A stretch of DNA of 64,000 nt from a virus: IMG/VR virus record IMGVR_UViG_3300005253_000015, positions 47,457-111,456 of that record. The stretch is one strand, 5' to 3'. The position numbers and the translations under genes were made by a program. Below are positions 1 to 64,000 of the stretch, in pieces. The notes beneath the pieces are model-generated. The model was not told the DNA's origin. It did not search any database and saw nothing but the letters and a program-made list of their open reading frames with translations. Position 1 is the stretch's first letter. Every line of letters begins with the position of its first letter.

Positions 1-924
1 CCAATTATTAGCACCCGCAGCCGCAGTGACTACCACCCCAGTTAAATCGGCTGGAGCAAGTGTAGCATTTAGAGAATCAGCATTAATATCAAAAAGCTCA
101 GTTGAAGTACCATTATCATCAATATTAGCAGTACAACCGTAAAGATATATATGAAAAAAGGCGTTCCCAGTCGAACCAGCATTATCAATCTGTATTCCCA
201 TAACACAATCGTCTATTTCAAATATCTCAAAATGGTTGTCATCATCATCTGCATTGTCTAAATGAATACCAATTAAACAATCGTCAACCTCATTATCCTT
301 AAATAATCCATCAGTACAATCATCCAAATGTATTCCCGTAGTATTGGTAACAACTCCATGAAAAAAGCAATCCCTAATCTTAGGATACTTAACACCACCA
401 TCCAACATTAACAAATCCATAGCTCCAGTGGCAGTATCACCTTCAAAATGGACATTCTCAGCCTCAAATCCGTTAGCCCCAGTTCCATTGACTAAAATAC
501 CATCAATAGAAGTAGCTCCAACATCAATTTTAAGATTACTTAAAATTGCACTACCAGTAAATTTTAAAATACAAGTAGCCCCACTATTACTATTAGTTAT
601 GGTTGTTAAGTTTCTACCCATACCCACAATAGCAATATTTTCATCATAGGTCGGATTTCCAGTAGTGTCAATATCGAAAGAGCCCACACCAGTTACTATC
701 AAATGAAACTGTCCAGATGATTGATTTGAAGCAATCCAATCGAGAGCTGTAGTTAATGATGTGTATGCTTTAATCCAGCTACTTCCATCAGAATTATCTC
801 CAGCACTTGATACAAAAAGAGTATCCTCAAAACCAAGAGCTTTAGCTAATGATTTGAGGAGGTTAATAACTTTAATATCTACAGTTTCCCCTAGCATCAC
901 ATTCTTTAAGCCCATTAATGACAT
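1..924 (-). CDS. Beta-helix fibre protein, C-terminus off the window
   Basis: The frame is open for 308 codons from the ATG at 924 and runs off the left edge. The N-terminus (MSLMGLKNVMLGETVDIKVI) resembles that of the fibre at 14058-16952 (LMLNENVDIEII), suggesting a shared attachment module. The rest is rich in Asn, Asp, Gly and Thr with repeated short turns such as IHLDDCTDGLFKDNEVDDC, typical of right-handed parallel beta-helices (pectate-lyase fold) in phage tail fibres and spikes. Probably a receptor-binding or glycan-binding appendage. It is followed in transcription from the 942 and 1124 genes. Family assignment is by composition and periodicity only. Confidence 0.72.
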   Translation of the reverse strand, partial: MSLMGLKNVMLGETVDIKVINLLKSLAKALGFEDTLFVSSAGDNSDGSSWIKAYTSLTTALDWIASNQSSGQFHLIVTGVGSFDIDTTGNPTYDENIAIVGMGRNLTTITNSNSGATCILKFTGSAILSNLKIDVGATSIDGILVNGTGANGFEAENVHFEGDTATGAMDLLMLDGGVKYPKIRDCFFHGVVTNTTGIHLDDCTDGLFKDNEVDDCLIGIHLDNADDDDNHFEIFEIDDCVMGIQIDNAGSTGNAFFHIYLYGCTANIDDNGTSTELFDINADSLNATLAPADLTGVVVTAAAGANNW

Positions 925-941
925 TATTTAGTCTCCCTTTA

Positions 942-1127
942 TTATAATTCTTTTAGTAATTTTTCATATTTTTCTTTATATTCTAAATATTTCTGATGAT
1001 GTTTTTCTGTCACTTTACAAGCAGCTTCAATATGATGATATTGACAATCGTGAAAAGCCATACGTTCTTCTATTTTAAAGATTAAAGTCGAAAATAAAGT
1101 ATCAAAGACTTTCTTGATTTCACTCAT
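942..1127 (-). CDS. Small protein with C-terminal coiled coil
   Basis: 61 aa, unrecognised. The last third (KHHQKYLEYKEKYEKLLKEL) is a short amphipathic helix. The start codon overlaps the stop of the upstream 1124-1612 gene by 4 nt (ATGA), so the two are translationally coupled, and the beta-helix fibre gene starts 18 nt downstream. Likely an accessory or trimerisation factor for the fibre cassette; this is inferred from position only. Confidence 0.55.
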   Translation of the reverse strand: MSEIKKVFDTLFSTLIFKIEERMAFHDCQYHHIEAACKVTEKHHQKYLEYKEKYEKLLKEL

Positions 1128-1612
1128 TTTGTCTCCCTTCCCTCTCTTAATGTATATTTACATAGAGCTACTGTTAATGTAGTGGCTGTACCACCAGTTA
1201 ATTCAATTACAAAACCTTTCTTAAAGTATAAATTTCTAATACTAAAAACAAAAAACGCTCCACTTGGAAAAGCAGATAAATTATCTAACCAATCATCATA
1301 GGTTTGAAACCATGAGAATAGTTCATTAAATAATTCAGTATCATCAATAATAATTCTAATTCTATAATCAGACTGGTCATTATATATAAATATCTGGTCT
1401 ATTAAACCATTTCCACCAACGGACAGAAACTTATAGTAAGTATTAGCCCCTATACTATGTGATTTGTCTAATTCTGTTTTTGTGGTAAAATCGTGCCTTT
1501 CAGAAGTTGTTATAGCTCTACCATCAGTCAATAAGTCTAATATCGTCTTATTCTGTTTCTGAAACTCAGAATTGAGATACATTTGTAAATTTGCTTTCTT
1601 ATCTTGAGACAT
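1124..1612 (-). CDS. Small fibre-family protein (copy 1 of 3)
   Basis: 162 aa. The core (GGNGLIDQIFIYNDQSDYRI, then IIIDDTELF, then LYFKKGFVIEL and LCKYTLREG at the end) matches the same blocks in 13204-13722 (GGKGLINQILYKTDSNDYTV, FLDNYTLF, VKYTIRD) and more weakly 1954-2643 (NKDYSVRVLGDDE, VKYHK). The family looks all-beta with a coil-like N-terminus, as expected for a small virion or receptor-binding domain. The three copies all sit beside large fibres. No named family recognised. Confidence 0.68.
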   Translation of the reverse strand: MSQDKKANLQMYLNSEFQKQNKTILDLLTDGRAITTSERHDFTTKTELDKSHSIGANTYYKFLSVGGNGLIDQIFIYNDQSDYRIRIIIDDTELFNELFSWFQTYDDWLDNLSAFPSGAFFVFSIRNLYFKKGFVIELTGGTATTLTVALCKYTLREGRETK

Positions 1613-1730
1613 TATAATTTATTATTCATTTCTAATTATATAAATTTTTATTTGTTCCTTAAATTTTATAAAACTAAAGTACATAAATATACATATAGAT
1701 TTATATAATTAATATTATTGAGGTTATATA
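1613..1730. promoter_or_regulatory. Divergent promoter region
   Basis: 118-bp AT-rich gap between divergent genes. On the minus strand a TATA-like AATTTATATAATTAG lies about 25-38 nt before the ATG at 1612. On the plus strand GATTTATATAATTA lies about 25-30 nt before the ATG at 1731. Both spacings fit archaeal TATA boxes feeding leaderless or near-leaderless messages. Confidence 0.5.
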
Positions 1731-1931
1731 ATGCCAAGTGAAGAAAAACTAGCTCTTATTAATGATATAAAAAGGATGATGAGTGTTAATACTCAGAGAA
1801 GGTCAAGCTACGATTCACTTGGCACTCATAAGCTTTTAGACAAGTTATTTATGCGATTGGGTTTAGTTATTATAATTGGCTTACTTGGATATCTTGCTAT
1901 AAGAGATTCTAATCGAAATAAGAAATGTTAG
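1731..1931 (+). CDS. Small single-span membrane protein
   Basis: 66 aa with one hydrophobic segment at about residues 43-57 (LGLVIIIGLLGYLAI) followed by a basic tail ending NRNKKC. It is organised like the 74-aa protein at 12973-13197: soluble N-terminus, one C-terminal membrane span, then a Lys/Asn tail ending NKK. Both genes sit directly upstream of a member of the small fibre family. A holin-like or virion-membrane role is possible but not shown. Confidence 0.58.
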   Translation: MPSEEKLALINDIKRMMSVNTQRRSSYDSLGTHKLLDKLFMRLGLVIIIGLLGYLAIRDSNRNKKC

Positions 1932-1953
1932 ATGTGATAAGTGGGGATTATGA

Positions 1954-2643
1954 ATGAATTCGGTTGACTTTAGTAAATATTCGCTTGAAGAGTTAAAGAA
2001 TTTAAAAAATAACCTAGAAAAGAAACCTAAACCTAATTTTGCTCCAAAATTAAATATTATAGATAAATTTACTAATATTGATGAGTTATTAATAGAAACT
2101 ATTAGAGCTCTAAAAGATTTGACTCAAGACCAGAGGGAGACTAATCGCCAATTACAAATATCAAATAAACTTTTACTTGGTCTCTTAATTGAAGAAGCTG
2201 CTGATGGTACTATTAGTTTGAGGGGTGAGTCTGGTATTGATACTGCTGCTATATTAGAGGAAATAGGTGGGGGGGGAGCAGTAATTACTCGAAAAATTGA
2301 TTTAGCTAATACAACTGTAGAGGGGAATAAAATAATTTTTCAAGCTGAGTTTGAGGGTGGCTTAGCTGAAGTATTATTTACAAGTTCAACATCAACTACA
2401 GATAATAAGGATTATTCTGTTAGAGTTTTAGGTGATGATGAAATAGCATATCAAGGTACATTTGCTGAATTTGAAGCTCGTGGTGGTACAGAAACTGATA
2501 TGGCTTGTTTTGAAGATGAGATTAATAATTGGTATCTTTTGCAATTCCAAAATGTGAATTTTGCTAATAAAATTTTAATAGAGGTTTATGATTCTTCAGC
2601 TACATTTTTAAGAATTTATGTAAAATACCATAAATCTACTTGA
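1954..2643 (+). CDS. Small fibre-family protein (copy 2, longest)
   Basis: 229 aa. Residues 1-80 are charged and helical (VDFSKYSLEELKNLKNNLE; DQRETNRQLQISNKLL), a probable coiled-coil shaft. A Gly run (EEIGGGGAV) acts as a hinge. Residues 110-229 form a beta-rich head (NKDYSVRVLGDDE, FANKILIEVYDS, YVKYHKST) related to the C-terminal parts of 1124-1612 and 13204-13722. An ATG four bases upstream (1950) is out of frame; 1954 gives the full frame. Confidence 0.65.
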   Translation: MNSVDFSKYSLEELKNLKNNLEKKPKPNFAPKLNIIDKFTNIDELLIETIRALKDLTQDQRETNRQLQISNKLLLGLLIEEAADGTISLRGESGIDTAAILEEIGGGGAVITRKIDLANTTVEGNKIIFQAEFEGGLAEVLFTSSTSTTDNKDYSVRVLGDDEIAYQGTFAEFEARGGTETDMACFEDEINNWYLLQFQNVNFANKILIEVYDSSATFLRIYVKYHKST

Positions 2644-2697
2644 GATTTAAAATAATAAATAGATAATATTGTAATATATATAATAAACATTTAAAAA

Positions 2698-2946
2698 ATG
2701 GGAAATATCAAAAAGTTTAAAATCATTACCGATTTGGTAGGCTACACTGTTGGGGCTATATCATCATTGTGGATGGGAATATTGGTTCATCACTTCTTTA
2801 GATATGGTGGTGTAATATTCTATGAAGAGAGTAGGGCTATCACTATCATAGAAGGTATAGCAGCTGCTTTTGGTGTATCATATTTTGGCTATAAGATTGC
2901 GAAAATGATGACTAAAAAGGAAATAGATAAATATATTAGAGAATAG
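2698..2946 (+). CDS. Two-span membrane protein
   Basis: 82 aa. Hydrophobic stretches at about residues 14-34 (YTVGAISSLWMGILVHHFF) and 48-67 (IIEGIAAAFGVSYFGYKIA), ending in a charged Lys-rich tail. Size and topology resemble phage holins, but small viral membrane proteins of this shape have many roles. It lies 3 nt before the giant beta-helix gene. Confidence 0.58.
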   Translation: MGNIKKFKIITDLVGYTVGAISSLWMGILVHHFFRYGGVIFYEESRAITIIEGIAAAFGVSYFGYKIAKMMTKKEIDKYIRE

Positions 2947-2949
2947 GAA

Positions 2950-5900
2950 ATGGCTGGTAAAGGTTCAAAACAACTTGTTCGGGAACTCATTAATTTCTAT
3001 AAGGTAAATAGAGGTGGATATCCATACGAGATTATTTATAAATTAATCCAACTCTATCAAGTAATAGAAGATGTATACTCCGTCTCCACTGTGATAGAAC
3101 TCCAAGAAGCTATTGATAATATAGGAACTGATGCTGGTACTATTTTTATAGCTTCTGGAACTTATGATGTCACTACAACAATAGATATTGATAATTGTGG
3201 TTCACTTGTTATATATGGGCATGGAGACAATACAATTCTTAAAGCCGCTGATGGTATTACGATATTTAATATAACATGTGTTGCTTCTTGTCTAATAAAG
3301 ACATTAAAATTGGATATTACTAACTATACGGGAGATACTCAAGCCGTTTTAATTAATGAAACTAATAATAATATTGTTGGTTTTGAAGATGTATCTATTC
3401 TTGGAGCAGCGGCAAATGGTATAGGCATTGAAGTTCAATCCGATAACTGTTATATTGACCAATGTAATATACTACAAATGAAAACGGGCATTTATTTGAA
3501 TGGAGCTGAGAAAACAAAAATAACTGGAACTCTCTCTGGTCTTCATGTTAATTACGGGCTTCATTTAAATCAAGCAGATTTTAGTATTATTACTGGAAAT
3601 TCTTTTACTGCTAATACTTCTTATGGTATATATATTTATAATAGTGATTATTGTATTATTTCCAATACTGGATGTACGAGTAATCTTACTGGAATGTATT
3701 CGGATATTTCAAATTATAATACAATATCATCATGTTTATCTAATAGTAATTCGGAAAATGGTATATTTATAACTCAAGGCAATTATAATACAATATCAAG
3801 TAATACATTAAACAACAATGACTCTAATATAGCTGGTAATACTGCTGGATTATATATCACTAATAACTCTGATTTTAATACTATAACTGCTAACTCTATT
3901 AATAATAACAATAATTCTGGTGCTGGTACTGCTTACGGTATCTATATTGCTACAGCTGATTGTGATGAGAATGTAGTTGCCTCTAATAATGCTAACGGGA
4001 ATGATGTAGATTATCAAGACTCTGGAACATCCACAACTGTAATATATTATGTTCAAAATAGTGATGAGCTTCAAGACGCAATAGACTCTATTGGTTCTAG
4101 TGCTGGGACAATATACATTAATTCTAGCTTTACTGTATCAACTACTATTGATATTGATGGTGGTGGAAGCTATCTTATCGAAGGCGAAGGTAGTAATACA
4201 GTTTTAACTACTGGTATTGATATAAAATGTTTGAATGTAGACCTAGCTCGTCAATGTATATTACGGAACTTCAGAATTGACGCTAGTGCGTATACTGCTG
4301 CTGGTGTGGCACTGGAAATAATAGATGTTAATGAGAATAATAATGATTTAGTTATATTAGATAATGTATCTATTACTGGAGATGGTACTAATGGATACGG
4401 AATTGAATTAAATTCTAACAATTGTAGGATTGAAAATTGTGAGATAGATAATATAAGTATCGGTATTAATATTTTATCAACTAATAATATAATCTCTGGT
4501 AATAATGTTAATAACTGTAATACATATGGGATTCAAATAAGCTCAGCTAATACTAACAATGTAACAACAAACATCGTAGATAGCAACACAACTGGTATAT
4601 ATTTATCATCATCTGATTATGTTTTAGTAAGTGGGAATTCAGTAAACACTAATACTGAAAACGGTATAGAGCTCACTGGTAGTGATTATACTAATATTAG
4701 TGGGAATTCATGTATAGGGAATGATTCAAGTACAGCAAATCCTCAAGCTGGAATGTATATAAGCACAGACTCTAACAATAATAGTATTATTGGAAACACT
4801 ATTATCAATAATAATAATGCTGGTGCTGGAATTGGATACGGAGTATATATAGGAACAGCTACTTGTGATGAGAATATAGTTCGCTCTAATAATATTTCTG
4901 GAAATGATACACAGTGGGGTGATACTGGTACTAATACTCAAATAGAATATTTCTGTCTAACTGAGGGTCATATACAAGATGCTGTAGATTCTATAGCTGG
5001 TAAGGCTGGTACGATAATTATTGGAGAGGTTACCATTGCTATTACAACTGGCATAACTGTAGATAATGCTACCGCAAAGATACGCATTATTGGGAAAGGA
5101 CAACCATCTATATTACAACCAACTATTGGTATCACAGTATTTACATTTACAAATGCTTATGAGCTTCATTTAGAAGCCTTTTATATAGATATGGATAATT
5201 ATACAGCAGATACTACAAAAGCAATATTCAATAATGGTGCTAATTGTTTAAGACAAACTTACGAAGATATAACATTCGAGGGAACAGCTGATGGGATTGC
5301 GATATATAATTCTGGTGATTCTATTACTGTTAATAATTGTTATTTTAACAATGTATTTAATTGTATATACATTACGGGTTCTGTTGTAGCTTTTAAAATC
5401 ACTGGTAACGAATTCTGGACTATTAGAGATAGTTCTGTTTATATTGATTATGGTGAACAAGGTGTTATTGCCAATAATATAGCTGATGCTACTGGTGGTA
5501 AACCCGTTATAGATGTAATTCGAGGTAAATATATATCTATATCAAATAATCAAATCATTACGGGTGGAAGTACAGCTACTAATGGTTCATCAATACAAAT
5601 AACTGGTGCTGTTGCCAGTAGTGATATTCAGATAGTAGGTAATACCATCAGAAGTACAAATTCAAGTGGCACTACTAATAGTATGGTATACATGAGTGGT
5701 ACTGTTTCTCGAATAACAATATCTTCTAATGTAATCATTTCCTATACTAATAGTGATGATTCTTGGGGTATAATAATAGAGGATGCTACAGTTATAGATT
5801 GTACTATCACTGGGAATAGTATTTATGCTTTCGGGGGTATTAAAGTAGTAAATGCTGATAATATGGTTATCTCTGGGAACAAAATTACTGGTAATACTTC

Positions 5901-6411
5901 TTTAAAACAATCTGGTATATTATTAGAAGGGTCAATTGGAAATGCAATAACATCAAATATTATTGATGGAGTATCTGTTAACTTTGGTACGGATGTCAAT
6001 GGGATATCATTAACTTCCGTATCGACTGATAATATTATTGCGAACAATCGAATACTTGATATGGCTAATGCGGGAGCTGGAGATGGTTATGGAATAATTA
6101 TAGCTGCGGGATGTAATAATAATGTTATATCTGGAAATGTAATTACGAGTTGTGATACTAACTTGTCTGATGCGGGGACTGGAACTATATTATTTGGCGA
6201 TGATACTGCCTACGGAGCTGGTTGGAACGGGGACTTAGGCACTCCGACCAAGAATGTTATATATGACCAATTTGTAGCTACTTTAGCTGCTGCTGTTGCT
6301 TTAATATCTGATACTGCTTATGCGGCAAGTTGGGATGGAGTCACTACAATTGCTCCGAGTAAGAATGCTGTATATGATAAAATACAAGCTCTTATTGCTG
6401 TATGGGGTTAA
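2950..6411 (+). CDS. Giant three-module beta-helix fibre
   Basis: 1153 aa. After a helical N-terminus (about 1-40), three homologous modules begin near residues 41, 365 and 665. Each starts with an ELQEAIDNIG..AGTIFI motif and continues into Asn/Ser-rich NosD-like beta-helix rungs (NTISSCLSNSNSENGI and similar). Modules 1 and 2 end with the same ATCDEN/ADCDEN rung. The C-terminus carries two copies of an APSKNAVYD-type repeat (TPTKNVIYDQ, then IAPSKNAVYDKI), also found in 14058-16952. Most likely a tail fibre or spike binding host surface glycans; an enzymatic (lyase) activity cannot be judged. Its last 18 codons lie in the 105-bp inverted repeat. Confidence 0.82.
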   Translation: MAGKGSKQLVRELINFYKVNRGGYPYEIIYKLIQLYQVIEDVYSVSTVIELQEAIDNIGTDAGTIFIASGTYDVTTTIDIDNCGSLVIYGHGDNTILKAADGITIFNITCVASCLIKTLKLDITNYTGDTQAVLINETNNNIVGFEDVSILGAAANGIGIEVQSDNCYIDQCNILQMKTGIYLNGAEKTKITGTLSGLHVNYGLHLNQADFSIITGNSFTANTSYGIYIYNSDYCIISNTGCTSNLTGMYSDISNYNTISSCLSNSNSENGIFITQGNYNTISSNTLNNNDSNIAGNTAGLYITNNSDFNTITANSINNNNNSGAGTAYGIYIATADCDENVVASNNANGNDVDYQDSGTSTTVIYYVQNSDELQDAIDSIGSSAGTIYINSSFTVSTTIDIDGGGSYLIEGEGSNTVLTTGIDIKCLNVDLARQCILRNFRIDASAYTAAGVALEIIDVNENNNDLVILDNVSITGDGTNGYGIELNSNNCRIENCEIDNISIGINILSTNNIISGNNVNNCNTYGIQISSANTNNVTTNIVDSNTTGIYLSSSDYVLVSGNSVNTNTENGIELTGSDYTNISGNSCIGNDSSTANPQAGMYISTDSNNNSIIGNTIINNNNAGAGIGYGVYIGTATCDENIVRSNNISGNDTQWGDTGTNTQIEYFCLTEGHIQDAVDSIAGKAGTIIIGEVTIAITTGITVDNATAKIRIIGKGQPSILQPTIGITVFTFTNAYELHLEAFYIDMDNYTADTTKAIFNNGANCLRQTYEDITFEGTADGIAIYNSGDSITVNNCYFNNVFNCIYITGSVVAFKITGNEFWTIRDSSVYIDYGEQGVIANNIADATGGKPVIDVIRGKYISISNNQIITGGSTATNGSSIQITGAVASSDIQIVGNTIRSTNSSGTTNSMVYMSGTVSRITISSNVIISYTNSDDSWGIIIEDATVIDCTITGNSIYAFGGIKVVNADNMVISGNKITGNTSLKQSGILLEGSIGNAITSNIIDGVSVNFGTDVNGISLTSVSTDNIIANNRILDMANAGAGDGYGIIIAAGCNNNVISGNVITSCDTNLSDAGTGTILFGDDTAYGAGWNGDLGTPTKNVIYDQFVATLAAAVALISDTAYAASWDGVTTIAPSKNAVYDKIQALIAVWG

Positions 6412-6462
6412 GAGTTATATTTATTAATTTAATATCTATTTTATAATATATAAAACTAGGTT
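6358..6462 (+). repeat. Inverted repeat, left copy (105 bp)
   Basis: Matches the reverse complement of 14007-14111 at 103 of 105 bases by eye. It covers the last codons of the fibre gene (AVYDKIQALIAVWG, stop) and the following 51-bp intergenic region with a TATA-like TATAATATATAAAAC, ending just before the next start codon. Identity in the noncoding part cannot be explained by protein conservation, so it reflects recent duplication, gene conversion or inversion. Confidence 0.85.
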
Positions 6463-6468
6463 GAAAAT

Positions 6469-7389
6469 ATGAAGAAAATAGAGTTTAAAAGACAGTTTTT
6501 TATAAAAGATTTATTCATACCTGAAAGAGTTATTAATTGTTTTAATTGTATTGAATTTGAATCTTATCAAATATTTAGTTATTGTATTGAGAATGATTTG
6601 TTTATAATCCCAGAGAATGGGTTTATATTTATACCAATAAAGAGTATATCTGATTATAAAAGTATGGTTAAGATATTTAACGAAACTAATATATGTAATA
6701 ATAGCTATTTATATTTAATAATAGAAGAACAATCCCTTCTTGATGCGGTACTTTCCACTATTGTAGATAAAAGGTTTAGTATTTTAATCACTAAAGATTT
6801 AAAAATAGATTTTGTTAAGTACTGGAATAATACAATTGGAAAAGAATGGATTTCTAAAAACAGAATCATTAAAAAGATAAAAATAGACTATCCTAATTAT
6901 GATAGACAAATTAATGAAATGATTAGTATATTCAATGAGGAATTTATAAGATTTTTCTTATTAGATTTTGATTATGTATCATTTGAAAAGATAAAAATAG
7001 AAGAGATACACAAACTAAAATTCTGGATACGTAATTTTATTGGCTGGACAAAATTAAAAGATGTTGATTCAATAGAAATCATATCAACTCCATTTGTTAG
7101 AAAGATTTTTGTTTCTGATGAGTTGGTCTTATATATGGATAATAAGAAAAAAGACATATGGTCATTTGATTTAATGTTATATTTAAAAGACGATGGAGAA
7201 AGTATGCCAATGAGAGAGCTCAATCTTCTTAGGAAATATATTGACTTTGTACCAAATGCTATGTACACAGAATCTAAAATAACAAATTGGTTTTTAATGG
7301 ATTATGCTCAATGTAAAGAAATTCAGGGAAGTTTAAATGAAATACCATTAATGATGGGATTAATAAATAGGTGGTTATATGATTTTTAA
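6469..7389 (+). CDS. Unknown protein, partner of the radical SAM enzyme
   Basis: 306 aa, no recognised domain. Mixed alpha/beta with many aromatic residues (NFIGWTKLKD, WFLMDYAQCKE); no signal peptide and no clear membrane span. Its 3' end overlaps the radical SAM gene by 11 nt, so they are almost certainly co-translated. By analogy with peptide-modification operons it could recognise or present the substrate, but that is inference. It is transcribed from the TATA box inside the inverted repeat. Confidence 0.6.
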   Translation: MKKIEFKRQFFIKDLFIPERVINCFNCIEFESYQIFSYCIENDLFIIPENGFIFIPIKSISDYKSMVKIFNETNICNNSYLYLIIEEQSLLDAVLSTIVDKRFSILITKDLKIDFVKYWNNTIGKEWISKNRIIKKIKIDYPNYDRQINEMISIFNEEFIRFFLLDFDYVSFEKIKIEEIHKLKFWIRNFIGWTKLKDVDSIEIISTPFVRKIFVSDELVLYMDNKKKDIWSFDLMLYLKDDGESMPMRELNLLRKYIDFVPNAMYTESKITNWFLMDYAQCKEIQGSLNEIPLMMGLINRWLYDF

Positions 7390-8554
7390 TGTTGTGTGTC
7401 CAGATATTTTGATTTCAACAAATTGTAATATGAGATGTAAGTATTGTTTTGAGAAGGATAAAATTAACGAGGTTATGGATGAAGAAAGAATATTAGAATA
7501 TTATTCACATAATCCCTGTACAGGAACATTTCCTATTGGTGGTGAACCTTTTCTAAATTTAGATTTACTCTTCAAAATAATGGATACAGTAGAAAATAAT
7601 AAAATTATACAAGAGAAAAGAAAAAAAACGTTATTACAGAATTTAAAATGTGTTATTACTAATGGAACTTTAATTAAACAAAACATACAGAAGATTAAGG
7701 ATTATGGATTAATATTACAGATAAGTTTCGATGGTTCTAAAAAAGTTCATGATACTTATAGGGTTTTTCCTAATGGAAAGGGAACGTATGATAAAATCAT
7801 TGAAGGATTAGAACTTTGCGTAAAAGAAGGAATTGAATGGTCTATTCATGGTGTTGTAGCTAAAGATACTATTAAATATTTCTATGATACGTTTGTATGG
7901 TTTTTTGAGATATATAAAAAATACAAAGAATTAGATATAGCAATAGATTTTATGAAGAATAACGTATTTCAAGTAATATTCGAACAAGATTATTCTGATA
8001 AAGATGTTGATGAACTAGTCAGACAGTTTCATAAAATTGCTGAATGGATTTATTCAAGAGATTATATGACTATTAAACAAAAAGACCAATTATTTCATAA
8101 CTTCTTAGAAAGACGTGGTGGTGTTTGTTCAGCTGGAACAACATTAATAGCTTTTGATAATAATTTAGATATGTTTCCATGTCATAGACTTGCTGTTGTA
8201 CCAGAGAAAGAAAATTATTACCTAGGAAATGCTATGGATATTAAGACTATTAAAAATTTCAAACAATATAACTCTTACTATAATATTGGGAGAGGTTATA
8301 AATACATGTATTCAGCTATACAACATAACCACGATTACAAAGACAAGGAGAGTTTGAGATGGTTTATGTGGTGTCCTGCTACAAATTTACAAACATCTGA
8401 AAATGTTTATTATCAGAATGCTAAATATAATGTGATGTTTGTTGAAGTAAATAGAATGGTTAGAGCACTTAAGAAAATATATTATCAAAATAGTGATTTA
8501 ATAAAAGAAAAGGATAATGCCAATAAGCTCAGGAAGCCCGATACTAGCAAGTGA
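7379..8554 (+). CDS. Radical SAM maturase (SPASM/twitch-like)
   Basis: 391 aa. The 4Fe-4S motif CNMRCKYC gives C16, C20 and C23, followed by the SAM-binding GGEPFLNLD at about 54-62. The C-terminal part has CSAGTTLIAFDNNLDMFPC near 249-266 and WCPATN near 338, resembling the auxiliary-cluster (SPASM or shorter twitch) region of enzymes that modify ribosomal peptides and proteins, such as sactisynthases and anaerobic sulfatase-maturing enzymes. Only three C-terminal Cys are obvious, fewer than a full SPASM domain. It overlaps the Cys-rich gene by 38 nt, making that protein the likely substrate. Requires a reducing, probably anaerobic, cell. Confidence 0.85.
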   Translation: MIFNVVCPDILISTNCNMRCKYCFEKDKINEVMDEERILEYYSHNPCTGTFPIGGEPFLNLDLLFKIMDTVENNKIIQEKRKKTLLQNLKCVITNGTLIKQNIQKIKDYGLILQISFDGSKKVHDTYRVFPNGKGTYDKIIEGLELCVKEGIEWSIHGVVAKDTIKYFYDTFVWFFEIYKKYKELDIAIDFMKNNVFQVIFEQDYSDKDVDELVRQFHKIAEWIYSRDYMTIKQKDQLFHNFLERRGGVCSAGTTLIAFDNNLDMFPCHRLAVVPEKENYYLGNAMDIKTIKNFKQYNSYYNIGRGYKYMYSAIQHNHDYKDKESLRWFMWCPATNLQTSENVYYQNAKYNVMFVEVNRMVRALKKIYYQNSDLIKEKDNANKLRKPDTSK

Positions 8555-9293
8555 TGTAAATGCTATTATCGCTAAGATAAATTCAGAGGAAAATAATAGA
8601 ACTGGGTTAGGTCTGTCTGATTTACCAGATATGATTGTTAGTAATCCTTGTTTGGCTTCAGACCACGATTCTTGGAGAACTCGTAATGATGCTATTAATG
8701 CTTTTCATTGTTATTGTGAAGCAGATGGAGGGCGTGATGCTGGTGATACTACTAAGACAGGTACAACATTAGGTCTAACTGCTCCTAATGTTACTTCTGG
8801 TAATTCAATGTTAGCTTCTCAACTTACAACTTTAGAAACAGATATAGATAATTTAGTAGCTCAATGTGATTGTGATACTTATGTTTGTAGTTGTGTAGGT
8901 AATTGTACTACTGTTTGTACTTGTAATACAAATGTATGTACTTGTGTAGGTAATTGTACTAGTGTCTGTTCTTGTAATACTAATGTTTGTACTTGTGTTT
9001 CCCAATGTGGTTGTAATACTAATGTATGTACTTGTGTAAGTCAAGGGTGTGCCTGTAATACTATTAGAACACCTGAATGTCTTGATTGGACATTCATATG
9101 TGGTTGCCAAAGTCAGGGGTGTAGTTGTAATCAATTATGTACTTGCGTAAATCAAGGCTGTGGTTGTAATCAATTGTGTACATGTGTAAGCAATGTGATT
9201 GCACAGTGTACTTGTAATCAATTGTGTACATGTGTAAGTAATGTGATTGCACAGTGTACTTGTAATAAAGTCTGTGGGTGTGAATATAACTAA
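8517..9293 (+). CDS. Cysteine-repeat protein, likely radical SAM substrate
   Basis: 258 aa with 42 Cys, 39 of them in the last 145 residues as CxC pairs in repeats such as CTCNTNVCTCV and CNQLCTCVSNVIAQ. The N-terminal about 110 residues lack the repeats and begin with ILASDVNAIIAKIN, a start seen in many phage structural or appendage proteins (general knowledge). The ATG lies inside the end of the radical SAM gene, and the next gene encodes a CxxCxxCC protein. The likely product is a rigid, cross-linked (thioether or disulfide) or metal-binding virion appendage. A metallothionein-like store is the alternative. Confidence 0.75.
   Translation: MPISSGSPILASDVNAIIAKINSEENNRTGLGLSDLPDMIVSNPCLASDHDSWRTRNDAINAFHCYCEADGGRDAGDTTKTGTTLGLTAPNVTSGNSMLASQLTTLETDIDNLVAQCDCDTYVCSCVGNCTTVCTCNTNVCTCVGNCTSVCSCNTNVCTCVSQCGCNTNVCTCVSQGCACNTIRTPECLDWTFICGCQSQGCSCNQLCTCVNQGCGCNQLCTCVSNVIAQCTCNQLCTCVSNVIAQCTCNKVCGCEYN
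9168..9263 (+). repeat. Tandem 48-bp repeat in the Cys-rich gene
   Basis: Two adjacent 48-bp copies (9168-9215 and 9216-9263) differ at one base (AGC versus AGT) and encode the 16-residue unit NQLCTCVSNVIAQCTC. Such near-identity inside a diverged repeat array shows recent expansion of the repeat number. Confidence 0.85.
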
Positions 9294-9709
9294 TGGTAGA
9301 TAAAGAAACTTATTGGAAGAAAGTTAATTTTATAGTAGATACTTCCATCTTTATTAGAAACGGAGCTTGTAATCGTTGTGGTAAATGTTGTTATGCGTAT
9401 GATGAAGAACATCCCCCAGAAGAGGGAATAAAAGTTCCATGTACTAAATTAAGTTATGATGGTGCTTTAGCAATATGTGGAATTCAAGAAAATAAATATC
9501 AAATCTGTAAAGATAATCCGATTTATCCTACACCATGTATGGTTTCAGAAGCTGTTGATACTTGTGGATATTCTTGGGTAGTTGATAATAGTTTAACAAA
9601 AACAAAAGCATTGGATAAGTTTAATATTATATGTGATGTTTGTCATAGAAAAGAACCATGTACTTATTACGATAAAATAGTTAATGAAATAAATGAGGTG
9701 TGTAAATAA
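9293..9709 (+). CDS. CxxCxxCC (YkgJ-like) metal- or Fe-S-binding protein
   Basis: 138 aa. CNRCGKCC at residues 26-33 is the signature of the YkgJ/CxxCxxCC family, thought to bind zinc or an iron-sulfur centre. Further Cys follow at VPCTKL, AICG, QICK, PTPCM, DTCGYSW, ICDVCHRKEPC. Its start codon overlaps the last base of the Cys-rich gene. YkgJ-like proteins are often found beside radical SAM genes, so an accessory role in maturation or metal loading is plausible; not shown here. Confidence 0.7.
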   Translation: MVDKETYWKKVNFIVDTSIFIRNGACNRCGKCCYAYDEEHPPEEGIKVPCTKLSYDGALAICGIQENKYQICKDNPIYPTPCMVSEAVDTCGYSWVVDNSLTKTKALDKFNIICDVCHRKEPCTYYDKIVNEINEVCK

Positions 9710-10080
9710 TAATTCTAAAAAATGCGTCTATAATAACTTTTAACGATTCTACTGTTGAAGTAGAGGATACTGATATTATGGTGAATTCTGATATTCATAT
9801 GTATTATTATCATATAAGACCCCCTAATTTTGACTTTACATCTAAGTCTATACATTTTATAGTTAAGTTTATGAAGAATATTATGGATTTTATACATGGT
9901 ATTGAATCAGGTTATAGGCTTTGTTGTATTATATCATACCTACGAGGAAAGGCTAAGTTCATAAGACCAACACACCAGTATTTTTGTTATAAATGCCAAG
10001 ACAAAATTAAAAAAGGTATTTATAGACATCGTAAGAGACTACTTAAAATTAGAAAAGAATGGAAAGGTCTAGGTAACTAG
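9706..10080 (+). CDS. Basic protein with apparent ATA start
   Basis: 124 aa if started at ATA 9706. That codon is 5 nt after a strong Shine-Dalgarno site (GAGGTG, 9695-9700) and overlaps the previous stop as ATAA. The first ATG is 9778, but the upstream residues (KNASIITFNDSTVEVEDTDI) look coding. The C-terminus has YRLCC and FCYKCQDKI, then a strongly basic helix (YRHRKRLLKIRKEWK). Last gene of the radical SAM operon. Function unknown. Confidence 0.5.
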   Translation: MIILKNASIITFNDSTVEVEDTDIMVNSDIHMYYYHIRPPNFDFTSKSIHFIVKFMKNIMDFIHGIESGYRLCCIISYLRGKAKFIRPTHQYFCYKCQDKIKKGIYRHRKRLLKIRKEWKGLGN

Positions 10081-10095
10081 TACTTTTTTGTACTA
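10078..10095 (+). terminator. Short hairpin at operon end
   Basis: TAGTAC, six T, then GTACTA: a 6-bp perfect stem that includes the stop codon of the preceding gene. The T-rich loop would suit archaeal termination at oligo-T. The following 10096-10240 is AT-rich and holds no gene that I can see. Confidence 0.3.
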
Positions 10096-10243
10096 CATGC
10101 TTATATGTCTATAAAACAATAGTTATTTAATTCTCTAATATCACAAAATCGGAGAGAAGAGTGTAGAAATGCCCTTTTTTTTGAAGTTATGTGTATTTAG
10201 AGACTAATCTAAATAAAAATTCAATAAAAAAACAACTATTAAA

Positions 10244-10272
10244 AATTAAATATAAAATTAGAGGAATACAAA
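10244..10272 (+). promoter_or_regulatory. TATA-like box and RBS before 10273
   Basis: TTAAATATAAAATTAG followed by AGAGGA about 7 nt before the ATG at 10273. It starts the second transcription unit of the segment. Confidence 0.4.
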
Positions 10273-10800
10273 ATGATAATTTTTATAGATGGCGAGAGAA
10301 AATTTAAATTTATGAAAGGTTACAATATTAAACTCGGGGCTAAGATGTTTAAGATTATGGGAATCGAAGAGTTGCGATGGAAAGAGGCTATTGGTTCTGT
10401 AGCAACTGGAATTGCAACAACTAAAGACTGGGATACATATATGAAACCACTTGATAACTATATATATTTTGTTGAGTATATGGGAATAGACGGGTTCTGT
10501 GGGTTCGCATTACAATTTCCTAAAGGAATTGTTCATGGAGCTCCAAGAGGGCAAACTGAATATGTATATAAAGATGAGGCTGGAAAGCTAAATCCTATGT
10601 TCTATCCGTTTCTAATTTCCTCACCCGACTATCCAACATGGGCTGTATTTAATGCTGCTGCTATCGCTAATAACTCTGATGCTTACTTCTTTGGGGAAAG
10701 ATGGAGAGTTAAAATACTTAGTGGTACTGAGATTCAAGAAATAGGCTCTAATTTTACCGAAATGACTGACTATGCCAATAGTGGTATAGGTCAAGGATAA
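10273..10800 (+). CDS. Probable virion protein, unknown
   Basis: 175 aa, soluble, rich in aromatic residues and Gly (FVEYMGIDGFCGFALQFPKG, SSPDYPTWAVFNAAAIANN). No family recognised. It heads a compact plus-strand run (10273-12869) with two further beta-rich proteins and a coiled coil that ends in a lectin-like fibre, so a structural role (appendage base or capsid decoration) is the best contextual guess. Confidence 0.6.
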   Translation: MIIFIDGERKFKFMKGYNIKLGAKMFKIMGIEELRWKEAIGSVATGIATTKDWDTYMKPLDNYIYFVEYMGIDGFCGFALQFPKGIVHGAPRGQTEYVYKDEAGKLNPMFYPFLISSPDYPTWAVFNAAAIANNSDAYFFGERWRVKILSGTEIQEIGSNFTEMTDYANSGIGQG

Positions 10801-10811
10801 GGTGATTAAAG

Positions 10812-11294
10812 ATGACACGAAAAGTTAGAAATCTGACTCAAGTTATCCAGATGGCGGAAGACGCAGACGGTAAAATTAAATTTGGTGGTCAATTTCCTAT
10901 GGATATAAGTGCTAGGGTTGCTGCGTGGACTGAAGCTGAAGGGCTCGAAGTTGTAGGAGATGGTGTTGCTAATGGTACTACGGTAGTTTCCTTATCTATA
11001 GCTACCCTTACTAAGTTTGCTTGTATGAGCATTTCAGGCAGCACTAATATATCAGCTGTTATAGCTATTGCATCTGGTACTTTAGCTTCACACACAGATA
11101 TATATCATATTGATTTACAAAATGCTGGTGGATTTGTAGCTGTGACTGAAAATACTCCGATATTTGTATATAATAATTCCACTGCTGCTGCTGTGACTCT
11201 TTTGATGTTAGTTCCACAAACAGCAATGGGAGCGGCTACTAACAATGATGCTAATCATTACTTTAATGGTTATATGGGAGGAATACTGATTTAA
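10812..11294 (+). CDS. Probable structural protein, Ala/Thr-rich beta
   Basis: 160 aa of Ala, Thr, Val and Gly-rich beta-type sequence (VANGTTVVSLSIATLTKFACM, NISAVIAIASGTLASHTDI). Composition is typical of phage head-decoration or fibre domains. It follows 10273 after 11 nt and is followed after 1 nt by the coiled-coil gene at 11296. Not assigned to a family. Confidence 0.6.
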   Translation: MTRKVRNLTQVIQMAEDADGKIKFGGQFPMDISARVAAWTEAEGLEVVGDGVANGTTVVSLSIATLTKFACMSISGSTNISAVIAIASGTLASHTDIYHIDLQNAGGFVAVTENTPIFVYNNSTAAAVTLLMLVPQTAMGAATNNDANHYFNGYMGGILI

Positions 11295-11295
11295 A

Positions 11296-11574
11296 ATGTC
11301 TCAAAACGAAGCTGATAAGGATAAACCTACTATTATTAATAGTCAACCTCGGCAAGTTAAAGAAAACCCTTTGGTAGCTATAGGGAAAGTTATTAATAAT
11401 CATGCCCTGTCTATCAATGAAATAAAGAATGCTTTTGGTCTTAGCCAAATTGATATTAAGGCTAATAAAGCTACTGCTGAGATATTTGATAAACGGTTTA
11501 CCCTTTTCGAGAGACAACTTGACAATTTAGATAAGGAACTCTCTCGATTAAGAAAACAAATTAACGAAGAATAA
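11296..11574 (+). CDS. Coiled-coil protein
   Basis: 92 aa; residues about 57-92 (TAEIFDKRFTLFERQLDNLD..ELSRLRKQINEE) form a heptad-like coiled coil, with a flexible polar N-terminus. Probably a trimerisation or chaperone-type partner of the neighbouring fibre at 11589. A Shine-Dalgarno-like AAGGTGA follows its end and serves that fibre. Confidence 0.58.
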   Translation: MSQNEADKDKPTIINSQPRQVKENPLVAIGKVINNHALSINEIKNAFGLSQIDIKANKATAEIFDKRFTLFERQLDNLDKELSRLRKQINEE

Positions 11575-11588
11575 AAGGTGAAATAAAC

Positions 11589-12869
11589 ATGGCTATAATT
11601 CAAAGAAGTGGGGCTTCAAGAATAGACCCAGACACTATTAGATTTGTTGATAGACTAGACACAGACTTATCTCATTATTTTGAGATTAATGTTGACGATA
11701 CTAATAATTTGATTGATTTTCTTGCCAAGATAGGCGATTTTAGGTTTAAGGATGCTGATGATTCAGATAACTCTGATACCTTTCAGATAGTAGCTGATGA
11801 TGCTGGTGGCTCAGTAATACAGAAAACATCAATGATAACTGATGGAACAGTATACGATATAATAGCGACTGGTACTATTACTGGTGCTGTTGCTACTGTT
11901 GATATTGATTATATATCAATAGATTTAGATTCTTTAGTTCTTAATGATGCTGCTACAAGTGCTCTAACTATTGTTGGTCAGAGGATTGATTTTAATGGAG
12001 CTACTTTAACTGCTATAACATTATCTACTGTATATGGTCTATATATTGATATGCCTACTGGTTTAGGTGTAGCATCGAAGACTATGGAAGGAGCATATAT
12101 TATAGATGGTGAAGGACATATAGCTCATTTATGTAATGGTTCTATGGCTGTTTCTGCTATGGGTATAAACGAAGAAAAATATTATAAATGCGAAGATTTT
12201 GACGAAGAGGCTGCTGCTGTCACCCTAGAAGCTGGGTTAAGAACTGATGAATGGGCTCCTGGTGGTCTTAATGATACTGCTGCTGATGTAACTTATATTC
12301 AAGACCAAGGCGGAGTTATTCAATTAAAGTCACGAGCAGCAGATAATGACAGTACAGAGATTACTTGGTTAAGCACTGCTGTTAATATCGCATCTAATCC
12401 GATTTTAGAATTTCGAGTGAATGTTGATGCTATAACAGCTTCTCTTACTGGATTCTTTGTGGGAATAACTGAAACGGCAAATATTCAAAATATAAATGAT
12501 ATTGTTGGTGCTGTTGATGATTTCTATGTCGTTGGTATGAACAGCGATTTGGGTACTCCAGCAAATCTCAGAGCCTTTTCTGAGGATAATAATGGTGGAT
12601 TAGTTACTGATAATTTAGGTGTTGCTATTGCAGCTACTTGGTGTACCATAAGAATGGACTTTACTGATACTGAACAGCCTAGAGTATGGATTAATACCAC
12701 TGGTGGAGCAATTGACTCAAGTCATGAAATTGCTGCGGCAACTATTACTGGTACTGTACAAGACTCTATATATGTATTTCCAGTTATATTTGTTCAATGC
12801 TTAGATGTCACCCCAACTCAACGAACTTTACTAGTGGACTATTGCAAAATCTGGCAAGATAGAAGTTAA
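11589..12869 (+). CDS. Fibre protein with C-terminal lectin-like domain
   Basis: 426 aa. The N-terminal half is repetitive beta sequence (GTITGAVATVDIDYISIDLD; LTAITLSTVYGLYIDM). Residues about 240-426 resemble concanavalin-A/LamG-like jelly-roll domains (SNPILEFRVNVDAI; WCTIRMDFTDTEQPRVWINTT; RTLLVDYCKIWQD). This architecture is common in viral fibres that bind surface glycans. Preceded by AAGGTGA, 6 nt from the ATG. Assignment by pattern only. Confidence 0.65.
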   Translation: MAIIQRSGASRIDPDTIRFVDRLDTDLSHYFEINVDDTNNLIDFLAKIGDFRFKDADDSDNSDTFQIVADDAGGSVIQKTSMITDGTVYDIIATGTITGAVATVDIDYISIDLDSLVLNDAATSALTIVGQRIDFNGATLTAITLSTVYGLYIDMPTGLGVASKTMEGAYIIDGEGHIAHLCNGSMAVSAMGINEEKYYKCEDFDEEAAAVTLEAGLRTDEWAPGGLNDTAADVTYIQDQGGVIQLKSRAADNDSTEITWLSTAVNIASNPILEFRVNVDAITASLTGFFVGITETANIQNINDIVGAVDDFYVVGMNSDLGTPANLRAFSEDNNGGLVTDNLGVAIAATWCTIRMDFTDTEQPRVWINTTGGAIDSSHEIAAATITGTVQDSIYVFPVIFVQCLDVTPTQRTLLVDYCKIWQDRS

Positions 12870-12972
12870 AATTTAATATTAAATTCTTTTTTTGTTTTTT
12901 TTCCTTAACTTTTTTATAGTCTCTAACCGATATTGTATTAAGAGCATAAAATATTTCTAACGATTATATATA
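12870..12972 (+). promoter_or_regulatory. Promoter with AACTTTTTTATAG motif
   Basis: The gap contains CTTAACTTTTTTATAGTCTC (from about 12905), also found near 16983 and 17783, followed by ACCGATATT. A second TATA-like ATTATATATAATG immediately precedes the ATG at 12973. Confidence 0.45.
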
Positions 12973-13197
12973 ATGAGTGATAAGTTTAATTTAATACGAG
13001 AGCTAAAAGATAGTTTAAACGAGCTTAATTCACTTAATAGACCTCAACACACCCGATATAGTAATTATGGTTTTCCCTCTAAATATGAAATATCTGATAG
13101 TGTAGTTAAAAAACTCAGTTTTATTGGAATATTTTTTATATTAGGAACTTTACTTGGTCTTGCGATTAGTTTAATTGCTAAACAAAATAAGAAATGA
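12973..13197 (+). CDS. Small single-span membrane protein
   Basis: 74 aa. One membrane segment near residues 48-68 (LSFIGIFFILGTLLGLAISLI), then AKQNKK. Same layout as 1731-1931, and likewise followed within a few bases by a small fibre-family gene, so the two-gene pair is duplicated in the window. Confidence 0.6.
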   Translation: MSDKFNLIRELKDSLNELNSLNRPQHTRYSNYGFPSKYEISDSVVKKLSFIGIFFILGTLLGLAISLIAKQNKK

Positions 13198-13203
13198 TGA
13201 TGT

Positions 13204-13722
13204 ATGGAAGATGCTGGTTTTGAGAATCTTACTGTTGAACAGTTGCAAAAATATATAAAACAGACTAAAGATAGAATAGCTATTATTACTAATACTGAAA
13301 AAATTAAAAATACAATAAAAAAAGATGAAGCTCCCACTAATATTACTGTAAACATAGAGGACATCTATACAACTAGAACCGTAATAAAAACAGAAGAGAC
13401 TATTACTGCTTTTTATGAAATCGCTAGAGCTGGTGGGAAGGGGTTAATCAATCAGATATTATATAAAACGGATTCTAATGATTATACAGTACAGATTTTC
13501 CTAGATAATTATACTTTATTTGATAGAGATTATTCATATTTCTATGATTATTCATCCATATTAGAAAATATTAGTGCCTATGACCTAGCTGGTTATTATT
13601 ATCTAAGTATTAGAACCCTAAATTTCTTAGAGAAATTTATTATAAATGTAGTTCCGAATTCGAGCATTACCTTTAATGAGATTCATGTGAAATATACCAT
13701 TAGAGACGAGCATTATATATAG
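13204..13722 (+). CDS. Small fibre-family protein (copy 3)
   Basis: 172 aa. Helical N-terminus (NLTVEQLQKYIKQTKDRIAI), then the family core GGKGLINQILYKTDSNDYTV, FLDNYTLFDRDYSYF, LSIRTLNFLEKFIINV and VKYTIRDE, colinear with 1124-1612. Ends 1 nt before the convergent 13724-13999 gene. Confidence 0.68.
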   Translation: MEDAGFENLTVEQLQKYIKQTKDRIAIITNTEKIKNTIKKDEAPTNITVNIEDIYTTRTVIKTEETITAFYEIARAGGKGLINQILYKTDSNDYTVQIFLDNYTLFDRDYSYFYDYSSILENISAYDLAGYYYLSIRTLNFLEKFIINVVPNSSITFNEIHVKYTIRDEHYI

Positions 13723-13723
13723 A

Positions 13724-13999
13724 TTACTTATTCTCTAAAGCCATTATACGGGCTTCTAAATCTATATTTTTAGCTTCTAATTCTTCTATTTTTATTTGTT
13801 CGGGAGTTTTTTGAGGGATTATATTTCTATTTGGCGAGTCTTTCAGACTTATATTGTTTATAGAATCCCAAGAATCATAACTAACCCAATCTCCCATAGG
13901 TAAATCTAAATAATCCTTATCATCAATAGAATTATCTCTTTTATTTATTAATTTTGAACAAATATCGTGTATTTTTCCATCTTTTATTCCTAATTTCAT
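13724..13999 (-). CDS. Fibre-associated protein with C-terminal coiled coil
   Basis: 91 aa. Residues about 65-91 (TPEQIKIEELEAKNIDLEAR..) are coiled coil; the N-terminus is acidic and polar. It lies directly downstream of the 964-aa fibre, and its promoter and start are within or next to the right inverted repeat, mirroring the position of 6469-7389 after the other fibre. Confidence 0.6.
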   Translation of the reverse strand: MKLGIKDGKIHDICSKLINKRDNSIDDKDYLDLPMGDWVSYDSWDSINNISLKDSPNRNIIPQKTPEQIKIEELEAKNIDLEARIMALENK

Positions 14000-14006
14000 T
14001 ATTTTT

Positions 14007-14111
14007 AACCTAGTTTTATATATTATAAAATAGATATTAAATTAATAAATATAACTATTAACCCCATACAGCAATAAGAGCTTGTATTTTATCATAAACA
14101 GCATTCTTACT
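14007..14111 (-). repeat. Inverted repeat, right copy (105 bp)
   Basis: Reverse complement of 6358-6462 with two mismatches seen. Contains the end of the 14058-16952 fibre gene and the 58-bp gap with its TATA box. Upstream of the identical part the coding similarity continues at a lower level (AYAASW..GVTTIAPSK). Confidence 0.85.
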
Positions 14112-16952
14112 GGGAGCGATTGTAGTCACCCCATTCCAAGAGGCAGCATAAGCAGTATTAGAAGGAGCAGTATGTAGAGCAGTAACTTGTGCTGCTGTTA
14201 AGTGTTGTTCATTAACATTTCCATTGGGAAGTGTAATACTATCGTGTGTTAAATCTCCCCCTACAGTAGCAGCATGGTCTCTTGCCGCAATATCAACTCC
14301 GTCTACAGTTCCACTAACAGTTATATTACCAGTTATATCTAGACTTGCTACTCCAGCACCACTATTATTAATCGAAAAAACAGTAGCACCAGCATTCACC
14401 ATGTCTATAGATATACTCCCAGTAGTTGCAAAAGCAAAAGCTCCACCATTGCTATTAATACCATCAAATTGTAATGTATCTCCATCATGAACATGAGCTA
14501 CGGGGGCTGGTTGTGCTTGAAAGCTTGGGGCTGCTGCGACACCATTCCCAATCAGTATTGTTGCTGCTGCTCCAGTCGCTATTTCAGTCATAACACCAGC
14601 TCCATTAGTACAATATACCTTCCAATTATTAACTGCTGTAGGCATATTTGTGATACTAAGAGCAGATACATCAACGCCATCAACAGTCTCAGCTCCAGCC
14701 ATCGTAATATTAACGCCATTCATTTGTAGACCACCTGTTATTACTAAGGCATTAGCTTCTATATAAGCATGTGCCTCTGCGTCAGTATATTTTTGACCAA
14801 AAGCCATAGCATCTTGAGCCGCAGAACCATTACCAAGACCAGTTATTTTAGAAGTTCCCATAACGATTGGAATACCCATTGTTAATTCAGTGGCAGTCAT
14901 AGTCATTTTAGCAGAATTATTAATTCTAAAAACAACACTTTGACCAGTAGCAGCATTCAATAAAGTAAGTCCAGTAGCATTTTGTGCTAAAGCATAATTA
15001 GTTCCAGATAACATATCTCTATGACTAAAAACCATCCAATCAGCAGTCGTACTTCCTAATGCTGCTCTTCCAAAAGTAAAGGTTAAATCCTCATCGGCAG
15101 AAGTAATAACTTGAGTGCCGTGAAGGGTCATACCAGCCGAGTTGATTAGCGGAGTGTAATTATCCCCGACAGTATAATTAGGGTCTTCCTTCTCTCCATA
15201 AGCATCTAAATAAAAATAATCAGTAGAATCTCCAAAACATTTAATATGTATTCTATTTACACCAGAAACCATATTATCATCAGTAGAGACATTATTGGCT
15301 TCTAATACATCATTTACATATATATCTTGAGTGTTATCTGCTCTCCATACTAACTGAACATGATATAAAATATTATTTGAAACAACAATAAGAGCAACCC
15401 ACGCAGCTCCGTTATAATAATCCATACTACTTGCTGTTATACGGAGGCGATTTATATAACCGACGCCTCCTTCAAAAGTATAAAACTCCCAATATTTTGT
15501 TACATCATTAGTTCCAATCCAGAATTCATGAGTTCCACTTGTAGCCTGAGTTATGCTATGATATATGGTTGGATCTTCTCCTCCAGTAGCATCATCTTGT
15601 AATCGTAATACTTTTTTATGACCTTGCCATTCATCAACAATAATACATTCTCCATCATAGAGAGTTGCTGCATCTATAAATGGTATATCTGTACCTTCCG
15701 TACCTACAGGCACATCCTTAAAATTATATGTAGCCCAGAATATTCCAGCTTCAATCCCACCTTTTATATTTCCTATGCTCTTTATATCGTTTCCATCCAT
15801 AACAATATTGCCACTCATCTGTCCGCCAGTAAGGGGTAGCATTAAGTCTGCATATTCCTTTACTGTAGTATTTGTAGGAACTTTTACATCACTGTTAGCT
15901 AATGCGGCAATATCGCCCAACGTAGTTATAGTAGCCCCAGTACCTATTTTTATACTTGATTTAACGGTTAATATTCCACCTGTGGTAAGACTCATAGCAC
16001 CATCATTTTGGGCATCATCAGAATCTCTCCAAACAAATCCTCTATCAGCATCAGGGTTCATAGTAAAGGTCATAGCCCAGTCATTAAGTCCTCCATAGGT
16101 CATAGCACTATGCATACCAATAGTATAAACACTCAAATTATATACTCTAAGTTTGTCGTAATCTGATTCGGCTCGAGTTGATATTCTATTAACATTGTTG
16201 ATATCATAAAAACCCATATCAATATCACCATTCATAGTATCCCCAACAAGTTTAAGATAAACATCTGCTGCCGCTATTGCTGCAACAGCTTCAGCATCTG
16301 TATAGACTGCATGAAGTGCAGCCACTTGAGCAGCAGAAATATGTTCATAGACAGTACCAGCATTTATATTAGCTAAGTCATTATGATTTAAATCTCCTGC
16401 TACTGTCGCAGTATGATGTGCAGTAGCAACCCCTGTATGAGTGGATATTAAAGCATCTATTGCAATATCAATAGTACCAGCGGGATTAGTATTTTGCACA
16501 ACAATTCTTGCATCTACTTCTGCATCAGTGTATTTAGCATGATGGTCTCCAGCTATTGCTTTATGTGTTGCTATTAGTGAATCTATAGCATTATCTATGG
16601 ATTGACCATCTACTATTTCTGCTATAATAATAGTTTCTACTTCTGTAGTTGTGCTATTAGCATCTATTAATATATCCATTGCAGCTATCTTGTCATAAAC
16701 AGCATTTTGACTTGGAGCATGTGTAGTGTCTCCATTCCAACCAACTCCATAGACATCATCCTCTATTAATGCTACGGCAGCAGCGGCTATTGATTCGATT
16801 TTGTCATATACAGCATTCTTGCTGGGTGCTACATCAGTAATAGCATTCCAAGCAGCAGCATATACATCATCGGATATTAATTCGTCAATAGCCTTAATTA
16901 TCTCGATGTCTACATTCTCATTTAGCATAAGTCGTCTAAAATTATTACTCAT
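14058..16952 (-). CDS. Long modular tail-fibre-like protein
   Basis: 964 aa. N-terminal attachment-like segment (LMLNENVDIEIIKAIDELI), two APSKNAVYD repeats at about 45-95, several TDAEV / AQVAALHAVYTDAEAVAAI repeats, a long beta region, and a jelly-roll-like section near 400-600 (HKKVLRLQDDATGGEDPTI; WRADNTQDIYVNDVLEANN). It ends with a third APSKNAVYDKIQALIAVWG repeat shared with 2950-6411. The chain is low in Cys and rich in Ala, Thr and Asn, typical of viral fibres. Probably an adhesin for host binding. Confidence 0.78.
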   Translation of the reverse strand: MSNNFRRLMLNENVDIEIIKAIDELISDDVYAAAWNAITDVAPSKNAVYDKIESIAAAAVALIEDDVYGVGWNGDTTHAPSQNAVYDKIAAMDILIDANSTTTEVETIIIAEIVDGQSIDNAIDSLIATHKAIAGDHHAKYTDAEVDARIVVQNTNPAGTIDIAIDALISTHTGVATAHHTATVAGDLNHNDLANINAGTVYEHISAAQVAALHAVYTDAEAVAAIAAADVYLKLVGDTMNGDIDMGFYDINNVNRISTRAESDYDKLRVYNLSVYTIGMHSAMTYGGLNDWAMTFTMNPDADRGFVWRDSDDAQNDGAMSLTTGGILTVKSSIKIGTGATITTLGDIAALANSDVKVPTNTTVKEYADLMLPLTGGQMSGNIVMDGNDIKSIGNIKGGIEAGIFWATYNFKDVPVGTEGTDIPFIDAATLYDGECIIVDEWQGHKKVLRLQDDATGGEDPTIYHSITQATSGTHEFWIGTNDVTKYWEFYTFEGGVGYINRLRITASSMDYYNGAAWVALIVVSNNILYHVQLVWRADNTQDIYVNDVLEANNVSTDDNMVSGVNRIHIKCFGDSTDYFYLDAYGEKEDPNYTVGDNYTPLINSAGMTLHGTQVITSADEDLTFTFGRAALGSTTADWMVFSHRDMLSGTNYALAQNATGLTLLNAATGQSVVFRINNSAKMTMTATELTMGIPIVMGTSKITGLGNGSAAQDAMAFGQKYTDAEAHAYIEANALVITGGLQMNGVNITMAGAETVDGVDVSALSITNMPTAVNNWKVYCTNGAGVMTEIATGAAATILIGNGVAAAPSFQAQPAPVAHVHDGDTLQFDGINSNGGAFAFATTGSISIDMVNAGATVFSINNSGAGVASLDITGNITVSGTVDGVDIAARDHAATVGGDLTHDSITLPNGNVNEQHLTAAQVTALHTAPSNTAYAASWNGVTTIAPSKNAVYDKIQALIAVWG

Positions 16953-17058
16953 AATAATTTATGGGGCGTTAAAATATTTTAAACTTACTTTTTTATAGTT
17001 TTTTACCAATATTATTATGGAATGAAAAAAGTGGATATTAATAACCTAACTATTATAT
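16953..17058. promoter_or_regulatory. Divergent promoter region
   Basis: Holds CTTACTTTTTTATAGTTTTT (about 16983-17002), the plus-strand motif shared with about 12905 and 17783. On the minus strand the same stretch reads AACTATAAAAAAGTAAG, which could serve the fibre start at 16952. A 14-codon ATG frame at 17022 follows the plus TATA by about 27 nt, but I do not call it a gene. Confidence 0.45.
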
Positions 17059-17361
17059 TTGAGTAATACTGGTATGAATATGACTAATGTAGAATATAAG
17101 GTATCGCTATATCCATCTAAGTATGTGGGTTATCAATCTAAAGCACAAGGAGATGGAATAGTTAAGACTTATATTAGTACTATATGGAAAATGTGTGACT
17201 CTGATTTTTTTAAATTTGTTTTTTGGTTAGATTTTATAACGGTTTTAGAAAGGGTTTGCTTAGAAAGGGGATTTCAAAAGATTAAAATGATAAATAGGTG
17301 TAAACCATATAAAAAACATAATTGTAAAATGGAATGGGTAGCATATAATCTATGTTTTTGA
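17059..17361 (+). CDS. Small Cys-containing protein, unknown
   Basis: 100 aa from a TTG; ATGs at 17074 and 17080 are equally possible starts. Four Cys in the last 60 residues (KMCDSDFF, RVCLERG, NRCKPY, HNCKMEW). No family recognised. Alone on the plus strand between a divergent fibre gene and two tiny convergent frames. Confidence 0.48.
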   Translation: MSNTGMNMTNVEYKVSLYPSKYVGYQSKAQGDGIVKTYISTIWKMCDSDFFKFVFWLDFITVLERVCLERGFQKIKMINRCKPYKKHNCKMEWVAYNLCF

Positions 17362-17430
17362 GAGATATGGTGGGTATGGGAACATTGCTGCTCCAGCTAG
17401 CTTCCAGTGTAAACTCACTTTCACACCCAT
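17350..17430 (-). CDS. Possible 26-aa peptide
   Basis: Short frame (MGVKVSLHWKLAGAAMFPYP..) whose ATG overlaps the stop of 17430-17561 as TAATG. It overlaps the end of the convergent 17059 gene. Only the start/stop coupling supports it. Confidence 0.25.
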   Translation of the reverse strand: MGVKVSLHWKLAGAAMFPYPPYLSKT

Positions 17431-17561
17431 TATAAAAATTTATTATTTGAAATAATACATTTTTCACTTATTAGTGTAAAGCCACCTTTAAATACATTAT
17501 TAGATATAACGGCTCTACCTCTAATAATATTCCAAATTAGTTTTAATTTTAAAAATCTCAT
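17430..17561 (-). CDS. Small 43-aa protein
   Basis: 43 aa with beta-helix-like rungs (GRAVISNNVFKGG, KCIISNNKFL), so it may be a remnant or minimal relative of the fibre proteins. The ATG lies about 30 nt downstream of the conserved minus-strand promoter TTTATAAAGTTAACA at 17582-17596, a layout shared with the genes starting at 38100 and 41082. That promoter is the main support. Confidence 0.48.
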   Translation of the reverse strand: MRFLKLKLIWNIIRGRAVISNNVFKGGFTLISEKCIISNNKFL

Positions 17562-17574
17562 AAATAATTAAATA

Positions 17575-17639
17575 TCTGTATGTTAACTTTATAAACTTAT
17601 GGTTTACACTTATAAATCTATATGCCCATTATTATTTTG
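17575..17639. promoter_or_regulatory. Conserved promoter motif (copy 1) and plus TATA
   Basis: TGTTAACTTTATAAA at 17581-17595 followed by CTTATGGTTTAC. Read on the minus strand it is GTAAACCATAAG then TTTATAAAGTTAACA, a TATA-type element also present at 38121 and 41099. On the plus strand ACTTATAAATCTATATG sits about 25-30 nt before the ATG at 17640. Confidence 0.55.
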
Positions 17640-17768
17640 ATGACTGTTAAAAAGAATACTAAAAAAAGGAATTCATATTCTGGAAAGCTTTATATAAGAC
17701 GTACTAGTAATCCCTTTTCATATAGTAAAAGTTCAAATCTTTTTAAATGTAAATGTAGTAAAAAGTAG
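17640..17768 (+). CDS. Small basic protein
   Basis: 42 aa, strongly basic (MTVKKNTKKRNSYSGKLYIR.. ending FKCKCSKK) with a CxC near the end. It begins about 28 nt after a TATA-like box, fitting a leaderless message. Could be a nucleic-acid-binding peptide. Unrecognised. Confidence 0.45.
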   Translation: MTVKKNTKKRNSYSGKLYIRRTSNPFSYSKSSNLFKCKCSKK

Positions 17769-17781
17769 TTTTTTACCACAA

Positions 17782-17818
17782 ACTAACTTTTTTATAGACT
17801 TAATCCTAAGTTATTATT
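17782..17818 (+). promoter_or_regulatory. Leaderless promoter, AACTTTTTTATAG motif
   Basis: CTAACTTTTTTATAGACTTA, with the TATA centred about 27 nt before the ATG at 17819 and no Shine-Dalgarno sequence between. Third copy of the plus-strand motif. Confidence 0.55.
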
Positions 17819-18601
17819 ATGACTAAAGGAATTTATACTAAAAGGAAAGGAATAGGATTCTCAAGTACAGTTATTATATATCTTAGTCTTATAGTGTTTT
17901 ATGGCGTTTTTCATCCAGCATCCCCAAGTTCACCACTAACCCTAAACACAATGATAATGCTTGGTGTATATATGCTTATTGGATTGGCTTCTGTTGATTA
18001 TAAACCAATTAGTATGATGATAGAGAGAGTCTGGAATATGAACTGCCAAGATGGTGTTAGTGATAATTCAAAATTCCAAACTATTAAGTCTTATATTGCT
18101 ATGAATGTTAACCAATGGAATAAGTATAATACGTTATATGCTAATATTGTTGAGGGTAATACTAAAGCAGTATGGAGTACAAAAGATAGTATTAAAGAAC
18201 ATTTACTCAGAATTCCGAAAGGGCAGCTTAATATAAAGCAATTTATATGGATTGTTGTATATGTTGGCTATAATGTCATAAAGGGTAATGGATATTTACC
18301 ATTTCTAACTCCAGATTACTCAGATATAGATTTCCTAATTGATTTTGTGGGAGTTGGGTTTTTCTCATTCACAAGTGGTACTATTATAGGGCTTGGAAGT
18401 TATATGGAAAAACTGTTTGAGTCAATTAAACCAGATAAACTAATTAAAGTAGAAGAAAGCTTAAGATTAATTGAGCAAAATATTATATTTGGAGCACGAC
18501 ATTTTGGGTTCTTGCGAGATGTTGTTGAAGTTGAATGCGAAAAATGTGTAGATGAAATAGTACCAGTAGCTAGTACTAAAAAAGCTACGGCAAAAACATA
18601 G
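17819..18601 (+). CDS. Multi-span membrane protein, unknown
   Basis: 260 aa. Hydrophobic segments at about 16-33 (STVIIYLSLIVFYGVF), 42-60 (LNTMIMLGVYMLIGLA), 138-153 (FIWIVVYVGYNVI) and 172-190 (IDFVGVGFFSFTSGTIIGLG). The C-terminus is cytosolic-looking with CEKC and a Lys/Thr/Ala tail. No family recognised. Single-gene transcription unit ending at a stem-loop. Confidence 0.65.
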   Translation: MTKGIYTKRKGIGFSSTVIIYLSLIVFYGVFHPASPSSPLTLNTMIMLGVYMLIGLASVDYKPISMMIERVWNMNCQDGVSDNSKFQTIKSYIAMNVNQWNKYNTLYANIVEGNTKAVWSTKDSIKEHLLRIPKGQLNIKQFIWIVVYVGYNVIKGNGYLPFLTPDYSDIDFLIDFVGVGFFSFTSGTIIGLGSYMEKLFESIKPDKLIKVEESLRLIEQNIIFGARHFGFLRDVVEVECEKCVDEIVPVASTKKATAKT

Positions 18602-18662
18602 AGATATGAGGGTATATAAAATAGCCAATTTTATTCCTCTGCGAATTTAACCCTCTATCTCT
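18599..18662. terminator. Stem-loop between convergent genes
   Basis: AGAGATATGAGGG at the left and CCCTCTATCTCT at the right are complementary apart from one bulged base and enclose a 37-nt AT-rich loop. Located exactly between convergent genes, it could end transcription in both directions. Confidence 0.4.
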
Positions 18663-18987
18663 ACCTTCTTATTGTTTTCTCCATCATAGCATTACTACGA
18701 TTACGGTGTATATTTATAAGTTGTTGCTTTCTTTTATGACTAAACTTCTTTATTTTAAGTTCACGTTTATGTGATATATGTCTTGCCTCTTTCTTACCTC
18801 TATGCTGAAACTCTTCTAAATATTCCATATAGAGATTTCCATGAAAACGTTTTGTAAATTTAGCTTGAGACTTTTTATGCTGCATATACCTTCTTTTAGG
18901 ATTATCTGTCATACCAGTGTAATATATGGAACTTCCATTATTACAACATCTTAAGATATAAACATAATGACTATAAATTTTATTCAC
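18661..18987 (-). CDS. GIY-YIG endonuclease-like protein (UPF0213/URI type)
   Basis: 108 aa. YVYILRCCNNGSSIYYTGMT carries the GIY-YIG signature (YVY then YTG), followed by the conserved NPKRRYMQHKK and AKFTKRFHGN. Length and order fit single-domain UPF0213/YhbQ-like proteins, here with a longer basic C-terminus. Expected to cut or process DNA. Possibly a selfish or repair nuclease; it is the last gene of a minus run that includes the endonuclease VII-like gene. Confidence 0.8.
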   Translation of the reverse strand: MNKIYSHYVYILRCCNNGSSIYYTGMTDNPKRRYMQHKKSQAKFTKRFHGNLYMEYLEEFQHRGKKEARHISHKRELKIKKFSHKRKQQLINIHRNRSNAMMEKTIRR

Positions 18988-19045
18988 CTAAAAATGAGAG
19001 TACATCAAACAAAATAAAGAAAATAATTATTTAAACTTATTTTAT

Positions 19046-19237
19046 TTAGTCCACTTCAGTATAAATTGGGTCGAATGTTCTTATAGGTTTTAACTCATCT
19101 TTATCTATTATTTGAAGACTGTGATATCTATGCTTACGCTCAAATCTTTTTAGTTTCTTATTAGCTACAAAATTATGTGCGTGAATAGGCACATATGTTT
19201 TACAATCGAGGCACACACGGACACGAAGGCTCAGAAT
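19046..19237 (-). CDS. Small CxxC/HxH protein with apparent ATT start
   Basis: 63 aa from ATT 19237, which is 5 nt after a perfect GGAGGT (19243-19248) and overlaps the stop of the upstream gene (ATTCTGA). No ATG or TTG exists in frame; a GTG at 19216 is the alternative (56 aa) but cuts close to CLDCKTYVPIHAH, the probable zinc site. The C-terminus is hydrophilic. Function unknown. Confidence 0.5.
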   Translation of the reverse strand: MLSLRVRVCLDCKTYVPIHAHNFVANKKLKRFERKHRYHSLQIIDKDELKPIRTFDPIYTEVD

Positions 19238-19848
19238 AGATAACCTCCCTCTTTTTTTAAATATTCTACTGCTTTAATTAATATTAATGGATTATCATTT
19301 GATAAACCTATTACTGAGTTACATTTAGCACATAATAATCCTCTTACTAATACTTTATTATTATAACTAAAATTATGGTTATGGTCAATGGTAAATTTCC
19401 TTCCATTATTATTTGATGTACCACAAATAGCACATCTTTCTTTTTGTATATTTAATATAGCCTCATAATCTTCTAAAGTCATATTATAATATCTTTTCAA
19501 ATTAGCTTTTCGTAGATATCCTCTAAATTTATCTTTATTTTCACTCCTGATTTCGCCTCTCCGTTTCTTTATTCTCTCTTTATTTTTATGATAATATCTA
19601 TTATATGTTGATTTTGTCTGCTCCCTATGATGATTAATATATTCTCTTTCTCTTTTTAGAAATCTTTCTATATTGTTCTTACGATGCTCTTTAAGATATT
19701 TATTACGACACTTCTTACAACGTGAAGCGAAACCACCCTTTCTTGATTTATCACTATGAAAGTATTCTACTGTTAATGGTAGATTTCTGTTACACCCCGT
19801 ACACAGTCTTGTTTTTATATCATCAATACATACTTTTACTCTTATCAT
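19231..19848 (-). CDS. Endonuclease VII-like HNH nuclease with N-terminal zinc finger
   Basis: 205 aa. N-terminal CTGCNRNLPLTVEYFHSD..SRCKKCRNKY forms a CxxC/CxxC finger (C16, C19, C44, C47). A basic helical linker (about 50-110) follows, then the recombination endonuclease VII family core: ERCAICGTS, FTIDHNH and VRGLLCAKCNSVIGLSNDNP with a closing helix LIKAVEYL. T4 endonuclease VII resolves branched viral DNA; many relatives are homing-type HNH enzymes. Resolvase or homing role cannot be separated from sequence. Confidence 0.83.
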   Translation of the reverse strand: MIRVKVCIDDIKTRLCTGCNRNLPLTVEYFHSDKSRKGGFASRCKKCRNKYLKEHRKNNIERFLKREREYINHHREQTKSTYNRYYHKNKERIKKRRGEIRSENKDKFRGYLRKANLKRYYNMTLEDYEAILNIQKERCAICGTSNNNGRKFTIDHNHNFSYNNKVLVRGLLCAKCNSVIGLSNDNPLILIKAVEYLKKEGGYLF

Positions 19849-20093
19849 CTAATCATCTCCCGTGTAATATATTTTATTTTTATATTTTCATCTTTTACCC
19901 TCTCTTGCCATGTTACCCAAAGGTTCTTATTTAACCCATATGATAGATTTTTTAATTCCACTTCTTTTTCTTTAGTTAAATATACACATTTCTCTCCACA
20001 TACGTGACAGAGAGTAAAATAAAAATCACTCTTATCTGGAATTGTTAATGTAAGAAAATCACAATTTGGACATTTTTTCATTATCATTATCAA
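19845..20093 (-). CDS. Zinc-ribbon protein
   Basis: 82 aa. CPNCDFLTL..FTLCHVCGEKC gives a CxxC/CxxC zinc ribbon in residues 8-36, then a charged helix. Overlaps the start of the endonuclease VII-like gene by 4 nt (ATGA), so the two are co-expressed. Unknown function. Confidence 0.62.
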   Translation of the reverse strand: MIMIMKKCPNCDFLTLTIPDKSDFYFTLCHVCGEKCVYLTKEKEVELKNLSYGLNKNLWVTWQERVKDENIKIKYITREMIR

Positions 20094-20098
20094 TAGTC

Positions 20099-20449
20099 TT
20101 AATCATCTCTCACTAATTCTTTAAAATATCTATTTATAAAATTGATATAGCTTTCAAGATAGCTATGTTTTCTACCAGATTTAGCTCTTCTAATTATAAT
20201 ATCGTATATAGGGAAGTCTTTTTCATACATAGAACGCAGTTTCATATAGACCTTATTTGAATCAATCTCTATCTTTCTTTCCATTAATGCCATTTTTTCA
20301 AGTCTTTCATTCTCTTCCCTATCTCTTTCCCTAAGCTTTCTTTTTATTTCATCAGTATATGCTTTAGTCTTTTCTATAGCCAAGCCAATAGGTATGATTT
20401 TAGGTTGTTTCTTAGATTTACCCAAGCTACCGAAGTCAAATTCTGGCAT
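20099..20449 (-). CDS. Charged helical protein
   Basis: 116 aa; residues 25-70 (EKTKAYTDEIKRKLRERDRE..) are a long charged helix. Start overlaps the stop of the upstream ribbon-helix-helix gene by 1 nt (TAATG). No family recognised. The pair recalls a regulator plus partner. Confidence 0.55.
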   Translation of the reverse strand: MPEFDFGSLGKSKKQPKIIPIGLAIEKTKAYTDEIKRKLRERDREENERLEKMALMERKIEIDSNKVYMKLRSMYEKDFPIYDIIIRRAKSGRKHSYLESYINFINRYFKELVRDD

Positions 20450-20688
20450 TATTTATTTAATTCCTCAGAATATATTTTTATAATTCTAATTTCTTCATCT
20501 GTTAAATCTATTTTAACTCCCTTTTTTATAAACGTTGATACAACCTTTGGCATTATACTGAATAATATACTTCTGAAAAACTCACTTTTATTAACAAATT
20601 TATCCATTAATTCCTTTTGTTTTTTATTTACCGTAAATGAATATCTGTGTTCTTTCTTATACTCTTCTGGTAATTTAGGTCGTGTCAT
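20449..20688 (-). CDS. Ribbon-helix-helix-like DNA-binding protein
   Basis: 79 aa. RYSFTVNKKQKELMDKFVNK followed by SEFFRSILF fits a beta-strand plus two helices of the RHH/CopG fold; the rest is helical. First gene of the minus run 18661-20688, so it may autoregulate it. Assignment by pattern. Confidence 0.55.
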   Translation of the reverse strand: MTRPKLPEEYKKEHRYSFTVNKKQKELMDKFVNKSEFFRSILFSIMPKVVSTFIKKGVKIDLTDEEIRIIKIYSEELNK

Positions 20689-20759
20689 ATTTTTATATCT
20701 TATTTATACTATATTTATTCGATAATTATATTAAGTAATAATGATTTAAAAGTATTACT

Positions 20760-21158
20760 ATGGTAGAATGGTTAGCAATTAATTTTGTAACGGGAGACCA
20801 AAAAGAAGAAATTAGAAATAGAGATAAATCTGCTTTTTTTCGTATGGAAAATGATAATTTAAAGAGGGCATATAAAAATTTTAATAATAATAAAGAAATC
20901 GTTATTTATACAAACATAATAGCGAAAGTTGCTGAGTTAGAAGGGTGGCTCTATCTTAGTTATATAGATTTTTTTAAATGGAATTCTATAACATATTTTG
21001 CTGCTATAATAGAAAGGGCTGGTTTTGGTGATAAGGATGAATTGAAGGAATTCTTAGTTAAACTATATGGTATGGAGCTTTTTGGAGACCATTTAGATGA
21101 AAAACCTTTCTTATATTATATAGAGTTTGACTATACACCATTTCCAAAACACATATGA
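20760..21158 (+). CDS. Unknown soluble protein
   Basis: 132 aa, alpha/beta with aromatic clusters (EGWLYLSYIDFFKWNSITYF). No motif recognised. It begins a plus-strand block of short leaderless units; a TATA-like TTATATTAAG lies about 30 nt upstream. Confidence 0.55.
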   Translation: MVEWLAINFVTGDQKEEIRNRDKSAFFRMENDNLKRAYKNFNNNKEIVIYTNIIAKVAELEGWLYLSYIDFFKWNSITYFAAIIERAGFGDKDELKEFLVKLYGMELFGDHLDEKPFLYYIEFDYTPFPKHI

Positions 21159-21194
21159 AATTTTTTATAGTAGAAAATAAATATATTATTCATA
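21159..21194 (+). promoter_or_regulatory. Leaderless promoter
   Basis: TTTTTTATAGTAGAAAATAA (21161-21180) ends 14 nt before the ATG at 21195; TATA to ATG is about 27 nt. The same TTTTTATA..GTAGAAAATAA block recurs before 21573. Confidence 0.55.
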
Positions 21195-21485
21195 ATGGAA
21201 GAACAGAAATTTAGTGTGTGCAATCTTGCTATGGATACTGTAATATTAAAAATAGCTGCACTGAAATCTAAAGGTGTTGAAAGTATTCTTAGAGAAATAC
21301 AGATGAATGATGAAGATTTAACAGAAGGTCGTATAGCTTTGGAATTGGACGATATTTATGAATATTGTGTATTAAAAGAGCCAAGTGACCCCGACCAACC
21401 TTATATGGAAAAAATAGTTAAAGCTTTTATGATTGAGCTTCCTAATAGCGATGATTATATAAAATTATATAATTGGGATATATAA
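21195..21485 (+). CDS. Unknown acidic protein
   Basis: 96 aa, acidic (MNDEDLTEGRIALELDDIYEY), no motif recognised. Own leaderless promoter. Near twin of the promoter used by 21573. Confidence 0.52.
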   Translation: MEEQKFSVCNLAMDTVILKIAALKSKGVESILREIQMNDEDLTEGRIALELDDIYEYCVLKEPSDPDQPYMEKIVKAFMIELPNSDDYIKLYNWDI

Positions 21486-21535
21486 TATTTTCTCTTCAAA
21501 ATATTTCATCTATATATTACTCTTTTTGTTGTATT

Positions 21536-21572
21536 AAAATTTTTATATGTAGAAAATAATTTAAATAGTATA
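21536..21572 (+). promoter_or_regulatory. Leaderless promoter, twin of 21159
   Basis: AATTTTTATATGTAGAAAAT at about 21537-21556; TATA centre about 29 nt before the ATG at 21573. Confidence 0.55.
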
Positions 21573-21704
21573 ATGGCAAGAACAAAAAGTGATGATATCC
21601 AAGAAATCATTGATGATATAAAATCTGGTAAAAGGGATTGGCGAAGGATGATGTCAACATTCCCTCAACCAACTTCATGTCCTATTAATAATAAAGATAG
21701 ATAG
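21573..21704 (+). CDS. 43-aa protein
   Basis: Short frame MARTKSDDIQEIIDDIKSGK.. ending NNKDR, preceded by a leaderless promoter and followed after 12 nt by the 21717 gene. Unrecognised; the promoter is the main support. Confidence 0.48.
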   Translation: MARTKSDDIQEIIDDIKSGKRDWRRMMSTFPQPTSCPINNKDR

Positions 21705-21716
21705 TGTTGGTGCATA

Positions 21717-22091
21717 ATGGTAAGAGGTGTAGAGTATCAGACTGATGAGGCAACTGACGCACTATATATATGTGAGATTGAGTTTGATAAAAAGTTTTGT
21801 GTGCCACAAAAAACAGATATGGTTGGAGAAAGATGTTTAAATCATTATTTTTCTGATGGTTTTGACAGAGACGGTATATCTTATGTAGTGAGGAATTATT
21901 CATTAGGAATCCCGCAAGAAGAAGCTGAAGTTGACAATAAAGATATTATTGATATTGGTATTGTAACGGATGGTGAAAAGTGTTGGTGGTTTTATCCTGA
22001 ATATGAAGGTGCAATAAGAGGGCTTGCATCCCAAAGTAGAATTTTTTATGAAAAAGAAGTGTTAACAATGAGGGAATGGTTGGGAGAATAA
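21717..22091 (+). CDS. Unknown protein
   Basis: 124 aa, acidic, beta-rich (DALYICEIEFDKKFCVPQKT; IDIGIVTDGEKCWWFYPEYE). No family recognised. Ends exactly where the 567-aa gene begins, so they are co-translated. Confidence 0.55.
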   Translation: MVRGVEYQTDEATDALYICEIEFDKKFCVPQKTDMVGERCLNHYFSDGFDRDGISYVVRNYSLGIPQEEAEVDNKDIIDIGIVTDGEKCWWFYPEYEGAIRGLASQSRIFYEKEVLTMREWLGE

Positions 22092-23795
22092 ATGGTAGAA
22101 GATGTAGATAGGATACCAATGAAACAGAATGATGAAAAATATGAGGACTTAATAGATAAATGTCTTTATGGTGGTATGCATAATATAGGACGAGGTGCTG
22201 CTTGTAGAATGTTAGCAGCGGAATGTAGTAAACGTATGAAGACCTATAGTGAAAAGGATAGGGAAGCATATCGGGAAACCATGATTAATGATGCTGGTAT
22301 CGAGAACTATTATCTTGAGTACGATACTTTTCAAATTAAGGGGAGTGATGAAGAGTATCAAAAACAGTACGGTTTTAATTTACTATATGACCCTAATGTA
22401 AGCGTAGATGAGTATGTTAACAAGAAACTTGAACACCCTTTAGGAATATGTGATATCGCTCTTTTTGGTGTTGAAACCCAGTTCTCTGAGCTTATAGTAG
22501 AGGAATATTTCCAACCTATAAGTAACGATGAGGATTTTAGAATAATCGAGAACTTAGTCTTTAAAGATAATATTGAATATAAATATATTCCCAACCCAGC
22601 AAGTATTAAAAAGCATTTTGATAATGTTCTAAATGATGATGAGCGATATAAGATAGCAGAATCGTTAATTCATGTCATAGATATAGAGGACTATTATAAA
22701 AAAGAAGTAGCGGCTGCTACAGAGCGTGGTGAAATTATATCTCATAATGACCTAGAGATGAAATTAATAGATACAATAGCTACAAAAGGCTTTAAAGCTA
22801 TATATCGAAAGCATTATGGAAATATTGCTCAATATTATGAAGTAAATTATCCAGATGTAGTTGAATATATGCCAGATTTAATAAATGCACGGGGTTCACT
22901 AAGGATATCAGTTCGGACTGATATAAATAACCCTTTATTACCAAAAAATAAATATAAAATAGAGTCCACAGCTAGTACAGCTAATACACAGAGCTTTAAG
23001 CTTATTAGGAATTTGCAAGTTGATGATGGATTTTCTATTGATACTTATGAACAAGTCTTAGGATTACCTGTTAGAGAGTTCTGGAATGAAATTAAGGATG
23101 ATAAAAAGGATGAAGTTATGCAAAATGCCCTTATCGAAGCTGATAACATGGGTTTTGGTCAACAAGTTAAAGACGAATTACGTAATGCAAAAAGTTTTGA
23201 TGATTTGAAGTCAAAAGAGGTTATAAATGCCATAAAAAGTGGAATTATAAATTATTATAATAAAGACGAAATTGTTAATCTATTAGGGAAACGTCCACCT
23301 AAATACGAATGGAAACGTAAAAAGTCACTTAGTTGTTATCATAATCAATTAGGATGGACAAATTATCCACAGAAGGTCTGGGAGAGATGGGTTGAGATTG
23401 AGGAAGCAAGGGACAGAGGCGAGATAACAGACGGACAGGCAAAGGAATTATATAAATCAATGCAACATATGAAAGAAATGGCTAAAATACAAGGTACGGA
23501 GAGGACAGATTTAGATTCATCAGAGAAAAGAGTAAGTGGTACGGCTTTCATAAAGCCTTCTACCTACCAACCAATACGGCTTAGATTATATGGTTCTCAT
23601 AAATATATTAATGATATAATGAATGGAACTTCACCTTACACACCTATTCAAGAAGCAGCCTATTGGAATACTCAGGTTTTAGATAATATAGAGAGTGCTG
23701 TTGATGATTGGGAATGGACACAGCTAAGAAAGAATGAGATTATACACCCCGAAAAATATGAAGATATTCCGTATACAAAAATGAAAGATGAATGA
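22092..23795 (+). CDS. Large protein of unknown function (567 aa)
   Basis: Soluble, charged, alpha-rich chain with no membrane span, signal or motif I recognise (blocks such as RGAACRMLAAECSKRMKTYS and KPSTYQPIRLRLYGSHKYIN). It is the largest non-fibre protein in the 18-30 kb block and is coupled upstream to 21717 (0-nt gap) and downstream to the JAMM protease (8-nt overlap). Candidates are a structural protein processed by that protease, or an enzyme beyond recognition. A remote-homology or structure search would decide. Confidence 0.65.
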   Translation: MVEDVDRIPMKQNDEKYEDLIDKCLYGGMHNIGRGAACRMLAAECSKRMKTYSEKDREAYRETMINDAGIENYYLEYDTFQIKGSDEEYQKQYGFNLLYDPNVSVDEYVNKKLEHPLGICDIALFGVETQFSELIVEEYFQPISNDEDFRIIENLVFKDNIEYKYIPNPASIKKHFDNVLNDDERYKIAESLIHVIDIEDYYKKEVAAATERGEIISHNDLEMKLIDTIATKGFKAIYRKHYGNIAQYYEVNYPDVVEYMPDLINARGSLRISVRTDINNPLLPKNKYKIESTASTANTQSFKLIRNLQVDDGFSIDTYEQVLGLPVREFWNEIKDDKKDEVMQNALIEADNMGFGQQVKDELRNAKSFDDLKSKEVINAIKSGIINYYNKDEIVNLLGKRPPKYEWKRKKSLSCYHNQLGWTNYPQKVWERWVEIEEARDRGEITDGQAKELYKSMQHMKEMAKIQGTERTDLDSSEKRVSGTAFIKPSTYQPIRLRLYGSHKYINDIMNGTSPYTPIQEAAYWNTQVLDNIESAVDDWEWTQLRKNEIIHPEKYEDIPYTKMKDE

Positions 23796-24213
23796 TATAT
23801 GTGAAGCAGAGGTTCTCCCCGAACCTATTAGCTATGTTGATGCCGTTGTCAAGGTAATGGGATTTACCAAAGAGACAAATAAAGAAGCTGGTTTTATTTT
23901 TATATTTGAAGAACAGAAAACTGGTAGAGAACATATTGATAAAATATTTTATGGTGATTGTAAGAAAGTTTATATGGATGATATAAAGGGGGATAATAAT
24001 GCTAACTTTCATACCCATCCAAAGCAAGATTATTGTCATCCAAGTCCTAGAGATATAGTATTATATACTGGACACCGTCTTGTTATAGGATGTCCACATA
24101 AAAGGTTCAAAAATACATTTAGTACAAACGATTTACGTTTTATAAATGATGAGAATATAAAAAGCTATACAGATGCGATAGAGTTTGAATGTAAGGAGAT
24201 ATATAAAGATTGA
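23788..24213 (+). CDS. JAMM/MPN-type metalloprotease
   Basis: 141 aa. ANFHTHP..HPSPRDIVLYTGHRLV contains H75-x-H77 with S86-x-x-D89, and E33 sits in the preceding strand (KEAGFIFIFEE), giving the full E / HxH / S / D set of the JAMM motif. JAMM enzymes are zinc isopeptidases that remove ubiquitin-like modifiers (SAMPs in archaea) or act in phage tail assembly (gpK-type). Overlaps the 567-aa gene by 8 nt. Substrate unknown. Confidence 0.75.
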   Translation: MNDICEAEVLPEPISYVDAVVKVMGFTKETNKEAGFIFIFEEQKTGREHIDKIFYGDCKKVYMDDIKGDNNANFHTHPKQDYCHPSPRDIVLYTGHRLVIGCPHKRFKNTFSTNDLRFINDENIKSYTDAIEFECKEIYKD

Positions 24214-24422
24214 TATGTTATAATTGTGGGAATGATATTCCAATGGGATGTATGTTTTGCCAAGATTGTTATAATAAACTTATAAAGAAAGGTACGATAA
24301 GATATACTGATAGTCATATTATACACCAATCTAAATGTATTAAATGTGGAAAAGAAATACCATGCTCATGCATAGTGTGTGAAGTATGTTATAAAGAATT
24401 ATTAGAGGAGAAAAAAGATTAA
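24210..24422 (+). CDS. Double zinc-ribbon protein
   Basis: 70 aa. CYNCGNDIPMGCMFCQDC and CIKCGKEIPCSCIVCEVC are two tandem, mutually similar four-Cys modules. TTG start overlaps the previous stop (TTGA), and its own stop overlaps the next ATG. Internal duplication is plain. Probable nucleic-acid or protein adaptor. Confidence 0.68.
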   Translation: MICYNCGNDIPMGCMFCQDCYNKLIKKGTIRYTDSHIIHQSKCIKCGKEIPCSCIVCEVCYKELLEEKKD

Positions 24423-24925
24423 TGACGAAAAAAAGGTCAACTTATATTGCTATAGATGAGGCATGGTTAAGGAAGGAATATAAAAAAGGTCGTACCATGA
24501 TAGACATTGGTAAGGAGTTAGGGGTTAGTAAGTCTACCATTGGCTTAAGAATGAAGGAATTTGGAATTAAAACCAGATTTGCTCCATGTGGCGAGGATAA
24601 TCCAGTTTGGAAGGGTGGTAAAACTATACATGAAGACGGATATATACAAATTCGTTGTACTACACATCCAAGAGCACATCAAAGTGGCTATGTATTTGAA
24701 CATATACTTGTAATGGAAGAGCATCTTGGTAGGTATATAACACTAGATGAGAAAATACACCATATAGATTATGATAAAAGTAATAATAATATAGGAAATC
24801 TAGCGTTGTTAGAAAGTAGAAGTGCTCATAATAAGATAGTTAAATCTCTCTATAATTTAATACCAAAATTATTAGATAAATGTTTAATATATAATAAAAA
24901 AGATAATAAATATTATGAAATATAA
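24422..24925 (+). CDS. HTH-HNH endonuclease (copy 1 of 3)
   Basis: 167 aa. N-terminal helix-turn-helix (MIDIGKELGVSKSTIGLRMK, about residues 26-45), then NPVWKGGKTI..DGYIQI and the HNH core EHILVMEEHLGRYI..IHHIDYDKSNNNIGNLALL, as in HNH_3-type homing endonucleases. C-terminal tail KCLIYNKKDNKYYEI matches the tails of 27546-28028 and 54112-54744. Likely a free-standing selfish endonuclease; no intron boundary seen around it. Confidence 0.82.
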   Translation: MTKKRSTYIAIDEAWLRKEYKKGRTMIDIGKELGVSKSTIGLRMKEFGIKTRFAPCGEDNPVWKGGKTIHEDGYIQIRCTTHPRAHQSGYVFEHILVMEEHLGRYITLDEKIHHIDYDKSNNNIGNLALLESRSAHNKIVKSLYNLIPKLLDKCLIYNKKDNKYYEI

Positions 24926-25352
24926 AAATCATTTTCTTATTACAGTAATCATTTTTATAATATTATGGCTCATAGTCCCAGAAGTTCAGATAACAGAGAT
25001 TATATTTCCAAGTGTATTAGCTACGTTTCCTGATATTGATAAACAGTTCAAGATTTTGGGGCATAGGTCAGCTGTAACACATTCTATAATAATTCCCTTT
25101 ATAGTGTATTTATTTAACCCATACATGGACTATCTTTTAATTATGTTATCAATAACGATACACGGTTTACTTGATATTAGGATTAGTAAAAAAAAGCAAG
25201 TGGGATATTACACTATTAAATGGTTTGGCTATAGTATTGGTGCTGGTAAATGGCGTTATAAGGGTATGAATGGTAAAAACTCTACTATATGGTTGAGCCT
25301 AAATTTTTTTATATCACTTAGTCTATTTATATATGTAATAGGTGCTAATTAA
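24915..25352 (+). CDS. Membrane-bound metal-dependent hydrolase-like protein (YdjM type)
   Basis: 145 aa. FPDIDK (38-43) and HRSAVTHS (about 49-56) are the conserved metal-ligand motifs of the YdjM/LexA-binding inner-membrane hydrolase family, set between hydrophobic helices (8-22, 55-66, 70-83, 125-143). Overlaps the HNH gene by 11 nt. Family members are widespread in archaea; biochemical role unsettled. Confidence 0.72.
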   Translation: MKYKNHFLITVIIFIILWLIVPEVQITEIIFPSVLATFPDIDKQFKILGHRSAVTHSIIIPFIVYLFNPYMDYLLIMLSITIHGLLDIRISKKKQVGYYTIKWFGYSIGAGKWRYKGMNGKNSTIWLSLNFFISLSLFIYVIGAN

Positions 25353-25705
25353 TGAATAAAAAAGCTAGAGATGTATTATGGAGAAGAGTAATAGCACAAG
25401 GTCTGAAAGAGGAATCAGAAAAAAGAAGTCAATATTTAGCATCAGAAGAGGGAAAACAACATATTAGTGATATAGGGGTAAAACATCGAGAAAGTAGGGA
25501 AAGATTAAAAGAAAAACAACGTATAGTTAGAGAATTAAAAAGTAAATGTGATAAAGACGAACATGGACATACATTGTATCTATCTACAATTAGCTTACAA
25601 ACAAAAGTAGAGGCATATCATTATAAAAATGAGAGATTCCCCGTAGGTTTCTACTGTCCTATATGTGGGGAGTTATACAACTTAAAATGTAAGAAATGTG
25701 AATAG
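25352..25705 (+). CDS. Charged protein with C-terminal zinc ribbon
   Basis: 117 aa: basic helical N-terminus (about 1-65, KHRESRERLKEKQRIVRELK), then FYCPICGELYNLKCKKCE at the C-terminus (CxxC/CxxC). Start overlaps the previous stop (TAATG). Unknown function. Confidence 0.6.
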   Translation: MNKKARDVLWRRVIAQGLKEESEKRSQYLASEEGKQHISDIGVKHRESRERLKEKQRIVRELKSKCDKDEHGHTLYLSTISLQTKVEAYHYKNERFPVGFYCPICGELYNLKCKKCE

Positions 25706-25715
25706 GTGCTAATTA

Positions 25716-26075
25716 ATGCCGACTAGAATGGGGAATATATCTGCTGATGAGCTTGATATTAATGAGATAAAGAAATTATATTATGGTCAATGTCGAACTA
25801 TTGATGAATTAGCAGATGAACTTAATGCTGATTATAGTGCTGTTAGGAAGCGTATGGGTATTGAGGGGATGTATATTAGAAATAAAGATGATGCTAAGAA
25901 GCATAGACGATATGCTGAATGTCGTTGGAGAGTACCATGTTATAAATTGAAGATAGATTATAGGGATAAAGTCAAGTCAATTAGTAAAATTTCAAAAGAG
26001 TCTGGATTAGGAAAACACAGACTTAAACAATGTTTAGAAATATGTAAAATACCATTATATAAAGAGGATAGATAA
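25716..26075 (+). CDS. Helix-turn-helix DNA-binding protein
   Basis: 119 aa with two HTH-like segments: TIDELADELNADYSAVRKRM (about 28-47) and SISKISKESGLGKHRLKQCL (about 88-107). Resembles the DNA-recognition parts of homing endonucleases and phage regulators without a nuclease core. Possibly a regulator or a nuclease remnant. Preceded by AATAGGTGCTAATTAATG, the same sequence that ends the 24915 gene. Confidence 0.58.
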   Translation: MPTRMGNISADELDINEIKKLYYGQCRTIDELADELNADYSAVRKRMGIEGMYIRNKDDAKKHRRYAECRWRVPCYKLKIDYRDKVKSISKISKESGLGKHRLKQCLEICKIPLYKEDR

Positions 26076-26320
26076 TGTCTAATATAAAAGAGAAGTTTAT
26101 TGAGAATACTATCAATCTAAGTCTTGGTGCTTTAAAGGCAAGAGAGATATTTGAGGGGTCTCGAAGGGTTGCTAATGATAATCCTTTAAGAAAAATTCAG
26201 AATATTATTTCTGTTGTTATAGGCGAAATTAAATATTATATTGATAATAATATATTAGGTAAGTATCAAGAGAAAGTTCACGATTTTTTAAGTGATTTGT
26301 TTTTAGGTAGTTATAAATAA
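26075..26320 (+). CDS. Unknown helical protein
   Basis: 81 aa, mostly helical (LSLGALKAREIFEGSRRV; KYQEKVHDFLSDLF). No motif. Start overlaps the preceding stop by 1 nt (TAATG). Confidence 0.52.
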   Translation: MSNIKEKFIENTINLSLGALKAREIFEGSRRVANDNPLRKIQNIISVVIGEIKYYIDNNILGKYQEKVHDFLSDLFLGSYK

Positions 26321-26332
26321 TGAGGGAATTAG

Positions 26333-26782
26333 ATGGCTGATTTAGATAAATGTGTTAATGACTTATTGGATATGTATTTATATGCTCATGAAGTAGTGGA
26401 ATTAACCACAATTGAAATGGAGAAAGGTGTGCAAGACTTTTTTCGTGAGACGGAGATTAGTATTGAATCAATGGAAGAGAGTGAAGCCTTTTCAAGAATG
26501 ATTGGTGATAATATAGCTGAACTTATTAATATCACCAATAATTTAAAAAAGTGTGTTCTTAATAATAAAGTTATTACTCCTCTTATCGCTGGTATGAAAC
26601 ATACATGTATACCATTTAATAATACTCTCGACACATTGTTTAATAAATATGTTAAAAATCTTAAAGATAATTATAATAGTAATTCAAAAAGGTCAATGGA
26701 GAGTTTAGATATATTAGTTAGGGCTCAAATAATTAAAGAAACTGCTATAGGAGCTATATCAAGCTATAGATGTAAAAAATGA
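26333..26782 (+). CDS. Unknown helical protein
   Basis: 149 aa, all-alpha, acidic N-terminus (LDKCVNDLLDMYLYAHEVV), four-helix-bundle-like. No family recognised. Followed by the palindromic start region of 26802. Confidence 0.52.
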   Translation: MADLDKCVNDLLDMYLYAHEVVELTTIEMEKGVQDFFRETEISIESMEESEAFSRMIGDNIAELINITNNLKKCVLNNKVITPLIAGMKHTCIPFNNTLDTLFNKYVKNLKDNYNSNSKRSMESLDILVRAQIIKETAIGAISSYRCKK

Positions 26783-26787
26783 ATAAT

Positions 26788-26804
26788 GAGGTGATGACAT
26801 CATG
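26788..26804 (+). promoter_or_regulatory. Palindromic RBS/start element, copy 1
   Basis: GAGGTGATGACATCATG: the Shine-Dalgarno site and the ATG of 26802 are joined by a TGATG-A-CATCA palindrome. Same element at 27292-27308 with one base changed. Could be an operator or an RNA hairpin hiding the start. Confidence 0.5.
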
Positions 26805-27290
26805 ACGGCTGAGGGAGTATTAAAAAAAGCAATAAATATTTTTGGTATTACGGATAAATGTTTAATAAGTAGTTTCATCCTTCCCGATGGAAATGTTCTA
26901 GATATAAGAAGTAGCTATGATGGTCATCATCAAGAGCATAGTGCTGTAGCCGAAATATACCCCTCTAGTCTTGAATATCATGCTCCTTTTATATTCATGC
27001 AAGATGCTTCCGCTTTATCTTTGTACACTTTTAAGAATCAGTTTGGACTTGATATAAGTATACAGAATGATGTATCTAAAAAGCAATGGGATAAATTGGA
27101 AGAATGTATATGTTATTATGATTCAGAGAAAACTAAGAAAGTTCATTATGGTTTTTTGGATGAAATCTCTAATTTATTTCCAAAAACTATAGTATATGAA
27201 ATATCTTCTACTACACCGAAGGAATGCATTGATATGATTAAAAAGATTAAAAGACACCATAAGGATATAATGATTGAAAAAGGTAAATAA
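26802..27290 (+). CDS. Unknown protein
   Basis: 162 aa, alpha/beta. A short His-rich patch (SYDGHHQEHSAVAEI) is notable but matches no family I know. Strong GAGGTGATG ribosome site within a palindrome. Unrecognised. Confidence 0.55.
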   Translation: MTAEGVLKKAINIFGITDKCLISSFILPDGNVLDIRSSYDGHHQEHSAVAEIYPSSLEYHAPFIFMQDASALSLYTFKNQFGLDISIQNDVSKKQWDKLEECICYYDSEKTKKVHYGFLDEISNLFPKTIVYEISSTTPKECIDMIKKIKRHHKDIMIEKGK

Positions 27291-27291
27291 A

Positions 27292-27308
27292 GAGGTGATG
27301 GCATCATG
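27292..27308 (+). promoter_or_regulatory. Palindromic RBS/start element, copy 2
   Basis: GAGGTGATGGCATCATG with the palindrome TGATG-G-CATCA. It starts a five-codon frame (27306-27323), not a full gene. Confidence 0.5.
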
Positions 27309-27323
27309 ACTGGTACAACGTGA
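27306..27323 (+). CDS. Possible five-codon leader peptide
   Basis: ATG ACT GGT ACA ACG TGA, with a strong Shine-Dalgarno site and its stop overlapping the ATG of 27323 (TGATG). Either a leader controlling the next gene or the stub left when a duplicated start region lost its gene. Confidence 0.3.
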   Translation: MTGTT

Positions 27324-27514
27324 TGTCAGTTATATATAAAAGAGACCATAAAAAAAAGAAAAAGTTTCCACGAGTCAATCACCGAAACTATCATATCGCA
27401 AATCGTAATAAAGCGAAACGTAGAATCTATCGTAGAAGTGGATGGAAAATTTTAAGATTCCCAGATTATTTTATGGAAATAGATAAATTTCCATATATAG
27501 TTAAAAGAAAGTAA
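27323..27514 (+). CDS. Small basic protein, possible nuclease fragment
   Basis: 63 aa, very basic (RDHKKKKKFPRVNHRNYHIANR). The C-terminal RRIYRRSGWKILRFPDYF resembles the closing strand and helix of Vsr/DUF559-type endonucleases. Too short for an active enzyme, so a remnant or a nucleic-acid-binding peptide. A GTG at 27320 is a second possible start. Confidence 0.45.
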   Translation: MSVIYKRDHKKKKKFPRVNHRNYHIANRNKAKRRIYRRSGWKILRFPDYFMEIDKFPYIVKRK

Positions 27515-27545
27515 AGTTTATAATTATTAATTCATATTATCCAAT

Positions 27546-28028
27546 ATGAGTGAGTTCAATAAACTTTACCATGAATATATTACTAAAGGGAAGTCTTGTA
27601 AAGAGATTGCAAAAGATATTGGGATGTCTGCATCTGGATTATATAAAAAACTCGCTAAACTTAGAATAAGGAAGGTTAAGGGAAGCTTTGTAAGTGGTAA
27701 AAACCATCATCAATGGAAGGGTGGTAGAGTTATCAAAAATGGTTATATTAGAGTATATTCCCCAGAACATCCATATAGAGACTATGATAGATATGTAGCA
27801 GCACACCATTTGATTATGGAGAAAAAGATTGGGCGATATATATTAAAGGGTGAGGAAGTACATCATATTAATGGTGATAAATTAAATAATAATATTGACA
27901 ATCTCTTTCTTTCAACTAAAAGGGAACATGCAGCCTTACATCAACAACTTCAATGTATAGGAAAGGAATTATATAAAAGAGGAATAATCGGTTTTAATAA
28001 TAAAATCGGTCAATATTATATCAAATAA
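27546..28028 (+). CDS. HTH-HNH endonuclease (copy 2 of 3)
   Basis: 160 aa. HTH (SCKEIAKDIGMSASGLYKKL), then HHQWKGGRVIKNGYIRVYSP and the HNH core AHHLIMEKKIGRYI..VHHINGDKLNNNIDNLFL, closing with LYKRGIIGFNNKIGQYYIK. Close in layout to 24422-24925 and 54112-54744. Likely homing-type endonuclease. Confidence 0.82.
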   Translation: MSEFNKLYHEYITKGKSCKEIAKDIGMSASGLYKKLAKLRIRKVKGSFVSGKNHHQWKGGRVIKNGYIRVYSPEHPYRDYDRYVAAHHLIMEKKIGRYILKGEEVHHINGDKLNNNIDNLFLSTKREHAALHQQLQCIGKELYKRGIIGFNNKIGQYYIK

Positions 28029-28082
28029 GATTTACCCATATATTATTAAAAAAGTCCAAAAGGACTAAATTTTTTTTCTTTA

Positions 28083-28118
28083 TTAAAATTTATATAATCT
28101 GGTGTTGTATTATACATT
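28083..28118 (+). promoter_or_regulatory. Leaderless promoter
   Basis: AAAATTTATATAATCTGG, with the TATA centre about 27 nt before the ATG at 28119 and no Shine-Dalgarno site between. Confidence 0.55.
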
Positions 28119-28538
28119 ATGGATTTAACAAAAAAACAAAAAATTGCATTGGGTGTTGGTATACCCGTTGGCTTACTCTCTATTTTAGCAATAAGTAAAA
28201 TGTCGGGTACATTTACTAGACGTGGAATAGGTCAACCAGCACCGAGAAAGAAAATCCTACCATCTATATTAACAAGACGTAGGAGAGGATACAATTCTGG
28301 AGAATGGGTTACTACACCTCAATATCCTATTAGAAACATTGTTGACTTGCCTAGACAAATTAGGGGTAGAGGTAGTATAATTGAAGGTGGTAGAGCTTCT
28401 CAATTCAGTATTACTCCCCCTGACATAAGAGCTGCTACTACTAAGGATGAACTAGAAGCATATTTAGAAAGAAAAGAAGCTAGACGAATGCTTAAAATAT
28501 ATGATAGAAATAGAGCATTAATACAAGCCGCAGGGTGA
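28119..28538 (+). CDS. Basic protein with N-terminal membrane span
   Basis: 139 aa. Lys-rich start, then hydrophobic residues about 11-25 (LGVGIPVGLLSILAI), then a basic Arg-rich body (TRRRRGYNSGEW; RQIRGRGSIIEGGRA). The layout suits a membrane-anchored DNA- or virion-associated protein. Unrecognised. Own leaderless promoter; overlaps the next frame. Confidence 0.55.
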   Translation: MDLTKKQKIALGVGIPVGLLSILAISKMSGTFTRRGIGQPAPRKKILPSILTRRRRGYNSGEWVTTPQYPIRNIVDLPRQIRGRGSIIEGGRASQFSITPPDIRAATTKDELEAYLERKEARRMLKIYDRNRALIQAAG

Positions 28539-28546
28539 GATTAATT

Positions 28547-28996
28547 ATGCCATTTAAACATAAAGCTTGGAAACTTCAAGAAGCACAAGCAGAGGAAAAA
28601 CGTCATGATATTTTAGACCAGCAATCTTTGGCTGAGAGCAATAAGGCAAGAGTAGCTGGAGCATTAGAGACAAAAAGAAATTGGCAACGTAATCAACAGT
28701 TAAAGACAGATAGAGAAGTTGCTGAAAGATTGGCTCGTGATAAAAGGGAGGCTGTACGAAAGGAAGAGAGAAAACGTAAGAAACATGATTCTAAATATTA
28801 CACAGATAAAAAAAGGTCTGAGAAAAATGTTGGTCGTCAAAGGGATGTGGGTATTACAGAGCATAGGTATCGTGGCGAGAGTAATCTACGACCACAACCA
28901 GCACCAAGAAGGAGAGCTATTCCTAAGTCCATAGAAGAAAGACGTGCTATTAATAGGAAGCAAGTCCATGATATGGGTATAAATGGTCAGCGTTAA
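28547..28996 (+). CDS. Highly charged basic protein
   Basis: 149 aa, Arg/Lys/Glu-rich helix (RLARDKREAVRKEERKRKKH) with a C-terminal Pro/Arg patch (RPQPAPRRRAIPKS). The ATG at 28547 is 7 nt after GGGTGAG; a GTG at 28535 is an in-frame alternative. Likely binds nucleic acid. Ends overlapping the convergent 28993 gene. Confidence 0.55.
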   Translation: MPFKHKAWKLQEAQAEEKRHDILDQQSLAESNKARVAGALETKRNWQRNQQLKTDREVAERLARDKREAVRKEERKRKKHDSKYYTDKKRSEKNVGRQRDVGITEHRYRGESNLRPQPAPRRRAIPKSIEERRAINRKQVHDMGINGQR

Positions 28997-29448
28997 AAAG
29001 TAATGGAAAAATCTTTAGTTGGCTTATTTTCTATTTTAAAATCCATGAAGCAATTAGGGCATCTATAATGAAAATAGTCTGGGTCATCATTCTGAGAATG
29101 TAATGAAAATATTGATATCATACTACCATCTACTCCCTTACATTTAGGGCATATATATACACCATTTATTATAACTGGGTCATATTTATTTCCAGATAAA
29201 TCCTCGAATTGCTCCTCTTTATTAGTCCAATCTTCTTTCATAGTGGTATATCCAGCTGAAGCCAGTTCTGTTTTTATATCTGGAATATACATTCTCATTG
29301 AAACACTTTTTCTGTCTGTGGCACATACATATCTAAATATCACGAGTTTGTCATACCCTTCTTTATCACTAGCAATTACTGCTGGTTTGGATACCATCAT
29401 TGATTTACCACATTCGTTACACAAAATCTCTACTATTGGAAAAGTCAT
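28993..29448 (-). CDS. Zinc-ribbon protein
   Basis: 151 aa with two Cys-pair modules: N-terminal ILCNECGKSMM..CATDR and C-terminal YICPKCKGVDG..FHYRCPNCFMDF. Last gene of the long minus-strand zinc-ribbon run (28993-38100). Unknown function. Confidence 0.62.
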   Translation of the reverse strand: MTFPIVEILCNECGKSMMVSKPAVIASDKEGYDKLVIFRYVCATDRKSVSMRMYIPDIKTELASAGYTTMKEDWTNKEEQFEDLSGNKYDPVIINGVYICPKCKGVDGSMISIFSLHSQNDDPDYFHYRCPNCFMDFKIENKPTKDFSITF

Positions 29449-29494
29449 GCTAACACCAATTTACCTCTATATATTTTTATCATTATTGGAAATT

Positions 29495-29743
29495 CTATGA
29501 TTCATCACCTTCTTTTTTGAAAGGTCGTTTAAACCATGTTTTTAATATAAAAGGTATTACATCATGCATATCAATAATATCTTCTTTCTTTATTTTTATT
29601 ATATATGTGCTATTACATGTAGTAGTTTTACCTAATAATGATATACTTATTTTACCACATTCATTTGTTGGATAATGAAAAACTTGTCCACATTTCTCAC
29701 AAGCATAATATTCTTCTTGATAATTCATATTATTTCTCAACAA
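29495..29743 (-). CDS. Zinc-ribbon protein
   Basis: 82 aa; ACEKCGQVFHYPTNECGK, then a TTTC, gives Cys pairs, followed by a helix ending in RPFKKEGDE. Start 29743 overlaps the upstream gene; the ATG at 29728 (MNYQEEYY) just after its stop is an equally good start. Confidence 0.58.
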   Translation of the reverse strand: MLRNNMNYQEEYYACEKCGQVFHYPTNECGKISISLLGKTTTCNSTYIIKIKKEDIIDMHDVIPFILKTWFKRPFKKEGDES

Positions 29744-30101
29744 CTCCTTTTTTTAATCCTATTATTAATATAAATTTGAAAAGCTCTTTTATTGTAATAT
29801 CTCCAAAAGGAGAAAAATATATAAATTCAGATGTTAATTGATTAGCAATTATTTTAAAGTCTGCTGTTTTTATGAATATTTCCATTCCTATCATATTATC
29901 TTTTTCTATTTTAATAATATTTGTAGGAAGTATTTTGCTTTTATTAAGTAAATTAATGGTTTTGTCTAAAGCCTCTCTGTTTTCTTTTGTATCTGGAACA
30001 TACTCATTATATTTTTCATACCAAATACCATTTTCTTTCCATATTGAAATATCCCATCTCTCTGGTTGTATTATATCCATTTTTACATTACTCTGTTTCA
30101 A
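29730..30101 (-). CDS. Unknown protein
   Basis: 123 aa, alpha/beta (PERWDISIWKENGIWYEKYN; TADFKIIANQLTSEFIYF). No motif. Start overlaps the upstream 50-aa gene by 14 nt; ATG 30080 is an alternative. Confidence 0.52.
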   Translation of the reverse strand: MKQSNVKMDIIQPERWDISIWKENGIWYEKYNEYVPDTKENREALDKTINLLNKSKILPTNIIKIEKDNMIGMEIFIKTADFKIIANQLTSEFIYFSPFGDITIKELFKFILIIGLKKGVVEK

Positions 30102-30240
30102 TCTTTTTCTTTAGTATTATTTCTAATCTATCTAACATTCTCATACTATTATTCCTAACCCCTTCATGCTCTTCTGCTTGAAAATAACCCCGAAGTTGAT
30201 TTATTATATTTTCTACTTCTTGCATATCATTTAAAACCAT
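30088..30240 (-). CDS. 50-aa helical protein
   Basis: MVLNDMQEVENIINQLRGYF.. with an amphipathic helical C-terminus (MLDRLEIILKKKIETE). Tightly packed between neighbours of the same strand. Unrecognised. Confidence 0.48.
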   Translation of the reverse strand: MVLNDMQEVENIINQLRGYFQAEEHEGVRNNSMRMLDRLEIILKKKIETE

Positions 30241-30243
30241 TTT

Positions 30244-30429
30244 TTACATCAACTCCCTTCTTTTTTTAAAATAACTATCTCTTTTTTTTATATTATCTGG
30301 ATGCCTACACCATTTTAAAGGATAGAAAACGTCTTCTTTATTACCAGTATAGTACCGACAGAAAAGACATACATCCTCTACATTTATCTCTCCCTCATGG
30401 ATAGGACATCCCGTAAATATTAAACTCAT
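30244..30429 (-). CDS. Cys-containing small protein
   Basis: 61 aa from the ATG at 30429, chosen because it overlaps the upstream stop as ATGA; an in-frame ATG at 30468 would add 13 residues inside the upstream gene. GCPIHEGEINVEDVCLFCRY..KWCRHP gives a C/CxxC/C set, possibly a zinc site. Confidence 0.52.
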   Translation of the reverse strand: MSLIFTGCPIHEGEINVEDVCLFCRYYTGNKEDVFYPLKWCRHPDNIKKRDSYFKKRRELM

Positions 30430-30563
30430 AATTCTATCTCTATTTTGTATGTTTCTTTTATAGGACACATTTTTTCAAAGCAAAAATAACAACACTGCCG
30501 ACCACAAGAACAGCAAATATCTCTATCTTTATTCCATATTGTACATATATTCATACAGCCCAT
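30426..30563 (-). CDS. 45-aa Cys-rich protein
   Basis: Nine Cys in 45 residues (MGCMNICTIW, DICCSCGRQCCYFCFEKMC): CCxCxxxCCxxC is dense enough for two zinc ions or an Fe-S site. Stop overlaps the next ATG by 4 nt. Confidence 0.52.
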   Translation of the reverse strand: MGCMNICTIWNKDRDICCSCGRQCCYFCFEKMCPIKETYKIEIEL

Positions 30564-30594
30564 TGATGCTGGTATAAGTTTAGTTATAACCGTT

Positions 30595-30783
30595 TTAACA
30601 CCACCCCTTTAAATCATAGTTTCCTTCTTCAATCCTATTTCTTAACAGTTTTATATAAGCAATCATCGCTTCATACTTAACTTTATCTTCATAATTTGGT
30701 GGTGGTATTGTATAGATTGACTTCAAACACACATCTGTATTTATATCAAGCCATTCTAATAACAGTTCTTTATTGAGACTCAT
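30595..30783 (-). CDS. Helical small protein
   Basis: 62 aa (ELLLEWLDINTDVCLKSIYT; YEAMIAYIKLLRNRIEEGNY). Helical-hairpin-like, no motif. Starts 1 nt after the upstream stop. Confidence 0.5.
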   Translation of the reverse strand: MSLNKELLLEWLDINTDVCLKSIYTIPPPNYEDKVKYEAMIAYIKLLRNRIEEGNYDLKGWC

Positions 30784-30784
30784 T

Positions 30785-30910
30785 TTAATATTTACACCCT
30801 ATGCATATTGGTTTTTCTTTCCTTTTATTTGATAATTTCCAGCGAATCCACCATTTAAATGGCATAACAAGATTTATACCGCATATTCTACATTTTTCTT
30901 TTATATCCAT
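30785..30910 (-). CDS. 41-aa zinc-ribbon peptide
   Basis: CRICGINLVMPFKWWIRWKL then ICIGC: one CxxC/CxxC ribbon of minimal size. Overlaps the end of the upstream gene by 10 nt. Confidence 0.5.
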   Translation of the reverse strand: MDIKEKCRICGINLVMPFKWWIRWKLSNKRKEKPICIGCKY

Positions 30911-31071
30911 TTTAATATTGTTCCTTCTTCTTTTTGTTTACTTCTTTCATAACAAATATCACAAATTCCATCCTTATTATTTTTTCTCATATTTCTTGGT
31001 AGACTCTCATAAGTAAGCCCACACTGTTTACAAGTAAATTCTATTGATTTAATCTTTATCTTTACTGTCAT
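30901..31071 (-). CDS. 56-aa zinc-ribbon protein
   Basis: FTCKQCGLTYESLPRNMRK..GICDICYERSKQ: CxxC/CxxC ribbon with a charged tail. Overlaps both neighbours. Confidence 0.52.
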   Translation of the reverse strand: MTVKIKIKSIEFTCKQCGLTYESLPRNMRKNNKDGICDICYERSKQKEEGTILKWI

Positions 31072-31180
31072 ACCAATCCTCTATGTTTGATAACATATCA
31101 CATTCCCAACACTCAACTATTCCCCCAGTTAAATGTCTTTTAACAGATTCCTTTTTACATTTTGGACATGTTTCAGTCAT
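31049..31180 (-). CDS. 43-aa zinc-ribbon peptide
   Basis: TCPKCKKESVKRHLTGGIVECWECDM: compact CxxC/CxxC ribbon. Overlaps the next start by 23 nt. Confidence 0.5.
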   Translation of the reverse strand: MTETCPKCKKESVKRHLTGGIVECWECDMLSNIEDWYDSKDKD

Positions 31181-31182
31181 TA

Positions 31183-31362
31183 TTATTCCTTATTTACCTT
31201 TTTAAGTATTTTACCACAATAAGGGCAGTATTTAATTTCTGAAGTTTGACAATCAGTTGTACCACAATAATGTCCATGAATCTCCCACTTTCCAAAATAC
31301 CCTTTTTGTATAATATCCTCATCATAAGCATTTGTAAATTCTTTACAACAATATCCAGTCAT
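31183..31362 (-). CDS. 59-aa zinc-ribbon protein
   Basis: GYCCKEF, then GHYCGTTDCQTSEIKYCPYCGKILKK: C-terminal CPYCGK ribbon pairs with HYCGTTDC. Preceded and followed by short same-strand genes. Confidence 0.52.
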   Translation of the reverse strand: MTGYCCKEFTNAYDEDIIQKGYFGKWEIHGHYCGTTDCQTSEIKYCPYCGKILKKVNKE

Positions 31363-31365
31363 TAT

Positions 31366-31692
31366 TTATGTCTCTCCGTGAGTTTTTGAGTTCTTTATAT
31401 CCCAATCAATAACAATTACAGCATTACTATTGGGATATTCAAGTCTGATTTTTCTATGAAAATAAATGTTATGGTCTTTATTACATATCCAATACATTCT
31501 ACCGTGATTATAGTTAGTACACTTAATACAGTTATTAGAGAGCCTAAGTGTATTTATATAATCAATAACAGTCCTTTTAGAGTACGCATTTAGATAAACT
31601 TCGATTAGCTGTAATATGTCTCTTTTTATCTTATCAAACTCTTCCTTAGATATTATTTCATACAATGCTTTTTCATATTCGTTCTCGTTCAT
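31366..31692 (-). CDS. Helical protein with Cys module
   Basis: 108 aa. N-terminal helices (about 1-50), then NNCIKCTNYNHGRMYWICNKDH, a C/C..C/H module, and a C-terminal beta hairpin (NAVIVIDWDI). Unknown. Start/stop overlap with the 305-aa gene (ATG at 31692). Confidence 0.55.
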   Translation of the reverse strand: MNENEYEKALYEIISKEEFDKIKRDILQLIEVYLNAYSKRTVIDYINTLRLSNNCIKCTNYNHGRMYWICNKDHNIYFHRKIRLEYPNSNAVIVIDWDIKNSKTHGET

Positions 31693-32609
31693 TATTCCTT
31701 ACTCTCCTTTGTTATATTATTCATAAAGATACTTATTCCCTCATTAGATGTTGGTTTTTTATTGTCTTCTACTTGTCTTTTCATTTTTGTACCAAAATGA
31801 ACACCACAATAATTACAATAATTAGAACTAAACACTCTCTCTATCTCAGAACCGCAAAAACCACATACCTCATTATTCTTTAGAGTCTCTATCCAACTCT
31901 TATAGTTAGGGTCAAGTTTAGCTCGTATTTCATCATGCTCGATATTATTTTCATCCTTTACCCTAACGATATCCATAGGAGTGGGATTTAGATAAGCATT
32001 AAGCATATCCTTTATAACTGATATATCACTATTCTGTGAAGGGATTTTAATATCATTATTGACTTTTCTATCTGATTTTTTAAATAGATTTAATGCAGAT
32101 AAATGTGCTATTCTATATAGTATAGGTATAACATTAGCAGTAATAATATTTTTGTTATCATTGTAAACTCTAAATTCTATTCTACTATTTTCCCTTATTG
32201 ATATAATATTTTGAATATCAATAAATGTATGGGCTGGATTCTCACAATTATATACAAATGTAGAGCTAATCTTTGATTTAAGAACCCCTTCATGGTAGAA
32301 AGAAAAATCACTATTTATTCCCAAGTCTGTATCAGTAAACCACCCAAAATATACCCATGCATTACTTGCTGGTACTGATAACAGTTGTCTTGATTCTCCT
32401 ATATCACCTACAGAATTACTCATCTTAGGTTCATATGTATTCTCCCATGTAGAGCCGTTAATACCTACATCATCTAGCCTAATTGGTCTAAAACCAAAAC
32501 TCCCTTTTGTTTGATTAGCTCTTATCTCTGTCTCTATCACGGCTTCCTTTAGTATATCAATACATTGATTATACAAATTTGGATTTGAATTTAATAACAT
32601 TTCTAACAT
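31692..32609 (-). CDS. Unknown protein with C-terminal zinc ribbon
   Basis: 305 aa. Middle part is beta-rich (SNAWVYFGWFTDTDLGINSD; RIEFRVYNDNKNIITANVIP), like a jelly roll. C-terminal VCGFCGSEIERVFSSNYCNYCG is a clear zinc ribbon. It could be a structural or adaptor protein; no family recognised. Largest gene of this minus run. Confidence 0.6.
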   Translation of the reverse strand: MLEMLLNSNPNLYNQCIDILKEAVIETEIRANQTKGSFGFRPIRLDDVGINGSTWENTYEPKMSNSVGDIGESRQLLSVPASNAWVYFGWFTDTDLGINSDFSFYHEGVLKSKISSTFVYNCENPAHTFIDIQNIISIRENSRIEFRVYNDNKNIITANVIPILYRIAHLSALNLFKKSDRKVNNDIKIPSQNSDISVIKDMLNAYLNPTPMDIVRVKDENNIEHDEIRAKLDPNYKSWIETLKNNEVCGFCGSEIERVFSSNYCNYCGVHFGTKMKRQVEDNKKPTSNEGISIFMNNITKESKE

Positions 32610-32649
32610 TTTCTATCCCTCATTTATATCTATTAGTGAGTTTTTGAGT

Positions 32650-32832
32650 TCATAATTTCATAAATTCTTTTTCTAATTTACCGTCAAGATTTACTTCCAT
32701 TAACATATCATCCAATAGTCCAGATAAATGATTGCATATATATTTCTTCGATGCCCATTCCTCTGTTTTAAGATGCTCTGTGAGCTCTATTAATTGTTCT
32801 AATCTATTAACTAAATTTTTCTTTTTTATCAT
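32650..32832 (-). CDS. Helical small protein
   Basis: 60 aa, coiled-coil-like (LVNRLEQLIELTEHLKTEEW). Start overlaps the upstream stop by 1 nt. Confidence 0.5.
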   Translation of the reverse strand: MIKKKNLVNRLEQLIELTEHLKTEEWASKKYICNHLSGLLDDMLMEVNLDGKLEKEFMKL

Positions 32833-33134
32833 TATTCATCCTTAAATAAATCTGTATATATTTCTTTCATCACTTTATTTTCTTCTGTAGTTAAACCAAA
32901 TGGATTATCTGATTCATGATTTGGGTTTACTTCTATTAGTGAGTTTTTTAGTTCTTTATATTTCTCAAGCCTTTTTTTGTACATGTCATGCCAGAATATA
33001 TAACCAGCCTTAAATACATTATCGAGTCTTTTTTGTAGTCCTTTCTGTGCCTCTTGATGACTTATTCGATTCATCATATCTACTGGAATATCAGTACCAG
33101 CATAACTAAAATCTCTAGCCGTTATTTTATTCAC
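32832..33134 (-). CDS. Helical protein, GTG start likely
   Basis: 100 aa from the GTG at 33134, which lies inside the end of the upstream gene (GGTGAATAA); an ATG at 33164 would overlap that gene by 38 nt. Helical (EAQKGLQKRLDNVFKAGYIF), no motif. Confidence 0.5.
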   Translation of the reverse strand: MNKITARDFSYAGTDIPVDMMNRISHQEAQKGLQKRLDNVFKAGYIFWHDMYKKRLEKYKELKNSLIEVNPNHESDNPFGLTTEENKVMKEIYTDLFKDE

Positions 33135-33300
33135 CCTTTTCAATCTTTTCCACAAACTCATCAAGATATGTAAGGCATAGCTTTACTCCATATAGTTTAT
33201 CATAACCAGAACCATCAAAACTCTTAGGGTCAAACTTTATCTTCATTTCTTCAATCCATTCTTTTAATATTGTTATTTTAATTACTTCTGTTTTAACCAT
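33127..33300 (-). CDS. 57-aa protein
   Basis: MVKTEVIKITILKEWIEEMK.. ending LDEFVEKIEKGE. Short, mixed; no motif. Start overlaps the end of the 33293 gene by 8 nt. Confidence 0.48.
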   Translation of the reverse strand: MVKTEVIKITILKEWIEEMKIKFDPKSFDGSGYDKLYGVKLCLTYLDEFVEKIEKGE

Positions 33301-33760
33301 TTATTATCCCTGCTTCTATATTTTTTTGTTTAATTTCTAGTAAATGTTTATTGGCTATATGCCTTCTTTCTTCTTTCCATTTCTTTTTTTGTTTAATATC
33401 TTTTTTAGGGATTGGTTTTAGGACTCTACTACCATGAGCTCTCATTTTTATACTATTATGGAGTTCACCTATTCCCCCACTTTTAGAAAATATCTTCATA
33501 TTATCTAATCTGGCTTGTTGATAAGGGGCTATATAGGCTTCTTTACCAGCCTTTATTCTCTCAATCACTTCTGGAGCTGCTTTATATGGAATGATAAGTT
33601 CTCTTTTTGTTTCTACTTGTTGTTGTATACTTCCAGTCGGAGAAAATAGATGCCAACGAATATAATCAGCAATTTTTAGATGAGCCTTGTTAGCTCTCTG
33701 TACTATTTTATCATACTCAGTACTGTTAAAGCCGACTGAGATTCTATTTTGGCGAACCAT
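33293..33760 (-). CDS. Ribbon-helix-helix protein with basic tail
   Basis: 155 aa. NRISVGFNSTEYDKIVQRAN..HLKIADYIRWHLF fits an N-terminal RHH DNA-binding unit (about 5-42). The C-terminus is basic (KDIKQKKKWKEERRHIANKH). May repress this operon or organise DNA. Overlaps the next zinc-ribbon gene by 17 nt. Confidence 0.58.
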   Translation of the reverse strand: MVRQNRISVGFNSTEYDKIVQRANKAHLKIADYIRWHLFSPTGSIQQQVETKRELIIPYKAAPEVIERIKAGKEAYIAPYQQARLDNMKIFSKSGGIGELHNSIKMRAHGSRVLKPIPKKDIKQKKKWKEERRHIANKHLLEIKQKNIEAGIING

Positions 33761-34058
33761 GCTTTACAATACTCTTTATTATTTCTGTTGTTTTTCTTAT
33801 TCGCTGACCGCAATTTGTACAGTATTTAGAGAATGGTTCTACTATCTCCTTATGACATATCTTACATATAAGAGCATATTTAACTGATGGTATATCAGAT
33901 AAACCCTCTACTCCATTGCCACAGTTCGGACAGTAATGGTACTCTCCATGTAGCTTCATACCACATTGTACACATACTATACTTGTAGTAGAGCTAAGTC
34001 TGAGCTGTTCTAATTGCTCTTTAATCTCGGCTTGGGTTGGTATCGGTTTCTTCCACAT
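33744..34058 (-). CDS. Double zinc-ribbon protein
   Basis: 104 aa. VCVQCGMKLHGEYHYCPNCG and ICKICHKEIVEPFSKYCTNCG are two similar CxxC/CxxC ribbons (about 29-48 and 65-86), like double zinc ribbon (DZR) domains. Overlaps both neighbours. Confidence 0.65.
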   Translation of the reverse strand: MWKKPIPTQAEIKEQLEQLRLSSTTSIVCVQCGMKLHGEYHYCPNCGNGVEGLSDIPSVKYALICKICHKEIVEPFSKYCTNCGQRIRKTTEIIKSIVKHGSPK

Positions 34059-34251
34059 CTTTTTCTTCTTTAATATCTTGCATTTCGTTGATTTTATCTA
34101 CCACAGCCTTAAATGTTTTAGTTATAGTTTCCATATTGCTATCAAAAAGGCTAATCATATTTACTATAACCCATAAACTACCTACTACAGTGTCTTCTAG
34201 TTGACTTACTCTTTTTTTTAATTTCTTTACTTTTTTTTTTGATGATGCCAC
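34021..34251 (-). CDS. Coiled-coil small protein
   Basis: 76 aa: basic start, then heptad-like SQLEDTVVGSLWVIVNMISL and ETITKTFKAVVDKINEMQ, acidic tail. Related in style to 34256-34459 next to it. Confidence 0.52.
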   Translation of the reverse strand: MASSKKKVKKLKKRVSQLEDTVVGSLWVIVNMISLFDSNMETITKTFKAVVDKINEMQDIKEEKDVEETDTNPSRD

Positions 34252-34255
34252 AATA

Positions 34256-34459
34256 TCACCTATTTTTATCTAATTTATCTAATTTATCACTTAATTGTTT
34301 GATGGCAGTTGTGAATGTAGCCATCATATTTTTTACTGTAATTTGAAATTCTTTAACTGTTTTATCAAACATTTCATTAACGTGTTTTAGTTCCTTAATT
34401 GTGAGATTGTAGAGCCTATCGCTCATATCGTGTATAATGTCTATATCAATGGGGCTCAT
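34256..34459 (-). CDS. Coiled-coil small protein
   Basis: 67 aa, continuous helix (LTIKELKHVNEMFDKTVKEF; TTAIKQLSDKLDKLDK). Stop/start overlap with Pth2 gene (ATGA). Unknown. Confidence 0.52.
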   Translation of the reverse strand: MSPIDIDIIHDMSDRLYNLTIKELKHVNEMFDKTVKEFQITVKNMMATFTTAIKQLSDKLDKLDKNR

Positions 34460-34977
34460 TTTAATACCTCGTCAACAAATTTCTTTTCTTTATTAATCTC
34501 CCGATATTCTATAAGGTCTCTATACTCCTCTTCGTAAGTTTCCCACCATTTATTGATAATCTTTCTAATTTGTTTTTTTTTAATATTCAGCTTTGTCGTA
34601 TATTTATATAATCTTAGCTTCTTTAGACCTGTATATGTGGCTTGTTCCTTTGTTATAGGCTCAGTACAGAACATAAGTGTAGTACCCATAGGAACTTCAT
34701 ATGCTCCAGCATCCCTTTGGATAAATGTTAATATATCATTGTTATTTGATATATCATTCATCAATGCAATTAATTTATCTAAGTTTTTTATTTGTAAAAT
34801 TATTTTAGTTTGTCCACTAGAATACCATCTATAAATTTTACGTTTTAAATCTATTGCATCATGTTGGTAAGCCATAAAAAACATTTTTGATATTACATGC
34901 CCAGCATGAACCATTAATTTTCCTACTGATGCTGGAAAATGTTGACTAACAACTATATATACTTTTAGGTCTCTCAT
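34456..34977 (-). CDS. pth2: Peptidyl-tRNA hydrolase, archaeal type 2
   Basis: 173 aa. VGKLMVHAGHVISKMFF (with K20 and H24) and QRDAGAYEVPMGTTLMFCTEP match the PTH2 family motifs, and the order of strands and helices (GQTKIILQIKNLDKLIALMN) fits. Pth2 releases peptides from tRNAs dropped by stalled ribosomes. A C-terminal basic extension of about 50 residues is unusual. Could support viral translation late in infection; a host-derived acquisition. Confidence 0.83.
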   Translation of the reverse strand: MRDLKVYIVVSQHFPASVGKLMVHAGHVISKMFFMAYQHDAIDLKRKIYRWYSSGQTKIILQIKNLDKLIALMNDISNNNDILTFIQRDAGAYEVPMGTTLMFCTEPITKEQATYTGLKKLRLYKYTTKLNIKKKQIRKIINKWWETYEEEYRDLIEYREINKEKKFVDEVLK

Positions 34978-35297
34978 CTTATCATCTCTAATAATTTTTT
35001 TATATCTTCTTTATTTAAATTATATCCCCAAATATGGTCATACTTATAATTCTGAGTATTCTTTAGATTCTTTATAAAACATTCAAAACTACAGAAGTCA
35101 AACTTCCAATCATCTCTACCCATATGGCTATTACACTCTGGTTGTTCCTCTTTAACCATTCTCATAGTGTATCTCCAACTATCTGAATCTTTTGGGATTT
35201 CCTTATCACAACAGTCGCATAGTGTAATATACTCCTCTTTGAACGTGACTTTCTTACATTTATCACATACTTCTTTCTCTCTTAATACTTCATGCAT
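34974..35297 (-). CDS. Multi-Cys zinc-binding protein
   Basis: 107 aa. VCDKCKKVTF..LCDCCDKEI..PECNSH..FCSFECF: at least three CxxC-type pairs, suggesting two zinc sites. Overlaps pth2 start by 4 nt. Confidence 0.6.
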   Translation of the reverse strand: MHEVLREKEVCDKCKKVTFKEEYITLCDCCDKEIPKDSDSWRYTMRMVKEEQPECNSHMGRDDWKFDFCSFECFIKNLKNTQNYKYDHIWGYNLNKEDIKKLLEMIR

Positions 35298-36000
35298 AAT
35301 TTTTATCCCTCTTGATTTTTGTCATATCAATAATTCCAACGGTATCCCAATCATGTTTCTTATTTCCAGTAAAATCTAAAAAAAACATCCAACAATTAGG
35401 TTTTATATTCTTAATAAATTTAGTGTCATTATATTTGTCAATATATAGTCTATTGATTTTTTGTTGTTCGTATTGATGAATAGCTGCTTGTAGTAAAAAC
35501 TTAAAACTGTAAGACATTAAAGATGGAAAAGTCCCTACTCCTATTTCACGACTCCATAATTCATAATGTATTGATGGTCTAGTGTCTATTAATTTGCCTA
35601 AAGGCTTTGTAATCATCCAATCTGGTACTGAGTCGGTGTTATGTATACCAACATTATGACTATTCTTATCATTCTCTAATTTCATATGAACTAACTCAAC
35701 TATTTTAATCTTTAAGCATTTTGAACATTTATATGTTATAGGTAAATTCTTATCATTGGGTACAGTAACCCATTCATGTTTACAAGGTGGCTTCGAGTCG
35801 GTCATTTTATCTATTGCTTCATATACTCCATCTTCAAATTTCTTATCTGTTATTTTCTCGCCATCTTTTATCTTTTCTAATTCTTTTATTATTTCTTCTG
35901 TTGACCAAATTAATTGAAGTTGGGTTTTGAAGAATTCTATTGACTCATCATTTATACTAGGCTTTAATGTTTTACTTAACTCTTTTTTGTTCATAATCAC
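35290..36000 (-). CDS. Unknown protein with central zinc-binding module
   Basis: 236 aa. Cys/His module PCKHEWVTVPNDKNLPITYKCSKC at about residues 72-95. C-terminal part (GVGTFPSLMSYSFKFLLQAA; CWMFFLDFTGNKKHDWDTVG) is alpha/beta. No family recognised. ATG at 35994 is a second start. Confidence 0.55.
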   Translation of the reverse strand: MIMNKKELSKTLKPSINDESIEFFKTQLQLIWSTEEIIKELEKIKDGEKITDKKFEDGVYEAIDKMTDSKPPCKHEWVTVPNDKNLPITYKCSKCLKIKIVELVHMKLENDKNSHNVGIHNTDSVPDWMITKPLGKLIDTRPSIHYELWSREIGVGTFPSLMSYSFKFLLQAAIHQYEQQKINRLYIDKYNDTKFIKNIKPNCWMFFLDFTGNKKHDWDTVGIIDMTKIKRDKNYA

Positions 36001-36404
36001 ACCTCAAAATAGTTTACTGGTAATAATTTTTGATTATATTTTAGAACATTTTTAATAGTTTGTGCTGTACCATCTGGTAATGATACTAATAATTCGGGCA
36101 TAAATACCTCTTGTAGTGTGAATAGCCCAAAATCTACTGCTTCTAAACGTGATTTTAAATGCCAATAGAAAGCCCTAAATTTCTGACGAGCAAATTGAGG
36201 ATTATCTGGTGTTATTATTTCAAATTGAAAGGCATATTTCTTACCATTATTTTCTAGGGCAAATACTAATCTGAATATCTCTCCATATTCCGTAATTTGA
36301 ATACCAATTAAATTATATTTACGTAATAATTCCTTTATTTTTGCAATTGTATCTCTAATAGATACTTTAGTCCCATAATAGGGAAGTTTATTTGGTTTCT
36401 TCAT
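35997..36404 (-). CDS. Unknown alpha/beta protein
   Basis: 135 aa (YGEIFRLVFALENNGKKYAF; RAFYWHLKSRLEAVDFGLFT; LVSLPDGTAQTIKNVL). No Cys pairs, unlike its neighbours. Possibly a small phage-type protein of unknown fold. ATGA overlap with 36401. Confidence 0.55.
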   Translation of the reverse strand: MKKPNKLPYYGTKVSIRDTIAKIKELLRKYNLIGIQITEYGEIFRLVFALENNGKKYAFQFEIITPDNPQFARQKFRAFYWHLKSRLEAVDFGLFTLQEVFMPELLVSLPDGTAQTIKNVLKYNQKLLPVNYFEV

Positions 36405-36694
36405 TTTCTTATTATCTTAAGCTTTCCTTTCATTACAATTTTTACTAATTCTGTGAAATATTCTCGTGTATCTGAGTCTAATAGGAGATACATTTCATCA
36501 TAATCAATTCTATCTTTAATCTTCATCATATTTATGAAGTCTGCCATAATTCTGCTGGTTTTGTCGGTATTATAGTTACTCTTTTCAATAACGGCACTTC
36601 CAGCTGCCCATATTATTATTGTCAAATCGGGGGGATATATTTTATTTTTCTTAGCCCACTCTGCTACATCTCTTAATGGATTATTCTTTATTAT
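36401..36694 (-). CDS. Unknown protein with apparent ATA start
   Basis: 97 aa from ATA 36694, 6 nt after GAGG (36701-36704). The only ordinary start in frame is a TTG at 36625, which would remove the coding-looking NNPLRDVAEWAKKNKIYPPD. Core TIIIWAAGSAVIEKS; helical C-terminus. Overlaps the upstream gene's end by 14 nt. Confidence 0.5.
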   Translation of the reverse strand: MIKNNPLRDVAEWAKKNKIYPPDLTIIIWAAGSAVIEKSNYNTDKTSRIMADFINMMKIKDRIDYDEMYLLLDSDTREYFTELVKIVMKGKLKIIRK

Positions 36695-37058
36695 CCTTCG
36701 CCTCTTTCATTTCCTTTCTATATTCCTCTTCCATAGCTTTATTGAGTCCCTCTATCTCTTCTTCTTGGTTTCTCCTATTTGTCCAATAATTCTCTTCTTT
36801 CTGTAAGAATTCTTTTTTCCATTCCATATCTTTATCCCATCTTATTTCTAATGCGATACGCCCATTTTCCTCTATACGATAAAATGTTTTTTTATAGTGT
36901 TTAATATGCATACCACATTTAGGGCATTTTGTATAGAAATGGTCTTCGTCTACTTGATATGGTTCGTTCCAACGCTTCATAAGTATATTACAATCACCAC
37001 ATATAACATTTATGGCGTTTACATTAAATCGTTTCTTTCGCTTAGGGTTATTACTCAT
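36681..37058 (-). CDS. Zinc-ribbon protein
   Basis: 125 aa. ICGDCNILMKRW..FYTKCPKCGMHI gives a CxxC/CxxC ribbon at about 19-53; C-terminus is a charged helix. ATGA overlap with neighbour upstream (37055). Confidence 0.6.
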   Translation of the reverse strand: MSNNPKRKKRFNVNAINVICGDCNILMKRWNEPYQVDEDHFYTKCPKCGMHIKHYKKTFYRIEENGRIALEIRWDKDMEWKKEFLQKEENYWTNRRNQEEEIEGLNKAMEEEYRKEMKEAKDNKE

Positions 37059-37279
37059 ATATGTTGACCATTTTTCTCAAACATTTCTGATATAATTTTA
37101 AATACTATTGGGATATTTTTTATTAGATTTTCTAAACATTCTTCTTCTTTTCCATAAAGACAAGTTCCATCCCAGTTTGAATTTGAGCATGGAGTACACA
37201 TTCTATTATACCAATAAACTAAATCAGTTTTATGTTTATTACCTACCTTTATCCAAATTCTTGTATCATCATCAGACAT
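37055..37279 (-). CDS. Cys-containing small protein
   Basis: 74 aa. MCTPCSNSNWDGTCLYGKEEEC: four Cys in 22 residues, then a helix. Unknown. Confidence 0.55.
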   Translation of the reverse strand: MSDDDTRIWIKVGNKHKTDLVYWYNRMCTPCSNSNWDGTCLYGKEEECLENLIKNIPIVFKIISEMFEKNGQHI

Positions 37280-37280
37280 A

Positions 37281-37463
37281 TTATTTACCCTTTTTTGCTT
37301 GTTTCCATTCTTTATAGTCTTCTTTTTTTAATAATCTTAAAGTTGCTTGACTACCACAAGACTGACAGTTAGGTGATACTTTGTAATGGAGAGTATTACA
37401 TTTTCGACATATATATTGATATGTTAGCTTCCACATCTTATAACTCATTATTTTTGGGCTCAA
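37281..37463 (-). CDS. 60-aa zinc-ribbon protein
   Basis: ICRKCNTLHYKVSPNCQSCG then a basic helix (KEDYKEWKQAKKGK). Minimal ribbon plus helix. ATGA overlap upstream with 37460. Confidence 0.57.
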   Translation of the reverse strand: MSPKIMSYKMWKLTYQYICRKCNTLHYKVSPNCQSCGSQATLRLLKKEDYKEWKQAKKGK

Positions 37464-37900
37464 AATTCAATCACCTTAGCTCTTCCAGTTTTATGCTTAT
37501 TTTCATATTTCTTAAAATCATGGCATTGTTTTGTACAGAATCCTTTTAGTTTAGAATACTTATCATTTTTCATTTTAACGTAATGTTTACACCTATCAAT
37601 ACAGCGTTCCTCTAAACCTTTCCAACAATCGGGCATATCATCAACCTCTCCCCTACAATATGTTCGGTCTAATATTCGTAATGTGCCAACTCCACCTGAC
37701 TTATCTCCAAGAATGGAGTTTACCTTCTCCTCATTCCAACAAGCTACAAATACATCTCTAAGAGGTCTAATCCATTTACATGGTAATCGTGGGAAGTCTT
37801 CTAATATATGTATCGTTTCTCTCTTTGCTTCCCTTTCTTTTCTCCACACATCATATTCTTTTGTCATAACTGGTGGAGTATATTTATCTGCTTCAGTCAT
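37460..37900 (-). CDS. Cys-rich protein
   Basis: 146 aa with Cys in LPCKW, VACW, RTYCRG, PDCWKG, ERCIDRCKHY, GFCTKQCHDF: the last six resemble a zinc or Fe-S site. N-terminus polar. No family recognised. Confidence 0.58.
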   Translation of the reverse strand: MTEADKYTPPVMTKEYDVWRKEREAKRETIHILEDFPRLPCKWIRPLRDVFVACWNEEKVNSILGDKSGGVGTLRILDRTYCRGEVDDMPDCWKGLEERCIDRCKHYVKMKNDKYSKLKGFCTKQCHDFKKYENKHKTGRAKVIEF

Positions 37901-38100
37901 TTATCAAATTCCCATGTTTTTGTTATTTCTTTATATTCTGGGCTATTCTGTATATAGTATTCGGGTGAATTCATATTAATTTTAATGTAATTCCATAGAA
38001 AGAAAGCATCACTAAATAATTTTTTAAAGGTCTCTTCTAATTCTCGGTATTTTTGTATTGCTTCAGCTTTATCTATTTTTAAATTCTCTATTTCAGACAT
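37897..38100 (-). CDS. Helical small protein, first gene of the run
   Basis: 67 aa (IQKYRELEETFKKLFSDAFF). It is the promoter-proximal gene of the minus-strand zinc-ribbon run. The ATG lies about 21-35 nt after the TTTATAAAGTTAACA element, so the message is probably leaderless. Confidence 0.58.
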   Translation of the reverse strand: MSEIENLKIDKAEAIQKYRELEETFKKLFSDAFFLWNYIKINMNSPEYYIQNSPEYKEITKTWEFDK

Positions 38101-38178
38101 TAATTAATAATATTTCATTTGTTAACTTTATAAACTTTTGTTAACATTTAAAAATTTTAATGGGATATAATTCTTATA
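38101..38178. promoter_or_regulatory. Divergent promoter, conserved motif (copy 2)
   Basis: TGTTAACTTTATAAA at 38121-38135 (minus-strand TATA element) followed by CTTTTGTTAAC. Plus-strand TATA-like ATTTAAAAATTTTAATG (about 38147) lies about 25-30 nt before the ATG at 38179. Confidence 0.6.
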
Positions 38179-38469
38179 ATGACTGATTTAGATGATTTTT
38201 TAGATAAAACTCATATGAATTTGGGAAATAAGTATGTTCTTAATGATTGCCATAAGATTTTAAGAATAATAAAGGGACATCAATACAGAAAGAAGCATAT
38301 AAGAAAGAGACTAAAGACGAGTAGGTTCTTAACTGAATGGTATATTGACGGTCTTATGATGTTTGGATTATTATATAATTTCTATATTAAAAACTCCTTT
38401 AAAAGTAGATATAGTTATTATGAATTAAGCAAGATAGGAAATCTATACGTAAAAAAATTCGATATATAA
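38179..38469 (+). CDS. Winged-helix-like small protein
   Basis: 96 aa. Helical N-terminus, RKRLKTSRFLTEWYIDGLMM as a recognition-helix-like segment, then a beta wing (SRYSYYELSKIGNLYVKKF). Plausible DNA-binding regulator; pattern only. Ends 2 nt before the convergent tRNA. Confidence 0.5.
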   Translation: MTDLDDFLDKTHMNLGNKYVLNDCHKILRIIKGHQYRKKHIRKRLKTSRFLTEWYIDGLMMFGLLYNFYIKNSFKSRYSYYELSKIGNLYVKKFDI

Positions 38470-38471
38470 AA

Positions 38472-38546
38472 TTGCGGATATTCGATTTGAACGAATAACT
38501 TCGAGATTATGGGTCTCGTGGCATAACCAGATTAGCCTAATCCGCA
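38472..38546 (-). tRNA. tRNA with CAT anticodon (Met or Ile2)
   Basis: Folds as a 75-nt cloverleaf without CCA. Acceptor TGCGGAT pairs with ATCCGCA (7 of 7) with discriminator A; D-stem GGC/GCC; anticodon stem CGAGA/TCTCG with loop CCCATAA; 5-nt variable region; T-stem ATTCG/CGAAT with loop TTCAAAT. Anticodon CAT. The stem lacks the GGG/CCC pairs of initiator tRNAs, so it is an elongator Met or an Ile2 (AUA-reading after C34 modification). C at position 33 instead of T is unusual. Confidence 0.85.
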
Positions 38547-38620
38547 TTAAAATAAAAGTAGTATGACGGCTCAGAGACAAAGGGGTATCTCTTCATAGCC
38601 TTTAAGTGTTATTAATATGT

Positions 38621-38965
38621 TTATGATACTATGCTTGGAAGTATATCCGAATCATCCTCTCCCTCAGATTCGTCTTCTTCATCAGTTTCTTCTCCTTCAG
38701 CTTCCTTTTCTATTATCTCTTCAACTTTTTCTAATATTGATGCTTTATCTGCTGAATACAAAAATATTTGTGAACTTGCTTCATCGAAGAATGATTTATC
38801 TTCATCAAGACTTAAACCAGCTTCTTTAGCTGCTGCCATGATTGTATTAAAGACATCCTTACTTCCTTCGGCTACTTCAGCTCTTACCATATAATATCCC
38901 TTGGTAATAACATCCTTATTAACAGCATAACCACTATCAGTTAGAAATTTTCCTATTTTTGACAT
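38621..38965 (-). CDS. Protein with very acidic C-terminus
   Basis: 114 aa. The first about 80 residues are alpha/beta (KIGKFLTDSGYAVNKDVITK; GYYMVRAEVAEGSKDVFNTI). The last 30 are Glu/Asp-rich (EAEGEETDEEDESEGEDD), which suggests a DNA mimic or a chaperone tail. Own TATA-like TTATAAATAAAAAATTAG about 25 nt upstream. The 38966-39174 gap holds only this promoter and AT-rich sequence. Confidence 0.58.
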   Translation of the reverse strand: MSKIGKFLTDSGYAVNKDVITKGYYMVRAEVAEGSKDVFNTIMAAAKEAGLSLDEDKSFFDEASSQIFLYSADKASILEKVEEIIEKEAEGEETDEEDESEGEDDSDILPSIVS

Positions 38966-39174
38966 TTTTTTCTACCTAATTTTTTATTTATAATTTAAAA
39001 TTGTATATCAACTTAATAAGTTTTTTGTAAAGAAGGAGTGAAAAGAGATAAAAATACCATTTTAAATAGTGTGGAAGGATTAGAAGTAAATCATGTTAAA
39101 ATGTATATTATTTGATTTTTAATAGTATATTATCTCTAAAGGGGTTGTTAATAAAAAAAGGGTTAATAGAATAT

Positions 39175-39399
39175 TTAAATATTTGCGTTAGATTTTGGTT
39201 TGTCTTCAGTTTTATTTTTACCTATGACCGCTTTCATTATATTCTCCGCTGTTTTTAGAACGATATTACTATCCTTATTTAACTCATTATCACAACATTT
39301 CTCGAAGTTATCACTACCTAAACCCTCAGTTGTGGCACACTTTTTAAATATATTAGTGTATGAGGTCTTATTTTCTTTTTTTTCTGACATATTATTCAT
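39175..39399 (-). CDS. Small polar protein
   Basis: 74 aa, Lys/Asn/Glu-rich, with FKKCATTEG and FEKCC. No motif. An ATG at 39390 (MSEKKEN) is an alternative that avoids overlap with the upstream gene. Confidence 0.5.
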   Translation of the reverse strand: MNNMSEKKENKTSYTNIFKKCATTEGLGSDNFEKCCDNELNKDSNIVLKTAENIMKAVIGKNKTEDKPKSNANI

Positions 39400-39649
39400 T
39401 ACTTAATTTTTCTTTTAATTTTGCTATCTCATCTTTTAAATGTTGTTTTTTCTCTTTCTTTCCTTCTCTGAGCTCTTTACGCATTATATTACCTGCCATT
39501 TTAAGTATGCGTTTCTTCATTTTACCCATAATAATCTCTTCATAGAGATGTTTTATTTCAATATTAGTTAGGGTATTAATATTGGCGGCAGCGTACTTCA
39601 CTCGTTCATTAAAAGTTCTTTCGGAGCTTAGCATATCTTCTTTTTCCAT
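39392..39649 (-). CDS. Coiled-coil protein
   Basis: 85 aa; residues 40-85 (KMKKRILKMAGNIMRKELRE..DEIAKLKEKLSNE) are helical and basic/acidic alternating. Unknown; next to 39658 in the same unit. Confidence 0.52.
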   Translation of the reverse strand: MEKEDMLSSERTFNERVKYAAANINTLTNIEIKHLYEEIIMGKMKKRILKMAGNIMRKELREGKKEKKQHLKDEIAKLKEKLSNE

Positions 39650-39657
39650 AAGTATAT

Positions 39658-40020
39658 TTATTCCTCGTTTTTTTTTTGTTCATTATCTATTTTTTTGACA
39701 GTTGAACCATCATTAGAGTAGTATATATCTTCTGATGTCGTATTATTTTTACTTGGTGCTTTAGTTGTTTCTGCATCCCATCCATATGGCTCACCACTAT
39801 TGTTATAATGAATCTTATCAATATCGACAGCAGTTCCTTGTTCATAATCGTTTATTCTTATGGGAGCAGTACCAGTATTCAAGTCTGGTTTAGCATTTGG
39901 GTCTATATTAACTTGTACTTTTTCTTGAGGTATTCTTTTAATTAACTCAAATATAGATTGTATTAATAATGCGATATCTCCATCTTCTAGTTTTATGCTA
40001 ATATTTATTTCCATAGTCAT
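39658..40020 (-). CDS. Fibre-related small protein with APSKN motif
   Basis: 120 aa. N-terminal beta strand and helix (INISIKLEDGDIALLIQSIF), then GEPYGWDAETTKAPSKNNTT, a degenerate copy of the Y-x-x-W..APSKNAVYD repeat of the large fibres, and DIYYSNDGSTVKKI. Likely an appendage or baseplate component encoded far from the fibre cluster. Confidence 0.55.
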   Translation of the reverse strand: MTMEINISIKLEDGDIALLIQSIFELIKRIPQEKVQVNIDPNAKPDLNTGTAPIRINDYEQGTAVDIDKIHYNNSGEPYGWDAETTKAPSKNNTTSEDIYYSNDGSTVKKIDNEQKKNEE

Positions 40021-40040
40021 TATATTATATTCTCATTCCA

Positions 40041-40211
40041 TTATATAATTTTTTCGATAGTTATAGTTAATTTTTTAGTGCCCGAATCATGTATAATTTT
40101 CATCATATCACCACTAATTTTCTTTTCTAACTCCTCAAATGAATCATACGCAAAACTTTGTGTAAAGTCCATACCTTCACCAATCCGAAAGTAATGTATT
40201 AAGAATTTCAT
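40041..40211 (-). CDS. 56-aa protein
   Basis: MKFLIHYFRIGEGMDFTQSF.. ending LTITIEKII: beta-alpha-beta pattern. Start overlaps the HNH gene's stop by 4 nt (ATGA). Unknown. Confidence 0.5.
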   Translation of the reverse strand: MKFLIHYFRIGEGMDFTQSFAYDSFEELEKKISGDMMKIIHDSGTKKLTITIEKII

Positions 40212-40543
40212 GATTTAGCTCCTTTACGATGAATGTGCCCATGACAGGCAACACATATAGTTATTAGAAAGTCTGGATGTAAACAAATCTCTGGAAATAC
40301 TCTCAAGCTTCTTATATGATGTACATAATTGGCGTATTTATCACCACAGAATCTACATATAAAGTTGTCTCTTTTTAATATCTCAGCAGACCTAATTCCC
40401 CATTCTAATGTTGAATAGAAACCATTTGCGAATTCATTGATTCCACGAAACTCATCTTGTATCTCCTCAAGAGTATATCCCAATACTGATACACAACTAT
40501 CCATTAATAGCTCTTGTGCCTTATCACTAACAGTCATTATCAT
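40208..40543 (-). CDS. HNH endonuclease
   Basis: 111 aa. RDNFICRFCGDKYANYVHHI..LITICVACHGHIH has the CxxC..HH..CxxC..H layout of HNH nucleases (classic type, unlike the three HTH-HNH genes). N-terminus helical. Possibly involved in DNA packaging, restriction or homing. Overlaps the upstream gene by 17 nt. Confidence 0.78.
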   Translation of the reverse strand: MIMTVSDKAQELLMDSCVSVLGYTLEEIQDEFRGINEFANGFYSTLEWGIRSAEILKRDNFICRFCGDKYANYVHHIRSLRVFPEICLHPDFLITICVACHGHIHRKGAKS

Positions 40544-40796
40544 TATTACCAGCCGTTATAATATCACGTAAATCTTCTGGTGTTAATTCTTGTGCTTTTT
40601 CGTATGCTATTATTTTATCCTTAAATTCTTGTAGTTCTTTATTTTCTTTAAGTATGTCCGTTATACATTTTCCATTATTAATATAGTAATCAACGAAATC
40701 TCTAATCGGTTTTTTCATTTCCTCAAGCATGGATTCTGGGACTCTGATTCCTATAACTTTAGTTACTTCTCCGTATTTATGTTTTTTTGCGATTAT
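40527..40796 (-). CDS. Ribbon-helix-helix-like protein with apparent ATA start
   Basis: 89 aa from ATA 40796, 6 nt after GAGG (40803-40806). The first ATG (40730) would cut into KVIGIRVPESMLEEMKKPIR, which reads as the strand plus helix of an RHH domain, so the true start must be upstream where only ATT/ATA/ATC exist. C-terminal helices follow. Probable regulator. Confidence 0.52.
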   Translation of the reverse strand: MIAKKHKYGEVTKVIGIRVPESMLEEMKKPIRDFVDYYINNGKCITDILKENKELQEFKDKIIAYEKAQELTPEDLRDIITAGNNDNDC

Positions 40797-41082
40797 AATA
40801 CGCCTCTAAGACCTTTATTGCCTCATCAAGTAATTCTGCCCTTTCTCTCTGGTGTTGATTCATTATTGCGTATATAGTATCTTTTTTTTCAGCGTATTCG
40901 TTTTTCTCATCATCCCAAGTACCAGTAGTCCATCGACAATTACAATTGGCTCTGTACGTTCTAAGAATTCTTAAAGTATATTCTTTATCTGGAGTGGAGT
41001 CTATATGTAGAACGGGTTCTTGTGTCAATGGTGATAAATTAAATTTTTCAGCAGTTTCTATTAATGATTCTTTATCTGTCAT
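40777..41082 (-). CDS. Unknown protein
   Basis: 101 aa: polar N-terminus, NCNCRW in the middle, helical C-terminus (QRERAELLDEAIKVLEAYYN). ATG about 25 nt after the conserved TATA element (copy 3), so probably leaderless. Heads the unit that includes the HNH gene. Confidence 0.55.
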   Translation of the reverse strand: MTDKESLIETAEKFNLSPLTQEPVLHIDSTPDKEYTLRILRTYRANCNCRWTTGTWDDEKNEYAEKKDTIYAIMNQHQRERAELLDEAIKVLEAYYNRKKT

Positions 41083-41191
41083 TAGTGTAAATTTGATGTG
41101 TTAACTTTATAAATATTATGGTTTACCGTAAATTTTTAAATGCGTAAATCTAAGATTATGTATATAACATTATATTTTTAAAGCTTTAATA
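41083..41191. promoter_or_regulatory. Divergent promoter, conserved motif (copy 3)
   Basis: TGTTAACTTTATAAA at 41099-41113 followed by TATTATGGTTTACC; on the minus strand it is a TATA element about 25 nt before 41082. Plus-strand TATATTTTTAAAGC lies about 20 nt before the ATG at 41192. Confidence 0.6.
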
Positions 41192-41503
41192 ATGCCTCAG
41201 CCTAATATTACTACTGGTGATAGGTCTGCTAGAAGAGTAGCGGATGTTCTATTTACGGCATTAACACCTTCTAATGCGGATAAACTATGTGAGGCTATAA
41301 ATATTGCGGTGTGTGATTATAGGTTTGTTATATTGGATAACATGATTGATGACAGCCCAGACATATTTAATGCTAGTCTGAGAAGAACCCTTACCGATAT
41401 TGCCACTGCCTCTGATATGGCTCTGGGCGGTAAATGTGTTATTAAATGTAAACTAACACCCGAAGCTAGAGATGATTTAATAACAAGATTGGGACAAGTA
41501 TGA
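41192..41503 (+). CDS. Unknown protein
   Basis: 103 aa, helical, with higher GC than its neighbours (RSARRVADVLFTALTPSNAD; LGGKCVIKCKLTPEARDDL). No family recognised. ATGA overlap with 41500. Its composition hints at a recent acquisition. Confidence 0.55.
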   Translation: MPQPNITTGDRSARRVADVLFTALTPSNADKLCEAINIAVCDYRFVILDNMIDDSPDIFNASLRRTLTDIATASDMALGGKCVIKCKLTPEARDDLITRLGQV

Positions 41504-41709
41504 TAGAAATAAAAAAGGAAATTGAAATAGAAGATATTAAGAACGAGGTTGTTGATGTTAAGGAACTAAGAAAGCTCCTACGGGATTTTATGTTATGGTA
41601 TGACGGCTATACTCGTGGAGAACCTACACCAATAAGAAAGTTAATTACTCTATATGTAAATATTGAGACATTACTTTTTGGAAAAATAAAAACACCTTCA
41701 TGGAAATAA
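41500..41709 (+). CDS. Small helical protein
   Basis: 69 aa (VVDVKELRKLLRDFMLWYDG; ITLYVNIETLLFGKI). No motif. Ends 2 nt before a convergent small gene. Confidence 0.5.
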   Translation: MIEIKKEIEIEDIKNEVVDVKELRKLLRDFMLWYDGYTRGEPTPIRKLITLYVNIETLLFGKIKTPSWK

Positions 41710-41711
41710 CA

Positions 41712-41867
41712 TTATAGAAAGAAAAAATGTCTTTCATCATAATTCTTTTTTTTATATTTTAAAACTTTCTTAAGTTCACTCTTCACTTCTCTAGAAATAT
41801 AGTCTTTTAAGGTTAAAAATACCCTTTTCTCGATATTTTTTATCTCTAATTCATCTAATTGTATCAT
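41712..41867 (-). CDS. 51-aa helical protein
   Basis: MIQLDELEIKNIEKRVFLTL.. continuing as a basic helix (VKSELKKVLKYKKK). Single minus gene in a plus region. The 41868-41970 gap has only AT-rich promoter-like sequence. Confidence 0.42.
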   Translation of the reverse strand: MIQLDELEIKNIEKRVFLTLKDYISREVKSELKKVLKYKKKNYDERHFFFL

Positions 41868-41970
41868 CGAAAAAATGATGGTTTAAAATACGTTTAAATG
41901 AATGGTCTGAAATAGTTTACTAATATGTATAGAAAGGCTTAAAAAGTTAATATCCAATTTAATAATTACT

Positions 41971-42057
41971 ATGAACGAATTAAAAGATAAGTTGGAAGAA
42001 TTTTTTTTAAAGGTATTAGAAGAGAATATAGCGGATGATATTTATATTCTTTTATAA
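41971..42057 (+). CDS. Possible 28-aa peptide
   Basis: MNELKDKLEEFFLKVLEENI.. amphipathic helix, about 30 nt after GGCTTAAAAAGTT. The following 42058-42215 holds no gene that I can see. Confidence 0.33.
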   Translation: MNELKDKLEEFFLKVLEENIADDIYILL

Positions 42058-42215
42058 CACTCATATTTTTTAACTTTTATTTAATTATTATGTTTTTTAT
42101 AAATAATGTTAATAATGCACATCTTATAAAAGTTTAGGAGTATAAGAAATTACTAAAGTGTCATACCCTTTCATCATATTTATAAAGTGTATATCTTTAT
42201 TATTAATTGAATAAT

Positions 42216-42380
42216 ATGGTATCAATTAAGATAAATGACGACTTAATTAAGAAATTAAAGGATAAATGGCTTGAAATACATACTTTAGATACTGATAAAA
42301 AAATTACTCATATTATTATTGAAGTTATAAAAAAATATATTTTAAATAAAGGTGAAAAATCATCGCAAAAAGACCAATAG
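42216..42380 (+). CDS. Ribbon-helix-helix-like protein
   Basis: 54 aa. VSIKINDDLIKKLKDKWLEI..KKITHIIIEVIKKYIL fits strand-helix-helix of an RHH repressor. Ends within the 42359 gene. TATA-like element about 30 nt upstream (GTATATCTTTATTATT). Confidence 0.52.
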   Translation: MVSIKINDDLIKKLKDKWLEIHTLDTDKKITHIIIEVIKKYILNKGEKSSQKDQ

Positions 42381-42685
42381 ACCATGATAAATCGGCTTTT
42401 GTTAATAAGCAGATAAATTCTAATTTAAAACTTAAATTTATAGATGGTAGGATTAATGAAACAAAAAAAGAGGGTGTCAAGGATGTATTGAAGATTACTC
42501 TTGTCAATCCTAATGATGGAATTACCGTCATATTAACGGGTAAGAAGGCTACTCATATAGCTAGGGAATGGGATAGACGAATGTTTAGTTCAAAAGAGCC
42601 TATTCATATGGTACTTTCAATGCCCACCATCAAGCAAAGACATATAACCGATAAATTTAATGGTGAAGAAGAACAAGAGGAATAG
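42359..42685 (+). CDS. Unknown protein with apparent ATC start
   Basis: 108 aa from ATC 42359 (a second ATC follows at 42362), 4 nt after AAAGGTG (42348-42354). The first ordinary start is TTG 42488, but the 43 upstream codons read as coding (DHDKSAFVNKQINSNLKLKF) and contain no ATG or GTG. Core LKITLVNPNDGITVILTGKK then REWDRRMFSSKEPIHMVLSM. Unknown fold. Confidence 0.52.
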   Translation: MIAKRPIDHDKSAFVNKQINSNLKLKFIDGRINETKKEGVKDVLKITLVNPNDGITVILTGKKATHIAREWDRRMFSSKEPIHMVLSMPTIKQRHITDKFNGEEEQEE

Positions 42686-42687
42686 TC

Positions 42688-42915
42688 ATGACAAAAGTGC
42701 CTAAGAAGATACCTATTGGTACTTCTCTTCTTGAAGAAGATAGAATTAAGCTTGAGGCTTTGAAGGAGAGGTCTTATATCAAGTCTATAGCTGAGGGTAT
42801 TAGAAGGGCTACTAATGAATGGCTACACAAACCAGAAGTCGTTATTAAACTTAATGAAGATGTTAATCAAAAAAGGATTGTTGATTATGCCCGAAAACAA
42901 AAGAAAGACCAGTAG
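42688..42915 (+). CDS. Ribbon-helix-helix-like protein
   Basis: 75 aa. IPIGTSLLEEDRIKLEALKE..YIKSIAEGIRRATNEWL fits RHH; basic C-terminus. Third RHH-like gene in 2 kb (with 40527 and 42216). Confidence 0.55.
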   Translation: MTKVPKKIPIGTSLLEEDRIKLEALKERSYIKSIAEGIRRATNEWLHKPEVVIKLNEDVNQKRIVDYARKQKKDQ

Positions 42916-43063
42916 TGATGCTATAGCGTCTCTGGAAGAGGCATATAAAAGATTAGCTGAGAAATATAAAATTGTTATAAAGACTCTGGACTTGATTGGA
43001 AGTAAATTAACTGAAATACAAAAAATTATACCAGAAACTATAAGTGAGTTAATGGAATTATGA
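42887..43063 (+). CDS. Helical small protein
   Basis: 58 aa from ATG 42887 (MPENKRKTSSDAIASLEEAY..), coiled-coil. In-frame codons extend to 42815 inside the RHH gene but the later ATG is more likely. ATGA overlap with the XPF-like gene. Confidence 0.5.
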   Translation: MPENKRKTSSDAIASLEEAYKRLAEKYKIVIKTLDLIGSKLTEIQKIIPETISELMEL

Positions 43064-44121
43064 CTGACCAGAAATTAGCAATATTAGAAGTAAAGGTAGA
43101 TGTCCGTGAACCAGATGATACTCTCGAAAAAGTTTTAACATTTTGTCCGTTAGCTAAAAGAGAGCAGCTGGAGATTGGTGATATCGTCTATAAACATGTT
43201 GCTATAGAACTTAAATCTTGGGTTGATTTCATTAATGCCTTTACATCTAGGAGTGATGATAGATATAGAAGGCAATTATATAATTTTCTTATCAATAAGG
43301 AAATTGAAGGTTATTATGTTATTTATGGGGATTGGGAAGAAATTAATGATTACTCTCATGTAAAAATGACAGCTGTATTAGGAGCAATTGCTTCAATCCA
43401 AGCCCGTTATGGTATGAGATTAATGATTTTACCTAATAAGGATTATGCTATCTATACTTCTCTTAAAATAATTGAGAAGACATTTGACCATAAAGATGTT
43501 AGACCAGTTGTTTATAAAGTTGGCACGGATGAGAGGGCTATAGATATGCTCGTTGCTGCTGGTAATCGTATTGGTAGTAGTGATGCCATTAGATTACTTA
43601 GCCATTTCAAGACAGCTAAAAATGTAGTGAATGCCACATCTAAACAATTACAAGAAGTTAAAAAGGTTGGTAAGGTTAAGGCTGATAATTTAATAAAAAC
43701 ATTTAATTATGATTTTAAAGCTAAAAAAGATTTCGAAGATAATATGAACGATTTATCAGAGGAAGCTCCAAAAAAAGAGGAGAAAGTAGAGAAAAAAGCT
43801 CCTAAAAGAAAACCGCCTATAAATAGAGTTATAGAAGAGGCAATACCAATTGATGTAGAAATGGATATAGATATTATTGATATTGAGGCTGATAGGGTAG
43901 ACTTCATAAAAGAGCATTATAAAGATTTTGATAAGCAGAAAAGGCTTGTTATGGAAGCTATAGACATGTATACTAAGAAAATAAAAAAGCCAGTTCCTTT
44001 AGCAAATCTAGTTAGTGCTCTTCCAACGATTGGTAAGGAAAGAGTATTTGAGGTAATACAAGATTTAATTAGAGAGTCTATGATATATGAGGCTGAAAAG
44101 GATAAATATGAAGCATTCTAA
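43060..44121 (+). CDS. XPF/ERCC4-type nuclease with HhH and C-terminal HTH
   Basis: 353 aa. VDVREPDD (D14), then LEIGDIVYKHVAIELKSWVD gives D41 and E50-x-K52-x3-D56, the ERKxxxD-type metal site of XPF/Mus81/Hef nucleases (here ELKSWVD). Residues about 165-225 (GSSDAIRLLSHF..ATSKQLQEVKKVGKVKADNL) are a helix-hairpin-helix pair. A charged linker (KEEKVEKKAPKRKPP) leads to a C-terminal winged-helix-like part (PLANLVSALPTIGKERVFEV). No helicase. Probably cleaves branched or forked viral DNA. Confidence 0.8.
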   Translation: MTDQKLAILEVKVDVREPDDTLEKVLTFCPLAKREQLEIGDIVYKHVAIELKSWVDFINAFTSRSDDRYRRQLYNFLINKEIEGYYVIYGDWEEINDYSHVKMTAVLGAIASIQARYGMRLMILPNKDYAIYTSLKIIEKTFDHKDVRPVVYKVGTDERAIDMLVAAGNRIGSSDAIRLLSHFKTAKNVVNATSKQLQEVKKVGKVKADNLIKTFNYDFKAKKDFEDNMNDLSEEAPKKEEKVEKKAPKRKPPINRVIEEAIPIDVEMDIDIIDIEADRVDFIKEHYKDFDKQKRLVMEAIDMYTKKIKKPVPLANLVSALPTIGKERVFEVIQDLIRESMIYEAEKDKYEAF

Positions 44122-44209
44122 AAAAAATAAGCATTTTAAAAAGTTTAATATCCCCAAAATCGTTTCTAATATAGATAAGGGTATTATTATCGGAACATTA
44201 AAAAAATAA
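44108..44209 (+). CDS. 33-aa basic peptide
   Basis: MKHSKKNKHFKKFNIPKIVS.. overlapping the end of the nuclease gene by 14 nt. Lys/His-rich. Only the position supports it. Confidence 0.35.
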   Translation: MKHSKKNKHFKKFNIPKIVSNIDKGIIIGTLKK

Positions 44210-44238
44210 TATAAATACATGATAAAAAGGGTGTTATA

Positions 44239-44460
44239 ATGGGAATAGGGATAAAGGAAAAGTCGACATTTAAGACTTATGACCAAATGTTATTAGACAA
44301 GTTAGAAGAGATTGGTAAATCTACATTATTAGAGTGGGCTAAAGCAATGGGGTATGATTATTCTAATACTATGGCAAAGTTTGCCAAGAATTTATCTGAT
44401 AGATTGATTATAACACGCTATAAATCAAGAAGAGTAAAATATTACGAGGTTAAGAAATAA
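44239..44460 (+). CDS. Winged-helix DNA-binding protein
   Basis: 73 aa. TLLEWAKAMGYDYSNTMAKF as HTH, then DRLIITRYKSRRVKYYEVKK as wing. Typical small archaeal viral regulator. Ends TAATG into the next frame. Confidence 0.6.
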   Translation: MGIGIKEKSTFKTYDQMLLDKLEEIGKSTLLEWAKAMGYDYSNTMAKFAKNLSDRLIITRYKSRRVKYYEVKK

Positions 44461-44534
44461 TGGGTCTCCTTACATTAATATGTGTGGGGACATTGTTAAT
44501 AGTTAATATATTTCAGGATTTTCCAGAGGATTAA
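44460..44534 (+). CDS. 24-aa membrane peptide
   Basis: MGLLTLICVGTLLIVNIFQD..: one membrane span, start overlapping the previous stop by 1 nt. Confidence 0.38.
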   Translation: MGLLTLICVGTLLIVNIFQDFPED

Positions 44535-44536
44535 AA

Positions 44537-44731
44537 ATGAAGTTAGAAAATGTTAGAAAAATATTGGATATCAGCATAACTTATGAAGATTTATTAATGT
44601 ACACAAATGCTATAAGTACCATCATTCCTCATATTAATGGAAATGGTTTGGAAGAGGTAATAAATAGATTAAAAAGACTTACTTTAGAATTAACAAAAAT
44701 AGTGACTAATGTGAGGGATTATGAAAGATGA
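44537..44731 (+). CDS. Small helical protein, paralogue of 45078
   Basis: 64 aa. MKLENVRKILDISITYEDLL..IIPHINGNGLEEVINRLK matches MKLESVDKILNVSINAKALS..IISHLEGDSNEDMRRDLK in 45078-45275, and both end in RDY. A tandem duplication with one gene between. Helical bundle; no known family. Confidence 0.57.
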   Translation: MKLENVRKILDISITYEDLLMYTNAISTIIPHINGNGLEEVINRLKRLTLELTKIVTNVRDYER

Positions 44732-45051
44732 TTAGTATTAGAGTAGATGGAATGATTACATGCGATTGTGATAAATGTTTTTATATCATACACTTAAAAG
44801 ATGATAATGATAATAATATAGTAGATGCTTTGGGTATGAATTTCCATTTCTTTAAGCAAAAGGGTAAGGTTGTACATAAGTGTTTATGCAAAAAACATTC
44901 TATTGAAAAAGATAAAATATCAATTTCTCGTGAAGATATAATGAAGATTGTACAAAATATAAGGAAGTTCTCTAGTAAAAATACTGAGTTTAAGGGAGCA
45001 GGAATATCCCTAAATATAAGAAAGATTTTTGGTGAAAAATTGAGATTATAA
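44728..45051 (+). CDS. Cys-pair protein
   Basis: 107 aa. ITCDCDKCFYIIHL..HKCLCKKHSIE: zinc module (CxCxxC / CxC..H) in residues 11-52, helical C-terminus. ATGA overlap with 44537. Unknown. Confidence 0.55.
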   Translation: MISIRVDGMITCDCDKCFYIIHLKDDNDNNIVDALGMNFHFFKQKGKVVHKCLCKKHSIEKDKISISREDIMKIVQNIRKFSSKNTEFKGAGISLNIRKIFGEKLRL

Positions 45052-45077
45052 TTAAAATAAAAGAGTTGCAAAATGAA

Positions 45078-45275
45078 ATGAAATTAGAAAGTGTTGATAA
45101 GATATTAAATGTTAGTATAAATGCTAAGGCTTTATCTAATAGTGTCTCAGCTTTACAAAGAATTATTAGCCATTTAGAAGGGGATAGTAACGAAGATATG
45201 AGAAGAGATTTAAAAAATTTAGAGGACTTCTGTGGGCGATTAGATAAAATGCTATTAGATGCGAGGGATTATTAA
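45078..45275 (+). CDS. Small helical protein, paralogue of 44537
   Basis: 65 aa from ATG 45078; TTG 45066 is an in-frame alternative but the paralogue begins at the equivalent MKLE. See 44537. Confidence 0.57.
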   Translation: MKLESVDKILNVSINAKALSNSVSALQRIISHLEGDSNEDMRRDLKNLEDFCGRLDKMLLDARDY

Positions 45276-45276
45276 A

Positions 45277-45462
45277 ATGGCAAAAGAACCAGATATGATT
45301 ATACATCTTAATAATGAAAAAATATTTACTAAAATGGAAACGGTAATAGCGAAAATATCATTTTCAAAACGTAATTCAAATGATACAAATATACTATTAT
45401 GTGGTGTCATAGCATTATTAGTTGATATAGATAAAAATTTACGGAAATTAATAGGTGAATAA
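45277..45462 (+). CDS. Small protein
   Basis: 61 aa from ATG 45277 (MAKEPDMIIHLNNEKIFTKM..); an ATG at 45259 would overlap the previous gene. Helical C-terminus with LLCGVIALLVDI. Unknown. Confidence 0.5.
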   Translation: MAKEPDMIIHLNNEKIFTKMETVIAKISFSKRNSNDTNILLCGVIALLVDIDKNLRKLIGE

Positions 45463-45464
45463 TA

Positions 45465-45719
45465 ATGGCAGAAAAAAAGACTACAATACATAAAATAAGC
45501 ACTCTTGATGATGCTATATTTATATATGAACCCAATAAGCCTAATAGCGATTTAGAGGATATTGTGATTCAATTTGGGCATGAACCAGAGTTTATTGAGG
45601 AATCTAAGGCAACTTATGTTGATATATATCTTAGAGATATTCCATATTTCTGTTCTAAGTTATTAGAAGTATATCATAAATCAATGAAAATAATAAGAAA
45701 TAAAAAAGAGGTAAAATAG
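45465..45719 (+). CDS. Small acidic protein
   Basis: 84 aa, alpha/beta (HKISTLDDAIFIYEPNKPNS; ATYVDIYLRDIPYFCSKLLE). No motif. Packed in the same plus operon. Confidence 0.52.
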   Translation: MAEKKTTIHKISTLDDAIFIYEPNKPNSDLEDIVIQFGHEPEFIEESKATYVDIYLRDIPYFCSKLLEVYHKSMKIIRNKKEVK

Positions 45720-45720
45720 T

Positions 45721-46107
45721 ATGAGCATAGATAATATAAATGAAAGATTAGATTTTGTAGAAAGATTTGATAAATTAAGTCTCGATGGAAAGAAAGCTTT
45801 TATATTATTTCAACGAACATCATTATCAAATTATAATTTTGGGGAGATTGAAGACCAAAGTAATGCAGAATTTGGTAGATTTCTTAGAGATGTTTTAAAG
45901 AATCAGAGAGAAATGATGAAGTATAAAGTTCAAGAATGGTATTTAAAATTGAGAGATATGGAATTACAATATGACCCTCTTACTGATTATGATAGATTTA
46001 AAAATGATGAAAAGACTTTAAAAGATATTATTGAACAGATGGGGGTCTGGGCTGGTAATGAAGAATGTATAAATAAACAAGTTGATGAAATAAGGGGTAA
46101 AATATAA
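45721..46107 (+). CDS. Helical protein
   Basis: 128 aa, all-alpha (RLDFVERFDKLSLDGKKAFI; VLKNQREMMKYKVQEWYLKL). No motif recognised. Stop overlaps the next ATG by 1 nt. Confidence 0.55.
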   Translation: MSIDNINERLDFVERFDKLSLDGKKAFILFQRTSLSNYNFGEIEDQSNAEFGRFLRDVLKNQREMMKYKVQEWYLKLRDMELQYDPLTDYDRFKNDEKTLKDIIEQMGVWAGNEECINKQVDEIRGKI

Positions 46108-46859
46108 TGGCAGAAGGACATAATTATCAATTATTAACGGCAATAGTAAAAATTGTACGACCTAAGAACTCCCCAGTTCTAGGAATCGCTGATGGTATTG
46201 GAAAGTTTATGTGGCTTCCAACTGATAAGATTATTATATCACATCCACAACAATTTGATGTATGGCAAACGACTATATTTGCTATTGACCATACTTGGAA
46301 GATTACTTGGAAGGAAGAGCAAAACTGGGAGCAATATAAAAATACATACTCAAATACTAAACCAATTATACAACCAGTACCTTCAATGTTTATACAACAA
46401 ACCGTACCACAAGCACAAATGCCACCTACTCAATCAACAATGCCCATAAATCAACCGATTGTTCCGACTACAGCAACTCAACCAGCCAACCACCCAGAAC
46501 CATCAACCACAACTGCTCCACCAAATATGTTTCAACCATCACAAACAATTCCAGAACCACTTCAAGGCTCGATTCCTAATACATCATCGGATAGTATCAT
46601 ATCACCCCCACAAGTGGGAAAAGATGTTTATTTAGCAATAATAGCGAATGAATTAACATCAATTAGAAAATTGTTTGAGTTGTTTATAAACCCGCCTAAG
46701 TTAATCACTGCTGATGAATTAGTGGTTGAGAATATGAAAGTAAAAACTATGGAGCAAATAACAGAGGAGTTTGGAGCACCCCCTGCCGAAGAAGAGGCAC
46801 TTATTAATAAGCAGTTAGAGAGTAAAACTAATAAAGGCAAACTACCAAATATATTCTAA
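46107..46859 (+). CDS. Protein with Pro/Gln/Thr-rich linker
   Basis: 250 aa. Residues 1-80 are beta-rich (LLTAIVKIVRPKNSPVLGIA; VWQTTIFAIDHTWKITWKEE), small enough for an OB or SH3-like fold. A Pro/Gln/Thr linker spans about 90-165, and the helical/acidic C-terminus is SIRKLFELFI..MEQITEEFGAPPAEEE. The layout recalls single-strand-binding or scaffold proteins; not proven. Confidence 0.55.
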   Translation: MAEGHNYQLLTAIVKIVRPKNSPVLGIADGIGKFMWLPTDKIIISHPQQFDVWQTTIFAIDHTWKITWKEEQNWEQYKNTYSNTKPIIQPVPSMFIQQTVPQAQMPPTQSTMPINQPIVPTTATQPANHPEPSTTTAPPNMFQPSQTIPEPLQGSIPNTSSDSIISPPQVGKDVYLAIIANELTSIRKLFELFINPPKLITADELVVENMKVKTMEQITEEFGAPPAEEEALINKQLESKTNKGKLPNIF

Positions 46860-46876
46860 GGTAATAATTTTTGAGT

Positions 46877-47167
46877 ATGAAAAAATCTAAATCGTATGAA
46901 AAATTAGAACAAGAAAAGCTTATATTAGAAGGAGAACGATTCTCCGTTATAAGGAATTGTGTAATTAATAAGCTTGAATTATATAATTGTCAGAATTGTT
47001 TGATTTTATCAAATACTTTAGGACGGTTATATATTGGAGATAAAATCCCAGATTTTAATGATAAGAGATTCTTTAGAAAGATTCGGAGAAAGCGTTATCG
47101 CAATAAGTATGGAAGTAATAATAATATTATTACTAATAATATAGTAAAAGGATATGATATAATATAA
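46877..47167 (+). CDS. Basic small protein
   Basis: 96 aa from ATG 46877 (TTG 46871 also in frame). VIRNCVINKLELYNCQNCLI has a CxxC; C-terminus FRKIRRKRYRNKYGSNNN is very basic. Possibly nucleic-acid binding. Confidence 0.5.
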   Translation: MKKSKSYEKLEQEKLILEGERFSVIRNCVINKLELYNCQNCLILSNTLGRLYIGDKIPDFNDKRFFRKIRRKRYRNKYGSNNNIITNNIVKGYDII

Positions 47168-47361
47168 TGTTAGAATATTGGAATGTTTTTTTGGCTTTAG
47201 GGGTAGTAATGTTTTTTGCTATAATGTTTTTTACAGCATTTTTACCATCTTTAAGTGATATGAAATTCAGATTTCGATTTATATATAATATGGGATATCT
47301 ATTCCTATGGGTAAGTTTCATGCTCTTAATATGGGGTAGTATTGCCGAGACATTCTTTTGA
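47167..47361 (+). CDS. Two-span membrane protein
   Basis: 64 aa: hydrophobic segments about 6-27 (VFLALGVVMFFAIMFFTAFL) and 43-61 (GYLFLWVSFMLLIWGSIAET). Last gene of the 41-47 kb plus run. Start overlaps the preceding stop. Confidence 0.55.
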   Translation: MLEYWNVFLALGVVMFFAIMFFTAFLPSLSDMKFRFRFIYNMGYLFLWVSFMLLIWGSIAETFF

Positions 47362-47379
47362 CTGATTGGAAAGTAATAT

Positions 47380-48717
47380 TTATCGCCTTACTCCACGCCC
47401 AATCCGTGCTTGTTGTTGTTTTCTTCTTTGTTCTTCTCTAAGTTTTTCATCTCTAAGCATTTTTTCTCTGGCTGCTTTATCTCTGGCTTTTTTAGCTGCG
47501 ATTGCTTTTGCTCGTGCTTGTGCTGCTCTCTTAGCCTCGTTCTGTTGTTTTGGGGTGAGTGGCGATACACCTATTGGGGGCTTTGCTCCTTGTGGCATTC
47601 TTGCTGCTGGTGGTGGTGGTTCTACTGGTATAACTCTTCCCCCTCGTACTCTTATCACTTGTGGTTTCGGTGCTGTTTCTACGACTGCTTGTTTTTTTGC
47701 TGTTTCTATTGCTTTTAATACTTGTCCAGCTCCTCCATTAATTCTAGCAGACATATTCTGAAACATTTTATTAAAATTAGATAAGAAGGCATCCATATCA
47801 GTATCAATATTAACTCCAGTAGCTTCTATTTGATTTGCTATGTTAGTGGATTTAGTTTTTATAGTATCACCAAAAGATTTAAAATTAGTTTTTAATGTAT
47901 CAAAAGCATCTCCGATTTGTTGGTATGCTTCCATCATTTCTGGTAATGCTGCCCCTGCCCCTGCTGGAGCGTTAGGTGGAGTTAGATATAATAAATATGC
48001 TACAGAATAAAAAGCATCAATCCCCATAGCAATAAAGTCTAGCCTTCTCGCATGATTAGGTATCCTTCTTGCCCAATTAGCAGATTCTATTATTGCTGGT
48101 TTTATTTCTGTTACGGCATCATTCATCTGTGTGGCAACACCTCTAATACCATCACTTAATGCTGTTGTTTTTTCTTTAATGTCAGTTCCAAATGAAATAA
48201 AATTATTTTTCATCTTATTTAACTCAGTACTTATAGTATCGGAAAGCTTCTTGCCTTGATTAGCAACTACACTAACGTCATTTCTTACACCATCACCTAC
48301 AGATATAAAAGTATCCTTCATTTTTGTTATAGGTGGCATAACATTTCTATCTACAAACCCCTTAATTTCGACCTTCATTTTAGTTAATAGGTCTGGTACT
48401 ACTACAGTATTAAGATGGTTTTCTATCTGTGCAGGGAGTGCCTTTATTTCATCTCTAGCGGCAATTATTTTATCATGTATAGTTGTTATTTCAACTTTAA
48501 GTTTTTCAAGTTTTTCGATATTTTCAGTTATACTAGCAAGATTTTTTATTATAGTAGGATTGGCATCACGTTCTTTCCATGACTCTATTGCTCCGAGCCT
48601 AGCAGAAATAGTACTTATATCTTCATATCCTGTTCGTACTCTTGTAATGATTTTTGGAGCTTGTTGATTACCCTCTTTATTATAAATAGCATTCTTAAGT
48701 TTCTCTATATAAGTCAT
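47380..48717 (-). CDS. Long coiled-coil protein with Pro/Arg-rich tail
   Basis: 445 aa. Residues 60-330 are helical repeats with recurring KMKDTFISVGDGV / KMKNNFISFGTDI / TLKTNFKSFGDTI units spaced about 40-50 residues. A more hydrophobic stretch (AMGIDAFYSVAYLLYLTPP) sits near 240. C-terminal 90 residues have VEPPPPAARMPQGAKPP then an Ala/Arg/Lys helix. Repeats plus hydrophobic segment resemble tape-measure or injection proteins, smaller than usual. Unproven. Confidence 0.6.
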   Translation of the reverse strand: MTYIEKLKNAIYNKEGNQQAPKIITRVRTGYEDISTISARLGAIESWKERDANPTIIKNLASITENIEKLEKLKVEITTIHDKIIAARDEIKALPAQIENHLNTVVVPDLLTKMKVEIKGFVDRNVMPPITKMKDTFISVGDGVRNDVSVVANQGKKLSDTISTELNKMKNNFISFGTDIKEKTTALSDGIRGVATQMNDAVTEIKPAIIESANWARRIPNHARRLDFIAMGIDAFYSVAYLLYLTPPNAPAGAGAALPEMMEAYQQIGDAFDTLKTNFKSFGDTIKTKSTNIANQIEATGVNIDTDMDAFLSNFNKMFQNMSARINGGAGQVLKAIETAKKQAVVETAPKPQVIRVRGGRVIPVEPPPPAARMPQGAKPPIGVSPLTPKQQNEAKRAAQARAKAIAAKKARDKAAREKMLRDEKLREEQRRKQQQARIGRGVRR

Positions 48718-48765
48718 AAGTAAAGATTAGATTGGAAACATAAAAATTTAGTGTTAAAAAAAAGA

Positions 48766-49749
48766 TTATAAAAATTGTTTGAAATGGACTTTAAATATAT
48801 CTCTTATACAGTATGCTGATACATTAGTTATTTTTGCTAATTTATTTTGTATCATAATAGTTTTTACTTTATATTGTTTAGATAGTAATAACCCAGCGAA
48901 GTATACACAAGCAGCTGAAGTATCAAAAGGATTAAGACTTCTTTTTCCGAAATATTTCTCCGTTTTATCACATATACAATAACATAATGATTCTAATTTA
49001 GAAATATATTTTTCTGGTTTCATAGAAAGTTTTTTTGTTTTTAATCTATTTTTAATATAATCTATGTTATTACTAAGTGCTGCGATTTGACGAGCAATAT
49101 AGTCTCTCATATTCTTAGGACTGGTTTTTCTCATTCCTTTTTTATATAATGTCTCACGATATATACATCCGTCTCTTATGATTGATTTTCCATTTACTCT
49201 ATGACCAGTTTTCCTAAATATCTTCAGTATTTCTTTCAATGTTGTTTTATACTTAAAGTGCCTAATACTATCCCACAAACAGAAACATAAACAAGATACT
49301 CTATTAATTATATGAATTTCTGTGCTGTTAATTTTTTTATACCTAATTGCACAATCATTTAGTATATAATATGGTAAATCGAGAAGAAATCCTACTTTAT
49401 GTAATATCTTTAGAGTATTATTTACTTTTAGATGTTCTTTACTAAGAAATAACACATTCATTCTCTTCAATCTCCTAAATTTTGAGAGGTTTTTCACTCC
49501 TTTTAATGATTCTTTATCAATATGAATGATAGTTCCTAACCCGTCATAATAGCTCTGTTGGTATGGACTACCTACATATTGCCTACTAAATCTGCTTTTT
49601 TGTGTATATTTCCCCGTTGTAACCATAGAATTCACATAATGTTCTCCTATTTCAAGACCACATTGTTGACATACTATTTTGCCACTTATTATTATCTCTC
49701 TCATATGGTCGCACGTATGTTCTATAGCTCCTAAAATTGATTGGTTCAT
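48766..49749 (-). CDS. Transcription initiation factor B (TFB/TFIIB) homologue
   Basis: 327 aa. N-terminal zinc ribbon (C13-x-H15 with VCQQCGLEIGE, C27 and C30), a B-reader-like GLGTIIHIDKESL..FRRLKRMNVL, and two cyclin-like halves. The second is clearest: SLNPFDTSAACVYFAGLLLS..NVSAYCIRDIFKVHFKQF matches the TFB helix pattern with the HTH that contacts BRE. It recruits archaeal RNA polymerase at BRE/TATA promoters. The sequence is highly divergent, so it probably has its own promoter preference. Confidence 0.82.
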   Translation of the reverse strand: MNQSILGAIEHTCDHMREIIISGKIVCQQCGLEIGEHYVNSMVTTGKYTQKSRFSRQYVGSPYQQSYYDGLGTIIHIDKESLKGVKNLSKFRRLKRMNVLFLSKEHLKVNNTLKILHKVGFLLDLPYYILNDCAIRYKKINSTEIHIINRVSCLCFCLWDSIRHFKYKTTLKEILKIFRKTGHRVNGKSIIRDGCIYRETLYKKGMRKTSPKNMRDYIARQIAALSNNIDYIKNRLKTKKLSMKPEKYISKLESLCYCICDKTEKYFGKRSLNPFDTSAACVYFAGLLLSKQYKVKTIMIQNKLAKITNVSAYCIRDIFKVHFKQFL

Positions 49750-49931
49750 AATTTTCTCCCCCAGCAGAGCCTTACCACCGTTATATCTTTCTCTAGCTTT
49801 TTGACATTTTTATAGCCAATCTCTTTATTACCTACATACCCATCTTCTAAATGCTTAATATACGCATGTTTACCAGATTGGATGAGTACTTTAATTTTAT
49901 GTCTGCCTCTAAAATGTCTGATATCACTCAT
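49746..49931 (-). CDS. Small basic beta protein
   Basis: 61 aa (GRHKIKVLIQSGKHAYIKHL; EKDITVVRLCWGRKL): SH3-like small beta barrel in feel. ATGA overlap with TFB (49746-49749), so co-expressed with it; possible transcription accessory. Confidence 0.55.
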   Translation of the reverse strand: MSDIRHFRGRHKIKVLIQSGKHAYIKHLEDGYVGNKEIGYKNVKKLEKDITVVRLCWGRKL

Positions 49932-49935
49932 TATA

Positions 49936-50085
49936 TTATATCTTTATCGTTTTTGAACATTTTTTGCAATAGGTACAGTTCTTACTTTTTATATACAAAT
50001 CATAATGAAGATTCTGTCCATGATTTATCATACGTTTATTACATTTAGGACATCTTTCAAATCTTATCTTAAGAAACCATTTCAT
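49936..50085 (-). CDS. 49-aa zinc-ribbon protein
   Basis: RCPKCNKRMINHGQNLHYDL..NCTYCKKCSKT: CxxC/CxxCxxC. Unknown; same run as TFB. Confidence 0.5.
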   Translation of the reverse strand: MKWFLKIRFERCPKCNKRMINHGQNLHYDLYIKSKNCTYCKKCSKTIKI

Positions 50086-50091
50086 TAATTC

Positions 50092-50220
50092 TCACCATTT
50101 CGGATACTTATTTTCTTTATAAGATTCGAGTTCTAAACTATCTCGTTCATCCGAATCTATAATGTTTTTATTCTCAAGTATTTTGAGTAATTTATGCCAT
50201 TTCTGCTCTAATTCTTTCAT
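50092..50220 (-). CDS. 42-aa peptide
   Basis: MKELEQKWHKLLKILENKNI..; helix then acidic tail. Fills the space between two supported genes on the same strand. Confidence 0.42.
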   Translation of the reverse strand: MKELEQKWHKLLKILENKNIIDSDERDSLELESYKENKYPKW

Positions 50221-50224
50221 ATTA

Positions 50225-50392
50225 TCAATTAAACTTAATTTCCCTCATTATCAATTCATAAATTCTATTTCTCTGTCTTATATTAGAAGAGGGATACATA
50301 CATTTGAAGTCTGTATAAAGAATATTAAATTCCCCTTCGTCAATTTTAATCATATATGATATCTTAAATTCATTATAAGGATTATAACTCAC
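50225..50392 (-). CDS. 55-aa protein, GTG start
   Basis: GTG at 50392 overlaps the upstream stop (GTGA). SYNPYNEFKISYMIKIDEGE.. ending ELIMREIKFN. Unknown. Confidence 0.48.
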   Translation of the reverse strand: MSYNPYNEFKISYMIKIDEGEFNILYTDFKCMYPSSNIRQRNRIYELIMREIKFN

Positions 50393-50598
50393 AATTTTTT
50401 ACCTCTTGCCTTTATTTCTTGTAGAACCTTAGTCTTTAAATGCTGTCGATTAGGCATTTCATATATCTCTTTTGACACTTTATCTAAGTCAATCCTATAC
50501 TTACATGATAGGCATGTATACTTCCGAGTTCTCTCTAACCCTTTAGTGCTATAACGCCATGTATGGCACTTGGGACATCTGAAGAAAGCTACACGCAT
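50389..50598 (-). CDS. Zinc-ribbon protein
   Basis: 69 aa. RCPKCHTWRYSTKG..KYTCLSCKYRID: CxxC/CxxC ribbon then basic helix. Resembles TFS-like single ribbons in outline only. Confidence 0.58.
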   Translation of the reverse strand: MRVAFFRCPKCHTWRYSTKGLERTRKYTCLSCKYRIDLDKVSKEIYEMPNRQHLKTKVLQEIKARGKKL

Positions 50599-50633
50599 AA
50601 TCTATACACCCCCCTTATCAAAACCAATTAACT

Positions 50634-50786
50634 TCATGATATCTTACCGAATATATTTTTACAACTCATACATAAATGTATATCAATGTTCCAAGTATAA
50701 TCATCTTTTGTTCTATAACCTTTTTCAATTCCAGAGGTATTTCTTAATAGAATACTCTTATCATTGTTACATACTGGACAACTCAT
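50634..50786 (-). CDS. 50-aa zinc-ribbon protein
   Basis: MSCPVCNNDKSILLRN..HLCMSCKNIFGKIS: CxxC/CxxC ribbon. Unknown. Confidence 0.5.
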   Translation of the reverse strand: MSCPVCNNDKSILLRNTSGIEKGYRTKDDYTWNIDIHLCMSCKNIFGKIS

Positions 50787-50800
50787 ATAATACTCCTCTA

Positions 50801-50995
50801 TTATTTTTTATTTCTCAGTTTTTCTAAGTATTGAACTAAAACCCATTTAGATAATTTAAAATCTTCACATTCAAAGCCTAATAATTCTGAAGTTATTTTA
50901 TTATCAATTTCACATACATCTTTAGTTTTGTATTTCTCTATAAAGAAAGTATCTTCTAAATGCTTTTTACATAATTCACAATTTATAGGTATCAT
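50801..50995 (-). CDS. Cys-containing small protein
   Basis: 64 aa. INCELCKKHLEDTFFIEKYK..DVCEI..FECEDF: possible zinc site. ATGA overlap with 50992. Confidence 0.52.
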   Translation of the reverse strand: MIPINCELCKKHLEDTFFIEKYKTKDVCEIDNKITSELLGFECEDFKLSKWVLVQYLEKLRNKK

Positions 50996-51240
50996 ATTAT
51001 TGCCTCAATATCCTCTTTATATAGATTTATGACCTTTTCTATTAATAACCTCATGGGCATAATATATTCTGTAGCTCTAAGTATTAACATTTCCCTACTT
51101 CTATCCATCCCCCAGTCTTCTTTATGGATTTTCAATGTTTTATTAAGGAGTCTCGTTAGGTCGTTCCAAGCCTCATATAGTTTAGCCATCACTTCTACTC
51201 GACCAATTATCTCCTTAGTTGATTGTGGTCTATGAATCAT
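50992..51240 (-). CDS. Helical protein
   Basis: 82 aa, all-alpha (AKLYEAWNDLTRLLNKTLKI; PMRLLIEKVINLYKEDIEAI). No motif. Confidence 0.52.
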   Translation of the reverse strand: MIHRPQSTKEIIGRVEVMAKLYEAWNDLTRLLNKTLKIHKEDWGMDRSREMLILRATEYIMPMRLLIEKVINLYKEDIEAII

Positions 51241-51424
51241 TATTTATTGCTCCTAATTTTATTATTCCACCATAGTCACATTGAGGACATTCATACAAAC
51301 AAGCAATCTGGGTTATAATTAAAAAAGGTTTTCCTATTTCACATTGTACCTCACACTTAGGACATAAACGTGGTGAGGGTTTAATTACCTTAATTTTCTT
51401 AATTTCTTTTTTAGTTAACTTCAT
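51230..51424 (-). CDS. 64-aa zinc-ribbon protein
   Basis: RLCPKCEVQCEIGKPFLI..CLYECPQCDYGG: CxxC/CxxC. Basic N-terminus (KLTKKEIKKIKVIKPS). Overlaps both neighbours. Confidence 0.55.
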   Translation of the reverse strand: MKLTKKEIKKIKVIKPSPRLCPKCEVQCEIGKPFLIITQIACLYECPQCDYGGIIKLGAINNDS

Positions 51425-51633
51425 TTAAATCCCCTAAATTCTGGTCTTATAGTTTCTATAGACTCTTTCATCACATTTTTTATATCCCATCCTAAATACA
51501 CAATATTAGTATTGAGTGCCTTTATTGATGAATCTATATTATCTAAAGCTCGAATTAATGCTTTCTTAAATAATAAATCCTCATTAAGAAGATATGATTC
51601 CATATTGTTAAGATATTTATGTATCTCACTCAT
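51421..51633 (-). CDS. Helical protein
   Basis: 70 aa (LNEDLLFKKALIRALDNIDS..). ATGA overlap. Unknown. Confidence 0.5.
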   Translation of the reverse strand: MSEIHKYLNNMESYLLNEDLLFKKALIRALDNIDSSIKALNTNIVYLGWDIKNVMKESIETIRPEFRGFK

Positions 51634-51937
51634 TTTTAATCCCCAGTGTTTTATATAATTCTTCTACACCTTTTCCATATATATGATAAATCGCAAGTGG
51701 AAATATCTGAATAATGCCTTTATATTTCATTGTATGTTTAAAGCATTTATTTAATGCGTCTTGTACCTTTTTTTTATATTCGCTCTCGGATTTCTTAATT
51801 GTATTTTCTATGAGTTCTTTTAATATTTCCTTCTTATGACCTAAAGAATGTATTTTACATTTCGGAATTAATCTATTGGCATAATGGTACATTTTGTCCA
51901 GTTCTTCCATTATTTTCATTAACTCTATATCATTCAT
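51626..51937 (-). CDS. Helical protein
   Basis: 103 aa, all-alpha (ELMKIMEELDKMYHYANRLI; ALNKCFKHTMKYKGIIQIFP). Overlaps neighbours at both ends. Unknown. Confidence 0.52.
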   Translation of the reverse strand: MNDIELMKIMEELDKMYHYANRLIPKCKIHSLGHKKEILKELIENTIKKSESEYKKKVQDALNKCFKHTMKYKGIIQIFPLAIYHIYGKGVEELYKTLGIKNE

Positions 51938-52086
51938 TTTATTTTCTCGAATTTGTAAAATTTAGTTATTGGATTAAATTTAACATAATAATTATTTGGG
52001 TCTTTCAAAAAGTTTTTAATTTCATCTAAAATTTCTTTTTTAACGGTTTTTACGTCCTTTTTTCTGCACTTTATACAGCTCTCCAT
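51934..52086 (-). CDS. 50-aa basic protein
   Basis: MESCIKCRKKDVKTVKKEIL..KFYKFEKIK: one CxxC then basic helix. Stop overlaps next ATG by 4 nt, which supports it. Confidence 0.48.
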   Translation of the reverse strand: MESCIKCRKKDVKTVKKEILDEIKNFLKDPNNYYVKFNPITKFYKFEKIK

Positions 52087-52120
52087 TTCTTAAAACCACC
52101 TTCCTATTGTTTTTTTTTAT

Positions 52121-52140
52121 ATCATGTTTCTTTACATGAT
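52121..52140. terminator. Hairpin in gap
   Basis: ATCATGT-TTCTTT-ACATGAT, a perfect 7-bp stem next to a run of T. It lies in the 100-bp gap between two minus genes, so it may end or attenuate transcription. Confidence 0.35.
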
Positions 52141-52188
52141 TCCAATTTTTAATACCACCTCACATTTTAAAATTAAAAAAAAAGGGAT

Positions 52189-52440
52189 TTAAATATATTT
52201 TCTTACTATACTAATTGCTCCCCGTATCTGCCCCGTTTCTTCACTACTAATATTATCTATTCTCTTAGATATTCTAATGAGTATATTATCAACCAATACT
52301 TTCTCTCTGTCACTAAGATGTTGATATAATGTATTAGCAAATCTACTAGCAAAACGAGCCTCTTTTCCTTTAGGATGTTTACTAAATTCTATAAGTACCA
52401 ATTCATTCACTAACCATTCAAAAAAGTCTTTAGCTCTCAT
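52189..52440 (-). CDS. Helical protein
   Basis: 83 aa (AKDFFEWLVNELVLIEFSKH; ILIRISKRIDNISSEETGQI). ATGA overlap with 52437. Unknown. Confidence 0.52.
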   Translation of the reverse strand: MRAKDFFEWLVNELVLIEFSKHPKGKEARFASRFANTLYQHLSDREKVLVDNILIRISKRIDNISSEETGQIRGAISIVRKYI

Positions 52441-52745
52441 TTATGTTGAAACATCTCCGTATTTATAATCCCTAAATCAATTAAATACCATATCTGTGAA
52501 CGCAATGGTCTTGTATCTTTTTTATGTTTATCATTAATAGCCTCTCGTAATGTTTCAAAATTGACTTCTTCGATTTTATTAATAAATTCCATAATCTCAC
52601 TTTCGCAGCTGAAACATATTATATTCGATTTCTTATCATACCACAGCTTCCACGCATTGTATTTATCATCTTTTTTGTGACGACCTATAAAACATTTTTT
52701 AGTAATAACATCCCTTCTACAACATTTACACTTTCTTACTTTCAT
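52437..52745 (-). CDS. Zinc-binding protein
   Basis: 102 aa from ATG 52745, chosen because it follows the upstream stop; an in-frame ATG at 52775 lies inside the upstream gene. RKCKCCRRDVITKKC..IICFSCESEIM: CxCC..C..CxxC module then helices. Unknown. Confidence 0.55.
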   Translation of the reverse strand: MKVRKCKCCRRDVITKKCFIGRHKKDDKYNAWKLWYDKKSNIICFSCESEIMEFINKIEEVNFETLREAINDKHKKDTRPLRSQIWYLIDLGIINTEMFQHK

Positions 52746-52749
52746 GATT

Positions 52750-52914
52750 TTAATCCAATTTCTCTTTTTCGTCATCTTTTTTCATTTTCCATAAGTAATA
52801 CTTATATTTTATGTATTGAAATAAATTTAACTTCATTATTTTACTGTTACAACCTTCCCAGCATTCTGGATAGTAACAATTTCCATCATTATCGTAATTA
52901 CAATGAACCTTCAT
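52750..52914 (-). CDS. 54-aa Cys-containing protein
   Basis: MKVHCNYDNDGNCYYPECWE..GCNS: four Cys in 19 residues, then aromatic basic helix (LFQYIKYKYYLWKMKK). ATGA overlap with 52911 gene's stop. Confidence 0.5.
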   Translation of the reverse strand: MKVHCNYDNDGNCYYPECWEGCNSKIMKLNLFQYIKYKYYLWKMKKDDEKEKLD

Positions 52915-53123
52915 TTTCTTTTTCCTTTTTTATTGGATATTTCAAATTTTCGTTCACTTTCTTTTTCCTTTTCTTCTGGATATTGTTTATTAAGCTTTCT
53001 TACAGCTTTATCATAAGCAGCAGCAATAATGCCCCCTAATTTAAAATGATTAGACTCTATAATAATAGTAGCCCATCTTCCCTTTATTGTGTGTTTAAAT
53101 CTCCACTTCTTTTTTGGAATTAT
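52911..53123 (-). CDS. Basic protein with apparent ATA start
   Basis: 70 aa from ATA 53123, 5 nt after GAGG and overlapping the upstream stop as ATAA (4 nt, like the usual ATGA). No ATG, GTG or TTG in frame upstream of the coding part (KKKWRFKHTIKGRWATIIIE; HFKLGGIIAAAYDKAVRKLN). Its own stop overlaps the next ATG, so the frame is bounded on both sides by translational couplings. ATT at 53120 is an alternative start. Looks like a small AP2-like or nucleic-acid-binding beta-alpha protein. Confidence 0.55.
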   Translation of the reverse strand: MIPKKKWRFKHTIKGRWATIIIESNHFKLGGIIAAAYDKAVRKLNKQYPEEKEKESERKFEISNKKGKRK

Positions 53124-53242
53124 ACTCCCCTCATATTTACTTCTACTCTATAGGTTTTACATTTTGGACAGTTTAATGATTCATTAGCATCTTCTGATTC
53201 AAAAACACAACCACAAACAAGACACATCATTTCATATTTCAT
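53120..53242 (-). CDS. 40-aa zinc-ribbon peptide
   Basis: MCLVCGCVFESEDANESLNC then PKCKTYR: CxxC/CxxC, rubredoxin-like in outline. Start next to thyX stop. Confidence 0.52.
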   Translation of the reverse strand: MKYEMMCLVCGCVFESEDANESLNCPKCKTYRVEVNMRGV

Positions 53243-53925
53243 TATAACCCTTCTATATTATCAAATACTATCGGTATTTTCTCTCTGAAGTCCTTTAATA
53301 TTCCTAACATTATGTCTCTGATTTGTGGATGTGCTGCTTTAGAGCATCGCATTTTGAATATATGTCTCCATTGAGTAGGATTAGTAGATATATTGATTTC
53401 CGTTTTTATATCTATTGGAAGTACCCCTCTTGCTATTTGTGCTGGTACTCCAAATTTCCTAAGTCTAAAATAAGATATCTCGGCTGCATCCATAGCTTCA
53501 CACCACGCAAAGTATTCTTTAGAAGTATCCTCAATTACAAAACCATCCTTAGTAACAAAATCTACTTGTTCTTTACTAAACCATAATGGTTTTATAACAG
53601 TTATTTCATTTCCATGCTTATCTTTAGTGTAATCACAATATCTCGTAGATTCTTGAGCATAACTACATAATCTATGTCTTACAAGTTCATGTGTAAATCC
53701 CCTATTACTAATTATTAATACATGAATCATTCCACCAAATTCAAGCATAGCAGTATGCCCTCTTTTAACTAACATTTTACACATTCTTTTAGCAGATTCA
53801 CCATCTTCAGTTATCTTACCCTCAGATTTATAACATGTTCTTGCTACCAACTCGATATTTTTCAATATCGCTAACCCATCAAGTTTACTCATTATTTTAA
53901 AACTCTGTTCGATTATTTTTACCAA
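53242..53925 (-). CDS. thyX: Flavin-dependent thymidylate synthase
   Basis: 227 aa. R83-H-R-x2-S..S-x-R-Y96 (RHRLCSYAQESTRY) is the ThyX signature; GHTAMLEFGGMIHVL and QIARGVLPI..TQWRHIFKMRCSKAAHPQIR are further conserved blocks. Makes dTMP from dUMP with FAD, NADPH and methylene-tetrahydrofolate. Common in large viruses, fitting the need for dTMP of an AT-rich genome. Full length. Confidence 0.93.
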   Translation of the reverse strand: MVKIIEQSFKIMSKLDGLAILKNIELVARTCYKSEGKITEDGESAKRMCKMLVKRGHTAMLEFGGMIHVLIISNRGFTHELVRHRLCSYAQESTRYCDYTKDKHGNEITVIKPLWFSKEQVDFVTKDGFVIEDTSKEYFAWCEAMDAAEISYFRLRKFGVPAQIARGVLPIDIKTEINISTNPTQWRHIFKMRCSKAAHPQIRDIMLGILKDFREKIPIVFDNIEGL

Positions 53926-53931
53926 TTTTTA

Positions 53932-54105
53932 TTAACTCACTATTCTCTCATTTTTAATATCGGAGATGATTGCATTGTAAGTAAAGTATACTTCAAGATG
54001 GGTAGTATCTATTTTTTGTGTTTCTTTGAAATTCTTACTAATCATCATTATAATAGAATCTCTCCTTACCTTCAAATATTTTAACATGTCCTCTATATTT
54101 ATCAT
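53932..54105 (-). CDS. 57-aa protein
   Basis: MINIEDMLKYLKVRRDSIIM.. ending IISDIKNERIVS. Helical. Upstream neighbour of thyX. Unknown. Confidence 0.5.
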   Translation of the reverse strand: MINIEDMLKYLKVRRDSIIMMISKNFKETQKIDTTHLEVYFTYNAIISDIKNERIVS

Positions 54106-54111
54106 AATAAT

Positions 54112-54744
54112 TTATACTCCATGTGCCCAGTAATATTCACTCTTTTCTTTATCGAATTTGATAATACCATTTTTATATAGGGTTCTTGTTAATTTTAACA
54201 CCGAATTATGAATCTTTCTATGAGAGCTTTTATCACATAGATATAAGTTATTTTTATCATTATTGAGCTTATTTCCATCTATATGATGTACTATTTCTTC
54301 TGTTTTCAGAAATCTTCCTATCTTTTTTTCCATAATTAATATATGCTCTGCTATATATCCATTAGAATTAGCTCTCGGATGTTCATACTTCTTTATGTTT
54401 TTATAACCACCAGTTATTACAATTCCTTTATAAAATGGTGATTCTGCTCCTTTAGCATAGGGACTAGATAACGGAATGGCAAATTTATTAGCCCATTGAA
54501 TGACATTAGCTTGGGAGCATTTTAATTCTATTGCAATATCTTTTGTCTTTCTTTTTTTTTCTATTATTTGTTTATACATCCAATTCTTATCTTGATATCT
54601 TGGTATATCTCTATGAATACCAAATCTTCTTCTGATAGACCCAATAGTGCTTTTGGCTTTTCCTACTTCCTTTGCTATTTGACTATCTGGTTTTCCTAAA
54701 ATATTAAAATGTATATATAACCAAGCTCTACATTTATATGGCAT
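54112..54744 (-). CDS. HTH-HNH endonuclease (copy 3 of 3)
   Basis: 210 aa from ATG 54744 (inside the end of the RNase H gene). Two HTH-like units (DSQIAKEVGKAKSTIGSIRR; TKDIAIELKCSQANVIQWAN), then SPFYKGIVITGGYKNIKKYE and the HNH core EHILIMEKKIGRFL..VHHIDGNKLNNDKNNLYL and tail LYKNGIIKFDKEKSEYYW. The extra HTH makes it longer than copies 1 and 2. Homing-type endonuclease. Confidence 0.82.
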   Translation of the reverse strand: MPYKCRAWLYIHFNILGKPDSQIAKEVGKAKSTIGSIRRRFGIHRDIPRYQDKNWMYKQIIEKKRKTKDIAIELKCSQANVIQWANKFAIPLSSPYAKGAESPFYKGIVITGGYKNIKKYEHPRANSNGYIAEHILIMEKKIGRFLKTEEIVHHIDGNKLNNDKNNLYLCDKSSHRKIHNSVLKLTRTLYKNGIIKFDKEKSEYYWAHGV

Positions 54745-55747
54745 GTGCAAGATTTCTAGACCTGTCAATTTTTCTTAACCTCACATTTTGAATATTCTCT
54801 TTAAATTCTAACATCTTTTTTACTAATGGTATAATATGGTCAGCTTTAACTTTCCAATTCTCTTCAAACCATTGTACGCAGTTATTACTGTCAGTCTCAA
54901 TAACCACATTCTTATAACCTCTTTTAATGCTTATATACATAGCGGATATTACACCCTTTAACTCTGCGGCATTACTCGTTAACCACACTTCCTTTCTCTT
55001 CCACCGTTCATCCGTATTTTTGAGTACCACGCTATAATGTCCATAATCCTTAAACGGTTTATTAGATGTAATATTGGCACTACCATCAACTTGAAAGGTA
55101 TAGACTGCTTCTTCCCGAAAATTGGCTTCATCATTTCTTTGCTTATTATTATATTTACCTTTCTTTTTAATAGCCACAATATTTTTTGTTTTTTCTTCTT
55201 TCTTAACATAATCCTTTACCATATCACTTACTTTTTTTTTTTCAATTTTTTCAATAATACTTCTATAAGGTGAATATAAATACATTGGAGCATTGTCCCA
55301 TGCATCTGTATCATAATAATTGAGCATTGATTTCATTCTTTTTCCCCAGTCCTCATAAACTTTATTTATAGGTAGCATATAACAATTTTCGTAGCACCAT
55401 TCCGTTATCGTTATTTCTTGGTCTATAAACATCTCATCAGTTTCGAATTTTATTAATTGAGATTTTGGTATTGAGAAGTTTAATGGTGGATAGTATGAAA
55501 ATCCAAGTTGTAATAATCCAGTATCAATTCTAAAGAATACTGCTCCTTTATCTACAGTACCCTTATCTGTTTTAACATCCTTAACAGAATATCCAGAGAC
55601 ATATACATCTCTAAGAGTATAATTCTTTCCATCTCTATTATTCATGACTGGCATATTACATTCAAATAAAGGATTTTTAAGTAGTTTTTTTGCGAACATT
55701 ACGTGTTTCATTTCCACTTTTATATTCCAGTCATTCATCCAATGCAT
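54734..55747 (-). CDS. RNase HI-domain protein with long N-terminal part
   Basis: 337 aa. Residues about 215-337 form an RNase H fold with D221 (FQVDGSAN), E262 (SNAAELKG), D286 (VIETDSNN) and D328 (KIDRSRNLAHA), the four acidic catalytic residues. The first 200 residues are of unknown fold (RVINTGLL-type strands, VYEDWGKRMKSMLNYY) with a Lys-rich linker near 165-210. Likely removes RNA primers or R-loops during viral replication. Confidence 0.82.
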   Translation of the reverse strand: MHWMNDWNIKVEMKHVMFAKKLLKNPLFECNMPVMNNRDGKNYTLRDVYVSGYSVKDVKTDKGTVDKGAVFFRIDTGLLQLGFSYYPPLNFSIPKSQLIKFETDEMFIDQEITITEWCYENCYMLPINKVYEDWGKRMKSMLNYYDTDAWDNAPMYLYSPYRSIIEKIEKKKVSDMVKDYVKKEEKTKNIVAIKKKGKYNNKQRNDEANFREEAVYTFQVDGSANITSNKPFKDYGHYSVVLKNTDERWKRKEVWLTSNAAELKGVISAMYISIKRGYKNVVIETDSNNCVQWFEENWKVKADHIIPLVKKMLEFKENIQNVRLRKIDRSRNLAHAI

Positions 55748-55749
55748 GA

Positions 55750-56082
55750 TTATTCTTCTTCCTTCTCCTTCTGTACAAATTCATTAAAATGTCTTTCGCA
55801 TAAATCTAATCGGTATATCAGCTCTTTGGAGTTAATAAGTGCTGACCCCTTAGTATATATACCACAAATCTCAATATACTCTTCTTCATTATCTACCTTG
55901 ACCCTATTTATTACTTTACTACACCGTGTCTGAAACGACCTTCTCTCTTGTATGATTTCCCCTTCTGTTTTTACATCAACAAGCATTCCATTTAAAATGC
56001 CTTTCTGCCTTTTAGCCATCTCTATAATCTGGTCTATTTCCACAATGCTTTTTTTGACATCATCATCTTTTTTAATATTCAT
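55750..56082 (-). CDS. Unknown protein
   Basis: 110 aa. N-terminal helix (SIVEIDQIIEMAKRQKGIL), then TRCSKVINRVKVDNEEEYIE, GIYTKGSALINSKELIYRLD, LCERHFNEF. C..C..C/H spacing could be zinc-binding. 2 nt upstream of the RNase H gene. Confidence 0.55.
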   Translation of the reverse strand: MNIKKDDDVKKSIVEIDQIIEMAKRQKGILNGMLVDVKTEGEIIQERRSFQTRCSKVINRVKVDNEEEYIEICGIYTKGSALINSKELIYRLDLCERHFNEFVQKEKEEE

Positions 56083-56148
56083 AACCCTTTTTCTTTATTG
56101 AAATCACTATCACTCCTTATTGTTCTTTTTTATTGAATTTTTCATTCA

Positions 56149-56493
56149 TTATTTTACTAAAATCTCTAATAATCTGTTTTTATCTGATAAAATATGATTT
56201 AGATTTCCTTGCCATACAACATCCTCTATGGCTTTATCCCACTTCTTTAATATAATTTTTCGTACTTTCTTAATAGATATCTTAAACCATTCGCCTCTAA
56301 CTTTATAATCTATTAGTATATATGTAAGTATAGTTTCAATTATTCTGTCGGCATTTGGTATTTCAAACATTAATTCTAATCTACGTGGATTTCCAGTCTG
56401 GATAGAGCTTATTCTCTTATCAATATCCCATTGTTCAGTATATCCTATTTTGAAATATTTAGTACCTTTCTCTTTAATAAAATAAACGGTCAT
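56149..56493 (-). CDS. T5orf172/Mug113-type GIY-YIG-like protein
   Basis: 114 aa. VYFIKEKGTKYFKIGYTEQW..KRISSIQTGNPRRLELMFEI and RGEWFKIS match the T5orf172 family (GIY-YIG fold) found in many phages: the second motif is KIGYT, the conserved Arg is KR, and the Glu lies in the IIETILTYIL helix. Likely nuclease of unknown target. Confidence 0.78.
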   Translation of the reverse strand: MTVYFIKEKGTKYFKIGYTEQWDIDKRISSIQTGNPRRLELMFEIPNADRIIETILTYILIDYKVRGEWFKISIKKVRKIILKKWDKAIEDVVWQGNLNHILSDKNRLLEILVK

Positions 56494-56978
56494 TCTTTTT
56501 TTTCTTCCTCTTTTTGTTTTAAATATTGATTAACTCTAACAGCTAAAATATTTTTAATAAAATCATCATAAATACCAATTATTGTTTTTCTATTTGTAAT
56601 ATACTGTATTGTCTTTAATACTTCATGCTCTCCCTCATCCTCTAAGATATGGGGCATCATCTCTTCAATCATTGTTTTCTTACTGTTTGAAAAGGTTTCC
56701 TTAGCGTGATTTGATAAATTGATAAGCTCTTCTATTTTCTCTTTTGTGTAATAATATGGCTTAATTTTTTCATTTCCCTCTTCGTTAGACATTTTCTCTG
56801 AAATACCATTCCCCCAATATTCACATAATTCTGTTAGTATTTTACTCAGTCCCACGTTCCAATCTTGAGTTTTATCTTGTAGTTTACTTCTGATATTGGA
56901 CAATATTCTTTTGCAATATCGTTCGGCATCCTTATCTTTTTCAGCAAATCGAATTGATATCAAACCCAGATTATCCAC
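56490..56978 (-). CDS. Helical protein with RHH-like start
   Basis: 162 aa. LISIRFAEKDKDAERYCKRI resembles the first strand and helix of the RHH-like neighbour at 56971 (MLTIRFLDNDNYNF). The rest is helical and charged, ending KQKEEEKKE. ATGA overlap with 56490/56493. Unknown. Confidence 0.52.
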   Translation of the reverse strand: MDNLGLISIRFAEKDKDAERYCKRILSNIRSKLQDKTQDWNVGLSKILTELCEYWGNGISEKMSNEEGNEKIKPYYYTKEKIEELINLSNHAKETFSNSKKTMIEEMMPHILEDEGEHEVLKTIQYITNRKTIIGIYDDFIKNILAVRVNQYLKQKEEEKKE

Positions 56979-57180
56979 CTTTCTTAAATAATTTTACTGG
57001 TATATCACCACTATTTTTCTTAAGTAATTCTGTTAATGTCTCAGAAATAGTCATTCTCTTTCCTTTTGCTAGTTGTATACTTTGATGTCCCTTGATTTTT
57101 GAAACAACAAAATTATAATTATCATTATCTAAAAACCTAATTGTTAACATCCTAGAGTTGTTTTTATTTCTTTCAGTCAA
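56971..57180 (-). CDS. Ribbon-helix-helix-like protein
   Basis: 69 aa from TTG 57180 (ATG at residue 11 also possible). RMLTIRFLDNDNYNFVVSKI..MTISETLTELLKKN fits RHH. First gene downstream of the iteron region, so it could bind it (partition or replication control); inference from position. Confidence 0.55.
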   Translation of the reverse strand: MTERNKNNSRMLTIRFLDNDNYNFVVSKIKGHQSIQLAKGKRMTISETLTELLKKNSGDIPVKLFKKGG

Positions 57181-57333
57181 AATTAACCCAGCTTTAATAA
57201 TTTCTATAAATTATTTAATTTTATTAAAAATTCAATAATAAAATTAATATTTTTCGTACTCTTAAATTTATTGTTTTTTTGATGAAAACCCCACAGACTA
57301 TACTCGTGAGTCCCTAAAGCCCCGACAAAAACC

Positions 57334-57388
<55 letters not shown>

Positions 57389-57389
57389 G

Positions 57390-57540
57390 CTAGTCAAGTT
57401 AGACAAGTTAGTTAACTCCGTTGACTTAGTAAACATGGTTGACAAAATTAACAAGGTTAATAAAATTGACAAAGTTAACTTAATCAACTAAATTTACTTA
57501 GTCGACAAAGCTAGTCAAGTTAGTTAACTTAAATTTACTT
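57390..57540 (+). repeat. Degenerate 9-bp tandem repeats (candidate origin or partition iterons)
   Basis: About 14 imperfect units of consensus AAARTTRAC or its near complement (for example TTGACAAAATTAACAAGG, TTGACAAAGTTAAC, GTCGACAAAG), with GTTAAC and GTCGAC palindromes. Period 9 is held for over 100 bp. One frame would read K-(I/V)-(N/D) repeats from an ATG at 57435 for 18 codons, but both strands have stops around it, so a DNA-binding array is more likely than a gene. With the adjacent ATA tract it looks like a replication origin or centromere-like site. Confidence 0.6.
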
Positions 57541-57620
57541 TCCTAAAATTTTTAATATATCCGACAAAAATCTTGTTATATATAACATGTTACACAATAA
57601 AGGACGAATTATATCATCTG

Positions 57621-57824
57621 TCATAATTCCCCACTAAACACTATAATCTCTGATTTATCCAAAACCCTTATATCATATTTCATTATTTTATGATAGCCTG
57701 TACGGTTACGATTTATATAATGAGTAAACTTAATATGAGCATCATCTATATTTTCAGCCTTAGTTAACAAACTATATTCTCCATTATTAACATAAAAGGT
57801 CTTAAACATTATAGAATACCCCAT
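57621..57824 (-). CDS. Small protein
   Basis: 67 aa (FKTFYVNNGEYSLLTKAENI; IKFTHYINRNRTGYHKIMKY), alpha/beta. Resembles in size the 61372-61533 protein. Overlaps 57809 by 16 nt. Unknown. Confidence 0.52.
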   Translation of the reverse strand: MGYSIMFKTFYVNNGEYSLLTKAENIDDAHIKFTHYINRNRTGYHKIMKYDIRVLDKSEIIVFSGEL

Positions 57825-58204
57825 TTAGTTAGATTTTTAATGATTATATTATTAATGAAAAAGAATTTATTCATTATCTTATCCAGCATATATTTATCCT
57901 TATCAGCCTCTGTGTAGAAAACTCTCTGAGAGAAAATTCTATCATAATGATAATTTACCCCTATTACTGCTGTAGCACGGAATAAAGTATTAAAATTCTT
58001 TTCTATCATTTCTATATAGTTAATTAAATTTATGCACTTACAACATGAAATTGCAAGTCTTTCATCACACCACATATCATATGGTATTCTCCTTGCTAAA
58101 TCTATACCTTGATAATATAATTTGGTATAACAAATAGGACAAATCCTACTGACTGTGCCATCATCATCTACTTTAATACAATCTAAAATATATCTTAGCG
58201 GCAT
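57809..58204 (-). CDS. Zinc-binding protein
   Basis: 131 aa. ICPICYTKLYYQG..MWCDERLAISCCKCINL: CxxC / C..CCxC module in residues 20-60. C-terminus alpha/beta. Unknown. Confidence 0.57.
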   Translation of the reverse strand: MPLRYILDCIKVDDDGTVSRICPICYTKLYYQGIDLARRIPYDMWCDERLAISCCKCINLINYIEMIEKNFNTLFRATAVIGVNYHYDRIFSQRVFYTEADKDKYMLDKIMNKFFFINNIIIKNLTKWGIL

Positions 58205-58244
58205 TTACATCCTCTTCAAATTAAAAAAAAAGTTTTAAAAGTTT

Positions 58245-64000: not shown

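Follow-up and report, generated by a model that had tools for sequence, protein, structure and literature searches.

What might a virus gain from a radical SAM enzyme whose gene overlaps that of a protein with 42 cysteines? The question is raised by an operon in the stretch of DNA analysed here (64,000 nucleotides, positions 47,457 to 111,456 of the IMG/VR record IMGVR_UViG_3300005253_000015), hereafter called the window. The gene of this enzyme is the single radical SAM gene in the whole record of 111,456 bp.

Genes of the operon

The open reading frames of the window include four on the + strand, each overlapping the next (by 11, 38 and 1 bases, respectively), as an earlier note on this DNA had described: an orphan protein of 306 aa (6469..7389), a radical SAM enzyme of 391 aa (7379..8554), a cysteine-repeat protein of 258 aa (8517..9293) and a CxxCxxCC protein of 138 aa (9293..9709). 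The sequence features named in that note were found as well, namely CNMRCKYC and GGEP in the enzyme, 39 of the 42 cysteines within the last 145 residues of the third protein, and a CxxCxxCC motif (CNRCGKCC) in the fourth. Directly upstream lies the gene of a right-handed beta-helix fibre or spike protein of 1153 aa (2950..6411, + strand; Pfam NosD 6.9e-37, Beta_helix 2e-34).

The orphan protein had no match in Pfam, NCBIfam or PHROGs, and among the loci examined it was seen only in the window and in the three related viruses described below, at 27-33% identity. Its structural model (mean pLDDT 57.8) is a low-confidence alpha/beta fold resembling a TIM barrel, with weak matches to TIM-barrel proteins including TigE and CteB. 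Descent of the orphan from a decayed radical SAM protein was considered and set aside, as no relationship emerged when its profile was compared with the window family and 223 radical SAM sequences (E about 0.75); the weak TIM-barrel likeness leaves some room for such an origin. The CxxCxxCC protein resembles YkgJ. Its relatives in the L002 virus match the Pfam family CxxCxxCC (PF03692; E 1.7e-4) just under the cut-off (22.7 versus 23 bits for the L002 copy), and the protein of the window has no PF03692 match. This gene was found in neither L041 nor L215, and its presence in only two of the four viruses marks it as an accessory.

The same genes in other viruses

The orphan, the enzyme and the cysteine-repeat protein occur together in three other viruses (L002, L041 and L215) at 27-54% identity, and because the same genes recur in this way the operon is not a chance assembly. 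In L002, a virus contig of 99.5 kb, all four genes are found in the same order (33, 47, 54 and 36% identity), of which the last is present twice, and the operon lies inside a block of baseplate and fibre genes, with a sheath-initiator and a Baseplate_J gene within 3 kb behind it. The order in L041, a virus of 109.5 kb, is enzyme, cysteine-repeat protein, a glycosyltransferase-like gene, orphan and another radical SAM gene, while L215, a contig of 11 kb assigned to a Bathyarchaeota genome bin, carries a beta-helix fibre gene, orphan, enzyme, a sulfotransferase gene and the cysteine-repeat protein. Both flanks of the L215 operon match neighbours of the window's operon: directly upstream lies a homologue of the beta-helix gene (L215:142-1755; 30% identity, E 9e-52) and, likewise 3' of the cysteine-repeat gene, a homologue of the gene at 10273..10800 (+ strand; 29% identity, E 7e-26). 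The L215 bin is too weak a basis for assigning a Bathyarchaeota host, as just 1 of 257 genomes in the class contains the orphan. The viruses with the pairing described below include those of bacteria and perhaps of archaea.

The genes of the enzyme and the cysteine-repeat protein overlap in the window and in L002 and are separated by 13 bp in L041 and by 652 bp in L215. As gene order alone, this is the arrangement of ribosomally synthesised, modified peptides (RiPPs), with a substrate gene beside that of its modifying enzyme, and it would have the enzyme act on its neighbour.

A relative of cysteine-peptide maturases

The enzyme belongs to the Radical_SAM family (PF04055; 55.2 bits versus a cut-off of 29.5, E 1.2e-14). 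Its CX3CX2C motif, CNMRCKYC, occupies residues 16-23 (7424..7447, + strand), and in the alignment of the four viral copies (36-47% identity to the window's), which form one clade with a support of 100, seven cysteines are invariant: the three of this motif (C16, C20 and C23), C147, C250, C268 and C332. The best NCBIfam match was the PapB ranthipeptide maturase (NF047865; 4e-32, 111.7 bits versus a cut-off of 340), followed by the CXXX-repeat, DynA, nif11, CefB, CcpM and SCIFF maturases, all well below their cut-offs; the GrrM/OscB cyclophane maturases are also among the matches. PapB was also the best NCBIfam match, always below cut-off, for all ten other viral enzymes linked to cysteine-repeat proteins that were scanned (nine belong to other lineages and to scattered parts of the tree; the tenth is the L041 copy). 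By sequence, the closest relative in the PDB is CteB (5wgg; 9.8e-8).

The earlier note had listed C-terminal cysteine in the enzyme and pointed to radical SAM/SPASM enzymes, which install thioether or other crosslinks in ribosomal peptides. The cysteines are there and conserved, and the full domain is not: of the seven-cysteine motif (CX9-15GX4C-gap-CX2CX5CX3C-gap-C) the CX2CX5CX3C block is absent, and C250, C268 and C332 alone are conserved after the barrel. These three, which lie in the region encoded at 8126..8374 (+ strand), fit the first half of SPASM as found in Twitch domains, following the published definition of SPASM and Twitch (PMC6231123); the enzyme model (pLDDT 56) is too poor to place them. 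Judged from the conserved residues, the region probably binds an auxiliary Fe-S cluster, one site of which may be open. In SPASM/Twitch enzymes, CteB included, Aux I can have such an open site (PMC6231123), and in the viral enzyme it may bind a cysteine of the substrate. The radical SAM domain stands at the very start of the enzyme, leaving no space for a recognition domain at the N-terminus; because such a domain is lacking, the orphan probably presents the substrate to the enzyme.

The comparison with characterised maturases has two sides. PapB, of the PapB/PapA system, acts on repeated cysteine motifs and is the best-scoring curated family for all these viral enzymes, whereas the window's enzyme scores 112 bits against a cut-off of 340, has three cysteines instead of a full SPASM domain and would act on a long viral protein rather than a short peptide. 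The SCIFF maturases (TIGR03974), of which CteB is one, likewise have a cysteine-rich substrate, but the viral enzyme lacks their N-terminal recognition domain and the motif of the second auxiliary cluster. The CXXX-repeat system (TIGR04115) and the cysteine-every-fifth CefB (NF038107) resemble the viral pair in dedicating a radical SAM enzyme to a target with periodic cysteines; they differ in being cellular and free of fibre modules, their periods are not the viral ones, and the viral scores are far below their cut-offs.

Cysteine repeats and the S74 chaperone

In the cysteine-repeat protein of the window, which has relatives in L002, L215 and L041, the tract proper covers residues 117-255 (8865..9281, + strand), holds 39 cysteines and ends in CGCEYN. 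The protein contains 19 CxC, whereas other stop-to-stop frames of the whole window have four at most (frames of 60 codons or longer), and its tract is regular, since the steps from one cysteine to the next concentrate at 2 (19 times), 4 (nine times) and 5 (seven times) residues. N-terminal of the tract, a HCYCEADG block (8706..8729, + strand) is kept in three of the four proteins (window, L002 and L215), and the C-terminal end is kept as CEYN or CEFGG.

The wider family, whose members are mostly long (about 130-530 aa), is more diverse. The N-terminal parts differ widely between lineages, and the periods of the tract range from the 2/4/5 steps of the window to a 7-residue CxCNYCT unit, an 8-residue CxCNYACT unit, CTCTCT and CNSRT, so that cysteine density is the common feature of all these differing repeats. 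The repeat also conserves N (142/147), Y (136/147) and T (127/147), numbers partly biased by the search pattern.

In 20 of the 38 distinct proteins of the wider family, the cysteine tract leads into SDxRLK, with which the S74 chaperone begins, and the protein of L048 has a Pfam match to S74 (2.8e-8). In several lineages the remainder of S74 forms a separate frame just downstream of the cysteine-repeat gene, and in L053 four tandem cysteine-repeat proteins are accompanied by one such remainder. The S74 fibre chaperone cuts itself off at the serine of SDxRLK; cleavage at that serine would therefore leave a mature protein ending at the cysteine tract, as an exposed C-terminal tip. The likeness to tail fibres with an S74 (endosialidase) chaperone is limited to this half of the family. 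The proteins of the window, L002, L041 and L215 end without a chaperone (for that of the window, Pfam gave no S74, PF13884), and the cysteine tract takes the place of the known receptor-binding tip.

Pairing of enzymes and cysteine repeats

Searches of phage records with the cysteine-repeat proteins by tblastn gave no match, probably because the repeats were masked as low complexity, and DNA patterns were used instead. A pattern for CxCNYCTCxCNYCTC, chosen independently of radical SAM, matched 42 viral records. Radical SAM genes scoring over the Pfam cut-off were present in 38 of these, compared to four of 50 control contigs (Fisher p = 9e-17); grouped by shared proteins into 14 lineages, the records had them in 13 (13/14 versus 4/50, p = 2e-9), and when loci found by other routes were added the count became 41 of 45. 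The controls were contigs of at least 16 kb, 48 of them chosen by an S74-like fibre motif, adopted after a control with random 16-mers had yielded only nine contigs, and two of them random; the cysteine-repeat records are on average longer, which partly confounds the comparison. None of the 50 controls contained a CxC-repeat pattern. One of the four controls positive for radical SAM (L165) encodes a short cysteine-rich S74 protein immediately next to its radical SAM genes.

The cysteine-repeat records often carry 5-16 radical SAM genes each, and several loci have two to five. Converse searches starting from radical SAM landed beside cysteine-repeat proteins in many lineages, and several pairs of enzyme and cysteine-repeat genes are no more than about 25 bp apart and share a strand. 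The search for co-occurrence suggested in the earlier note thus gave a pairing far beyond chance and across unrelated viruses, and we regard the pairing of enzyme and substrate as strongly supported. The note would take homologues of the cysteine-repeat protein without the radical SAM gene as a refutation, and this case arose in one lineage (L055, L056, L058 and L077): it has the protein, and its fragments, of 13-60 kb, are devoid of radical SAM genes. The cysteine-repeat gene reaches the sequence end in two of these fragments.

In a quick tree with long branches, well-supported branches force at least eight changes to explain the enzymes adjacent to cysteine-repeat genes; the pairing therefore came together repeatedly. 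A single ancestral maturase was rejected because of the scatter of the adjacent enzymes in the same quick, long-branched tree. Radical SAM genes without a cysteine-repeat protein next door were observed in SPN3US jumbo phages, and some phage radical SAM genes therefore fall outside this system.

Campylobacter phages

A dedicated maturase for a virion component would, according to the earlier note, be a new type of system. The system is not confined to this virus: the pairing is widespread and has been present, unnoticed, in cultured phages of Campylobacter. CPt10, CP220 and CP21 (175,720, 177,534 and 182,833 bases, respectively) belong to the cysteine-repeat set; their protein, listed as CPt10_1891, CPT_0180 and, for IBB_35, AEF56812, belongs to the family phrog_26958 and is hypothetical in most records. 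The gene lies near gp19 and the gene for RNA ligase/tail-fibre attachment; a radical SAM gene follows 2.3 kb downstream. These group II phages, which have many radical SAM genes, resemble the window in having a cysteine-repeat protein beside tail genes; they differ in the N-terminal part of the protein, which is unrelated, and in the distance to the nearest enzyme gene. None of the 11 virion bands identified for CP220 corresponds to CPT_0180.

Timms et al. reported 11-12 radical SAM proteins in these phages and treated them as metabolic, and separately noted a 21-bp repeat inside the gene of the cysteine-repeat protein without linking it to radical SAM (PMC2853527). Group III Campylobacter phages are without the SAM proteins (PMC4546147), and in pelagimyophages radical SAM cassettes vary within the host-recognition cluster (PMC7029224). 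A link between the repeat protein and the enzymes is absent from the accounts of the Campylobacter phages that were consulted, and no earlier description of the pairing was found in the open-access literature. The pairing suggests that such viruses harden or cap a portion of the virion by chemical means, a step that appears to be undescribed.

Proposed mechanism and alternative explanations

We propose that the operon encodes a cysteine-repeat appendage protein together with its own maturase. The enzyme would cleave SAM at the [4Fe-4S] cluster bound by CX3CX2C and take hydrogen from residues next to the repeat cysteines, while the half-SPASM auxiliary cluster would hold or oxidise the cysteine thiol. 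The CxC tract would thereby acquire a row of thioether cross-links. The orphan would present the substrate, and possible roles of the CxxCxxCC protein are supply of Fe-S or protection of thiols. The cross-linked protein would then cap or tip a tail fibre, with the tract as the outer end of the appendage. More generally, many tailed viruses would build appendage tips from cysteine-repeat proteins cross-linked by their own radical SAM maturases, a RiPP-type chemistry in virion assembly that was acquired many times, in some cases with split S74 chaperones. We give this general reading a probability of about 0.5. Of its parts, action of the enzyme on the cysteine-repeat protein is very likely. A place for that protein in a virion appendage is probable, and is the likeliest role given the S74 links and, shortly after the L002 operon, the genes for Baseplate_J and the sheath initiator. 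For thioether as the chemistry the chances are about even. The looser statement, which leaves the exact link aside and has a virus-encoded radical SAM maturase act on an appendage protein of the virion, is reasonably likely. The cross-linked cysteine appendage with a dedicated maturase envisaged in the earlier note is therefore upheld in part: co-occurrence, the kinship with cysteine-peptide maturases, the fibre and baseplate setting and the S74 ends of many wider-family proteins speak for it, and from these we infer presence in the virion and the cross-links themselves. Against it stand the CP220 virion bands, which do not include CPT_0180, the lineage whose fragments are free of radical SAM genes, the sub-threshold scores to the PapB, CXXX-repeat and SCIFF maturases, the three cysteines in place of seven in the SPASM region, the poor structural models (pLDDT 56-58) and the chaperone-free end of the window's protein.

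The enzyme may instead act on the appendage protein in another way, by epimerisation (PoyD-like, giving a D/L beta-helix), by S-methylation of cysteines or by forming C-C cyclophanes, the cysteines themselves forming disulfides or binding metal. The target need not be cysteine, given that N, Y and T are kept in the repeat as well (within the bias noted above), the loci with two to five radical SAM genes point to more than one change, and DynA and GrrM/OscB are cyclophane maturases. Such chemistry is nevertheless unlikely, as PapB, a cysteine thioether maturase, heads the matches of every cysteine-adjacent enzyme scanned and no feature other than cysteine density is shared by all the repeats.

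An improbable reading separates the two proteins altogether, so that the cysteine-repeat protein would work unmodified, binding metal or bonded by disulfides, and the enzyme would serve host metabolism or a change of surface glycan or DNA. The metabolic interpretation of the Campylobacter enzymes (PMC2853527), the SPN3US jumbo phages and the enzyme-less L055 lineage agree with it, but adjacency and overlap of the genes, their repeated independent pairing and the excess over controls are against it. Were the cysteine-repeat protein no part of the virion and the source of a released peptide (a RiPP that the virus directs at the host or at rivals), this would follow the RiPP logic of precursor and maturase, and the nearest enzyme families are indeed peptide maturases. 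The operon has, however, no transporter or protease gene, and the length of the cysteine-repeat proteins, the S74 ends of many and their setting among fibre and baseplate genes make a released peptide very improbable.

Significance

Phage radical SAM genes, of which CPt10 has up to 12, have been an unexplained oddity commonly ascribed to host metabolism, and the pairing supplies a candidate substrate for them and a candidate location, the tail tip. The prediction is immediately testable in cultured Campylobacter phages. If the proposal is true, a large collection of enzyme-repeat pairs would become available for cross-linked protein materials, and irreversible radical cross-linking would join the known ways in which virus particles mature.

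Cysteine-repeat genes and their neighbours

The S74 domain, a self-cleaving tail-fibre chaperone, was found to be split downstream of the Cys genes in loci L003, L023, L053, L061, L070 and L303: the Cys protein ends just past SDxRLKxxIxY, and the remaining S74 follows directly downstream in a different frame. L053 carries four Cys paralogues in tandem with one S74 remainder, as if a single chaperone served all four in trans.

Among the near-identical viruses L016-L019 (9929-11023), the number of 8-residue Cys units differs (86 vs 83 Cys), and tract length thus changes over short times. The CNSRT-type Cys repeats of virus contig L010 (1212-3800), present in two proteins with 35 and 57 Cys, represent a repeat type of another kind; radical SAM genes are present on this contig as well.

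In two relatives, the operon is adjoined by a sulfotransferase gene, namely in the 99.5-kb virus contig L002 (10828-11481; Pfam 2.9e-14) and in L215, a contig from a Bathyarchaeota bin (3762-4457; Pfam 1.5e-12). These enzymes may perform a second modification, either of the fibre or of the host surface.

Other genes of the virus and possible host association

Shortly upstream of the window, its virus encodes a further CxxCxxxCC-type protein (L310:6460-6882; record 46460-46882). Reading by eye suggested a caspase/gingipain-like protease (L309:15523-16164), an ADP-ribosyltransferase-like protein with a FYHGT... motif (L309:5566-6591), for which a Pfam search gave no match, and, within this single virus record, three free-standing, mutually similar HNH homing-endonuclease-like genes (L309:16226-16912, L310:1743-2159 and L310:5961-6479).

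The virus also encodes an AAA ATPase (L308:9566-11104; Pfam 8e-28), which, taken together with L215, hints weakly that the host is archaeal. On the Omnitrophota-bin contig L272 (7420-9098), a CTCTCT-repeat protein gene overlaps a radical SAM gene resembling the thioether-forming maturase PapB. This locus is kin to virus contigs L005, L006, L009 and L012, and may represent a provirus or a link to the host.
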